From a virus, in IMG/VR virus record IMGVR_UViG_3300030106_000562, positions 1 to 40,368 of that record: a stretch of DNA of 40,368 bases; one strand, written 5' to 3'. The notes beneath the pieces are model-generated. The model did not search any database, was not told the origin of the DNA, and was given only the letters and a program-made list of their open reading frames with translations. Position 1 is the first letter of the stretch. The number at the start of each line of letters is the position of its first letter. Of the stretch, positions 1 through 40,368 are shown one piece after another. The translations under genes and the position numbers were made by a program.

Positions 1-1
1 C

Positions 2-973
2 ACAATTGTTAATGAGTTATACGCCTTGTCTGATCCTAACTTCAGGCGTTCAGGAGCGTACTCTAGAAATAGAAATTACATTGCGGGTTTAGGAGATGCA
101 GACTTTACTGATTACTCTAGGCGCATGAATATGCTTGCTAAATCAGAGCAGGAGGAACTTGACACCCTGTTTATGGGTAGGATGGCTGACGCTAATTTAA
201 ATAATGTTGAAGATTTTGATTCTTGGGTAGCAAGCCAAGGTTCTTATGTTGCGGGGAAAAGAAATAAGTTCTTTGAGATGTGGGACAAGCGCATGGATAC
301 TATGCGTGAACAAGAAAAGTACGGCATGGAATTGGAGGATAGAGAGCAGGCACAGTTAGAAAAGGGCGCTAAGAAAAAAGAAGAAGAGCGTTATGACATT
401 CTTGTCCGAGAAGCATCCAGAAAGTTAAGAGGAGTGCAGGACGGAGAAGGATTTACTGACAATGATGGCGCTCAAGTTATGCCGATACCTCCGGGCCTAA
501 CCTTTGCCGCGCAACAGGAAATTTTGAATCGGGGAATGAAGCAAGCAGAAATGATGGGGCTTGACCCGGATGAGTTTGCTAAAAGATTTAATAACCTTAT
601 AGTTAAAGCGCCAACAACTAAACAGGTTCTTGATACGCAGACAGGCAAGATGGTGTTTAGGTCTGACAGGGAGATTGCCAATGAGCCTGATAGATATACC
701 CCTCTCCAGACTGACAGAGGTAAACTATCCACCTCTGCTGAACTTGCCGCCATTATGGCATTAAGCGAATTACCAAACGTAAGTCAGGCTAATGGCATGA
801 AGGCTTTGCAACTCATGGAAGAACTTGGGCCGCTTGGCGCGATGCAACAGAACCCCGCTTTGGCTCCGATCATACAGCAGATCGCCATAAAGATGAAACA
901 GAATCAAGATTGGTTTATGCAGATGTTTGGACAGTCAATGCAATCAGGAAACAGCGAAATAAATTTTGAGTAA
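2..973 (+). CDS. Left-truncated internal/virion protein
   Basis: The frame is open from base 2, so the gene probably begins outside the window (or at the other end of a circular map). The first possible internal start is a TTG at 26. About 320 codons are visible. The protein is charged and mostly helical in character, with a Lys/Glu-rich segment around residues 95-125 and many Met and Gln residues near the C-terminus. I recognise no domain. It lies directly upstream of a 925-aa internal-protein-like gene and overlaps nothing but its start region. Position at the end of the late module and composition suggest a virion-internal (ejection) protein. That role is inferred; only the open frame is seen. 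Confidence 0.75.
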   Translation, partial: TIVNELYALSDPNFRRSGAYSRNRNYIAGLGDADFTDYSRRMNMLAKSEQEELDTLFMGRMADANLNNVEDFDSWVASQGSYVAGKRNKFFEMWDKRMDTMREQEKYGMELEDREQAQLEKGAKKKEEERYDILVREASRKLRGVQDGEGFTDNDGAQVMPIPPGLTFAAQQEILNRGMKQAEMMGLDPDEFAKRFNNLIVKAPTTKQVLDTQTGKMVFRSDREIANEPDRYTPLQTDRGKLSTSAELAAIMALSELPNVSQANGMKALQLMEELGPLGAMQQNPALAPIIQQIAIKMKQNQDWFMQMFGQSMQSGNSEINFE

Positions 974-974
974 C

Positions 975-3749
975 ATGGAAGAAATCGAAGTTACATTTGA
1001 AGGGCGGAAGAGAACTGTAAAGGTTCCTGATAACTTTGACAAGACGAATCCTAATCACCAAGAGCAACTGAAGCAACACTTTTGGAAACAGGATTCTAAA
1101 AATAAATCAGGGCCGCTTGCTGAATTTCTTGACGTAGCGCTTGAAGGTGTTAGGGCGGGAACATTAGACCCTGCCGGTAGTGCATTTAATATTGCCGAAG
1201 AAGAAAGGATAGCAGGGCAGAGAGCGATGAAGGATGCCATGTCTAAATTCAAGGCAGGGCAAATGTCATCTGCCGCCTTTAATGCGCTAACAGGTTCTAT
1301 GAGATGGCTGTTTTCTCCTGCTACTGGATTTGGTAGAGCCTTTGCCGGTGATCCGGTAGAGGCAGGAACAGGTATGGCCCTTGAAGCCGCAGGAGTTGAT
1401 CCTGAGATTGGTGTTCGCGATATCCCCGTAGTAGGCGAGAGCCTTGCTGATTGGGGTGGCGACTACCAGTTAAAACAATTCCTTGGTGACACTTCCGCTT
1501 TAGGCACAGAGATGGTACAGCCGGGGAGCGTTGTTAAACAACTCAGAGATGTGCCTGAACATATACGAAATTATAAAACCGCCAAAGAAGATGCGGCGGC
1601 TAGGGAAACCTATGATGGTTTTGTTGATAATGTAGTAGAAGAAGGCGGAGAAGCCGCAGAAGTTTTACCAGATGCAGATGGGGCTTTCGTACCTCGCGCA
1701 TCCGTACCCCTTACTAGAGATGTTGTTACAAATCCAACATTCTTGCAGAGAGTTAATGCTATTAGGGATGCGGCGGGTAGTGACAAACAGCGTCTTTATA
1801 AAGACGTTGGTGATGTAATGTACGAGGCTATCAGGTCAGGAGAAGTTCCCCTGTCCAGTATCTCAAGGCTCACCAAAGATTTAAATATGGAGCCTGATGA
1901 GTTTGTCAAGGCATGGACAACCTCTATTAGAGAGGCCGGTCAAAGTCTTAACGTATTATCGCAAGCCGCTAAACAGATGTCGCGTGACCCTTCTCTACCA
2001 GATGGGATGAGAAGGCAGTTGGATGAACTGGCACAACAGATAGCCAAAGATAAATCCATTACTATGCCAGAGAAGTTTTTTAATGTTTTGCGTAGCGTGG
2101 AAAACTTCCGCAGAGGTATGATGGTATCGCAGTTAAAAACTGCTGTGCGTAACGCTGGCTCTGCTGTGGGCAGAATTACTATGGCATCGTTTGATGATGC
2201 GGCACAGTCTATTCTTGGCGGCGGAAGCATGAAGGATATGTGGAATTCTATTCGCTCAGATATGAGCGCATTGCCGGGGATCAGAAATAAAGAACTGCTT
2301 GACCAAGTGCTTGAGGGAAACCCCCTTACCAAAGACCAACTGCTTTATACCTCAGTTAACGAGGCAACCTTATTAAATAAAGTTAGCCGCGCTGTTAATA
2401 CCATGAACGTGTTTCAGGAAAGAGCGTTCAGGAAGTATGCGTTCCAAGCGAAGTTGGAAAAGTTGGCTAGGGATTCTGGTGTTAAACTTGAGAATATGAA
2501 TCCCGAAAGGATACCTAATGAGTGGTTGGAAACAGCAACCAAACACGCATTGGATATGACGTTTGCATCCTCTGGTGGCAAGATGGCTAGGAAAGCGGTA
2601 AAGATGTATGATGATTTCCCCATCCTGTATACCATCTCTAATCCATTCCCGCGATTTGTATTTGGAAACTCTATTCCGTTCCTGATAGAACATTCCCCTT
2701 ACGGATTGATGAAAGCCTTATCCCCCAATGTCGTTAATGACTTAGCCAAAGGAAATTCTAAAGAGTTTGCCAAGGCGGCATCAAGGGGCTTAATGGGAAG
2801 CACTATGCTTGCATGGGCAATGGACTTGCGTGACAAAGCGGGTGGTGAGAAGTGGTATGAACTTGCTGTAGAGAATGAGGATGGAACTACCACCAACATA
2901 GACACCAGACCTTATGCCCCAATGTCTTTATATTTGTTTATGGCGCAAGTGATTGATGATGCAAAAAATCCAGACAGGCCATCGACCTTAACTCCCGGCG
3001 ACTTCACTGATGTTGCTCTTGGGTTAAACAGGGTTGGTGGAACTGGTCTTATACTCAGCGACATTCTCAGATCAGGTGATGTTAAGAGTGTCGGAGATAT
3101 CATGGCTAAGTTTGGGGGAGATTGGTTAGGTTCATTTACAACTCCAGTTGCACAGGCTAAAGACGTTGCTCAAGCAATCAGTGGCGATACTGTAGTGCGT
3201 GATACTCGCGGAGATACAGTCGCAGAGAAACTTTTAAATCCCACCCTTAGAAATATTCCTTCTATACCGTCTTTGGGTTTGGAAGGAGAAGCAATGCTCC
3301 CACCAAGACGCTCCCCGCTAAGACCGGGAGTTATAGAGCAACAGCCTATTGGCCCATTACCCGGAGGCATAGCCTCTCAGGTTACTGGTGCTAACCTACA
3401 GACAAAGACTCCGGTGCAGAGGGAAGTGGACAGGTTGGCTATCAATTATTCTATCTGGAATCCGCGAACTGGTAACAAAGAAATGGACAGGAGGCAGACC
3501 GCCATCATGGGTGAGTACGCCCCCCAGATTGAAAGTTTCATCATGTCTGATATGTATCAGAATATGGATGATGCAAGGAAGAAGGTTGCGCTTGAGGAAG
3601 TATTAAAGAGATTTAAATCTATGGCCCTTGATAGACTTAAAGGCGCTATGGCTCAAGATGATCCAGAACTTTTGAGGCAGTACATGATAGAACAAAAAAC
3701 CACAAAGAGCCAAGAAGGATTGCTACAACAGATGGGCGTTATACCATGA
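975..3749 (+). CDS. Large internal virion (ejection) protein, candidate
   Basis: A 924-residue protein, the largest in the window. I chose the ATG at 975, just after the preceding stop (TAA 971-973); a TTG at 966 is the alternative, and neither has a strong ribosome binding site. No catalytic motif is recognised. The sequence has Gly/Ala-rich stretches in the first 200 residues, long amphipathic helical stretches (about 240-520), and Pro-rich segments near 760-830. Size, composition and place at the end of the late genes, before the membrane/lysis cluster, match the large internal or ejection proteins of podoviruses, which enter the cell with the DNA. The function is inferred from position. 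The downstream gene overlaps by ATGA, so they are probably translationally coupled. Confidence 0.8.
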   Translation: MEEIEVTFEGRKRTVKVPDNFDKTNPNHQEQLKQHFWKQDSKNKSGPLAEFLDVALEGVRAGTLDPAGSAFNIAEEERIAGQRAMKDAMSKFKAGQMSSAAFNALTGSMRWLFSPATGFGRAFAGDPVEAGTGMALEAAGVDPEIGVRDIPVVGESLADWGGDYQLKQFLGDTSALGTEMVQPGSVVKQLRDVPEHIRNYKTAKEDAAARETYDGFVDNVVEEGGEAAEVLPDADGAFVPRASVPLTRDVVTNPTFLQRVNAIRDAAGSDKQRLYKDVGDVMYEAIRSGEVPLSSISRLTKDLNMEPDEFVKAWTTSIREAGQSLNVLSQAAKQMSRDPSLPDGMRRQLDELAQQIAKDKSITMPEKFFNVLRSVENFRRGMMVSQLKTAVRNAGSAVGRITMASFDDAAQSILGGGSMKDMWNSIRSDMSALPGIRNKELLDQVLEGNPLTKDQLLYTSVNEATLLNKVSRAVNTMNVFQERAFRKYAFQAKLEKLARDSGVKLENMNPERIPNEWLETATKHALDMTFASSGGKMARKAVKMYDDFPILYTISNPFPRFVFGNSIPFLIEHSPYGLMKALSPNVVNDLAKGNSKEFAKAASRGLMGSTMLAWAMDLRDKAGGEKWYELAVENEDGTTTNIDTRPYAPMSLYLFMAQVIDDAKNPDRPSTLTPGDFTDVALGLNRVGGTGLILSDILRSGDVKSVGDIMAKFGGDWLGSFTTPVAQAKDVAQAISGDTVVRDTRGDTVAEKLLNPTLRNIPSIPSLGLEGEAMLPPRRSPLRPGVIEQQPIGPLPGGIASQVTGANLQTKTPVQREVDRLAINYSIWNPRTGNKEMDRRQTAIMGEYAPQIESFIMSDMYQNMDDARKKVALEEVLKRFKSMALDRLKGAMAQDDPELLRQYMIEQKTTKSQEGLLQQMGVIP

Positions 3750-4129
3750 AGAAACTATTACTCGCATTAGCCTTTGCTGTATCTCCTGTTTCAGCAGATA
3801 CCTCATCTCCGCCGCCTGATATGTTTCATCAGACGGTTCCTTTCTCTTTATATTGTGTAAATAGTTTTGAAAGAATGGTTGAGATTATGCACGATGACTT
3901 TAGAGAAGTTCCTCTTCTAATGTCACACATGAGCGAGATCAGCACTATAGTTGTTTTTATTAACAAAGATAAAACAACATCTACTTATGTTGGTGCTAAA
4001 GTAGATAAACAAGGCAAAGAAGAAGTGTGTATATTGTGGAGCGGAAAGTCAGAAAAAGGCTTATCGTTTTCGTTAAATCCAAATCCAGTATTTCCAGAGC
4101 CTTTAAAGAATGAAGGAACTGAACTGTAA
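3746..4129 (+). CDS. Secreted/periplasmic protein with Sec signal peptide
   Basis: 127 aa, start overlapping the previous stop (ATGA at 3746). The N-terminus is a textbook signal peptide: MKK, hydrophobic LLLALAFAV, then a likely cleavage after PVSA near residue 17. The mature part has two Cys residues (C37, C93) that could form a disulfide in the periplasm. It contains no known domain that I recognise. It is the first gene of a run of small exported or membrane proteins (3746-6362), so a role in lysis or in modifying the host envelope is possible but unproven. Confidence 0.75.
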   Translation: MKKLLLALAFAVSPVSADTSSPPPDMFHQTVPFSLYCVNSFERMVEIMHDDFREVPLLMSHMSEISTIVVFINKDKTTSTYVGAKVDKQGKEEVCILWSGKSEKGLSFSLNPNPVFPEPLKNEGTEL

Positions 4130-4341
4130 TGGAGCCGTCTATCATGGTGGATGCTCTAATGGGCATCATATTATTCCTTGGCGGATGGTTAGTTAAGAGA
4201 ATATTTTCACAGATAGACAGGTTACACGCTAGAGTTACAGACCTTGCAACTCAGACTGTTAGCCGTGCAGAACTAGATACTCATATAGATAGAATCCTTG
4301 ATAGGATAGATACGCTTGAACAAAGGTTGTTAAATAAATGA
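4129..4341 (+). CDS. Small membrane protein, holin-like, TM plus coiled coil
   Basis: 70 aa, start overlapping the upstream stop (TAATG). One hydrophobic segment lies at about residues 6-22 (MVDALMGIILFLGGWLV), followed by a KR pair and a heptad-like helix to the end (IDRLHARV, LDTHIDRILDRIDTLEQRLL). One N-terminal transmembrane helix with a cytoplasmic or periplasmic coiled coil is seen in some phage holins, spanins and superinfection-exclusion proteins. It sits in a tandem set of three proteins with the same plan (with 4338-4625 and 4618-5046). The name holin is inferred from size and topology only. Confidence 0.7.
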   Translation: MEPSIMVDALMGIILFLGGWLVKRIFSQIDRLHARVTDLATQTVSRAELDTHIDRILDRIDTLEQRLLNK

Positions 4342-4625
4342 ACATTGATGCAAAGTTTTTTGGAATAATTATTTTTGTTATTGCACAGACAGGCGGCGCT
4401 ATTTGGTGGGCAAGCAGTCTTTCTTCAGAAGTAAACAGGCTTTCTGCATTAGTTGACAAATCAGATCAAATGGTGTCCGGTCTTGACTTGCTTAATTTTA
4501 AAGTAGAAGAAGTTTGGAAGGCTATTGACAAACTTGAAAAAGTAGACACGGATATTATGATTCAGCATGAGGCAATATTTGAGGCTCTTGCTGAAGACAG
4601 TTCTAGAAACAATCCTTATGAGTGA
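4338..4625 (+). CDS. Small membrane protein with coiled coil
   Basis: 95 aa, ATGA overlap with the previous gene. Residues 7-28 (FFGIIIFVIAQTGGAIWWASSL) form one transmembrane helix, followed by an amphipathic coiled-coil-like segment from about residue 29 to 85 (LSSEVNRLSALVDKSD, VEEVWKAIDKLEKV). It has the same one-TM-then-coil design as its neighbours on both sides. An i-spanin- or holin-like role in lysis is possible. No family was recognised. Confidence 0.7.
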   Translation: MNIDAKFFGIIIFVIAQTGGAIWWASSLSSEVNRLSALVDKSDQMVSGLDLLNFKVEEVWKAIDKLEKVDTDIMIQHEAIFEALAEDSSRNNPYE

Positions 4626-5046
4626 CTTAGAGGTATCCGATAAAACTAGCGTAGGGTTACCGCTAAGAAATCTTATAGGCCTTGCTAGTGCTGTGGCTAT
4701 AGGTACATGGGCTTGGTTTGGTCTACAGGAAAGACTTAATGTCCTTGAGACTAACCAGATTTTAATGCAGAAGTCAGTAGAACAGAACGAAAATTTTCGT
4801 ATAAAGTGGCCTCGGGGGGAGTTAGGGGCGCTACCAGCGGATGCTGAACAGTTCATGTTGCTTGAGCATCTGGCTTCTGAGTTTGACAAGTTACAAGGTA
4901 TTATAGAAACAGGTAAGGCTCCATACGATCAGCAACAGGCTCTTACATTAGACTTTTTTAAGCAACGTATCGAGAACCTTGAACGTCATGTTGAAGTGTT
5001 AAAGGATAAGACTTCTGAAATGAAAGCAAACAATGGAGTACATTAA
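4618..5046 (+). CDS. Membrane-anchored coiled-coil protein
   Basis: 142 aa from the ATG at 4618, which overlaps the upstream stop by 8 bases. A longer frame opens at 4567, but that start would lie deep inside the previous gene. A transmembrane helix at about residues 17-34 (RNLIGLASAVAIGTWAWF) is followed by LQERLNVLE and a C-terminal helix (about 105-135, IENLERHVEVLKDKTSEM) typical of coiled coils. It is the third in a row with this plan. The topology suits an i-spanin or an accessory membrane protein; this is inference. Confidence 0.7.
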   Translation: MSDLEVSDKTSVGLPLRNLIGLASAVAIGTWAWFGLQERLNVLETNQILMQKSVEQNENFRIKWPRGELGALPADAEQFMLLEHLASEFDKLQGIIETGKAPYDQQQALTLDFFKQRIENLERHVEVLKDKTSEMKANNGVH

Positions 5047-5294
5047 TGCAACTAAGTATGATTGTTCTTGTGCTTTATTTGAACAGTTCTGTCATTGAGT
5101 TCATGGGCCACCACGAAACAGGTAGCGGATGGGAGCGCATGGGAATGGCGGGATGTTTGCAGATGAAGCGAACATTAAAAAGAAATGGTTGGAAGGACAA
5201 CCTTGACGGCACTACTAGGTACGCTTGTGAAAAGCGTAAAGTAGAACTTAGAACTAACTGGGAAGGAAACGAGGTAGTAGCATCAATAAAATGA
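5046..5294 (+). CDS. Small exported protein, unknown function
   Basis: 82 aa, TAATG overlap with the upstream stop. A short hydrophobic N-terminus (MQLSMIVLVLYLNSSVI) could be a signal sequence or anchor. The rest is basic and polar with two Cys (C37, C60), which could pair in the periplasm. There is no known family that I can name. Translation coupling on both sides places it firmly in the same operon as the membrane proteins around it. Confidence 0.65.
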   Translation: MQLSMIVLVLYLNSSVIEFMGHHETGSGWERMGMAGCLQMKRTLKRNGWKDNLDGTTRYACEKRKVELRTNWEGNEVVASIK

Positions 5295-5470
5295 AACACT
5301 TAAAGGAACAGAATGAAACGTATATGCAACACTTACGAAAAGCAATGTACTTTGCTGGCTGTCTGTTGGTTGGGAGCCTGTGCGCTGTCGCTCACGCTCT
5401 TGTTCCATGCGTTTTAACTAAGACAACTACTAATTTAATTAACCACATTCAATCCAGATTGGGAGGATAA
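5291..5470 (+). CDS. DUF6356-like small membrane protein
   Basis: 59 aa, ATG at 5291 overlapping the previous stop (ATGA). The pattern ETYMQHLRKAMYFAGCLLVG, then a second hydrophobic part ending in AHALVPCVL and a Thr/Asn-rich tail (TKTTTNLINHI), matches from memory the small DUF6356 family (ETY..H...A, ...HA..P). That family occurs in Proteobacteria and some phages and has no known function. One membrane helix or re-entrant segment is likely at 17-43. It lies between a small exported protein and the HesB-type gene. The family match is from pattern memory. Confidence 0.7.
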   Translation: MKHLKEQNETYMQHLRKAMYFAGCLLVGSLCAVAHALVPCVLTKTTTNLINHIQSRLGG

Positions 5471-5479
5471 TGAACGACA

Positions 5480-5791
5480 TTGGTAATAACTCAGAAAGCA
5501 CAGAATCAACTAAACCACTTGCTAGAGGATGGAGAGGTTTTAGAGATAGGTTTAAGAGGTGGTGGATGCAATGGCCTTATTGTGACTTTAGAGAAAGCGA
5601 TCTCGACAGGTATCACCGAACTGAGAATTGGCGACAATACCAGATTCGCAGATCAGATGTCGCAGACATACTTACAAGGCGGTAGCCTTGATTACGAGGA
5701 TACAGGATTTTCTAAAACGTTTGTGGTCAACCCAAGTGAAGGTACAGCAAGATGCGGATGTGGTAATAGCATCGCTCTTCCAAAAGTGTAA
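5480..5791 (+). CDS. HesB/IscA-type (A-type) iron-sulfur carrier
   Basis: 103 aa. The A-type carrier signature is complete: an N-terminal VITQKA helix, GLRGGGCNGL (C30), DYEDTGFSKTFVVNP, and a C-terminal CGCG (C92 and C94). These three Cys ligate iron or a 2Fe-2S cluster in IscA/ErpA/SufA, which pass clusters to apo-proteins in the cytoplasm. The length is normal for the family. The only start in frame that fits is TTG at 5480, since a TGA stop lies at 5471-5473. GGAGG at 5462-5466 is upstream with a long 13-base spacer. A competing +1-frame ATG at 5470 overlaps it. Such genes are known as auxiliary metabolic genes in marine phages. Here it is embedded among membrane-protein genes of the late module. 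Confidence 0.88.
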   Translation: MVITQKAQNQLNHLLEDGEVLEIGLRGGGCNGLIVTLEKAISTGITELRIGDNTRFADQMSQTYLQGGSLDYEDTGFSKTFVVNPSEGTARCGCGNSIALPKV

Positions 5792-5818
5792 CAACTTTAA
5801 AGTTTTTAGGAGATAAGG

Positions 5819-5914
5819 ATGAAAGAGAAATGGAAAGCATTACCAAAGAAAACAAAGATGTGGATCATGGTTGGCGTAGCCGTATTTATCGTAGCCTCTG
5901 CTATCTGGGGTTAG
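5819..5914 (+). CDS. 31-aa single-TM mini-protein
   Basis: The ATG at 5819 has the best ribosome binding site in this neighbourhood (AGGAG 5808-5812, 6-base spacer). It encodes a basic N-terminus (MKEKWKALPKKTK) and one transmembrane helix (MWIMVGVAVFIVASAIW), then stops. The 31-residue positive-inside design suits a small holin, antiholin or membrane regulator. The lipoprotein gene starting at 5830 lies in another frame over 85 of its bases. A mini-membrane gene overlapped by a lipoprotein gene recalls Rz/Rz1 spanin pairs, but the periplasmic part here is far too short for Rz. Confidence 0.6.
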   Translation: MKEKWKALPKKTKMWIMVGVAVFIVASAIWG

Positions 5915-6270
5915 CCCTAGGAGTTATTGGATGCACGACAATAAAGAAAGCCGGAGTTACAGCGACAGCGGCGGCGGCAGGTGCGACTGCGGGGACTGTA
6001 TTGAGTGGGGGTGCGATTGCGCCGATAGCGGGAGCCATGACAAGTGCCTTTGTGGCAGATGTGGTGACAGAAGTGACGGATACGTCCCCTACTACTATGG
6101 GGGGTAGTTGCGCTCCTGATAACTTCTGGAGTTTACTCGGCTCTATGACAGAGATGGGAGGATGGTTACTTATTTTGGTGGTTGTAATTCCCATGGTGTT
6201 GGGATGGTTTTTACCCGGGCCTGTAAAAATGAAGGGGAGGGACAAGCATCCTAACCAGTTTATAAGGTGA
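5830..6270 (+). CDS. Glycine-zipper lipoprotein with C-terminal TM helix
   Basis: 146 aa. A lipoprotein signal is visible: charged N-region, hydrophobic LCYLGLALGV, lipobox VIGC with the lipidated Cys at residue 35. After it come Ala/Gly-rich segments (TATAAAAGATAGTVLSGGAI and PIAGAMTSAFVADVV) like glycine-zipper membrane proteins, then a hydrophobic helix (GWLLILVVVIPMVLGWF, about 110-126) and a basic tail. ATG 5830 is inside the 31-aa gene 5819-5914, in a different frame; GTG 5860 is an alternative. It could be an o-spanin-like or envelope-altering protein. The role is inferred. Confidence 0.7.
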   Translation: MESITKENKDVDHGWRSRIYRSLCYLGLALGVIGCTTIKKAGVTATAAAAGATAGTVLSGGAIAPIAGAMTSAFVADVVTEVTDTSPTTMGGSCAPDNFWSLLGSMTEMGGWLLILVVVIPMVLGWFLPGPVKMKGRDKHPNQFIR

Positions 6271-6362
6271 GCGACTTTGCCAAGGATTGCATACGATCAA
6301 TCGCCGGGGTAATATTATATATAATTTTTGTAGCAACAATATTTATTTTAACTTATGTCTAA
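6267..6362 (+). CDS. 31-aa membrane mini-protein, GTG start
   Basis: A GTG at 6267 overlaps the preceding TGA stop (GTGA). It opens a 31-codon frame ending at TAA 6360-6362, inside the start of the next gene (ATG 6355). The product has a short polar N-terminus (SDFAKDCIRSI) and one hydrophobic helix (AGVILYIIFVATIFILTYV). There is no strong ribosome binding site, so coupling to the upstream gene would be needed. It fills the only gap between two genes, which supports it. It could still be chance. Confidence 0.45.
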   Translation: MSDFAKDCIRSIAGVILYIIFVATIFILTYV

Positions 6363-6663
6363 CAAACCTTTAGTTATAGTAGAGTGGCGTGACATCATAG
6401 CAACATCAGGGTGGGAGCAGGAGATTTCTTGCCCCACCCTTTTTACTGTTGGGTGGCTCGTTAGTCAGGACGATGATACAATCGTGATCGCAAACACTAA
6501 AGACCCTGATGATTTTACTGGAGAATCTAAGTCTGATCCTCCGGTGTATTATGGGCTTCATGCTTTTCCTTCTGGCGCTGTTGTTCGCGTTCATCCATTC
6601 GATCCCGCGCATACTTATACAGAGAAATCCCCTCCTTCCTCTCAAATATCTGCGCCCAATTAA
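6355..6663 (+). CDS. Conserved small phage protein (GWL/VVRV type), unknown
   Basis: 102 aa. The pattern VEWRDIIATSGW, CPTLFTVGWLVSQDDDTIVIA, YYGLHAFPSGAVVRV is familiar from small proteins of many podoviruses and siphoviruses, where it forms a compact beta-rich fold without known function. The conserved part ends near residue 80. The tail after that overlaps, on the opposite strand, the last minus gene (6527-6778). It is the last plus gene before the convergent minus module. No start-proximal ribosome binding site is seen; it overlaps the mini-gene 6267-6362 by 8 bases, suggesting coupling. Confidence 0.7.
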   Translation: MSNKPLVIVEWRDIIATSGWEQEISCPTLFTVGWLVSQDDDTIVIANTKDPDDFTGESKSDPPVYYGLHAFPSGAVVRVHPFDPAHTYTEKSPPSSQISAPN

Positions 6664-6778
6664 GAACCTCACCACGCACATTTAAGGTCTTGTGTTGGTT
6701 TAGCCAACAGTACCTAGCAAAGTGTAGCCTCCTCTGGTAAGCCCATTCTTCTTCTTGCTCCTTAAATGTTTTTGTCAA
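6527..6778 (-). CDS. Small charged protein, end of early operon
   Basis: 83 aa from a TTG at 6778; no ATG lies in frame early enough. The first 60 residues (EEEWAYQRRLHFARYCWLN, LNWAQIFERKEGISLYKYAR) look like genuine helical protein. The last 20 are low-complexity Gln/Lys/Glu. It overlaps the upstream minus gene by 17 bases and the convergent plus gene by 137 bases. No family was recognised. The weak ribosome binding site (GAGA) and TTG start reduce confidence. Confidence 0.55.
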   Translation of the reverse strand: MTKTFKEQEEEWAYQRRLHFARYCWLNQHKTLNVRGEVLNWAQIFERKEGISLYKYARDRMDEREQQRQKEKHEAHNTPEDQT

Positions 6779-7262
6779 GTTGGTCTATTCTCATGTTGTA
6801 CATATCAACCAAAGTTATAAATCCATTTGAGTTATCTTTATCCCCCTTGGACATTGGTTTAGCCTTGCGCCAATACTTGTCTGCATCCATGTACCCACAT
6901 AACCAAATGTTTTTTAAGCCGTAGTAAGAGCCTTTGCGCTTCCTGTCAAACTCCATACTTATGAAAGCATACACATCAGGATGCTGATGCTTGCTAGTCT
7001 TTGCTACGGATACCTCGTATAACGCTCTGGGAGCAACTGTGCGGCGTTTAGTTTTAACCTCTATACGCTTACCCTTGTGGATAATATCGTACTCTCTGTG
7101 GTCTTGTACGCCTGCTGACAAATGATTGGCTAGGGCAATCTCACCTAATCTTCCGGCAAGATTACCCGCGCCTTTTGTGATGGAATTCTTAATTCCGCCA
7201 AGATCATTTGCCCACTGCAATGCTTGGTCTATCATTTTCTGATTGAACTTTATTGATTGCAT
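6762..7262 (-). CDS. PD-(D/E)XK superfamily nuclease
   Basis: 166 aa. Residues 34-75 carry the catalytic core of the PD-(D/E)XK fold: helix NLAGRLGEIALANHL with E41, then YDII with D59, a turn HKGKR, and IEVKTK with E68 and K70. This order (E...D...ExK) is that of Mg-dependent DNA endonucleases and exonucleases. The C-terminal part (VYAFISMEFD, LKNIWLCGYMD) continues as beta strands. The likely substrate is DNA, but whether host, phage or recombination intermediate is unknown. Ribosome binding site AGGAA lies about 10 bases upstream of ATG 7262. The start overlaps the end of the upstream GIY-YIG-type gene by 59 bases. Confidence 0.75.
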   Translation of the reverse strand: MQSIKFNQKMIDQALQWANDLGGIKNSITKGAGNLAGRLGEIALANHLSAGVQDHREYDIIHKGKRIEVKTKRRTVAPRALYEVSVAKTSKHQHPDVYAFISMEFDRKRKGSYYGLKNIWLCGYMDADKYWRKAKPMSKGDKDNSNGFITLVDMYNMRIDQLDKNI

Positions 7263-7923
7263 CTGTAATGATTCCTATGTTCCAACATTTAAATAGTTCC
7301 GTACCGCAATCCTCAAACCCAAGGTTACGCATATTGAATTCACTAAGCAATGCGTGTACTTCTTTCTCCGCTTTAAGCGCATCCTCAAACCAATACTTTT
7401 CCTCAAGTTTAAAACATCCCCATCTCCTAGCCTCTGACAGTCTGCTCTGTATGCCATCAGGATAGGTCTTGCCAATCTTAAACAACCAAGGGGTTTCGGT
7501 ATTCCTGATAACGTAGACCCAACCTTGTGGCACTACCTCGCCTTCAACGTGTACGGTTTCTCGTTTTGTCATTGGCTTTGATGGCCCATACTCAGACTTA
7601 AATCTTGGGGTAATGTCTACCACCTTGTCGTTGATCTTCCACTCAACATTATTAGCCTTTGCTCTAATCTTGGCCCTATCTTCTTTTGATAGATTGTAGT
7701 ATTCTTTTTGACCACCGGCTAATTCGTACCATATTTTTCTTTTGGGATTGTTTCGACTGTGTTGTTCGTGATTGTGTACTTGTTTACATCTCAGACACTG
7801 GGCTTGAAGCCCATCGCTTTGATTAGAGTGCTTGCCAAACTCGCTGACAGGAACCATGTGGTCAGGATAATCCTCACCACAAGCCCAATACCCTTTATGG
7901 CCACTACATCTTTTTACGTTCAT
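7204..7923 (-). CDS. Zinc-finger plus GIY-YIG-like (T5orf172/MUG113) protein
   Basis: 239 aa. The N-terminal region has four cysteines (C6, C15, C43, C46) and several His, a possible zinc-binding module. It is followed by a basic linker (60-130), then a domain at about 134-213 beginning GWVYVIRNTETPWLFKIGKT. The order of YVIRN, KIGKT, RLSEARRWG, AEKEVHALL and GTELFKC corresponds to the T5orf172/MUG113 branch of GIY-YIG nucleases. Such proteins act as DNA nucleases, sometimes in homing or in host DNA degradation. It overlaps both neighbours slightly, so it is part of the early operon rather than an inserted homing element. Confidence 0.75.
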   Translation of the reverse strand: MNVKRCSGHKGYWACGEDYPDHMVPVSEFGKHSNQSDGLQAQCLRCKQVHNHEQHSRNNPKRKIWYELAGGQKEYYNLSKEDRAKIRAKANNVEWKINDKVVDITPRFKSEYGPSKPMTKRETVHVEGEVVPQGWVYVIRNTETPWLFKIGKTYPDGIQSRLSEARRWGCFKLEEKYWFEDALKAEKEVHALLSEFNMRNLGFEDCGTELFKCWNIGIITDAINKVQSENDRPSIAVGK

Positions 7924-8113
7924 CTATCCACTCCATAATACATTCGTCTAGTTCCTCTTTAGTTTTAAAGTGCCTGTTATCTACATGAAGGTAGGTTAGT
8001 TTGTTATCACTCGCAAGAAAACTCCAACCCTCATTGTTCCTGCTCCTCTCTACCCTGATATCATTTATCCTGCCTAAGTTAAACGCTGATCCTTTGCCCC
8101 ACTCAATGGACAT
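7904..8113 (-). CDS. Small hypothetical early protein
   Basis: 69 aa. No domain was recognised. The N-terminal half is beta-rich (INDIRVERSRNNEGWSFLAS) and the C-terminal half is an acidic-basic helix (TKEELDECIMEWIDERKKM). It overlaps the GIY-YIG-type gene by 20 bases and the upstream gene by 11. The GAGAGG before ATG 8113 is a fair ribosome binding site. Confidence 0.6.
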   Translation of the reverse strand: MSIEWGKGSAFNLGRINDIRVERSRNNEGWSFLASDNKLTYLHVDNRHFKTKEELDECIMEWIDERKKM

Positions 8114-8345
8114 CTGGGCCTCTCAGTTCTGAAGAAAACCCCACAACATTCCCGCCTGTATCCTGCCTCAACATTCGTTTGAATGATCTCCACATAAACT
8201 CATGCGCCTGATACTCAGATTGGTTAGCGCACCCCTCAAGCAACTGCTCCATCTCATCTTTGTCAAACAATTCATGTTCCATCCCATCCGTCATTAACTC
8301 TAGTGCCGAATCGAAATGGAACACGATCATTGCCGGTATACTCAT
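8103..8345 (-). CDS. Small hypothetical early protein
   Basis: 80 aa, ATGA overlap with the stop of the RecB-like nuclease gene upstream, so probably translated with it. The sequence is acidic and helical in the middle (DGMEHELFDKDEMEQLLEGC). No motif was recognised. Confidence 0.6.
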   Translation of the reverse strand: MSIPAMIVFHFDSALELMTDGMEHELFDKDEMEQLLEGCANQSEYQAHEFMWRSFKRMLRQDTGGNVVGFSSELRGPDVH

Positions 8346-9109
8346 CTTAGTTCTTTCATCCTTTTGTGCAATGTAAGCGCCGCTAGAAAGGCTTGAAAGT
8401 TTTCTTCTATTGCTGTTGATCTGACTGCCTCAAATCTTCCTGTTGCTTTGTCACATCTGAGAATGTAGGTAGCATCCACTGGAATTCCATGAATGTCCTC
8501 CACCGCTTTCGCATACGCCGCAACCTGTAGATGATACTCAGGATAAACCGCCTTACTTGTTTTCCAATCAATAACACAATATTCTCCATTAATTATTGCT
8601 CTTGCATCCACAGTTCCCGCATATCTGTATTTCCTGTGGAATAGTTTTTCTTCTGAGGATTTCCACTCAACTACATTCTGGCCCACCCAATCCTTGAAAG
8701 CGCCTATAGAGTTTATAGCCTCTTCCTGCTTGGGCATTTGGGGTATTTCACCATCCCCAAGTTTCCAGTTAATCGCCCCCTCTACCCATTCATGGGTAAT
8801 GTTACCTATGTTTAGCGCATCATGTGATTTGCTACGATAGGCAGACTTCATCCCTTTGATAAGGGGATCAAGGGCCATGCGCGATTTGTAAACCTTAGTT
8901 TTTTTAGATGAAGAGTCCTCGTCAAAGAAGAAGTTTTTCTCCAACCAGTTAGCCCCGACCTTTAAAGCCCAAGGTACAAGAGCGGGTTTTGAGATAATGT
9001 CCAGAACCTTAGTGGCGCTTGGGATTATCTCATCCCCCACCTTGTATGAGTGGAGTTTACTGTCGAATAACATCTCGACAGCATCCCCATCATGGTAGTT
9101 AATTTTCAA
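8342..9109 (-). CDS. RecB/Cas4-like PD-(D/E)XK exonuclease
   Basis: 255 aa. The family signature is in order: SATKVLDIISKPALVPWAL (31-49), GNITHEWVEGAI with H106, E154 in SEEKLFHRKYRYAGTVDA with D168, VIDWKTSK with D181 and K183, and YHLQVAAYAKA with Q195. This is the H...E...D...DxK...QxxxY arrangement of RecB-type exonucleases. The role is inferred: a 5'-3' or end-resecting exonuclease producing single strands for the Rad52-like annealing protein encoded upstream in the same operon, as in phage exonuclease/annealase pairs. The start overlaps the SSB-like gene stop (ATGA). Confidence 0.85.
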   Translation of the reverse strand: MKINYHDGDAVEMLFDSKLHSYKVGDEIIPSATKVLDIISKPALVPWALKVGANWLEKNFFFDEDSSSKKTKVYKSRMALDPLIKGMKSAYRSKSHDALNIGNITHEWVEGAINWKLGDGEIPQMPKQEEAINSIGAFKDWVGQNVVEWKSSEEKLFHRKYRYAGTVDARAIINGEYCVIDWKTSKAVYPEYHLQVAAYAKAVEDIHGIPVDATYILRCDKATGRFEAVRSTAIEENFQAFLAALTLHKRMKELR

Positions 9110-9339
9110 AACGGAACTTCAGAGGATACGCTGTTAGACGCACTTGAACCCGCACCATTATACGGCTCTTCAATACGGCCAGAATATCTCAGTTTACCTG
9201 AGTTCTTCTCCCACACTGATACACGCTTCTTCTCACCATCTATCCAAGCGTAGCCGGTTAAGTCAGGGCGATTCTCATTCCCTTCCTTGTCATTTTCAAA
9301 CAGCGAAAGATCGCCGTCCTTTGGTACATAGTCGCTCAT
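9106..9339 (-). CDS. Putative single-stranded DNA-binding (SSB-like) protein
   Basis: 77 aa. Residues 1-60 (DGDLSLFENDKEGNENRPDL, then GYAWIDGEKKRVSVWEKNSG) fit a family of small phage beta-barrel proteins. The Ser-rich linker ends in EVPF, like the acidic ..D-[ILV]-P-F tip of bacterial SSB that binds partner proteins. It is followed immediately by the exonuclease gene. Strong ribosome binding site AGGAG before ATG 9339. It is shorter than a full SSB (about 110 or more aa), so it could instead be a fragment-like OB protein. SSB function is inferred from tail and context. Confidence 0.6.
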   Translation of the reverse strand: MSDYVPKDGDLSLFENDKEGNENRPDLTGYAWIDGEKKRVSVWEKNSGKLRYSGRIEEPYNGAGSSASNSVSSEVPF

Positions 9340-9348
9340 ATATATCTC

Positions 9349-9678
9349 CTATAAGATTTTGTGTTCCAATCGCCTGTTTGCTTGCTCAGTTCGCCAGACT
9401 TCAATATGAAGTTCTGCCACCTTGAGTTCCCAACGTAGACGCTCTTCGTTTTCTATGGCTACCGCGATACCCTCTATTGTTTTGGTAACTTCCGGTTGCA
9501 TAGACACCCAGTTCTCCTTGTCTGCTACAGTTTTGCCTACGGCTCTACTGTACAACACGGAGCGTTGAGTCTTTTTGTACTCCGTCAACTGGTACGTTTC
9601 GGCCTTGGCCTTTGCGTACTTCGGAGCAGTCTGTTCTATCTGATTGAGGTATCCCTCAACTTCGCCTTCAATATTCAT
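9349..9678 (-). CDS. Conserved phage helical protein (ERLRW...VWR type)
   Basis: 109 aa, almost entirely helical and coiled-coil-like, with AKAKAETYQLTEYKKTQRSV, then ENEERLRWELKVAELHIEVW and R-TEQANRR. The same pattern (EERLRW...A...EVWR.....NR) recurs in small proteins of many phage replication modules. The function is unknown. A DNA-associated or recombination accessory role is only suggested by the neighbours (HNH, SSB-like, exonuclease). ATGA overlap with the upstream HNH gene. Confidence 0.65.
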   Translation of the reverse strand: MNIEGEVEGYLNQIEQTAPKYAKAKAETYQLTEYKKTQRSVLYSRAVGKTVADKENWVSMQPEVTKTIEGIAVAIENEERLRWELKVAELHIEVWRTEQANRRLEHKIL

Positions 9679-9974
9679 ATCTCTATTATACCTGAATTAA
9701 ATGCAATGTCAAGCGTTCTTAAAATATATTCGTACTGCCAGTTCATAAATGCCGCATCTCCTGAATGCATTTTACTATGACATTTAAAACAAAGCGGCAT
9801 AGTTAGCCAGTCGCCAGCCTTTTGGCCCATGCCTCCTGAAAGGTAAGCCCCCCTTCCCTTAAGGTGGTGAGCCACCACCGTACCATCCCTTATTTCACAA
9901 GCGGCGCATGGCAGTGTGGCTACCCACTCAAGGTAAGGCTTGCTCTTTATTCGCTTACGTTTTTGAAGACTCAT
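9675..9974 (-). CDS. HNH-type nuclease, Ref/DUF968-like
   Basis: 99 aa. Metal-site residues are visible: C23-x2-C26, H36-H37 in VVAHHLKGRG, GGMGQKAGDW, C62-x2-C65-H66 and H70 in PLCFKCHSKMH. This matches the small HNH nucleases of the P1 Ref / RecA-dependent nuclease and DUF968 groups. Those act on single-strand or displaced DNA in recombination. Here it lies next to the Rad52-like and exonuclease functions. Starts inside the DUF3310 gene end (20-base overlap). The assignment is by motif; the exact family is uncertain. Confidence 0.75.
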   Translation of the reverse strand: MSLQKRKRIKSKPYLEWVATLPCAACEIRDGTVVAHHLKGRGAYLSGGMGQKAGDWLTMPLCFKCHSKMHSGDAAFMNWQYEYILRTLDIAFNSGIIEI

Positions 9975-10152
9975 TGATCTCTTCTATTAATATGTTTGCG
10001 TACTCTATGATCTTGCACAAGTCGGACATTGGTTCGCCCTTCTTGTCCCATCTACTAGCGTACTTTACTATATTACCTGAGCAGAAGTCAAGTTTATTGG
10101 CAATAATATATTCAATAGGCTCTATCTTCATCTTGTAGTGTGAGGGTTTCAT
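9955..10152 (-). CDS. DUF3310 family protein
   Basis: 65 aa. The whole length fits DUF3310: HY...IEPIEYI, L.FC.GNIVKYASRW, then DL.K...Y...LI. The family occurs alone or fused to nucleotide-kinase-like domains in phages (for example the T7 1.7 gene group), where a nucleotide-related role has been suggested. Start ATG at 10152 overlaps the previous stop (TAATG). Placed two genes downstream of the ribonucleotide reductase, consistent with nucleotide metabolism. Confidence 0.85.
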   Translation of the reverse strand: MKPSHYKMKIEPIEYIIANKLDFCSGNIVKYASRWDKKGEPMSDLCKIIEYANILIEEINESSKT

Positions 10153-10580
10153 TAATCTCTAAACCCCACTTCATCATCAAAGTCAATACCATAACGACCC
10201 CCTAACTCTGGATCAATTCCGTAGTTGCTTATCTCCCAGTCATCGTCATCATCATAGTATCTTTTAGGATTCACTTCCCGCATCATTTCCATTGCTCCCT
10301 TCTTTGTTTTAAATTTGGAAAATGAATTATCAGGCCAATACATACCCCAACAAATCTTATTACCATCCTTATCAAATACTGGCGCTACTGTATAAGACTC
10401 TAATGCGCCACCCATGTGGTAGAATCCGTTATATTTGTCACGCTCTTCTATTTTTAGGTTATGTTTTTTAAGTAAATTACCATACTCAGTAGCATATCCT
10501 GATTCATCATAATGAAAGTGTTGAATAGAATTGCTCTTATCAAACTTCTTACTTTCCAAAATTTCTATGTCCTTTATCAT
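10152..10580 (-). CDS. Hypothetical acidic protein behind RNR
   Basis: 142 aa from ATG 10580, which overlaps the RNR stop (ATGA) and has AGGAG 10 bases upstream. A longer form from 10604 is possible but less likely. The C-terminus has an Asp run (YYDDDDDWEISNYG) and DFDDEVGF, giving a very acidic tail. No domain was recognised. Coupled translation with RNR suggests co-expression, not necessarily shared function. Confidence 0.65.
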   Translation of the reverse strand: MIKDIEILESKKFDKSNSIQHFHYDESGYATEYGNLLKKHNLKIEERDKYNGFYHMGGALESYTVAPVFDKDGNKICWGMYWPDNSFSKFKTKKGAMEMMREVNPKRYYDDDDDWEISNYGIDPELGGRYGIDFDDEVGFRD

Positions 10581-12223
10581 ATTCCACATACTCCTGATAA
10601 ACATTGCTCTTCGCTGTTATCCTCATAGACCACGCCACGCTTGCTGTGCGCCTCTTCATAAGGCACTGACGTTATAGGCTGACCACCCCTAGCCCCATCA
10701 GGATACACTGTCAAACCCCTTAAACCGGGGGCGTAGTTAGCGATGATCTTCTGAAAGTCCACCACAGTATCCTCATTGTTTGATTCCGTTCCCCAAGCAG
10801 GAAGGTTCAACGTGGAACTAATAGCATGGTCAACGTGCTTCTGTAGTTCGTATTGAAACTTCACCCTGCGTTCAGGATCAAAGGCTAGGTCTACAGCAGA
10901 CTCAATGTTCTCTGGTTTTATTCCTGAGTCAATGAGTTCTTGGGCCGTACCGTCAACGACAAATTGATGTTTCCATCTGACTCCATCTGCAAGATAGCGT
11001 CTGCGGTATGCCACGGCGTAGATTGGCTCCACTCCAGAGGTTGTTCCCGCGAGAATGCTAATTGTCCCTGTCGGAGCGATTGCTCGGTAGCCTTTAGGAC
11101 GGTTGAGAAAAAGTCTGTCGCAATGAGAGTCAGCGGATCGTTTGCTTTCTCGTTCATAAGTTTTCATCCATTGTTTAAGTTCATCTACCATCTCGTACTT
11201 ATGCCCACGTTTGAGTAACCATTCGTGCATACCCATAAGCCCAAGCCCTATACGACTGTTCTTCTGTCTTACCTCTTCCACTTTCTCGTAAGGTAGTTGC
11301 GCCCTGATAAGCCCACATACCAAGAACTTACTCGCAAGCCCAACCACTTCACGGAATTCCTCAATAGAATCAATGTTTGCAAGGTTAACAGAGCCAAGAT
11401 TACAGACATCACTGTCATCTTCACTCGTAATTTCAGTGCAAGCATTTCTAAGCGTTTCATTTTCTTTTTCTCCAAAGTTAAAACTAAATCCCGGTTCACC
11501 TGTCATCATAGCCTGACGCACATTCTTAACAAAGATGGGATCAGAACCCCGCGCCTCAGTGTTAAGCCACGCATCATCATAGTTCAGACTGACGTTCATC
11601 ATATCCAATGGGGCGGGGAAGTTAAAGTCTGCCTGTTTAAGAGCAGACAAGGTGGTATCCCCGGCTTTCATATCATGCCAGTTCTTAGCCGATAAAAGAT
11701 TGGACGCATCCTCATGTTGCCAGTTCATACAGCCATACAGGGCAGACCTCCGACTGCCACCCTGCATGACATTCCTGCCGACCTCGTTCAAGGTGTGCAG
11801 AAGGGGGATGGGGCCGGAGGCAACCCCACCTGTGCGCCTGAGTTGTCTGCCTGACGGCCTTGCGATGGAAACATCTACTCCAATGCCCCCACCCGTCATT
11901 AAGCATGACATCGCTCTCTGCGTCACACTAGCCCACTCTTCTCTGGTATCCTCTTCCAACTTCAACAAGTAACAGTTATTGTAGAACCGCGCCTCTCTAC
12001 CTGCGTACCACAGGTATCGTCCACCGGGCATAAACTTAAAGTCAGATATGTACTGCACCAATTGATCTTGGTCAGACTTGGACATCAAGTTATTCTTCTT
12101 ACCATCGTATGTCCCGCATACATTATTGACTACTGTGTGTGCTTTGTCCTCCCAAGTTTCATAAGGGTTGCTTGCGTACTTCTGCTTAAAAATAGTTTCG
12201 CCTAGTTCAGTTCTAAATTTCAT
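10577..12223 (-). CDS. Adenosylcobalamin-dependent (class II) ribonucleotide reductase
   Basis: 548 aa from ATG 12223; frames further upstream would run through the preceding gene. It reduces ribonucleotides, probably triphosphates, to deoxyribonucleotides with vitamin B12 coenzyme. Seen: NNC with C84 (redox partner), NACTEI with N260, C262 and E264 (thiyl Cys in the N-x-C-x-E catalytic site), C274 in CNLGSVNL (second redox Cys), APTGTIS (383-389), GTTSGVEP, and a C-terminal C541-x4-C546 pair for re-reduction. This layout is the monomeric RTPR type. There is no separate beta subunit gene, agreeing with class II. At 548 aa it is shorter than bacterial RTPR (about 740), lacking an ATP-cone-like N-terminus. 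The host must supply B12. Confidence 0.92.
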   Translation of the reverse strand: MKFRTELGETIFKQKYASNPYETWEDKAHTVVNNVCGTYDGKKNNLMSKSDQDQLVQYISDFKFMPGGRYLWYAGREARFYNNCYLLKLEEDTREEWASVTQRAMSCLMTGGGIGVDVSIARPSGRQLRRTGGVASGPIPLLHTLNEVGRNVMQGGSRRSALYGCMNWQHEDASNLLSAKNWHDMKAGDTTLSALKQADFNFPAPLDMMNVSLNYDDAWLNTEARGSDPIFVKNVRQAMMTGEPGFSFNFGEKENETLRNACTEITSEDDSDVCNLGSVNLANIDSIEEFREVVGLASKFLVCGLIRAQLPYEKVEEVRQKNSRIGLGLMGMHEWLLKRGHKYEMVDELKQWMKTYERESKRSADSHCDRLFLNRPKGYRAIAPTGTISILAGTTSGVEPIYAVAYRRRYLADGVRWKHQFVVDGTAQELIDSGIKPENIESAVDLAFDPERRVKFQYELQKHVDHAISSTLNLPAWGTESNNEDTVVDFQKIIANYAPGLRGLTVYPDGARGGQPITSVPYEEAHSKRGVVYEDNSEEQCLSGVCGI

Positions 12224-12482
12224 TGTATCTATATTCTCCACATACGTTGTTTTCCCAATCCCAAGACGGCCCAACCTTCGGCATCGCGGCGTTCTCTTTT
12301 TCTCTTTCGTAATGCCAAGCCTTGTTTGAGAACTCTCTGAAGGTGGAGTAGAATACATCCCCATCACATTCAGCAAACTCCTGAGAAAACTTCACCGCCT
12401 GTTCAGCCAAGTCACGCCTTGCTTGATCCAACTGCAACTGATCGTACTGCTTCTCCTTCTTGTTCTTAGAGCGAATCTTCAT
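12213..12482 (-). CDS. Small charged hypothetical protein
   Basis: 89 aa. Basic N-terminus (MKIRSKNKKEKQYDQLQLDQ), helical middle with acidic residues, and a Trp-containing C-terminus. GGAG ribosome binding site before ATG 12482. Overlaps the Rad52-like gene by 17 bases and the RNR start by 11. No family was recognised; a DNA-recombination accessory is possible from context only. Confidence 0.6.
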   Translation of the reverse strand: MKIRSKNKKEKQYDQLQLDQARRDLAEQAVKFSQEFAECDGDVFYSTFREFSNKAWHYEREKENAAMPKVGPSWDWENNVCGEYRYNEI

Positions 12483-12921
12483 AGTCTTTTCTCCATTTTT
12501 CTATGTCTTTGTTGTGACGTTGTGACATCAGTTTATCATAGCCCTCCGGCGTAGCCCACTCTGCGGGTTGCCTGTTTGAATCAAAGGCTGAAGGGTAGTA
12601 GAGATAGCGTCCAATTCCCCAAAGGACTCCGGCTCTCTTCAAGGCATCGCTAATGCCCCCTTTGTCGCCTTCAATGTCAGTATCACCCGCGCCGTCAGAC
12701 TTAGTAACCCACTGACCGTCAATCCTGCAAGCCAACTTACAGATCATACGGCCACCTACACTTTCGTAATGCGCTTGCCAACCGCCAACACCAAACACCT
12801 CATCCAGTCGGTTCATTACATCCCGCGCATCAATGTACACCAAGTCTTTACCACCCTTGTAACCTTTGCGCCACTTGTGATTGGCAAAGGGTTTCTTCAA
12901 CGCTATCTCTACATATTTCAT
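12466..12921 (-). CDS. Rad52/22-family single-strand annealing protein
   Basis: 151 aa. The Rad52_Rad22 core is seen in order: YIDARDVMNRLDEVFG (29-44), GGWQAHYESVGGRMICKLAC (46-65), GAGDTDIEGDKGGISDALKR (77-96), AGVLWGIGRYLYYP (97-110). Family members bind ssDNA as rings and anneal complementary strands; in phages they pair with an exonuclease. Here the RecB-like exonuclease (8342-9109), resolvase-like nuclease and SSB-like protein are in the same operon, forming a complete phage recombination set. GAGGAA ribosome binding site upstream of ATG 12921. Confidence 0.9.
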   Translation of the reverse strand: MKYVEIALKKPFANHKWRKGYKGGKDLVYIDARDVMNRLDEVFGVGGWQAHYESVGGRMICKLACRIDGQWVTKSDGAGDTDIEGDKGGISDALKRAGVLWGIGRYLYYPSAFDSNRQPAEWATPEGYDKLMSQRHNKDIEKWRKDYEDSL

Positions 12922-12922
12922 A

Positions 12923-13138
12923 TTATTCCTCGTTTTTAACTAAAGTTTCGTGATATCCACCATCGTCATCATACCACCCATGATACACATTGTCAACAAC
13001 TTTCTGGCGGTGAATGATAAATGGTTCATCTTTGGTTCCCTTACCCTCGACCCGCTCTCCACTGAAGGTGCGGTATTTCATTGGGGAAAAGAACTCTTCC
13101 ATAAATCCCCGGTCAAAGGGGTGTACTGTCATCTTCAT
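12923..13138 (-). CDS. Small hypothetical early protein
   Basis: 71 aa. AGGAG with 6-base spacing before ATG 13138, inside the end of the resolvase-like gene. Aromatic and acidic content is high (YHGWYDDDGGYHETLVKNEE). There is no recognised domain. Confidence 0.65.
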   Translation of the reverse strand: MKMTVHPFDRGFMEEFFSPMKYRTFSGERVEGKGTKDEPFIIHRQKVVDNVYHGWYDDDGGYHETLVKNEE

Positions 13139-13463
13139 TTAAAACTCCTATAAAGTGTTCAGCATCTACGACTGCCAAAGGTTTTTGCCTATTGCGTTTA
13201 ATGATTAGCAAGGGTTCGTAGCCCCCTGCGTTTGCTTCTGCCTGTTTCCAAGCCTCCCACAAATTTAATTTCTCCACGTTCTTGCACTCAATACTGTAGG
13301 GGAAGATTGCTCTGGCCTTGGGGGAGAGCATAACATCCTCACCCCCGGCTCCCATACTGCGTGAGTGTACATCATCTGACTCTAGATCAAAGGTGCTAAT
13401 TAACAGACATCTGACCCATTGCTGAAGCCTTCTGCCCTTGGACTTTGCGGATGATGTTTTCAT
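13113..13463 (-). CDS. Holliday-junction-resolvase-like endonuclease
   Basis: 116 aa. Residues 1-20 form a basic helix (SKGRRLQQWVRCLLI). RSMGAGGEDVMLSPKAR gives D43, and PYSIECKNVEKL gives the E59-x-K61 pair of the PD-(D/E)XK fold. NLWEAWKQAEANAG followed by PLLIIKRNRQKPLAVV is the helix and strand typical of archaeal-type Holliday junction resolvases and phage VRR-like nucleases. Likely role: cleaving branched recombination intermediates before packaging. It starts inside the end of the helicase gene. Confidence 0.8.
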   Translation of the reverse strand: MKTSSAKSKGRRLQQWVRCLLISTFDLESDDVHSRSMGAGGEDVMLSPKARAIFPYSIECKNVEKLNLWEAWKQAEANAGGYEPLLIIKRNRQKPLAVVDAEHFIGVLNEDDSTPL

Positions 13464-14385
13464 TTATTCCCTCAGTTAGTGCTACCCTATCCAACTCACC
13501 CATCACACCACCCTTGGGTGGGGTCTTGAGTATGGCCTTGGGCAGTTGCCCATCATGGTAATAGTTCATTGAGGCTAAGTCAAGTTTCAAATCCAAATCC
13601 ATCTCAGCCCCGTCAAAATGCCTTGCTTTACAAAGACTTAGGTATGCGTCAATCTCCGGGTCATCAAACACCCTTCCCAGAATGATTACGTTGTCTGCCC
13701 TGTTTGTTATGTCAGCAGACCCCGCGACACTCCATTTGTCTAGCCTGTCCTTGACAGACTGACCCTTCCTCGCATGGGCCACCAGTATGATATGCACCCC
13801 CAACTGTCGAGCAATGTTAGCCAAGCCCTGCACCACCATCTTCTGACCATTCCAATCGTCGCTATTCATGCTCATGGTCATCAGGGAGTCCACTAGGATA
13901 ATGTCAATCCCAAGTTTGTCATAGGCGTACCTGATAACAGACATCAGGGTGCGCGGGGTGACGGTTCCATGTTGGTCATAGAACCATAGTTTGTCATTGC
14001 TCCACTTGGTAAACTGCAACCCCGCCTCCATGTCTGGTTTGTTTTGCAGTGATGCCTGTCGCCACATTCTAGCCAACTGCGCCTTGGGTGACATCTCAAG
14101 CGATACTGATAGGCACTTATGCCCCTGCTCCATAGCAGACAGCAGACACTGAGAGGCGAATAAAGATTTCCCCGCGCCATTTATCCCCGCGAGGATTGTC
14201 ATCTCTTCTCCGCGCAGTCTGAACTTGTCATCAAACTGATTGAATGGGAGTTTAACCCCCTGCAATTGCTCTTCATTGAAGAAGAAGTCAAAGACTTCAC
14301 TGGTAAAGTCATTAGACGGCCTGACCTTACGCTCTACTGATCCAACACTATCATACCGCTTTAATTCTTTTTCTGTGATTTCCAT
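13396..14385 (-). CDS. DnaB-like replicative helicase (no primase domain)
   Basis: 329 aa. RecA-fold ATPase core: Walker A GINGAGKS (67-74), SLEMS (95-99) as in DnaB motif H1a, Walker B DIILVDSL (161-168), HIILVAHARK (198-207), and GSADITNRADNVIILGR (222-238) matching the DnaB glutamine/arginine-finger region. The N-terminal 60 residues are short and differ from both DnaB and T7 primase domains. Acts as the replication helicase, 5'-3', probably hexameric. No primase or polymerase gene accompanies it, so host DnaG and Pol III are likely partners. Starts 25 bases inside the preceding gene. Confidence 0.9.
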   Translation of the reverse strand: MEITEKELKRYDSVGSVERKVRPSNDFTSEVFDFFFNEEQLQGVKLPFNQFDDKFRLRGEEMTILAGINGAGKSLFASQCLLSAMEQGHKCLSVSLEMSPKAQLARMWRQASLQNKPDMEAGLQFTKWSNDKLWFYDQHGTVTPRTLMSVIRYAYDKLGIDIILVDSLMTMSMNSDDWNGQKMVVQGLANIARQLGVHIILVAHARKGQSVKDRLDKWSVAGSADITNRADNVIILGRVFDDPEIDAYLSLCKARHFDGAEMDLDLKLDLASMNYYHDGQLPKAILKTPPKGGVMGELDRVALTEGINENIIRKVQGQKASAMGQMSVN

Positions 14386-14762
14386 ATTCTTCTGCCGTAT
14401 ATCCAGTTGCCACCGTGTCGGTAGTATTGATCGAATGATTTAAGGTGGGTGTTGTAAAACTTGCTCCAATCCATCCCCTTAATCCTGACTTTGTTTGAAG
14501 TTTCAACCCTTAATGGGTTATTATGGTCATTGTCTAGGAATTTTTGAGGTATTCTACCAGACATATTCTGGACACGCAAGTATATTTTCCACGCCTCAAT
14601 CATCATCTTATTCGTAGTTCTGCGGGAGCGGGATAGAATGTCGAGGCATTTCACCGCGCTTTTCATCATTGTTTCAGATTCCACATCCCCTTGGTGGCGT
14701 ACAGTTGCCACCATTCTTTTGGGGATGTTTCTGAGAATCCGTAATGCTCTCTTCTCAATCAT
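14361..14762 (-). CDS. Basic hypothetical protein upstream of helicase
   Basis: 133 aa, strongly basic, helical N-terminal half (RALRILRNIPKRMV; MKSAVKCLDILSRSRRTTNK), Trp/Tyr/His-rich C-terminus. Start overlaps the preceding TAA (TAATG). A nucleic-acid-binding role fits the charge, and the place next to the helicase suggests a loader or origin protein. No domain is recognised, so that is a guess. Confidence 0.65.
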   Translation of the reverse strand: MIEKRALRILRNIPKRMVATVRHQGDVESETMMKSAVKCLDILSRSRRTTNKMMIEAWKIYLRVQNMSGRIPQKFLDNDHNNPLRVETSNKVRIKGMDWSKFYNTHLKSFDQYYRHGGNWIYGRRIWKSQKKN

Positions 14763-15121
14763 TACATTTCAGAGTATGTACCAGAGTAGGGGTTGGGTTC
14801 TATCTCCTCATACTGAGGTTCCCATTGCCTACGCTTTTTATCCTCTTCTGACATGGCCTCATCGTATTCCTGTACCGTCCATGTGCTGAGGTCAGACAGT
14901 TTAGACAAAGCCTCCGGGGTAAGAATAACGCCATGCCCATCCAACTCAAGCACGATGCTGTTATCTCCCCCAAGATAAACGTCAACGTCGTTCACCACCA
15001 GATCATCAAAGAATCTATCGACCTCTTGCTTTACTCTTTCGTTCACGGCCTCATCAAAATCCTCAGCAAAAGACTGTGATTTTGAAAAGGCGTTAAAATC
15101 TCTTTCAACTGGGTCTAACAT
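14762..15121 (-). CDS. Acidic hypothetical early protein
   Basis: 119 aa from ATG 15121 with GGAG 7 bases upstream; a longer frame to 15184 enters the previous gene and is rejected. Very acidic (SFAEDFDEAVNERVKQEVDR, DLVVNDVDVYLGG). The middle (SIVLELDGHGVILTPEALSK) looks like a small beta unit. No family was recognised. It could be a DNA-mimic-like or regulatory protein. Confidence 0.7.
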   Translation of the reverse strand: MLDPVERDFNAFSKSQSFAEDFDEAVNERVKQEVDRFFDDLVVNDVDVYLGGDNSIVLELDGHGVILTPEALSKLSDLSTWTVQEYDEAMSEEDKKRRQWEPQYEEIEPNPYSGTYSEM

Positions 15122-15122
15122 T

Positions 15123-15296
15123 TTATTCTCCGTAGTTATCGTAAGTATAGTCTGCAATCTCTTCAAAGTCAATCTCTTTATCAAGCAAAGCCCAAACCTT
15201 TTCTATGGTAGATTCCTTTATATACTTGTGCATTGACTTGGTAGAGTAGTTCATCAAATCCCATTTAACGTCATCAAAGTTTTCTTTAGTCAGCAT
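15123..15296 (-). CDS. 57-aa acidic early protein
   Basis: ATG at 15296 with GAGG eight bases upstream, stop at 15123, one base before the next start. Sequence begins MLTKENFDDVKWDLMNYS and ends in acidic-aromatic FEEIADYTYDNYGE. Start and stop lock tightly with both neighbours, which is the main support. No domain was recognised. Confidence 0.7.
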   Translation of the reverse strand: MLTKENFDDVKWDLMNYSTKSMHKYIKESTIEKVWALLDKEIDFEEIADYTYDNYGE

Positions 15297-15453
15297 TTTC
15301 TTTTTCCTCTAGTTGATCCATCGTTTGATTCATTAGTGCTAACACTGCCACCAATTGTCGCATACCCTCTTCCAGTGTGTCAACCCTTTTCTCAAGATCA
15401 GATTTCAAGGTTGATTTTCTCGGGGTGTTATAGCCGTCTAGGTTCGCGCTCAT
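15286..15453 (-). CDS. 55-aa coiled-coil early protein
   Basis: ATG at 15453 with GGGAG and a 6-base spacer; the stop overlaps the next gene start by 11 bases. Residues 18-53 form a heptad-like amphipathic helix (LKSDLEKRVDTLEEGMRQLV, LMNQTMDQLEEKE). The function is unknown; small coiled-coil proteins of this kind may bind host or phage replication proteins. Confidence 0.68.
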   Translation of the reverse strand: MSANLDGYNTPRKSTLKSDLEKRVDTLEEGMRQLVAVLALMNQTMDQLEEKENAD

Positions 15454-15454
15454 T

Positions 15455-15718
15455 TCATTCTCCCAAATCGTCCATGTTTTCCCATTCGTCTGGTAGCATA
15501 CCAGTGATTAGCATTTCTCTTTCGTTGGGGTACAGGTAGCGGAAAGCGTTCTGTACCAGTTTGCCATCAGCCCAATCTTTTGCATCTTCTCTTGGGTCAG
15601 TCGGCAATCCAAATCCCGCGACAAACTCTGTTGGTTTGCCTGTAAGGATATTCCTACAGTGAAATTTCCAACCATCCTCTTCAGAGTAGGTGATATTTTC
15701 AAGTGCTTTGTAGATCAT
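15455..15718 (-). CDS. Hypothetical acidic early protein
   Basis: 87 aa, one base after the stop of the preceding small gene. Acidic C-terminus (LPDEWENMDDLGE); N-terminal half may be beta-rich (DGWKFHCRNILTGKPTEFV). No match is known to me. Confidence 0.65.
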   Translation of the reverse strand: MIYKALENITYSEEDGWKFHCRNILTGKPTEFVAGFGLPTDPREDAKDWADGKLVQNAFRYLYPNEREMLITGMLPDEWENMDDLGE

Positions 15719-15719
15719 T

Positions 15720-15842
15720 CTAGACCCCCATTAAGAGTGATTTGAGATCAGGTATAGACCACCCTGATATGGATGACAGTTCCGAAAGGGTCACCATAAG
15801 GTGAGAATCGAAGTAATCAATAACGTCCTGAGAGTGCCACAT
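15720..15842 (-). CDS. 40-aa conserved early leader protein
   Basis: ATG at 15842 with AGGAAAG upstream and a sigma70 promoter 31 bases further up. First gene of the long early operon. The pattern MWHSQDVIDYFDSHLMVTLS followed by ELSSISGWSIPDLKSLLMG is recalled from small proteins in several marine podovirus genomes. It looks like a helix-turn-helix-sized unit (LSELSSISGWSIPDLKSLL), so a small DNA-binding protein is possible. The frame extends to 15914 without stops, but that part covers the promoter and is not part of the gene. Confidence 0.72.
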   Translation of the reverse strand: MWHSQDVIDYFDSHLMVTLSELSSISGWSIPDLKSLLMGV

Positions 15843-15872
15843 TTTTCTTTCCTGTTTTGAGTGTGTAAACGA

Positions 15873-15901
15873 ATTATACAGGATAGTTTCCGGTTTGACA
15901 A
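15873..15901 (-). promoter_or_regulatory. Strong sigma70 promoter for early operon
   Basis: Read on the minus strand: TTGTCA (15901-15896), 17-base spacer, TATAAT (15878-15873). That is 5 of 6 and 6 of 6 matches to consensus with ideal spacing. Transcription would start near 15866, giving a leader of about 24 bases before ATG 15842. It should drive all genes down to 6527 by host RNA polymerase. Confidence 0.88.
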
Positions 15902-15976
15902 GAACAATTGGCACATTTTTATCTAATTAATTTAAGTCATTGATATTAAAGGGATAATCCCTAATAGATAATAGTA

Positions 15977-16005
15977 TTGACAGAAATACCTTTTTAAATT
16001 AGAAT
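15977..16005 (+). promoter_or_regulatory. Sigma70 promoter, divergent to early operon
   Basis: Plus strand: TTGACA (15977-15982), 17-base spacer, TAGAAT (16000-16005), 6 of 6 and 5 of 6 matches. It faces away from the early promoter, about 75 bases back. It would transcribe the leader at 16012-16282 and the 56-aa gene 16283-16453, antisense to the first early transcript if that reads through its terminator. Confidence 0.78.
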
Positions 16006-16011
16006 AAGTCA

Positions 16012-16282
16012 TTGAGTGGTAGACTCCTTTAATTATGTGGCTCGACTGTGCCACCATCTGCCGACTAGCAGTTATTGATTCTAGGGGCCTTAAGACGGGC
16101 CGGTAAACAGGCATAACTGCCATAAAGGGCGGATGTTTCACAGCATCTAAAAATAACTGTACCTGATAAACCTAGACTCTTATCCCGCGTGATGATTCCC
16201 AAAAGAGGATAGCGCGAAAGGCTACCGGGCAGTCCGGTCTATATGACAACTATGCTTAAAATTTAATGGTACAGAATTGGTT
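16012..16282 (+). ncRNA. Long foldable leader, possible small RNA
   Basis: A 271-base stretch downstream of the plus promoter with no credible gene on either strand. Hairpins seen by eye: GTGGC/GCCAC (16037-16054, 8-base loop), GGCA-TAAC-TGCC (16111-16122), TAGC/GCTA around GCGAAAG, and directly after it ACCGG-GCAGT-CCGGT near 16225. It is unlike the tightly packed coding DNA around it. No T-loop or clover-leaf was found, so it is not a tRNA. It could be a long 5' UTR, a regulatory RNA, or a protein-binding region. Confidence 0.4.
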
Positions 16283-16453
16283 ATGAGTTCAGACCGACAG
16301 ACAAGAGCCAAACGCCGAAACATGGTTGCGAAATTCGCAGGCAAATTTAATAAATCTTACCCCATGAAAAGTAAGGTTGTTTATGAGCGCAATTCTAAGG
16401 CCGTCAGACGGGAGATAGACTTAACCCTTGGGGATGGTACTAGTAGGCCGTAA
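16283..16453 (+). CDS. 56-aa basic protein, lone plus-strand gene in early region
   Basis: ATG 16283 to TAA 16451-16453. The product is very basic (SDRQTRAKRRNMVAKFAGKF, KSKVVYERNSKAVRREID) and would bind nucleic acid. It resembles, from memory, short basic proteins of T7-like phages with the NMV.K..KFNK pattern. It is served by the plus sigma70 promoter at 15977. No clear ribosome binding site; a 6-codon frame (ATG 16266) ends in TGA overlapping its ATG, which might couple translation. It is an independent unit between two minus operons, so a regulator is plausible. Confidence 0.6.
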   Translation: MSSDRQTRAKRRNMVAKFAGKFNKSYPMKSKVVYERNSKAVRREIDLTLGDGTSRP

Positions 16454-16470
16454 TCAGGCCGTACAGGCCG
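16445..16470. repeat. Three AGGCCG direct repeats
   Basis: AGGCCG occurs at 16445-16450, 16456-16461 and 16465-16470, starting inside the end of the 56-aa gene. Directly after, AGGCC-GACTACG-GGCCT (16465-16481) can form a short hairpin. It may be a protein binding site or a weak end-of-transcript structure for the plus unit. Confidence 0.5.
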
Positions 16471-16515
16471 ACTACGGGCCTTGCAGGGCGTGTTATAGCG
16501 TTATCCTAGACGCAT

Positions 16516-16538
16516 AAAAAAACCCCGTCGAAACGGGG
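16516..16538 (-). terminator. Rho-independent terminator with UUCG loop
   Basis: On the minus strand: CCCCGT, TTCG loop, ACGGGG (16538-16523), then seven T (16522-16516). A 6-bp GC-rich stem capped by a UUCG tetraloop plus a U7 tract is a textbook terminator. It lies 28 bases after the gene 16566-17267 and ends the first early transcript. On the plus strand the tail is only ATAATAATATT, so it is weaker there. Confidence 0.9.
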
Positions 16539-16565
16539 CTTATAATAATATTAGACTTTTCTGAT

Positions 16566-17267
16566 TTAGTTACTTAGTGCGACTTTTTGCGCCCTCTTTT
16601 TACTTGCGCCGTGGGCCGGAAATCCGATTACATAACCGCGGTCTGATTTTGCACATATACCGCAACGGTCACAAGTAACCGCTTTGGAATTTACCGCCGG
16701 ACAGACTACCACCTTGCGCCCTTGCTCCGTTCTTTGCACCTTGGGCGCATCAATCGGCAAAATTGTAACCACCGGCAGACCGGTATCAACATATTCGTCT
16801 ACCTGATGCAAGCCATTAGCGGATAGATTGATTGTAAAGCCGTTTTCATTGGCTTGTTTAATTGCGCCTATATTGTGATCATTCAGGGCATGGTGGGTAT
16901 AAGTAAAACCATCCTTATCGCGATTCGCGTTGACTAGATCAGTCAACATTGGACGATGGATAAAGCCGTCCACATGGGGTAAATCACCGGCAACGTCGTG
17001 ACGCCATGTTTCGCCCTTTTTCAGACGGCGAACCTTTTTACAAAATCCGCGCCAGTCTGTCGTATTGGTGGACGTTCCATTATCTACCTTTTTCCATTGC
17101 CACGATACCGGGCCGACTTTGGCATAGCATCCCATATCTTTCAGCGGGCAATCATCCGGGCAAGATTTCGATTCGGTATAAGACCGAAACATATTACCGA
17201 CTTTAGCCATGTGACCGACGGCAGTTTTAACCGCGATATCTAGCGGGTTTTTCTCAAAAGGTAGCAT
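16566..17267 (-). CDS. Cysteine-rich phage protein, DUF7227/Gp88-like
   Basis: 233 aa. Metal-ligand-like Cys clusters: C36-x3-C40 and C47 in SCPDDCPLKDMGCYAK, and C189, C199, C202, C205 in VVCPAV...TCDRCGICAK, followed by GYVIGFPAHG. HVDGFIHRPML (98-108) and FTINLSANGLHQVDEY (144-159) are also family-like. The CPxxCPLK..CYA and C-x2-C-x2-C ends are typical of the phage/plasmid DUF7227 and Gp88 groups; function is unknown, with a metal or Fe-S site likely. AGGGA ribosome binding site upstream; last gene of the first early unit, ahead of the terminator. Confidence 0.75.
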   Translation of the reverse strand: MLPFEKNPLDIAVKTAVGHMAKVGNMFRSYTESKSCPDDCPLKDMGCYAKVGPVSWQWKKVDNGTSTNTTDWRGFCKKVRRLKKGETWRHDVAGDLPHVDGFIHRPMLTDLVNANRDKDGFTYTHHALNDHNIGAIKQANENGFTINLSANGLHQVDEYVDTGLPVVTILPIDAPKVQRTEQGRKVVVCPAVNSKAVTCDRCGICAKSDRGYVIGFPAHGASKKRAQKVALSN

Positions 17268-17269
17268 TT

Positions 17270-17503
17270 TTAAATTCCCTCAAGGTATGCGTTTTGTCGA
17301 TTTGCCCATTTTTTAGCGTCTGCCAGTTTTCGGAATGTTTTCTCATTCTCAAGAGCGCCGAATAGGTATTCGTTTAAATCCCAATCATTAGTATAGGGGT
17401 TCTGGGATATGATAAATTCATGTTCTGGAAAATATCCCTTAGCATAGCGTTTTGTCATAAACAAAAGGCCTTCGCGCACAGTGTAAGACTCGAATTTTAA
17501 CAT
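17270..17503 (-). CDS. Hypothetical early protein, 77 aa
   Basis: Starts at ATG 17503 with AGGAA 9 bases upstream; an upstream extension to 17542 would cover the repeat hairpin and is rejected. Aromatic-rich (GYFPEHEFIISQNPYTNDWD) with a helical C-terminus (TFRKLADAKKWANRQNAYLEG) that looks like the end of a small KTFAxLxDAxxWA domain seen in short phage and host proteins. The role is unknown. The stop is 2 bases from the next start. Confidence 0.68.
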   Translation of the reverse strand: MLKFESYTVREGLLFMTKRYAKGYFPEHEFIISQNPYTNDWDLNEYLFGALENEKTFRKLADAKKWANRQNAYLEGI

Positions 17504-17527
17504 TTTACTTTTCCTGTTAGTGGTTGC

Positions 17528-17573
17528 ACCCGAAAGCCCCACATTTAGCGGGGCTGTCAGGTCGATTGTGAGG
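17528..17573 (-). repeat. Repeat element copy B: hairpin between early genes
   Basis: Second copy of a 46-base element (see 18059-18104). Plus-strand ends are ACCCGAAA (17528-17535) and AGGTCGATTGTGAGG (17559-17573). Between them AGCCCC (17535-17540) pairs with GGGGCT (17550-17555). On the minus transcript it begins 5 bases after the stop of 17579-18034 and is followed by the next gene's ribosome binding site. Possible attenuator, processing or regulator site. Confidence 0.75.
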
Positions 17574-17578
17574 CTAGT

Positions 17579-18034
17579 CTAGCCGGAAAAATTAGAGTAT
17601 AAATCCTTTGACGCCAAAGTATCAAACATTTTATAAAGGATCACCGGGCCTGCATTGTCGCGGGTAAACATGAGAACCTTTCTGGCATCATGTAATTCCC
17701 TGCCGGTAACAGCGTCCACGAATGTATCATTCTTATAGGGGTTATACGTAGCCCTTTTCCATCCTGAGCCGCTCAGGTTTTCGAAATCATCGCGAATATC
17801 CTGTATCAATCTAGGGTTTATTGTAACGTAGTTCTCCCCTTTTGACGGGTAACCTGTCACTCTAGCGTGGACATTCTTCCTCCCTGTTTCCCGTACCTTG
17901 CGCTGACCCGCTTTGGATACGTTGAAGCGCACATTTTCCAGCAGTACACCATCGGCATGGGCGTATACTTTACCGCTTTGTTGGACGCTGAATAGGCGCT
18001 TGTGGAGGTTAAAATAGACTTGTGATCTTTTCAT
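17579..18034 (-). CDS. Conserved early phage protein, unknown function
   Basis: 151 aa, basic. Starts MKRSQVYFNLHKRLFSVQ, continues with a short strand-rich region (GKVYAHADGVLLENVRFNVS; KAGQRKVRETGRKNVHARV), and ends with DARKVLMFTRDNAGPVILYK. The MKR..YFNLHK..FSV beginning is familiar from other phage early regions, without function. AGGAA ribosome binding site 9 bases before ATG 18034. Flanked on both sides by the two copies of the repeat hairpin, which makes its expression look individually controlled. Confidence 0.7.
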   Translation of the reverse strand: MKRSQVYFNLHKRLFSVQQSGKVYAHADGVLLENVRFNVSKAGQRKVRETGRKNVHARVTGYPSKGENYVTINPRLIQDIRDDFENLSGSGWKRATYNPYKNDTFVDAVTGRELHDARKVLMFTRDNAGPVILYKMFDTLASKDLYSNFSG

Positions 18035-18058
18035 TGTCTTGATTCCTATGGTTTGTTT

Positions 18059-18104
18059 ACCCGAAAACCCCGGATAGACCGGGGTTCTTAGGTTGATTGT
18101 GAGG
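18059..18104 (-). repeat. Repeat element copy A: hairpin between early genes
   Basis: First copy of the 46-base element. Plus-strand ends are ACCCGAAA (18059-18066) and AGGTTGATTGTGAGG (18090-18104). AACCCCGG (18066-18073) pairs with CCGGGGTT (18079-18086) around a 5-base loop. It begins 5 bases after the stop of 18110-18277 on the minus strand, as copy B does after its gene. A67-T85 of this stem is G-C in copy B, a compensatory change. Confidence 0.75.
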
Positions 18105-18109
18105 GCGGT

Positions 18110-18277
18110 TCAGTCGCCTATATCAGCGTATGATTCGTCGCCATTGTAGTAGATATCGTCCCATTTATCCATCTGGGATTCTTTCTCACAATCAGCGTGG
18201 TAGTAGTTGAAATCTGAAGTCATACCGGCCTCCGGCGTGTCTTCAATGTATTCTTTACAGTATATGCATTTGGGCAT
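18110..18277 (-). CDS. 55-aa zinc-finger-like protein, first early gene
   Basis: ATG 18277 with AGGA 8 bases upstream, TGA at 18110-18112. Contains C4-x2-C7 and H27-x2-C30 (PKCIYCKEYIED, YYHADCEKES), a one-zinc CCHC-like or zinc-ribbon half, then an acidic tail (DDIYYNGDESYADIGD). The first gene transcribed on the minus arm, so a host-takeover or regulatory protein is plausible. Not longer than 60 codons and easy to miss. Confidence 0.72.
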   Translation of the reverse strand: MPKCIYCKEYIEDTPEAGMTSDFNYYHADCEKESQMDKWDDIYYNGDESYADIGD

Positions 18278-18377
18278 GATTACATTCCTATATGAGTGAG
18301 TAGTAGCCGAACCTTACCACACAAATGGGCATTGTGCGAATAGTGTTTTAATGAGGGTATAAGTGTAGTTTATGACA

Positions 18378-18407
18378 TTCATACCACACACTCACACACC
18401 AGTTCAA
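18378..18407 (-). promoter_or_regulatory. Weak candidate promoter for first early unit
   Basis: On the minus strand TTGAAC (18407-18402), 18-base spacer, TATGAA (18383-18378) preceded by TGG as an extended -10. About 4 of 6 matches in each box. It would start near 18371, about 94 bases before ATG 18277. Nothing better was found in this gap. Confidence 0.35.
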
Positions 18408-18678
18408 ACCAACCGGTTCCGAACCCGACACTGTAATGACAGTCTAACCCGACAACCCGGTAACGGCGTAAAGTCTTGCACTATCTATGGCAAAATAAAA
18501 TCCGCCGATTCTGGTCTACTGCTCAACTGAACCCTGCTGGTCTGGCCTCCTTACATGGGCGCGTGGCGTGGGCGCGTTAGGCGACCCCCGGCGACCCCCT
18601 TTTTTTCTAGCGCAATGGCGTTATATTGTATCCACTCACCATCAGGACATTTTACCCTTTATAAGAATTCTCTAATAT
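18408..18678. other. Divergent control region: candidate origin or packaging site
   Basis: No gene on either strand from 18278 to 18678. Visible: palindrome AACCGGTT (18411-18418); AACCCGACA twice (18422-18430, 18446-18454) flanking CTGT-aatg-ACAG; CTGGTCT twice (18511-18517, 18537-18543); GGGCGCG twice (18557-18563, 18570-18576); tandem GGCGACCCCC (18580-18599) followed by seven T. The GC-rich 18556-18599 patch stands out from its surroundings. A possible -10 (TATATT, 18622-18627) for the late operon has no good -35. Its site between early and late arms and just upstream of the terminase block suits an origin, packaging site or late-control region. Confidence 0.5.
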
Positions 18679-20274
18679 ATGGCTGACTTAAAATCAATAG
18701 GTGGATATTTGTCTGATGCTATCCAACCTATAAAAAGAATCCCAAAAGTTTATCAGGAACAGGTTGAATCCGGTATGGATTTAATGGGTTCTGATAGCCT
18801 GTTAGATAAAGGGTTGGGTGCTTTACAGTATGTAAGCGCCCCGATTACAGCGCCATTTGAGGCTTTAAGAGAAGAGCCGATCAAGGACGCTTTGGTATCA
18901 TTTGGGGTTGATCCTGATACAGCCCGAAATGCAAGCATGATTGTCGGCATGGGGCTTGACGTTGCATTACCCGCAACATGGGCAAAAATGGGATTGGATT
19001 TCCCCAGAGAAATTGGTACAATTTTGGGGGCAGTATATAACCCCGGAAAATTCTCAGGAAACGCCCCCAACTATCTGAAAGGATATTACGGTGGGGATCA
19101 GGCCCAGAAAGCGGCTGTAGGTACTGGGGCGTTAAAAACAATAGCAAACACAATAAAGCAATACATTAGCCCCCAAGCAAGTGCAAATTTTAATGTGGCC
19201 GGTTTAACAGTAGGCGCTCAAAAGATTGTTGCAGACTCTATGGATGAGATGAAGCAGTTAGATAATCTTTATAAATCTAGCGGTGGCAAACTATCCGATG
19301 CCGATATGGACAGGTATGCAGAGTTGGGGAAAGTTGTATCTGGCCAGATTGGATATAATCTTCTTATAGGGAAACAGGGTGGTGCAAATATCCCCCTGAT
19401 TGATAAGTGGAAAGATGCTGTATATCATAAGATAGAAAATTTCACCCCAGATCAGTTTAAGTCTATCAGGGAGAAAGGGACGGAAATAGGTCAGCAAGCC
19501 TCAGATAAAACAATGGAAGAGGCTTACGACATTATAACTAATACTTGGAAAAGCCGATTCGCTAAAAGCCCCTTAGACGAAAAAACCCTCATGGCCGTAA
19601 AGAAAAATCGGGGGCCAAAATCTACAGGTGTACACGACCTTGACGTTATAACCTCAGATCAAGGAAAACTTTTAGATGCCGTTTTGACCGCTAATGATGG
19701 CAACTTCTCATCTGTAACCGCATTGGAAAGTGCTTTAAAATCCGCCGCTAAAACAGCAGATGGCAAGAAATATAATGTAATAAAAACCACGGATGACGGA
19801 GTATGGATACAGGTATCCGGTTATCGTGGTTCAGGATTTGTAGAGGGTGGCACAAACGCCATCATTAAAGTAAGCCCGGACAGGAAATACACCATATTCA
19901 CAAGTGATGAGCATGATATGATGGGTATTGTTCCCCCGGGTTATGACAGGCTTGTTACGGTTCTCCCACCTTGGGGGGTAGATAAGTTTGCCAAAGTAAG
20001 AAATAAGGGCGTTAGACACCCCAGAAGCAAGGTTCAGGCGGCTAAAGAATATTTGAAGAGGGTTAAAACTGAGCCTAAACCCAAGTCAGAAAGGAGCGCA
20101 ACTCCCAAACCTAGAGAGTCTTTACCCGCTAGATTAACTAACGCCCAAAAAGCGGTTGCAGAAGAAATGGCGGGATATAAAGCCCCTATGGGTGCAAGGG
20201 AATATGGTAGGTTTGCCGCAAGGAGAGCCGCCCCAATAGGAGCAGGAGGCTTGTTGTACTACGATGAGGACTGA
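18679..20274 (+). CDS. First late gene, unknown; possible ejected protein
   Basis: 531 aa. No catalytic motif was recognised. Features: amphipathic N-terminal 100 residues (YLSDAIQPIKRIPKVYQEQV), a hydrophobic Ala/Gly-rich segment (TARNASMIVGMGLDVALPAT), a beta-rich domain at about 340-450 (KYNVIKTTDDGVWIQVSGYR; GFVEGGTNAIIKV; DRKYTIFTSDEHDMMGIVPP), and a basic Pro-rich region at about 460-500. No clear ribosome binding site. It precedes terS, where an extra gene is unusual. A virion-carried protein with a folded C-terminal domain is a guess from composition and position. The end overlaps terS by 11 bases. Confidence 0.7.
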   Translation: MADLKSIGGYLSDAIQPIKRIPKVYQEQVESGMDLMGSDSLLDKGLGALQYVSAPITAPFEALREEPIKDALVSFGVDPDTARNASMIVGMGLDVALPATWAKMGLDFPREIGTILGAVYNPGKFSGNAPNYLKGYYGGDQAQKAAVGTGALKTIANTIKQYISPQASANFNVAGLTVGAQKIVADSMDEMKQLDNLYKSSGGKLSDADMDRYAELGKVVSGQIGYNLLIGKQGGANIPLIDKWKDAVYHKIENFTPDQFKSIREKGTEIGQQASDKTMEEAYDIITNTWKSRFAKSPLDEKTLMAVKKNRGPKSTGVHDLDVITSDQGKLLDAVLTANDGNFSSVTALESALKSAAKTADGKKYNVIKTTDDGVWIQVSGYRGSGFVEGGTNAIIKVSPDRKYTIFTSDEHDMMGIVPPGYDRLVTVLPPWGVDKFAKVRNKGVRHPRSKVQAAKEYLKRVKTEPKPKSERSATPKPRESLPARLTNAQKAVAEEMAGYKAPMGAREYGRFAARRAAPIGAGGLLYYDED

Positions 20275-20638
20275 AAAACAGGAAACATTTATTGAACAAT
20301 ACTGCCTACATGGATGCGCCGCTAAAGCCGCGCAGATTGCAGGGTATTCCCATCCCAAGCAAAGAGGGTATGAGTTAAAAAACCAGTTCTCTAAAGAGAT
20401 AGAATCCCGTACACGCAAGATGATTCAAGACTGTGTGCCGGGAGCCTTATCGCAACTGAAATCTCTTTCAGAAGGCGCTGAGAGCGAGTCTGTGCGACTT
20501 GGCGCTGTGAAGGATATACTGGACAGGGCTGGTCTTAAACCCACTGAGAAGATCAAACAGGAAGTGTCACACGTTGAAGAGAAATCAACGGAGGAATTAC
20601 AACGAGAACTGGAAGCCCTTGTTGGCCCTCTGAATTGA
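20264..20638 (+). CDS. Terminase small subunit
   Basis: 124 aa. N-terminal helix-turn-helix typical of Terminase_2: TEKQETFIEQYCLHGCAAKA then AQIAGYSHPKQRGYELKNQF. The middle (SVRLGAVKDILDRAGLKP) is the oligomerisation helix that often follows, and the acidic tail (EEKSTEELQRELEALVG) would contact the large subunit. Recognises the packaging site, perhaps in the repeat region 18408-18678. Separated from the large subunit gene by two genes, which is unusual. Confidence 0.85.
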   Translation: MRTEKQETFIEQYCLHGCAAKAAQIAGYSHPKQRGYELKNQFSKEIESRTRKMIQDCVPGALSQLKSLSEGAESESVRLGAVKDILDRAGLKPTEKIKQEVSHVEEKSTEELQRELEALVGPLN

Positions 20639-20639
20639 G

Positions 20640-21938
20640 ATGGCCACTCCACCACTTGATCCTGAATTACAAAAAGAGATATACAGGCTTCGGCAAGTAG
20701 AGCATTTATCTGCCCCAGAAATACAAAAGATTACCGGGGTTAGCACCAAGATGGTGACAAAGTATGGCGGCCCACCAATTCCAGAATCAGAAAAGAAAAG
20801 AAAATCTGCTTTACAGCAAAAACAAATAGAGAATATAAGACAAAACGATGAGGCAATATCGGCTAGGACTGGAAAAAAAATAGAAGATATAACAGAAAAA
20901 GACAGAAGAGAATTTATACAGCATCAAAGTAATAAAAAAGCAAACCCACACAACAGTCAACTTAAATCTCTTAGAAAATTTATAAAAAGATCATTTCCAG
21001 AAAACTGGAAAGAGATATTAAAAGATTCTGATGGCAAAAATAGAAAATTAGCCGATGTATTATCTAATCCTATTATAAGAAGCAATTTTGGAAATTTAAT
21101 TGATGACGCGATATCTGATGGGATGGATATTGTTAGCGGCGCAACAAAGCAAAGCGAAAAAAGTACAAAACTGCTAAGTCAATTAAGAAAGGATATGAAA
21201 TCTTCTGTATCAACTTTGGTTGATTTAGGAGAGGAAAGTGTTAAAGATACTTTATCACGGCACAAGGCTAGGGAGTTTTCTTACGCTAAAGGAGGGGGTC
21301 AGCCAGATTCCGATGATTGGAAGAGAGGCAGGCAATGGGTAGATAGTTTACTCCCGGCGGAATATGTTGAAGCCGAAGGCCCGATACAACTTAAGCACAT
21401 AATGAACACCGCATTGCGTACACCAGAGGGGCAAATAGATGAAAATGCTCGGCGCATATATCATCACAGAAATGAACTTGGTCAAGGTTATCCGCACACA
21501 TTTAATCAGAATGATTTTGAAATAGTTTCAGAAGAAGCGCATAAAAAAATACACGCTGATCCATCGTTTACAGGAAGGCCTCCTATGGGGCCAGATGATC
21601 CGGGTTTTGTTAGAAGAACTATACTAAATCTTAAAGATATTCCCGGTGTGGCAAAAGCAGGAAAAGTTGCGGCAAGAGCATTGCCATTCTTAGGAGCCGC
21701 CTTTGATGCTCAAGCCGCGAGTGAACACTTCTCCAAGGATAATGAAGTGTTGGGTATTTTAGCAGGGGCGCAAGCAATACCTGTTTTGGGAGATATATTG
21801 GGAATACCTTTAGCGACGGCGGAAGGAATAGGTACGGTTATTAACAGAGATAAGGAGCGGATGGAAGAACTAAATAGACAGAGAGGTTTAATTGGTTATA
21901 CTCCACCAAAAAGATATAGAGGCTTCGGCGGTCTATAA
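20640..21938 (+). CDS. Accessory gene between terS and terL; HTH plus HNH-like
   Basis: 432 aa. Residues 15-45 resemble a helix-turn-helix (YRLRQVEHLSAPEIQKITGV, then STKMVTKYGG). A long Lys/Ser-rich helical middle follows. Residues about 265-320 have HHRNELGQGY...DFEIVSEEAHKKIH, like a toxin-type HNH/LHH nuclease. The C-terminus has hydrophobic Ala/Gly-rich stretches (LPFLGAAFDAQAAS; VLGILAGAQAIPVLGDILGI) like membrane-inserting proteins. Bases about 20800-21250 look richer in A than neighbouring genes. Probably a late-acquired moron or virion-delivered nuclease; motif calls are tentative. Confidence 0.65.
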   Translation: MATPPLDPELQKEIYRLRQVEHLSAPEIQKITGVSTKMVTKYGGPPIPESEKKRKSALQQKQIENIRQNDEAISARTGKKIEDITEKDRREFIQHQSNKKANPHNSQLKSLRKFIKRSFPENWKEILKDSDGKNRKLADVLSNPIIRSNFGNLIDDAISDGMDIVSGATKQSEKSTKLLSQLRKDMKSSVSTLVDLGEESVKDTLSRHKAREFSYAKGGGQPDSDDWKRGRQWVDSLLPAEYVEAEGPIQLKHIMNTALRTPEGQIDENARRIYHHRNELGQGYPHTFNQNDFEIVSEEAHKKIHADPSFTGRPPMGPDDPGFVRRTILNLKDIPGVAKAGKVAARALPFLGAAFDAQAASEHFSKDNEVLGILAGAQAIPVLGDILGIPLATAEGIGTVINRDKERMEELNRQRGLIGYTPPKRYRGFGGL

Positions 21939-22105
21939 TGCCAATACAATCATGCAAACTACCCAACGGAAAGAAGGGTTATAAATGGGGGAAATCTGGA
22001 AAATGCTATGCAAGTAGAGCATCCGCTGAGAAGCAAGCAAGAGCCGCCTATGCCAGTGGATATGGAAAAAGCGGTAGAGATAGCAAAAGAACTAAGAAAG
22101 CGTGA
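21938..22105 (+). CDS. 55-aa GYKWGxSGKCY protein
   Basis: ATG 21938 overlaps the upstream stop (TAATG) and TGA is at 22103-22105. The sequence has C6 and C23 in CKLPNGKKGYKWGKSGKCY, a pattern recalled from small proteins near terminase or portal genes of many uncultured marine phages (C...GKxGYKWGxSGKCY). The rest is basic and Ala/Ser rich. Function unknown; a small zinc-free Cys-pair DNA-binding or head-associated protein is possible. Its last 98 bases overlap the N-terminal codons of terL in another frame. Confidence 0.7.
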   Translation: MPIQSCKLPNGKKGYKWGKSGKCYASRASAEKQARAAYASGYGKSGRDSKRTKKA

Positions 22106-23501
22106 ACGATTTAACAAGATCGACTTCTACGATCCGTACCCATACCAACAGGAATTCCACGAAACAGGGGTAGGAAGTAACCAACGCTTATTGATGGCGG
22201 CTAACCGTATAGGAAAGTCTTATTGTGGGGCCGCAGAGATGGCCTACCACCTGACAGGACTATATCCTAAATGGTGGAGGGGTAGAAGATTTAACAAACC
22301 CATCACAGCATGGGCTGGTGGTGTATCCAACGAAACCACCAGAGATATTGTACAAGCAGAGTTATTGGGTTCTCCCGATGATCCAGAAGCCTTTGGCTCC
22401 GGCGCTGTTCCTAGAGAATGTATTATAAAAACTGAACGCAAGCCCGGTGTTCCAAACGCCAAGTCCGTAGCCCTCATACGGCATATTTCCGGTGAGAACT
22501 CTTCTTTATTTTTTAAAGCCTATGAAATGGGCGTAGACAAGTGGCAAGGTAGATCAGTAGATGTGGTATGGTTGGACGAAGAACCTTCCAGAGAACTCTA
22601 CTCACAGAGCGTCACGCGAACCCTAGACAGGAGAGGAATGGTCTACATGACCTTCACCCCTGAAAACGGCATGACTGAAACAGTCGCCGCCTTTATGAAC
22701 AACATAAAGAAGGGGCAGAGCCTGACTAACGCCACATGGGATCATGCCTCCGAAAACGTAAAGTCCATGAATGGGAAGAAGGGGCATCTTTCCGAAGAGG
22801 CAATGGAGCAAATTCTTTCTGCTTACTCTCCCCATGAGAGGGAGATGCGTAGATTTGGCAGACCGTCTATCGGCTCTGGCCTTATCTTCCCGCTAAACGA
22901 AGAAGATTTAATGATTGATCCAATAGAAATACAGGATCATTGGCCCAGAATTGCGGCCATAGACTTTGGTTGGGATCACCCCACGGCTGTTGTCTGGTGC
23001 GCGATAGATAATGAAAGTGATACTTTCTACATATACGATTGCTATAGAGCATCAAAAGCAAGTCCAACGGTACATTCCGAGGTAATAAAGCAACGTCCTT
23101 ATTTTATTCCGATAGCCTACCCGCATGACGGAAATCGCAGGGATAGCATGGGAAACCCCGGTCTTGCCGAGCAGTATAGAAGTCATGGGTGTAATTTTTT
23201 AATGCAACACTTTACCAATCCTCCGGGGTTGGGTGAGAAGAAAGGCTCTAACTCAGTAGAGGAAGGTCTGATGGCTATGCTACAGAGCATGGAAAAGGAA
23301 AACTTTAAAGTATTCTCTACACTCTCAGATTGGTTTGAAGAGTTTAGAATGTACCATAGAAAAGAAGGTAAGGTTGTTGCGCTAAGAGATGACTTAATGA
23401 GCGCTACACGGTATGCCTTCCAATCACAACGCTACGCCATAGCAGGGTCTGACCCGAAATGGACTAGCGATATAACCTATAGGAATTACGGAATTGTCTG
23501 A
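22008..23501 (+). CDS. Terminase large subunit (packaging ATPase/nuclease)
   Basis: 497 aa from ATG 22008 (ATG 22050 is an equally possible start). ATPase: Walker A-like AANRIGKS (64-71), Walker B VDVVWLDEEP (184-193), motif III MTFTPEN (214-220). Nuclease: IDFGWDHPTAVVW with D319 (320-330 region), YPHDG (371-375), and RDDLMSATRYA near the C-terminus giving the last acidic pair. Cuts concatemers and pumps DNA into the prohead through the portal encoded next. The conserved PYQQEF at 44-50 precedes Walker A as in this family. It shares 98 bases with the small gene upstream, in another frame. Confidence 0.93.
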   Translation: MQVEHPLRSKQEPPMPVDMEKAVEIAKELRKRERFNKIDFYDPYPYQQEFHETGVGSNQRLLMAANRIGKSYCGAAEMAYHLTGLYPKWWRGRRFNKPITAWAGGVSNETTRDIVQAELLGSPDDPEAFGSGAVPRECIIKTERKPGVPNAKSVALIRHISGENSSLFFKAYEMGVDKWQGRSVDVVWLDEEPSRELYSQSVTRTLDRRGMVYMTFTPENGMTETVAAFMNNIKKGQSLTNATWDHASENVKSMNGKKGHLSEEAMEQILSAYSPHEREMRRFGRPSIGSGLIFPLNEEDLMIDPIEIQDHWPRIAAIDFGWDHPTAVVWCAIDNESDTFYIYDCYRASKASPTVHSEVIKQRPYFIPIAYPHDGNRRDSMGNPGLAEQYRSHGCNFLMQHFTNPPGLGEKKGSNSVEEGLMAMLQSMEKENFKVFSTLSDWFEEFRMYHRKEGKVVALRDDLMSATRYAFQSQRYAIAGSDPKWTSDITYRNYGIV

Positions 23502-25449
23502 TAAAGAACGAGAACTGATATCACGAATCCAAGGAGAAATCACAGACTCTCTTGGTTATGATGGTGAGATATCGGAACAGCGGGAAAAGGCGCAAGAATA
23601 CTATTATGCGTTGCCATTTGGTAACGAGGTAGAGGGCCGCAGTCAATACGTTGATTCCACTGTTCAGGATACAATTGAATGGATTAAGCCTTCTCTTATG
23701 AGAGTATTTGCCTCTGGTGATGAGATGGTTAAGTTTACACCTCACGGCCCGGAAGACGTACAAGCGGCAAAACAGGCCACCGATTACGTCAACTACGTCT
23801 TTACAAAAGATAATCCGGGTTGGGAGGTTCTTTATTCTTGGTTCCACGATGCCCTCTTACAAAAGAACGGAATTGTTAAAGTATGGTGGGATGAGTACAC
23901 AGAAGAGAAAAGAGAGGAATACCATAACCTTGGCGACCTTGAATTTGAATATCTTATTTCAAGCGATGACGTAGAGGTTATTGAACACACCGAAGTACAG
24001 TCAAACAGTATCACAGAAGATGGTGGTGTTTACCATGACGTTGTTATCAAGCGTAGCAGTTACGATGGCAGAGTCCGTATAGAGAATGTACCCCCCGACG
24101 AATTCTTGATTTCCCGAGAAGCAAAGTCAATTAAGGATGCTAGATTCGTCTGCCATAGAGTCAAAAAGACTTTATCAGAACTCCGTATGATGTACCCTAA
24201 TGATGACTTTGGTGTTGAGGATTTAGGTGGCGGCGATAACATGATGGATTACAATGCAGAACGTCTAGCACGTTATCAGTTTGATGGTTCAGATAATATG
24301 GCTGGATTATTTAGCGGGGGCGAAGAAGAGCCGTTAAGAGAGTATTGGCTACACGAATCATTTATAAAGACAGACTTTGATGACGATGGCATTGCAGAAT
24401 TAAGAAAAGTTTGCACTGTTGGTGATTACGTTTTCTCTAACGAAGAAATTGATTACACCCCGTTTGTTTCTATTACTCCGCTAAAAATTCCGCACAAGTT
24501 CTTTGGGCTGTCAGTAGCAGACCTTGTAATGGATTTGCAGTTAATAAAGAGTACGCTGATGCGTAACTTGATGGACAACGCCTATAACCAGAACTTTGGT
24601 CGGTACGCAGTTCTTGAAGGTCAAGCGAATTTAGATGACCTCCTAACCCAGAGGCCGGGGGGCGTGGTACGAGTTAAATCTCCCAACGCCGTCATGCCCT
24701 TGGCTACCCCTCCCCTTGAGCCTTACTCATTCCAGATGCTAGGATATCTGGATGAGGTAAGAGAATCACGTTCAGGAGTAAACAAGAACACTCAAGGCAT
24801 TAATGCAGATGCTCTAACGTCACATACTACGGCTACCGCTGTCAATGCTGTTATGACTAATGCCCAATCAAGAGTTGAGATGATTGCAAGGCAGTTTGCC
24901 GAGACTGGAGTTAAAGAATTAATGTGGTGCATATACGAACTGCTACTCAAGTATCAGGATAAGGAACGAGTAGTTATGTTGCGTAACGAGTGGGTTCCTG
25001 TACGCCCTGATAGTTGGTCAGATAAAATGGATTGTACTGTATCTGTTGCATTAGGAAATGGCTCAAAGGATCAGCAGATGGCTCATTTGTCACAAATGAT
25101 TCAGTTTGCCGCGCAAGCAATGCAGGGTGGACTACCAATTGTAACTCCGCAGAATATGTACAATCTTGGTTCCGCGTTGGTCAAGGCTATGGGGTATCAA
25201 AATGTAGGAGACTTCTTAACTCCCCCACCTCCGCCACAGCCTGAACAACCAAGTCCAGAACAGCAAACGGCTATGATGGAACAGCAAATTAAAATGAAAG
25301 AGTTGGAAATTAAACAGGGCGATCTACAAGTTAAGATGATGAAAGTCCAACAGGACGCGCAGGAAGCCGCTGTAGACGCGCAACTCAAAACCGCAGAACT
25401 TGCCCTTGAACGAGAACAGAAGAGGGCTGTAGCAATAGGAGCAACATGA
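23494..25449 (+). CDS. Portal protein
   Basis: 651 aa, starting at TTG 23494 which overlaps the terL stop by 8 bases. Signs of a podovirus portal: YYALPFGNEVEGRSQYVDST (35-56), DTIEWIKPSLMRVF (60-73), FFGLSVADLVMDLQLIKSTL in the crown/stem region, then PGGVVRVKSP and the SGVNKNTQGINADAL loop. The C-terminus is Pro/Gln-rich with a long charged coiled coil (about 590-640, QQIKMKELEIKQGDLQVKMM), as in P22-like barrel regions. Forms the dodecameric DNA gate. Position directly after terL fits. Confidence 0.92.
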   Translation: MSDKERELISRIQGEITDSLGYDGEISEQREKAQEYYYALPFGNEVEGRSQYVDSTVQDTIEWIKPSLMRVFASGDEMVKFTPHGPEDVQAAKQATDYVNYVFTKDNPGWEVLYSWFHDALLQKNGIVKVWWDEYTEEKREEYHNLGDLEFEYLISSDDVEVIEHTEVQSNSITEDGGVYHDVVIKRSSYDGRVRIENVPPDEFLISREAKSIKDARFVCHRVKKTLSELRMMYPNDDFGVEDLGGGDNMMDYNAERLARYQFDGSDNMAGLFSGGEEEPLREYWLHESFIKTDFDDDGIAELRKVCTVGDYVFSNEEIDYTPFVSITPLKIPHKFFGLSVADLVMDLQLIKSTLMRNLMDNAYNQNFGRYAVLEGQANLDDLLTQRPGGVVRVKSPNAVMPLATPPLEPYSFQMLGYLDEVRESRSGVNKNTQGINADALTSHTTATAVNAVMTNAQSRVEMIARQFAETGVKELMWCIYELLLKYQDKERVVMLRNEWVPVRPDSWSDKMDCTVSVALGNGSKDQQMAHLSQMIQFAAQAMQGGLPIVTPQNMYNLGSALVKAMGYQNVGDFLTPPPPPQPEQPSPEQQTAMMEQQIKMKELEIKQGDLQVKMMKVQQDAQEAAVDAQLKTAELALEREQKRAVAIGAT

Positions 25450-25682
25450 GTAGAGATATAGAACACGCTAAACGCCTTCTTAATGACCCTCTATACAATG
25501 AATCATTTGACAAACTAGCAGAAAGTATTTTTAACACTTGGAGTCATTCAGGTGTAAACGATGTCGAAAGCCGCGAACAATGCTGGCTTTCATTACGACT
25601 CCTTGAGAGGATTCGCCTTCATCTAACCAGTATAGTTGAAACTGGAGAGATGGCGGAAAAACTTAAGGAATACCACATATAA
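25446..25682 (+). CDS. Small conserved protein between portal and scaffold
   Basis: 78 aa, ATGA overlap with portal. The helical pattern IEHAKRLLNDPLYNESFDKL and QCWLSLRLLERIRLHLTSIV with a final TGEMAEKL is common in small proteins at this place in podovirus head operons. It is likely an assembly factor, but no experimental function is known to me. Confidence 0.75.
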   Translation: MSRDIEHAKRLLNDPLYNESFDKLAESIFNTWSHSGVNDVESREQCWLSLRLLERIRLHLTSIVETGEMAEKLKEYHI

Positions 25683-25694
25683 GGAGAATTTGTT

Positions 25695-26741
25695 ATGGCG
25701 GATACCATTGACCCGCTTCCAGTAGCACCCGGTAGTATTACCGAAGCACACAATGCTTTACTTGACTTGATGGAACCTGAAAAGGAAACCCCGGAAACCG
25801 AGGAAAGCGCACCTACGGAAGATGTTGAAGAGTCTACTGAGGAAACTCAAGACGAACCATTAGAAGAGGATGTCCTTGACTCTGAAGAGCCAGAAGAAGT
25901 TGAAGAGGCTGAAGAAGAGGAAGAGGTCGAGTTAGACGAAGATGAGGCCGAAGAGGAACCTGATGTTTATGCCGTCAAAGTTGACGGTGAAGAACTTGAG
26001 GTAAGCCTTGACGAACTTGTTAAAGGGTACTCCCGTCAGTCCGACTATACTCGTAAAACGCAAGAACTTGCAAGCCAAAGAGATGAAATGACTCAACTGC
26101 AACAACAGTGGGCCAGTGAAATATCTCAGGCACAAGCGGAGCGTCAGCAATACATAGATGCTCTTGGACACTTTGTTCAAAACTCTATGGCAGGATTAGA
26201 ACAGTTCAGCAATGTTAATTGGGAGCAACTGCGAGAAACAGACCCAATTGCATTTGTTACAAAAAAAGAAGAATACCGTGATGCTCAAGAAAGCGTTAGG
26301 CAAGCACAGGCCCAACAGCAGATTGAAGCAGGAAAACAACAGCAAGAAGTTGCCAGAATGAGACAACTGGCCGTTCAGGAAGAACACGCAAAGTTAGTAG
26401 CCGCTGTGCCTGAATGGAACGAACCAGAAAAACGTAATCAGATGGCATCTGAGCTTTCAACATACGCTGTTGAACAGGGATTCTCCAAAGAGGAACTGAA
26501 ACAATTAATCGACCATAGATCGCTAATCGTTCTTATGAAAGCGCAGAAATATGATGCACTTCAAAAGTCTGATGTTAAAGCGAAGAAGTTAAAAAACAAA
26601 CCCAAAGTTGTCAGGTCTGGCAAAGGTTCTACTAAGAAATCTGATGCCAAATCAAAACGTATTGCCTCAATGAAGCGTCTTAAACAGACAGGAAGAGCGG
26701 AAGATGCCGCTAGTCTGTTTGAGGATTATGTAGAACTTTAA
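25695..26741 (+). CDS. Head scaffolding protein
   Basis: 348 aa. AAGGAG ribosome binding site before ATG 25695. Very acidic 30-92 region (EEPEEVEEAEEEEEVELDED), then VKVDGEELEVSLDELVKGYS and the Q/A-rich coiled coil (about 125-235), and a strongly basic C-terminus (about 295-330, KKLKNKPKVVRSGKGSTKKS) that would bind the capsid protein. This acidic-coil-basic layout between portal and major capsid is the usual scaffold. No protease is seen. Confidence 0.9.
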   Translation: MADTIDPLPVAPGSITEAHNALLDLMEPEKETPETEESAPTEDVEESTEETQDEPLEEDVLDSEEPEEVEEAEEEEEVELDEDEAEEEPDVYAVKVDGEELEVSLDELVKGYSRQSDYTRKTQELASQRDEMTQLQQQWASEISQAQAERQQYIDALGHFVQNSMAGLEQFSNVNWEQLRETDPIAFVTKKEEYRDAQESVRQAQAQQQIEAGKQQQEVARMRQLAVQEEHAKLVAAVPEWNEPEKRNQMASELSTYAVEQGFSKEELKQLIDHRSLIVLMKAQKYDALQKSDVKAKKLKNKPKVVRSGKGSTKKSDAKSKRIASMKRLKQTGRAEDAASLFEDYVEL

Positions 26742-26756
26742 TAAAGGAGTCATTTT

Positions 26757-27770
26757 ATGGCAATCGCAACTAATACTCGGACTACTTACGGCGCTATTGG
26801 TGTCCGTGAAGACCTGAGTAATATCATTTACAACATTAGCCCAATGGATACGCCGTTTATTTCCAATGTGGGCAAAGGGTCGGCTGACAACACTCTATTT
26901 GAGTGGCAGACTGATGAACTTGCCGCCGCCGCCGCTAACCAGCAGTTGGAAGGTGACGATAGCATGAACGCTCTGGCAGTTGCAGAACCAGTTCGTTTGA
27001 CAAACTATTGTCAGATTTCGTACAAAGCGGTGCAAACGAGTGGCACGGCAGAGGCTGTTGATTTTGCTGGCCGTAAGTCAAGTCAGGCGTATCAACTTGC
27101 CAAACGCGCAAAGGAAATTAAGCGTGATATGGAAAAGATGCTACTGTCTAACGATGTGAAAGTCGCAGGTGCGGCTGGTACTGCTCGTAAGACAGCGGGT
27201 GTAATGTCTTGGCTAGGCACGACCTCAGCAGGAACATCGAACATTATTCTTGGTTCGGCTTCTCCTGTTGTTGGTGTTGTCAATAACGGTAGCAGTTCTC
27301 CTGCTGTCGGCCCAGATGGAACTACTGTTGCATCTTTCGGTACTTCGGCTGTCCTGACGATGGCGATGATTAATCTTGCTATGGAGCGTTGCTTCACCCT
27401 TGGTGGAGAGCCTTCAACGATTTTGGCCCCGGCTGATCTCAAGCAGAAGATTAGTGCGCTAGGCGGTTCCGTCATTGCTGATCTGGTTACTAACCATGAT
27501 AAAGCAACTCAGGGAACTGCGGTCAACGCCGTTGACGTTCTTGTAACTGACTTTGGTACTCTGAAGATTGTACCCAGCCGCCTGATGTTGGCTGATATGC
27601 TATTCTTCGTTGACTATGATTTCTGGTCAGTTGATTATCTGCGTCCATTCCAGACCGAAACTCTTGCCAAGACTGGTGACAGCATCAAGCAGTTGATGAT
27701 TGCTGAATACGGTCTTCGTGCTAAGAATGGTTTGGCAAACGCCGCAGTCATCGGAGTAAAAGACGCTTAA
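26757..27770 (+). CDS. Major capsid protein, SU10/DUF5309 type
   Basis: 337 aa. Strong ribosome binding site (AAAGGAG) and ATG 26757. The family signature is NTRTTYGAIGVREDLSNIIY followed by NISPMDTPFISNVGKG, then EWQTDELAAAA and the GLRAKNGLANAAVIGV end. These belong to the SU10-like (DUF5309) HK97-fold capsid proteins. It forms the icosahedral shell. A TAATG overlap leads to the oxygenase gene. Confidence 0.92.
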   Translation: MAIATNTRTTYGAIGVREDLSNIIYNISPMDTPFISNVGKGSADNTLFEWQTDELAAAAANQQLEGDDSMNALAVAEPVRLTNYCQISYKAVQTSGTAEAVDFAGRKSSQAYQLAKRAKEIKRDMEKMLLSNDVKVAGAAGTARKTAGVMSWLGTTSAGTSNIILGSASPVVGVVNNGSSSPAVGPDGTTVASFGTSAVLTMAMINLAMERCFTLGGEPSTILAPADLKQKISALGGSVIADLVTNHDKATQGTAVNAVDVLVTDFGTLKIVPSRLMLADMLFFVDYDFWSVDYLRPFQTETLAKTGDSIKQLMIAEYGLRAKNGLANAAVIGVKDA

Positions 27771-28513
27771 TGATTAAATACAATAACACTCCTAGTATTG
27801 TTGTTGAAGATAATGTGCTTTCACCTGCTTTATGTGAACACATAGTCAACCTTGCCGAAACTAAAGGGCTTGGTGATAATCTTATAAACCGTGATGGTAA
27901 GCCTATCCAAGACAAAGCGAGAACCAGTAAAGGTGCTTTCTTTGATTACGGTGACAATGATGTGCTAGATGGTGTTATTGAAGCGTTATCCGGTATGTGT
28001 GGTCTACCTCCTACCCGGTTGGAACCTGTGACTATTCAAAGGTATCAGCCGGGTCAGGAGTACAAGCCTCACTACGATGCGTTTCTTCCTGATGAGATGG
28101 GAGAGATGCCGAAATCTGCAAAGATAAAAGAAGGTGGGAATCGCTGTGTCACTATGATCGCGTACTTAAATGATGTACAAGATGGTGGTGGCACAGTTTT
28201 TCCTGTTTTGGGGCTTGGAATACAAGCAAAGCAAGGCAGGGTTCTTATGTTTGGTAATCTTGACGAAAACAAGATTGCTCATCCTGCATCATTGCACATG
28301 GGACTCCCCCCAGAAAATGGAGACAAATGGATTATAACATTTTGGTTTAGGGAAAAGGATATGATGGTAACTAAGAAAGAACTTAGAAAAGAATTAAATT
28401 CAAAAAAAGCCACTCGCGTAGATAAAAAACCAGTAGACTCTAAACTTCATGCTAAGAATGTGCATAAGAAGTTTAAACAAATTGCCGGAGATAGGAGTGA
28501 AATGCCGCTATGA
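27770..28513 (+). CDS. 2-oxoglutarate/Fe(II) dioxygenase (prolyl-4-hydroxylase-like)
   Basis: 247 aa. Double-stranded beta-helix dioxygenase: RYQPGQEYKPHYDAF gives iron ligands H101 and D103, AHPASLHMGLP gives H176, and K186 in GDKWIITFWFRE binds 2-oxoglutarate. CVTMIAYLNDVQDGGGTVFP (126-145) is the typical strand before it. The C-terminal 50 residues are Lys-rich. Hydroxylates a peptidyl proline or another substrate, possibly a virion protein. TAATG overlap with the capsid gene suggests matched expression. Auxiliary metabolic genes of this class are common in marine phages. Confidence 0.9.
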   Translation: MIKYNNTPSIVVEDNVLSPALCEHIVNLAETKGLGDNLINRDGKPIQDKARTSKGAFFDYGDNDVLDGVIEALSGMCGLPPTRLEPVTIQRYQPGQEYKPHYDAFLPDEMGEMPKSAKIKEGGNRCVTMIAYLNDVQDGGGTVFPVLGLGIQAKQGRVLMFGNLDENKIAHPASLHMGLPPENGDKWIITFWFREKDMMVTKKELRKELNSKKATRVDKKPVDSKLHAKNVHKKFKQIAGDRSEMPL

Positions 28514-28848
28514 ATTCTTCAGGATGGAATTACGATACCCCTACCTCACGACCTTGGAAACTAGATATTAATACTGACGGCACTGCAACTATTAATACCT
28601 ATCAAAATGTACAGCCTATTATAGAAAAGAATAAGTTAGACTTAATTAACTATGGCGACAAACTTACATTCGGTAAAGCCTCTGGAAGACATACTGATGG
28701 AGTTACAGTCGCGTCTATTCCTACAAATATCTGGGAAATATGGCTAAAAGAAACAAACGGTGCTATTGAAAAAGACGAAAAACTATTAGCAAAATATTTG
28801 AATGATCCTGACAACAAGTTTCTCAGGACTACACCTACGAGGATTTAA
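28510..28848 (+). CDS. Hypothetical head/neck-region protein
   Basis: 112 aa, ATGA overlap with the oxygenase gene. Beta-rich (RPWKLDINTDGTATINTYQN; TFGKASGRHTDGVTVASIPT), with a helix (IWEIWLKETNGAIEKDEKLL). It has an alternative possibility as a small structural or head-decoration protein. No family is recognised. Confidence 0.65.
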   Translation: MNSSGWNYDTPTSRPWKLDINTDGTATINTYQNVQPIIEKNKLDLINYGDKLTFGKASGRHTDGVTVASIPTNIWEIWLKETNGAIEKDEKLLAKYLNDPDNKFLRTTPTRI

Positions 28849-28850
28849 TC

Positions 28851-28937
28851 ATGTGGTTATATCAGCCTACGTTTTCTGGGAATGACCAGAAACCGATTAT
28901 CAATAACAAAGTCTGGTTTAAGAGCAAGAATAGTTAA
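28851..28937 (+). CDS. 28-aa mini-protein between neck genes
   Basis: ATG 28851, with GAGG upstream at 28838-28841, to TAA 28935-28937, which overlaps the next ATG (TAATG). Encodes MWLYQPTFSGNDQKP then INNKVWFKSKNS. It fills exactly the space between two coupled genes. The short size means chance is possible, but the ribosome binding site and coupling favour translation. Confidence 0.55.
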   Translation: MWLYQPTFSGNDQKPIINNKVWFKSKNS

Positions 28938-29566
28938 TGGCTATTAATTCGTACTCCACTCTTCAGACGGCTGTGGCTAACTGGTTGGACAGAAGTGACC
29001 TGACTGACAGAATACCAGAGTTTATAGGATTATGTGAGGCGCGGTTTAACCGCTCTTTGCGTATTCGTCCTATGGAAACCTTGGATACTTCTGTGTCTAC
29101 TGTGGCTGGAACTAAGACGATAGCATTGCCTACAGGCTATGTTCAAATGCGTGATATACATTTAACAAGCAACCCACTTGTTCAGTTGCAGTATGTTACT
29201 CCAGAAATTATGAATCGTATTCACGCGGGAAGTGACGCAGGAAGACCCGAGGTATATACCATTATAGGTGAAAATATTGTGTTAGGGCCAACACCTTCTG
29301 CCGCATATACAACAAGTATGTTGTACTATAAAACATTTGATGCTCTTAGTGATTCTAGCCCAACCAACTGGGTAATTACTAATGCGCCAGATGTTTATTT
29401 GTATGGAACTTTGCTAGAGGCAGAGCCTTTTATTATGAATGATGCTAGGGTTCAACTATGGGCTACGGCATTGACTGAATCTATTAATACCCTACAGGAA
29501 CAGGATAACAAGGATAGACATTCTGGCTCCGCTCTTAGGGTGATGAACACAGGCGGGTATTACTAA
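28937..29566 (+). CDS. Head-tail adaptor (SU10-like neck protein)
   Basis: 209 aa. The N-terminal SYSTLQTAVANWLDRSDLTD and IPEFIGLCEARFNRSLRIRP, and the middle ALPTGYVQMRDI, match phage adaptor proteins placed after SU10-type capsids and equivalent to gp11/gp4-type connectors. PDVYLYGTLLEAEPFIMNDA (about 150-169) is also typical. Binds the portal and opens the way for the tail nozzle. TAATG overlaps on both sides. Confidence 0.8.
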   Translation: MAINSYSTLQTAVANWLDRSDLTDRIPEFIGLCEARFNRSLRIRPMETLDTSVSTVAGTKTIALPTGYVQMRDIHLTSNPLVQLQYVTPEIMNRIHAGSDAGRPEVYTIIGENIVLGPTPSAAYTTSMLYYKTFDALSDSSPTNWVITNAPDVYLYGTLLEAEPFIMNDARVQLWATALTESINTLQEQDNKDRHSGSALRVMNTGGYY

Positions 29567-31308
29567 TGGGATTAGAAAGCGCAACCTATTTAAACGGTTT
29601 GGTAAATACAAACCCCGGTGCTACAGACAACGTATCGCAGGGCGACGATCATCTTCGTTTAATCAAATCTGTTCTAAAGAATTCGTTTCCGTCTGTTGAT
29701 GCGGCGGTAAACGCAATTCACACTGGATCATCCGCACCCTCAACCTCAATTTCGGCAGGATTGTTATGGTTTGACACAACTAACAATGTTCTAAAATTAA
29801 GGAACGAGGCTAACGATGCGTGGATTACGCTACCAATATCCCCCGTAACATCTAATACTGTAGACATTGATGGCGGCTCTATTGACGGCACAGCAATTGG
29901 GGCGGCATCAGCATCTACTGGTAAGTTTAGTTCTGTAAACATTGCCGCAGACGGAGCCACGGTAACAGGGATAAAAGATGAAGATGATATGTCATCTAAT
30001 TCTAATGTTAAACTGGCTACTCAACAGTCTATCAAGGCGTATGTAGACTCTCAGGTTACAGCACAAGACCTTGATCTTATATCTGATAGCGGCACAATTG
30101 ACATTGATCTAGATTCAGAAAGTCTTACTGTTAGCGGTGGCGAGGGTATTGACACTTCAGCGACAGGCACGACTCTTACAATCGCAGGAGAAGATGCTTC
30201 CACTTCTAACAAGGGCGTAGCATCATTTAACTCTGCTAACTTTGCGGCATCCTCTGGCGACATTACAATCAAGGATGGTGGTGTAGCCAACGCTGAACTA
30301 GCAGATATGGCGGCTAACACGGTAAAGGTTAGGGATGCTAACTCTAGTGGAGCGCCATCAGATAAGGCTGTTGCAGATACACAAGTTCTTATTGGTGACG
30401 GCACTGGCTTTACAGCCGCCGCATTGTCTGGTGACGCTACCATGACAAACGCCGGGGCGGTAAGTGTAGTTAAAATCCAAGGGCAAGCGGTTAGTTCAAC
30501 AGCCGCAACTAACGATCAATACCTTAAGTATTCCAGTTCATCTAACGAATGGCAAAAGGTAGACGTTCTTGCTCCTGATAGACTGACCACCAAGGGTGAT
30601 CTTCTTGTTTACAACACGGTTGACTCAGAAACGAGATTACCGGTTGGCACTAATGATTACTCCCTGCTTGCTGACTCTTCTGCAACTAACGGTGTAGCGT
30701 GGAAACAAATTCCCACAGCGGGTATTGCTGACGATGCTGTAACCTATGGAAAGATGCAGGACTTGGGAACTGCTAATAGAGTTATTGGCGGCACATCAAC
30801 TGGCACTCTTGCAGAGGTTCAGATTGTTGACGCAATGGTTAATGCAAGCGCGGCTATAGATGCTACCAAGATTGCTAATGGCTCTGTAACTAGCACAGAA
30901 TTTCAGTACATTAACTCTCTTAGTTCCAACGCCCAAACCCAGATTGATGCTAAAGCCGCAGTCGGAACCGCTAATACATGGACGGCAGGACAGCGTGGAG
31001 AGATTACTGCTCTTACAGATGGCGCAACAATAACTATTGACATGGCTGATAGCAATAACTTTTCTGTAACATTAGCCGGTAATAGAACATTTGCTAATCC
31101 ATCTAATGATACGGCAGGGCAGAGCGGAAGCATCTTCATCACGCAGGACGGCACTGGATCAAGGACAGCCAGTTGGGGAACCGATTGGGATTTTGCAGGA
31201 GGAACTGCACCTACATTAACTACGACAGCAGGAGCAGTGGATAGAATTGATTACGTTATCAAAGACGCAACTAACATTCATGCGGTGGCTACTCTTAATT
31301 ATTCCTAA
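29566..31308 (+). CDS. Tail fibre protein (repeat-rich)
   Basis: 580 aa. N-terminal tail-attachment motif: SATYLNGLVNTNPGATDNVS then QGDDHLRLIKSVLKNSFP (5-40), widespread in podovirus fibres. The long Ala/Ser/Thr/Gly-rich shaft has KLATQQSIKAYVDSQ and GTANRVIGGTSTGTLAE repeats, and the C-terminal domain (about 475-580, ITIDMADSNNFSVTLAGNRT) is a small beta structure. It projects from the virion to bind the host. Confidence 0.85.
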   Translation: MGLESATYLNGLVNTNPGATDNVSQGDDHLRLIKSVLKNSFPSVDAAVNAIHTGSSAPSTSISAGLLWFDTTNNVLKLRNEANDAWITLPISPVTSNTVDIDGGSIDGTAIGAASASTGKFSSVNIAADGATVTGIKDEDDMSSNSNVKLATQQSIKAYVDSQVTAQDLDLISDSGTIDIDLDSESLTVSGGEGIDTSATGTTLTIAGEDASTSNKGVASFNSANFAASSGDITIKDGGVANAELADMAANTVKVRDANSSGAPSDKAVADTQVLIGDGTGFTAAALSGDATMTNAGAVSVVKIQGQAVSSTAATNDQYLKYSSSSNEWQKVDVLAPDRLTTKGDLLVYNTVDSETRLPVGTNDYSLLADSSATNGVAWKQIPTAGIADDAVTYGKMQDLGTANRVIGGTSTGTLAEVQIVDAMVNASAAIDATKIANGSVTSTEFQYINSLSSNAQTQIDAKAAVGTANTWTAGQRGEITALTDGATITIDMADSNNFSVTLAGNRTFANPSNDTAGQSGSIFITQDGTGSRTASWGTDWDFAGGTAPTLTTTAGAVDRIDYVIKDATNIHAVATLNYS

Positions 31309-33695
31309 TGCCTGTATTTAATAACATACTTGCTGGCTCATCTGGTCAGGCTACTGGCTACGACATTGAACAGTCAGTTCGGTTTAATAGTCCAGATTCT
31401 GCTCGTTTAACTAGAACAGCAGGAACAGCCACATCTAACGATATTGGAACTTTGTCTTTCTGGACAAAACGCGGTATAGTTAGTGGAGGTAGGGCATTTT
31501 TTAGTAATCATGCTGATGCTAACAATAGAACGTATGTTGGTTTTGATGCCGATAAAATTCAAATGTACGGGGTGATTGGTGGATCAGCGAGTTCGCCAGA
31601 ACTTGTAACCGAGCAAGTTTTTCGTGATCCCGCCGCTTGGTATCACATTGTTATTGCGGTTGATGTTACTCAATCTACGGCGTCTAACAGAGTCAAGTTT
31701 TACGTTAACGGCAGTCAGGTAACTGATTTTTCTACAGAAACTTATCCACCCCAAGATACAGATTTACCTCTGTTTTCCAAAACTAATATGCAAGTCGGGG
31801 CGCATTACTCTAGTTCTGTTGGAGATTACTATGATGGATACTTCGCAGAGTATTACTACATAGACGGCCAAGCACTCGCACCTTCATCTTTTGGCGAAAC
31901 AAACGAAGATACTAATCAATGGCAAGCGATTGAGTACGATGGAAGTTACGGCGATAACGGGTTCTACCTAAAGTTTCAAGACTCATCTGCATTGGGCGAT
32001 GACTCTAGCGGTAATACCAACGACTTTACGGTTGCGAATTTGGTTGCCGCAGATCAGGTAATTGACAGCCCTACAAATTCTTATTCGACTCTCAATCCTC
32101 TTAATCCTGTCACCGGTACATTTTCTGAAGGAAACTTAAAGTATGCCGGCCCCGGCGGGTGGAACCAGTGCGTCAAAAGCACTATGGAAGTTCCCAACTC
32201 TGGAAAATGGGGATTCCGTGTTGATTACTCTGGCAACGCCTCTGGGAGCGCAGAAGGTTCAGTCTTTACTCTTGTTGGTGTCTGCAAAACATCTCAGACT
32301 GCTTTTACTGGAGGGCCAGATTTTTCGGAAGGTTGTTGGTATTCCGACTCTGGGTATGTCTATAACTTTTCATCCACAGCGCAAACAGAAACTGCCATTT
32401 CTGACGGCGATTATGTTGAAATGCTTATTGACTCTGATGCTAATAGTTACATTTTCAAACTAAATGGAACATCTGTTAATAATGGAACGATTGGGACAAC
32501 AGACCCAATCTCTGTAGTTATTCAGCAATATAACAACTCTTACGCAAATCCAGAGTTTGATTTTGGACAAAGAGGTTACGAACCATCAGACTCAGATTAC
32601 AAAACGCTTTGCACTGACAACCTTGATGACCCTAGCATCGCTGATCCTACGGCCCACTTTGACACAACTCTTGTAAGCGGTAATGGGTCTAACAGGTCAA
32701 TAACAGGATTAAATTTCCAACCTGATTTCCTCTGGGGCAAGTCTAGAACAAACACGCTTGACCATTATCTTACCGATTCGGTTCGTGGTGTAACTAAGCA
32801 ACTGTACTCAAACAGATACATTGCAGAAAATAGTGAAACTGTAATTTACACAGCGTTCAACTCTGACGGCTTTTCGCTTGGCACAGGCGACATGAATTTG
32901 TCAGGACAAGACTATGCAAATTGGGCATGGAAGGGTGGAGGTTCAGCATCTACTAACGAAAACGGAACCATTGATAGTTCAGTAAGCGCAAATACTACGG
33001 CTGGTTTTTCGATTGTTGGTTGGGCAGGAACAGGCTCTAACGTAACTGTTGGTCATGGTTTAAGCCAAGCGCCAGAACTAATCATTAATAAAAGCAGAAC
33101 TCTAAACACCTCTTCTTCTCAATGGGCGGTTCAAAGTATTCTTTGGAATAGCGCAAGTGATACAAATATATTGTATCTAAATGGAACTGCGGCACAATCA
33201 GACGATACAAACGTATTTCAAGCGGCCCCAACATCTACGGTATTTTCTCCGCAAGGTGGTGGATGGGCAGGTATTGGAGCAAGCGGAGAAGATTACATAG
33301 CCTACTGTTTCCATAGTGTCGAAGGCTACAGCAAAGTAAGCACTTACACCGGGAATAGTTCAGCAGATGGAAGTTTTGTGTATACAGGTTTTCTTCCTGC
33401 TTTTATTTTTATAAAACGAACTTCTTCTGCCGGTAGTAACTCATACATCGTAGATAACAAACGAATTGGTTACAACAGTTTTAACACCTCCACGGACAAC
33501 GGATCAAACAAGTATTTATGGCCTGATGGAAACAACGCAGAAGGAAACGGAACCACTGCAAAAGGCACGGGTATCGACCTTCTTTCTAACGGTTTTAAAT
33601 TCAGAGGAAACAGTAGCGACTATAACGCTAGTGGAAACACGTACCTTTATTTGGCCTTTGCCGAATCACCATTCAAGACATCTAACGCGAGGTAA
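31308..33695 (+). CDS. Tail fibre/tip protein, LamG plus DUF7483-like
   Basis: 795 aa. N-terminal half contains a LamG/concanavalin-like jellyroll (about 20-190: SFWTKRGIVSGGRAFFSNHA, WYHIVIAVDV, YYIDGQALAPSSFG), probably for sugar binding. Next a SPRY-like region (about 260-420), then a repeated domain (about 450-790: SNRSITGLNFQPDFLWGKSR, VRGVTKQLYSNRYI, AFNSDGFSLG, YANWAWKGGG) that fits DUF7483. The host-receptor binding role is inferred. TAATG overlap with the fibre gene upstream. Confidence 0.85.
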   Translation: MPVFNNILAGSSGQATGYDIEQSVRFNSPDSARLTRTAGTATSNDIGTLSFWTKRGIVSGGRAFFSNHADANNRTYVGFDADKIQMYGVIGGSASSPELVTEQVFRDPAAWYHIVIAVDVTQSTASNRVKFYVNGSQVTDFSTETYPPQDTDLPLFSKTNMQVGAHYSSSVGDYYDGYFAEYYYIDGQALAPSSFGETNEDTNQWQAIEYDGSYGDNGFYLKFQDSSALGDDSSGNTNDFTVANLVAADQVIDSPTNSYSTLNPLNPVTGTFSEGNLKYAGPGGWNQCVKSTMEVPNSGKWGFRVDYSGNASGSAEGSVFTLVGVCKTSQTAFTGGPDFSEGCWYSDSGYVYNFSSTAQTETAISDGDYVEMLIDSDANSYIFKLNGTSVNNGTIGTTDPISVVIQQYNNSYANPEFDFGQRGYEPSDSDYKTLCTDNLDDPSIADPTAHFDTTLVSGNGSNRSITGLNFQPDFLWGKSRTNTLDHYLTDSVRGVTKQLYSNRYIAENSETVIYTAFNSDGFSLGTGDMNLSGQDYANWAWKGGGSASTNENGTIDSSVSANTTAGFSIVGWAGTGSNVTVGHGLSQAPELIINKSRTLNTSSSQWAVQSILWNSASDTNILYLNGTAAQSDDTNVFQAAPTSTVFSPQGGGWAGIGASGEDYIAYCFHSVEGYSKVSTYTGNSSADGSFVYTGFLPAFIFIKRTSSAGSNSYIVDNKRIGYNSFNTSTDNGSNKYLWPDGNNAEGNGTTAKGTGIDLLSNGFKFRGNSSDYNASGNTYLYLAFAESPFKTSNAR

Positions 33696-33697
33696 TC

Positions 33698-34327
33698 ATG
33701 TGGTATAGCGAAACAATAGGAACAATAAAAACGCCTCGCGCCTTAACGGTTGATGGCGTACAGCACCCTGCAAACATCTTCCGTGTTTGGACAGCAGAAG
33801 AATTAGAGGCAATCGGCCTTTATTCTTTAGAAATGGTTACGCCAGATATGCGGTATGTGGACACAGGCGCAGAAACCCTTACTAAAAAGGATCGCCGCAA
33901 ACCGGATGGTACTTACGCGGGAGGCGCTGATTACTACGAACTGACCTATGCAACCACAGAAAAGAATGTAGATGACCTCAAGGCAGACCTTATTCAAAAG
34001 ATCAAAGCCAATGTCGGCTCGTTGCTTGCGCCTTCAGATTGGATGGTTATCAGAGCGGCAGACGGCGGTACTGCTATGCCAGAGGCATGGACAACCTACC
34101 GCAATGAGGTTCGCGCTCATGGCAATAGTCTTGAGAACGGTGTTGAAGCGTTTGCATCTGTACAGGCGGTGAAGAATTTTCAGAACCATGAGGTTCAAGA
34201 AGAACGCAAAGTAGATTTAGATTCTGACGAGACTGTAATTGTTGATCGTACCGTAGACAAAACATATTGGAACTGGCCTACCGCACCAGATGCAGTTACA
34301 GACCCATATCATGTTCGGTATCTTTAA
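33698..34327 (+). CDS. Tail-associated protein, fibre-assembly-like
   Basis: 209 aa, ribosome binding site GAGG before ATG 33698. The beginning MWYSETIGTIKTPRALTVDG, VQHPANIFRVW is recalled from proteins that follow tail-fibre genes in marine phages. C-terminal half resembles fibre-assembly or DUF4376 helical proteins (IKANVGSLLAPSDWMVIRAA; GTAMPEAWTTYRNEVRAHGN). It may be a chaperone or part of the fibre. TAATG overlap with the nozzle gene. Confidence 0.7.
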   Translation: MWYSETIGTIKTPRALTVDGVQHPANIFRVWTAEELEAIGLYSLEMVTPDMRYVDTGAETLTKKDRRKPDGTYAGGADYYELTYATTEKNVDDLKADLIQKIKANVGSLLAPSDWMVIRAADGGTAMPEAWTTYRNEVRAHGNSLENGVEAFASVQAVKNFQNHEVQEERKVDLDSDETVIVDRTVDKTYWNWPTAPDAVTDPYHVRYL

Positions 34328-35922
34328 TGGCAATTATACCTGTTGACAATCTAGGTCAAGTAGGTATTGTAAAGGATATTGCGCCCTTCCAATTACCCCC
34401 TAATGCTTGGTCAGATGGAAATAACATACGAGTAGAGCATGGTGCGATTATTAAATCGCCGGGATACTCGTCGGTTATTGAAACCTGCCCTGTCGCCCCT
34501 TACTACATTACACAGTTAAAGGCGGGTACAGCAGAGTATTGGATAATAGCGGGGCTGGCTAAAATATACGTCCATAACGGAACTACTTGGACAGACATTA
34601 CCAGAACTAGCGGAGACTACAACGCTACAGCGGCAGAGAATTGGACGCACACAGTTATCGGTGGTGTTCTTGTAATGACCAACTTTGTGGATGATCCGCA
34701 GGAATGGCCCTTATCATCTGGCGTACCTTCTGTGTCTAACAAAATGCAAGACCTGTCTAACTGGCCTGCAAGTACAGAGTGTAAATCACTAAGATCATTC
34801 CGCTCATTCCTGATTGCCCTGAATGTAGAAAAGTCTTCAGTACCTAACTCAAGGGTGGTTAAGTGGTCAACAGAAGCCGCTGTTAATTCTGTCCCAAGTT
34901 CGTGGGACGAAACCAGTGCTACGGTTGACGCTGGTGAATATTCTTTGGAGGATACCAAAGGTGCTATCCTTGATGGCCTTCCCCTTCAAGATACCTTTAT
35001 GATCTACAAGGAAGATTCTATCTACGCAATGACGTATGTAGGAACTCCCTTTATCTTTGCGTTCCGCCAACTATCCCCAACTGTGGGAGCCTTGGCTAAG
35101 AACTGTGTCACAGAGTTTGACGGTGGACACTTTATCTTTGGAAACGGTGATATCTATATCAATGACGGCCAGAGGATTAAGAGTATCCTGCCCCATAAGA
35201 TGAGAGACTACATCTTCTCATACATTGATGGAGACCAGTACAAGAAATCATTCTGTGTTACGGACTATAACAGATCAGAGGTATTGGCTTGTTTCCCCTC
35301 TGCTGATAACCAGTCTAACCAGTGTGATAAAGCCCTTGTATGGAACTGGGTAAGTAATGCTTTTTCTTTGAGAGACTTGCCTGACCTTGGGCATATTGCT
35401 TACGGAACTATAGAAGATGAAAGTGCTTTAACAACTTGGGCGGCGGCAACCCCCACATGGTCAACGGTGTCTGGATATTGGGCATCTAACTGGAACACAG
35501 TTGAAAACGTCCTTGTATTCGCTTCTCCCACAAATACCAAGGTATACAGGGATAGAGTAGGGTTTCAGGCGGATGGCACTAATATGCAGTCTTATGTTGA
35601 ACGTGTTGGTTACTCAATGGATGAGCAGAATAATCCAGATCATTCCACCGTTAAACATATCAAGGCTATATGGCCTAAGATGACGATAGATAATAACGAG
35701 ACAGTAGACTTTTATATTGGCACTCAGATGTCTACAGAAGAGGCTGTTACTTGGGAGGGGCCAATGTCCTTTAACCCAGATACACAATCTAAAATATCAT
35801 GTAGGGCATCAGGCAAACTGTACGGTGTAAAGATTGAGTCAGATAACGACGCCGGTTGGAGATTGGAAGGTCTTGAGTTTGATATACAAAACTCAGGGCG
35901 CAGAGGTAGCAGGGCTTACTGA
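34327..35922 (+). CDS. Tail nozzle / tubular-B-like protein
   Basis: 531 aa from ATG 34327 (TAATG). A longer frame begins 60 bases earlier, inside the previous gene, and is rejected. Typical start of podovirus nozzles: NLGQVGIVKDIAPFQLPPNA followed by WSDGNNIRVEHGAIIKSPGY (8-46). Repeated WxxxNVxVF and YINDGQRIKSILPHKMRDYI patterns suggest a beta-propeller-like body; C-terminal VDFYIGTQMSTEEAVTWEGP is a beta domain. Forms the tail tube end below the adaptor. Confidence 0.85.
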   Translation: MAIIPVDNLGQVGIVKDIAPFQLPPNAWSDGNNIRVEHGAIIKSPGYSSVIETCPVAPYYITQLKAGTAEYWIIAGLAKIYVHNGTTWTDITRTSGDYNATAAENWTHTVIGGVLVMTNFVDDPQEWPLSSGVPSVSNKMQDLSNWPASTECKSLRSFRSFLIALNVEKSSVPNSRVVKWSTEAAVNSVPSSWDETSATVDAGEYSLEDTKGAILDGLPLQDTFMIYKEDSIYAMTYVGTPFIFAFRQLSPTVGALAKNCVTEFDGGHFIFGNGDIYINDGQRIKSILPHKMRDYIFSYIDGDQYKKSFCVTDYNRSEVLACFPSADNQSNQCDKALVWNWVSNAFSLRDLPDLGHIAYGTIEDESALTTWAAATPTWSTVSGYWASNWNTVENVLVFASPTNTKVYRDRVGFQADGTNMQSYVERVGYSMDEQNNPDHSTVKHIKAIWPKMTIDNNETVDFYIGTQMSTEEAVTWEGPMSFNPDTQSKISCRASGKLYGVKIESDNDAGWRLEGLEFDIQNSGRRGSRAY

Positions 35923-36206
35923 TGGGATATAACACTTATACGGATAGGAAAGTAAAGAGTGTCACATTCTATCAGCCGGGATCAATCCCCGAAAACCCAG
36001 AGTATCTTGGAGAATTTCTAATTAGAGAACTCAAAAAGTTAGGGGACATTGTTTACAACGTGTCTAATCTCAGACTAGAAGAATTACACGAAGAACCAGA
36101 CAAACCGAGAAATGGTGACATAAGATATGCGGATGGCTCAGATTGGAATCCCGGCGGTGGCGCTGGCATTTATGCTTATATTGGGAGCAGTTGGACAAAA
36201 CTCTAG
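35922..36206 (+). CDS. Small tail protein (DIRYADG...NPGGG)
   Basis: 94 aa, overlapping the nozzle stop. Coiled-coil-like centre (FLIRELKKLGDIVYNVSNL) then DIRYADGSDWNPGGGAGIYA, similar to fibre-tip or collar proteins following the nozzle. The C-terminal 80 bases are shared, in another frame, with the next gene start. Exact role unknown. Confidence 0.7.
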   Translation: MGYNTYTDRKVKSVTFYQPGSIPENPEYLGEFLIRELKKLGDIVYNVSNLRLEELHEEPDKPRNGDIRYADGSDWNPGGGAGIYAYIGSSWTKL

Positions 36207-37149
36207 CGCAGACTTTAAATCAACATTCCTTATAGGTGAGCCAGAAGGAAGGTATATATCTCCATACTCTACCCTGTCTTGGCTGTCAAATGACTTAGAT
36301 GATAATTGGAGAAACCGTGTTATAGGTATGATCGGCGGGGATACCCATGCTGACATTATGGCTAGAAGCACAGCAAAAGACTTTGGTAGGATTGACGGTG
36401 TTGATAGAGACAGTTGGAGGAAGCGCATTAGCACTCTTCGTTCTAACGGTATTGCCCCAGTAGTATGGATGATAAGCGATGATAGCCCAGATGTATATGC
36501 AAGAGGTTTAGATAACCAGATTGATTACCAAAATCAAGTTGTTTCTGCGGTTGATGACGTTGTTAGCCATTATGTGGTCTGTCTTGAGTGTGACGAATAT
36601 TATAGCCCTGCACAGGTATCTACACTGATAGGGGAACTCAGGAAGAAAACAGATAGGCCAATAGGTGTGCATCTAAAGCCGGGGGTTAAGGCTGAGTACA
36701 TTAAGGATGCTGATATAATATACCTTCAAACAGGATTTAATCTTAATGAGGCACAGTTCCGACAACAAATTGAGAACGCTCTTAGGTTTGGAAAACCAGT
36801 TGTCGTATCTGAGTATGACCTCCAAGGAACGTCAGGAAGAGCGAAAGCGTTTGGCGACATTGCTTGCTCCTATCCCGGAGTTGTCGGAACAGGAAACGGA
36901 AGAGGAACAACATCTTGTCAAACCCTAGAATGGGGTCAGACAAAAAAGAAAAAGTGGTATCAGCGCCGCGAAAAAGAGTTAGTCGTTTCTGGGATCGCAG
37001 TAGCCACCCTCTTCGCAATGTTAAAGGGCGAGCCGAAACTAAAACTACAGGCAAATGACAACGGTTACGAGTTAGGATTAAACTCAGGTGGTTATAGTTT
37101 ACGATACTCAGAAGATAGAATATCCGCTACCTACAGGATAGACTTTTGA
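36127..37149 (+). CDS. TIM-barrel glycoside-hydrolase-like protein with signal peptide
   Basis: 340 aa. N-terminal MRMAQIGIPAVALAFMLILG looks like a signal or anchor sequence; starts at 36133 and 36172 are possible. Central barrel-like core: GIAPVVWMISDD, DVVSHYVVCLECDEYYSPAQ, PIGVHLKPG, DADIIYLQTG, PVVVSEYDL; the acidic pair in VCLECDEYY and SEYD would be catalytic. C-terminus has a basic stretch, a hydrophobic segment (VVSGIAVATLFAMLKG, about 286-301), then beta strands. A virion or lysis enzyme attacking cell-wall or surface sugars is possible; no exact family. It overlaps the preceding gene by 80 bases. Confidence 0.65.
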   Translation: MRMAQIGIPAVALAFMLILGAVGQNSSADFKSTFLIGEPEGRYISPYSTLSWLSNDLDDNWRNRVIGMIGGDTHADIMARSTAKDFGRIDGVDRDSWRKRISTLRSNGIAPVVWMISDDSPDVYARGLDNQIDYQNQVVSAVDDVVSHYVVCLECDEYYSPAQVSTLIGELRKKTDRPIGVHLKPGVKAEYIKDADIIYLQTGFNLNEAQFRQQIENALRFGKPVVVSEYDLQGTSGRAKAFGDIACSYPGVVGTGNGRGTTSCQTLEWGQTKKKKWYQRREKELVVSGIAVATLFAMLKGEPKLKLQANDNGYELGLNSGGYSLRYSEDRISATYRIDF

Positions 37150-37565
37150 AAACGCATTTGATTAGCGCGGAAGATGTACCGTATATCTGGGATGATGTTG
37201 GCCCTATGCTCCATAGAATAAGAGAGCATAGCGAAGGTGAGTTGGAAACTGATGATTTCCTTGACCATCTTATGAATGGTGGTATGCAGTTGTGGATATC
37301 TACAGAAGATAAAGAAATTGTAATGTCTGCGGTTACTCAGATTATATCGTATCCACAGAAAAGAGTCCTGCGTGTAATAGCACTAGCGGGTGAGAATTTT
37401 AGGGAAGTACACGATAATTGTATAAACATGGTAGAGGCATTTGCCATAAAACATCAATGCTCCGCACTTGAACTATGGGGCAGAAAGGGGTGGAAAAAAA
37501 TGTTACCAGATTGGAACAGTAATTACATTGTCTTTACTAAAGACTTAAAAGAGAGGATGCACTAA
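37146..37565 (+). CDS. GNAT-like phage acetyltransferase-fold protein
   Basis: 139 aa from TTG 37146, which overlaps the TGA stop (TTGA). Pattern VPYIWDDVGPMLHRIREHSE, LWISTEDKEIVMSAVTQIIS, YPQKRVLRVIALAGENF, and ALELWGRKGWKKMLPDWNSN match the GNAT-like proteins of T7-type internal-virion regions (LEL.GR.GW..LPDW). Whether it acetylates anything or serves as an assembly factor is unknown. Start is a non-AUG codon but supported by overlap. Confidence 0.75.
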   Translation: MKTHLISAEDVPYIWDDVGPMLHRIREHSEGELETDDFLDHLMNGGMQLWISTEDKEIVMSAVTQIISYPQKRVLRVIALAGENFREVHDNCINMVEAFAIKHQCSALELWGRKGWKKMLPDWNSNYIVFTKDLKERMH

Positions 37566-38818
37566 TGGGTGGTGGTGGAGGAAGCACGGCAGAAAAATAC
37601 GCAAAGTTTGGAGCGGGTGAATACTCTTCTTCAGACTTTGAGAGATATGTAGATTCTCGTCCTGATCTTGCGGCGGCATGGAGAAAAATAGAATCTGATC
37701 CCTCTGCTCCTGATAGCAGATATTGGATAGACAAGGGCGCTTCTAGCAAGTCAGCCTTTGGCCGCGCTCATGCCGCCGAAGATGCCGAATTGTATGCTGG
37801 TACTTATGGGGATTCAGGTGACACAAAAGTTTTACCCGGCACTCCAGAATACGAAGCATACTTTGGAGATAGTGGTGGAACAAGTTTTGATTCCTTTATT
37901 TCCTCTCCATCTTCTTCAGGAGAAAGTTCTGGGGGCGGTGGCTTATTAGTATCAAGACCTTCCGTAGCATCTTCCCCTGTTCCATCAAACCCCTATTACC
38001 CACAGTTAGTACAGGAATACGAGGCTCCTAGTTTAATGGATTATTCAGCGTATATGCCTGCTGATAGCCTGTTTGGTTATGACCAGTATCAGCCTTATAC
38101 TAATCCTAACGCCATTGATTCAAGCATCTTTAACTACCAGCCTCCCACAATCTACGCAACAGACCCAAGAATCTCTTTGGGTGGTTTGGCTTACACTAGG
38201 GGAGTGGGTGGAAGAATTACGCCTACCAGACCTATGGGTGGTGGAAGTGCTGGTGGCGGGGGCATGGGTAGCGCCTCTGAAAGCGCGTCAGCAAGTTCGG
38301 GAAGCGGCATATTTGATAGTGAAGGCAATTATCAGCCTGATAAAGATGTTGTACCCGGTACTAGCGGTGTTACTGTCCAAGACTTGTTTGATTACGAACA
38401 GAAAGATATATCTACACCCATTTATAATGAAGAAGGGGTTCAAGAAAGAAGGTATTTTGTACCTCCAGATTCTAGAGCAGATATTGTTGCCCAAGACATT
38501 CAAAGAGCAAAAGAAGAGGCTTACATTAAAGCCGCTCAACCAGTTAATGTTCCGATAAATGTAGGTAGAATTAATCCTTTAACCCCGGAAGAAGTTATTG
38601 AATGGACTAGAATCCCATCAGGAAGTCCGTGGGTTCAGGATCAATTAAATGATGAAATAAATAGAGTAACAAACTTAATTGACTTTAGACCACGCTCTAG
38701 GGAAGAGGCTCAAGGCGGCTCGGCTTCACGCAATGAATTTGGAGGGTTTGATCCCGGAAAAGGTATGGGTGATCCATCCGCAGGATCGGCGGCGGCAGGA
38801 AAAAGCGACTACATATGA
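37565..38818 (+). CDS. Low-complexity virion protein
   Basis: 417 aa. TAATG overlap with the GNAT-like gene. Rich in Gly, Ser, Ala and Tyr/Pro (GGGGGSTAEKYAKFGAGEYS; GGSAGGGGMGSASESASASS), with a C-terminal helical part (ADIVAQDIQRAKEEAYIKAA). No domain is recognised. The flexible, Gly/Ser-rich body resembles internal or ejected virion proteins. Ends 10 bases before the next ATG. Confidence 0.7.
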   Translation: MGGGGGSTAEKYAKFGAGEYSSSDFERYVDSRPDLAAAWRKIESDPSAPDSRYWIDKGASSKSAFGRAHAAEDAELYAGTYGDSGDTKVLPGTPEYEAYFGDSGGTSFDSFISSPSSSGESSGGGGLLVSRPSVASSPVPSNPYYPQLVQEYEAPSLMDYSAYMPADSLFGYDQYQPYTNPNAIDSSIFNYQPPTIYATDPRISLGGLAYTRGVGGRITPTRPMGGGSAGGGGMGSASESASASSGSGIFDSEGNYQPDKDVVPGTSGVTVQDLFDYEQKDISTPIYNEEGVQERRYFVPPDSRADIVAQDIQRAKEEAYIKAAQPVNVPINVGRINPLTPEEVIEWTRIPSGSPWVQDQLNDEINRVTNLIDFRPRSREEAQGGSASRNEFGGFDPGKGMGDPSAGSAAAGKSDYI

Positions 38819-38828
38819 GGAATACATT

Positions 38829-39851
38829 ATGAGTTCAGGTGGCGGCGGAAAGCCGATTATGACACAAACCAGTGAGGAAAGCGTCACTGGCCCGTGGGAA
38901 CCACAAGTTCCTTATTTACTTGGAGGCTTTAGCGCGGCTAAAGATTTATATAATCGCGGCGCTCCTGCTTACTATCCTAAAGAAACTCTAGCAGGGTTTG
39001 ACCCATCACAGGACATAGCACAGAAGGCTACGCTTGGATACGCTATGGGGCCACGAACCACCGCACAGCAAGCGGCGGCAGAGAACAGGCTCATTCAAGG
39101 GTTGAGTGGAGAGGTGGACACTGCAAGGTTTGATCCTGTCATGGACTACCTTGGCAGAGAAATGAAGTCTAACCTTGAGACAGATGTTCTTCCGGGTATA
39201 CGTCAATCACTAGTTCAGTATCAGCCGGGTGGTAGTAGCAGAGGTGATTTGGTGCAGTCTCAGGCGATAGCCAAGGCTAACCAACAGATGCTAGACAAAG
39301 CATCACAGTTGACTTATGGCGCTTACTCTGACGCACAGGATAGGGCGCAGAACTATGCCAACCTATATCCGTCAATCATGTCTGCTCCTATTGGCGCTTA
39401 TCAGGCTATTGATGATGTCGGTGCGGCGCGTAGAGCAATGACTCAAGAGACTATTAACCGTGATATGGCTCGTTATAACTACGAGGCACAGGCTCCGCAA
39501 CGTGCATTGCAGGATTACATGGCAATGATTACTGGAGACTATGGCTCGACCAGTACCGGCTCTGGATTAACCACTCAGACTGGCGCTAACCAAACGTCTG
39601 GTATGGATAATATTTCTCAGGCAATCGGTATTGCGGGTAGTTTAGCAAGTCTTTTTGGTTCTGACATAAGGATTAAAGAGAACATTGTTCCTGAGGGTAC
39701 TAAGTGGAAAGGTCTTAATGTCTACACATACAACTACATTGGTGACTCTACACCACGCAGAGGTGTAATGGCCCAAGAGGTTGAGGGCATTTACCCTGAT
39801 GCCGTGGTTACTATCAATGGCATTAAGCACGTTCATTACGGAGGTATTTGA
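38829..39851 (+). CDS. Virion protein with S74-type chaperone-like C-terminus
   Basis: 340 aa from ATG 38829 with GAGGAA just upstream; the frame opens at 38679 but that part lies in the previous gene. The helical middle (EMKSNLETDVLPGIRQSLVQ; QMLDKASQLTYGAYSDAQDR) looks structural. The C-terminus (about 282-340: SDIRIKENIVPEGTKWKGLN, YNYIGDSTPRRGVMAQEVEG) is the beginning of the peptidase-S74 intramolecular chaperone motif (SD.R.K.NI ... GVMAQEV). Only about 60 residues of it are present, so auto-cleavage may be absent or reduced. Confidence 0.75.
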   Translation: MSSGGGGKPIMTQTSEESVTGPWEPQVPYLLGGFSAAKDLYNRGAPAYYPKETLAGFDPSQDIAQKATLGYAMGPRTTAQQAAAENRLIQGLSGEVDTARFDPVMDYLGREMKSNLETDVLPGIRQSLVQYQPGGSSRGDLVQSQAIAKANQQMLDKASQLTYGAYSDAQDRAQNYANLYPSIMSAPIGAYQAIDDVGAARRAMTQETINRDMARYNYEAQAPQRALQDYMAMITGDYGSTSTGSGLTTQTGANQTSGMDNISQAIGIAGSLASLFGSDIRIKENIVPEGTKWKGLNVYTYNYIGDSTPRRGVMAQEVEGIYPDAVVTINGIKHVHYGGI

Positions 39852-40294
39852 TGCCATCACCATTTTTTAAGAGAAACCCTCAACTGTTTGCTAACAGGGG
39901 TGGCGTACCTTTTAATGCACAAGTAGCCTCAGAAGCGGCAATGGGTCTTGACCCATTTGGCGGGTATGGGCCAGTCCAATACAACATAACCCCCTCCATG
40001 ACAACTGCTCAAAACAGGTATAAACAACTTCCTACAGTGCAAGACACTTATGGAAAAGAGCCATCTTGGTTGGATAAGTTTGATCCGCAGTCGTTAGAAG
40101 ATTTGGCGGGATTAACACCTCCAGAAAGACAGCAGGGAAAAGTTCTCCCCGCATCTGGAATAAGAGGGGGTGGTAAGCAGGGCGGAAGAGGGATTCCACT
40201 ATCCAAGGAATACGACCATACTTATGCCCCTAATCCCGGCTTGGCGCTTTTTGTGCCTCAAAAAGAAAAAAATAGATTTGCAGGAATGAGTTAA
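39851..40294 (+). CDS. Hypothetical virion protein
   Basis: 147 aa from ATG 39851, overlapping the upstream TGA; a TTG codon at 39848 extends the frame by one residue. Gly/Pro/Asn-rich, with GGGKQGGRG near residue 110 and little regular structure. No family was recognised. Probably a virion or assembly protein from its late-module position. Confidence 0.65.
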   Translation: MPSPFFKRNPQLFANRGGVPFNAQVASEAAMGLDPFGGYGPVQYNITPSMTTAQNRYKQLPTVQDTYGKEPSWLDKFDPQSLEDLAGLTPPERQQGKVLPASGIRGGGKQGGRGIPLSKEYDHTYAPNPGLALFVPQKEKNRFAGMS

Positions 40295-40368
40295 TGGAAC
40301 CTAAATATACAGCGCAAAATATATTGGCGGGTTGGGATGAACTGCAAGAGAGGAATAAGAAACGCCGC
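40294..40368 (+). CDS. Right-truncated gene start
   Basis: ATG 40294 overlaps the previous stop (TAATG) and 25 codons run to the window end: MEPKYTAQNILAGWDELQER followed by NKKRR. It is helical and basic, and its start is well coupled. It probably continues outside the window, perhaps into the gene at 2-973 on a circular map, but the frames do not join directly. Confidence 0.6.
   Translation, partial: MEPKYTAQNILAGWDELQERNKKRR

Follow-up and report, generated by a model that had tools for sequence, protein, structure and literature searches.

We identified a conserved RNA element, present in two copies in the window (the whole stretch of DNA analysed, a 40,368-base virus record), that recurs between early genes of marine phages and is absent from Rfam 15 and from the named relatives checked. 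That a structured family exists and is conserved we consider very nearly certain. Judging from its sequence and by analogy with known systems, there is about an even chance that the element acts as a leaky internal transcription terminator and 3'-end stabiliser within a promoter-less, modular gene-exchange cassette.

Both copies lie on the minus strand and are 46 nt long. Copy 1 (18104-18059) reads TGA-ACCGC-CCTCACAATCAACCTAAGAACCCCGGTCTATCCGGGGTTTTCGGGT and copy 2 (17573-17528) reads TAG-ACTAG-CCTCACAATCGACCTGACAGCCCCGCTAAATGTGGGGCTTTCGGGT. Each starts exactly 5 nt past the stop codon of an open reading frame (of 55 aa and 151 aa, respectively) and the start-to-start spacing of the conserved boxes is 31 in both, all as the first-pass annotation had described. 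The motif CCTCACAATCRACCT had exactly two perfect matches across the window, which were the two copies. The predicted folding energy was -22.7 kcal/mol for copy 1 and -25.9 kcal/mol for copy 2 (z = -5.2 and -4.9 against dinucleotide shuffles, with 0/200 shuffles as good). The stem-loop drawn in the annotation did fold, but the stem was longer than drawn: below a 7-bp apical stem and an internal mismatch there is a possible basal stem of 5-6 bp. The compensatory base change it had reported was also present, although as two changed pairs rather than one (A-U/G-C at columns 20/38 and G-C/C-G at columns 26/32), with an additional G-C/G-U change in the apical stem at columns 25/33. The parts of the two copies and the operon that contains them are as follows.

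18110..18277, minus strand: first early gene, 55 aa, CxxC-containing, no family match
18094..18104, minus strand: copy 1 single-stranded 5' box CCTCACAATCA, 5 nt past the TGA of the upstream gene
18088..18093, minus strand: copy 1 basal 5' arm ACCTAA, which could pair with the capped tail in read-through RNA (weak covariation)
18067..18085, minus strand: copy 1 apical stem-loop ACCCCGG-TCTAT-CCGGGGT (folding and covariation)
18059..18067, minus strand: copy 1 short U-run and cap TTTTCGGGT
18035..18058, minus strand: copy 1 A/C-rich spacer and ribosome-binding site of gene 17579-18034
17579..18034, minus strand: 151-aa gene between the copies, Phage_L5_gp82 family (PF25735)
17563..17573, minus strand: copy 2 single-stranded 5' box CCTCACAATCG, 5 nt past the TAG of gene 17579-18034
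17557..17562, minus strand: copy 2 basal 5' arm ACCTGA (folding; weak covariation)
17536..17554, minus strand: copy 2 apical stem-loop GCCCCGC-TAAAT-GTGGGGC (folding and covariation)
17528..17536, minus strand: copy 2 short U-run and cap CTTTCGGGT
17504..17527, minus strand: copy 2 A/C-rich spacer and ribosome-binding site (AGGAAAAG), serving the ATG at 17503
17270..17503, minus strand: 77-aa gene downstream of copy 2
16566..17267, minus strand: 233-aa gene, DUF7227 (PF23872), last gene of the operon
16513..16541, minus strand: canonical operon-end terminator with a T7 run and without a GGG cap, in contrast to both elements

In the operon, genes 1 and 2 are each followed by a copy of the element, and gene 3 by the DUF7227 gene and then the canonical terminator; gene maps here and below are simple ORF calls, not curated annotation. 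The window also encodes a large terminase, a DnaB-like helicase and a ribonucleotide reductase. A 432-aa protein (20640-21938) gave a sub-threshold match to sigma-70 region 4 (E 6e-5, under the curated cut-off). The Phage_L5_gp82 family has relatives in 711 phage records, mostly mycobacteriophages. A divergent intergenic region (18277-18500 and 18620-18680), likely to hold the early and late control regions, has long stretches in common with contig L001 (ACACTATTCGCACAATGCCCATTTRTGTGGTAAGGTT...), and a stretch near AAAATGTCCTGATGGTGAGTG in the same region also occurs in contig L094.

Related contigs were gathered via a neighbouring structural-side protein, the terminase and DNA patterns, and a covariance model was built from 11 copies, in whose alignment the CAATC of the 5' box was invariant. 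This model recovered held-out copies at E = 4e-12 to 1e-7 (among others two in L128, the second copy in L119, and those in L006/L112, L008/L009, L034 and L037), so the pair in the window is not a product of chance. The first-pass annotation had set the absence of copies from relatives as grounds for giving up its proposal, and many were found. The non-redundant set comprises 48 copies of two sequence types, from uncultivated phage contigs of mostly marine origin and from at least two phage lineages, many of the copies being so closely related that copy counts do not equal independent events. A relaxed pattern that ignored the upstream arm matched 98 places, 82 of them within ~45 nt past a stop codon; some pattern matches were dropped as unfolded chance hits. 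Type 1, the type of the window group, carries the CAATCAACCTGA box with AACCACAACAAAGG downstream. Type 2 reads CCCAACCAAACAAGCCCGC-UUUAUG-UGGGCUUUUUGGGU, has a strong AGGAGG ribosome-binding site and is hosted by phages with a different portal and terminase from the window group. Contigs carried 1-3 copies, placed after the first genes. Three more capped hairpins (GGCCCGCTTATGTGGGTCTTTTTGGTATC) lie between genes at 190-832 of contig L139, which has an unrelated terminase; they adjoin a gene of phrog_2554, the family of the window's DUF7227 gene, and are possibly a third type of element.

No known RNA family was matched: a search of the window against Rfam 15 gave no match above the gathering score, and a permissive search gave sub-threshold matches only. 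There was no credible match in Vibrio phages 1.262.O and VP506, Pelagibacter phage Baldr, Marinobacter phage AS1, two Manatee Spring podoviruses or DSL-LC05, some of these sequences being partial. Hairpins similar to the apical one in phage N4 and Vibrio phage 1.275.O were rejected, as they are ordinary terminators without the cap; the N4 hairpin (13106-13128, L185 1506-1528) lies between gp27 and gp28 and reads GCCCACTTTATGTGGGC, then a T-run with no cap.

The proposal that the RNA structure is under selection was backed by covariation in the relatives, strongly for the apical stem. Across 41 aligned copies of both types, in an alignment fitted to the model and so biased towards its structure, 88% of cells paired and there were 45 double changes versus 16 in shuffles (0/500). 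The type 1 apical 7-bp stem was paired in 27/27 copies with 22 double changes (0/1000 shuffles). For the type 1 basal stem 87% of cells were paired (8/1000 shuffles) with 6 double changes (165/1000 shuffles), and two positions between the apical and basal stems behaved as a mismatch. For type 2, covariation backed the apical stem alone. The basal extension ACC/GGU is conserved, yet weakly supported by covariation, and a fold check of basal pairing on copies not chosen for ACC was uninformative because the C-rich composition of the upstream sequence is enough for it to pair with GGU (92% in the shuffled control). From these alignments the basal stem is likely, but not proven, to be real in type 1.

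Every copy with readable flanks sat between two same-strand ORFs, usually in the spacer behind the first short gene of an early operon. The distance from the stop codon to the stem (CCCG) was 20-27 nt in 42/46 copies and from the stop codon to the ATG 72-92 nt in 44/45. Type 2 elements follow the first gene pointing away from a small ORF on the opposite strand, the spacing being similar from contig to contig; this ORF was the terminase small subunit in both contigs tested (L173 and L164), and in many contigs a sigma-70-like promoter lies ~20-45 nt before that first gene. Ahead of the element itself there was no promoter enrichment, with a sigma-70 site of at least 10/12 in the preceding 75 nt in 2/41 copies versus 4% of control windows, and the room after the element is too small for a promoter. 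A promoter-like TTGATA-18-TATACT was seen at 17625-17596 on the minus strand, immediately ahead of copy 2 and still within the 3' end of gene 17579-18034; it did not recur at other copies. A phage-polymerase promoter was ruled out, as the conserved part folds, covaries and occurs only in transcript orientation past stop codons, and a REP/MITE-like mobile repeat was ruled out by the single orientation and the restriction to gene junctions. The lack of promoter enrichment also ruled out a combined promoter and terminator as in the PeSLs (promoter early stem-loops), mobile cassettes with a regulatory role in T4-type phages (Arbiol 2010 and Comeau 2014, as cited in PMC4503421). Like our element, PeSLs are intergenic stem-loops repeated between short variable phage genes and tied to gene shuffling; they differ in containing an early promoter, which the element's cassette lacks, and in the phages that carry them, and the element further stands apart in its 1-3 copies per contig behind the first genes.

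The genes flanking the element belonged to 45 protein families in 34 upstream/downstream combinations over 45 junctions. An L5-gp82-like gene was followed by the element and then by any of five different gene families, a 107-aa MHPIE family by the element and then three different families, and in contig L004 a homologue of the 55-aa first gene was followed by the element and then a different gene. In L157, L098, L106 and L112 there was no recognisable element ahead of the gp82-like gene. Ten genes of the first-early slot were tested and gave no convincing family match. Copies with a common upstream gene family had 5' boxes more alike (76-83% versus 64%) and those with a common downstream family had a somewhat more similar apical loop and 3' part, the pairs in both comparisons not being independent. 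This fits gene exchange at the element; element sequence is modestly linked to the flanking gene, and it is therefore from the gene combinations that we infer recombination there. The first-pass annotation had suggested a regulator or attenuator set controlling single early genes. At the sequence level the early-operon junctions, the terminator-like stems with a weakened U-tract and the lack of an own promoter support such a set, but because the flanking genes are shuffled around the element it is a modular cassette rather than a one-gene control device.

Two other readings draw on the same gene arrangement. The element could be a homology linker only, whose copies spread by recombination and were kept since a crossover there swaps genes harmlessly, the fold having no function. 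The many gene combinations and the presence or absence of the element before one gene family, depending on the phage, agree with this, but compensatory changes keep the stem paired as its sequence changes and a pure linker would not need pairing, leaving this reading only a slim chance. It is also improbable that the element is a translation insulator, with a hairpin that stops the upstream context folding onto the next ribosome-binding site so that any gene behind it is translated equally and transcription is unaffected. The near-fixed distance from stem to ATG, the G-poor spacer before the ribosome-binding site and the unrelated genes on either side would suit an insulator, which however leaves unexplained both the invariant U-run after the stem and the preference for first gene junctions.

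The apical 7-bp stem runs directly into U3-U5, as in an intrinsic (Rho-independent) terminator, and a terminator discriminant modelled on the published formula was above 0 for all copies. The element shares a GC-rich stem with U directly after it with the canonical terminators of the same phages (16541-16513 in the window). Those terminators carry 6-8 U, are uncapped and in the window stand at the operon end, whereas the element has 3-5 U, is capped by GGU and lies inside the operon; in these phages T6-T8 hairpins were GGG-capped in 0/16 and T4-T5 hairpins in 29/41. Three or four U followed by CGGG make a poor U-tract. In the 8 nt past the stem the predicted RNA-DNA hybrid was -6.4 to -11.8 kcal/mol for the element versus -1.8 to -3.4 kcal/mol for the phages' full terminators, and the weak hybrid over the ~8-nt tail expected of an intrinsic terminator was thus not found at the element. 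A strong RNA-DNA hybrid is expected in the capped tails, so termination would be partial at best and may not take place at the hairpin at all. Termination does not need the GGU past the U-run to be conserved, which suggests a role for it in the read-through RNA. As expected of an internal terminator, the element lies between closely spaced genes of the same operon without promoter enrichment, and the operon in the window ends at 16541.

RNase III sites between phage T7 early genes split the early transcript, and the element resembles them as a hairpin between early genes in one transcript, although its stem is shorter and is followed by a U-run. It may be asked whether the element is an RNA-processing site, at which RNase III cuts the long interrupted hairpin or RNase E cuts the A/C-rich flank to give stable monocistronic early mRNAs without termination. 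The placement between early genes, a stem of ~14 bp with an internal mismatch if the basal part forms, a conserved GGU cap that exists only in read-through RNA and the poor U-tract are all consistent with processing. However, the stem is short for RNase III, the basal pairing is weakly supported and the invariant U3-U5 straight after a GC stem exceeds what processing needs, and we regard this reading as rather unlikely. Very improbable, in our judgement, is a conditional terminator that stops polymerase efficiently early on, until the conserved CAATCAACC box is recognised by an antitermination factor of the phage, which then permits read-through. In type 1 this box is conserved while neighbouring bases vary, and the early-operon location would suit such control, but type 2 lacks the box, no antiterminator gene was identified and a tight terminator would need a stronger U-tract.

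Leaky internal termination has a close counterpart in clostridial operons, whose internal terminators have fewer U, a U-tract paired with 5' sequence, a mid-stem mismatch and measured partial termination (PMC9045158). There, termination changed with the length of poly(U), two three-U tails giving 9% and 33%, for instance (PMC9045158). Like the stem-loops of the Ruminiclostridium ABC-importer operons (PMC9045158), the phage element follows a 5'-proximal operon gene, has fewer U than canonical terminators, a U-tract that can pair with upstream bases and a mid-stem mismatch, and is predicted to give an excess of upstream mRNA. In contrast to those stem-loops, for which termination was measured, the phage element is a predicted terminator, and its copies make up a single conserved sequence family that bears a GGU cap and sits, within a fixed cassette, between many unrelated genes. 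In E. coli, termination behind a translated gene depends on the distance from stop codon to terminator: past a threshold of ~27 nt, a ribosome sitting at the stop codon ceases to obstruct folding of the terminator (PMC4824070). The element's stop-to-stem distance is close to this range, which by analogy may likewise govern its termination.

We propose that the element is part of a fixed ~75-nt cassette comprising, ~5 nt past a stop codon, a single-stranded C/A-rich box, a GC stem-loop, 3-5 U with a conserved GGU cap and, as its 3' portion, an A/C-rich spacer, a ribosome-binding site and an ATG. RNA polymerase would stop some of the time in the short U-run, so that mRNA of the first early gene or genes would be more abundant and better protected than that of later genes in the operon. 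Any polymerase passing the GGU would make a longer hairpin, a possible selective reason for the cap, and transcribe to the full terminator at the operon end. The spacer is alike between many unrelated genes and may therefore also serve as a homology patch where short early genes are exchanged as modules.

More tentatively, this promoter-less "plug-in" cassette of capped-U-run hairpin and ribosome-binding site may be the standard junction after the first early gene in at least two lineages of uncultivated marine phages, allowing unrelated short host-takeover and counter-defence genes to be swapped at constant mRNA dose and translation. If this is right, a short RNA signature would give a search handle for the hypervariable first-early-gene slot, the expected site of host-takeover and counter-defence genes, in uncultivated ocean phages, and the natural series of hairpins, with its compensatory changes and its variation in U-run length and cap, would offer a means of probing partial termination behind a translated gene.
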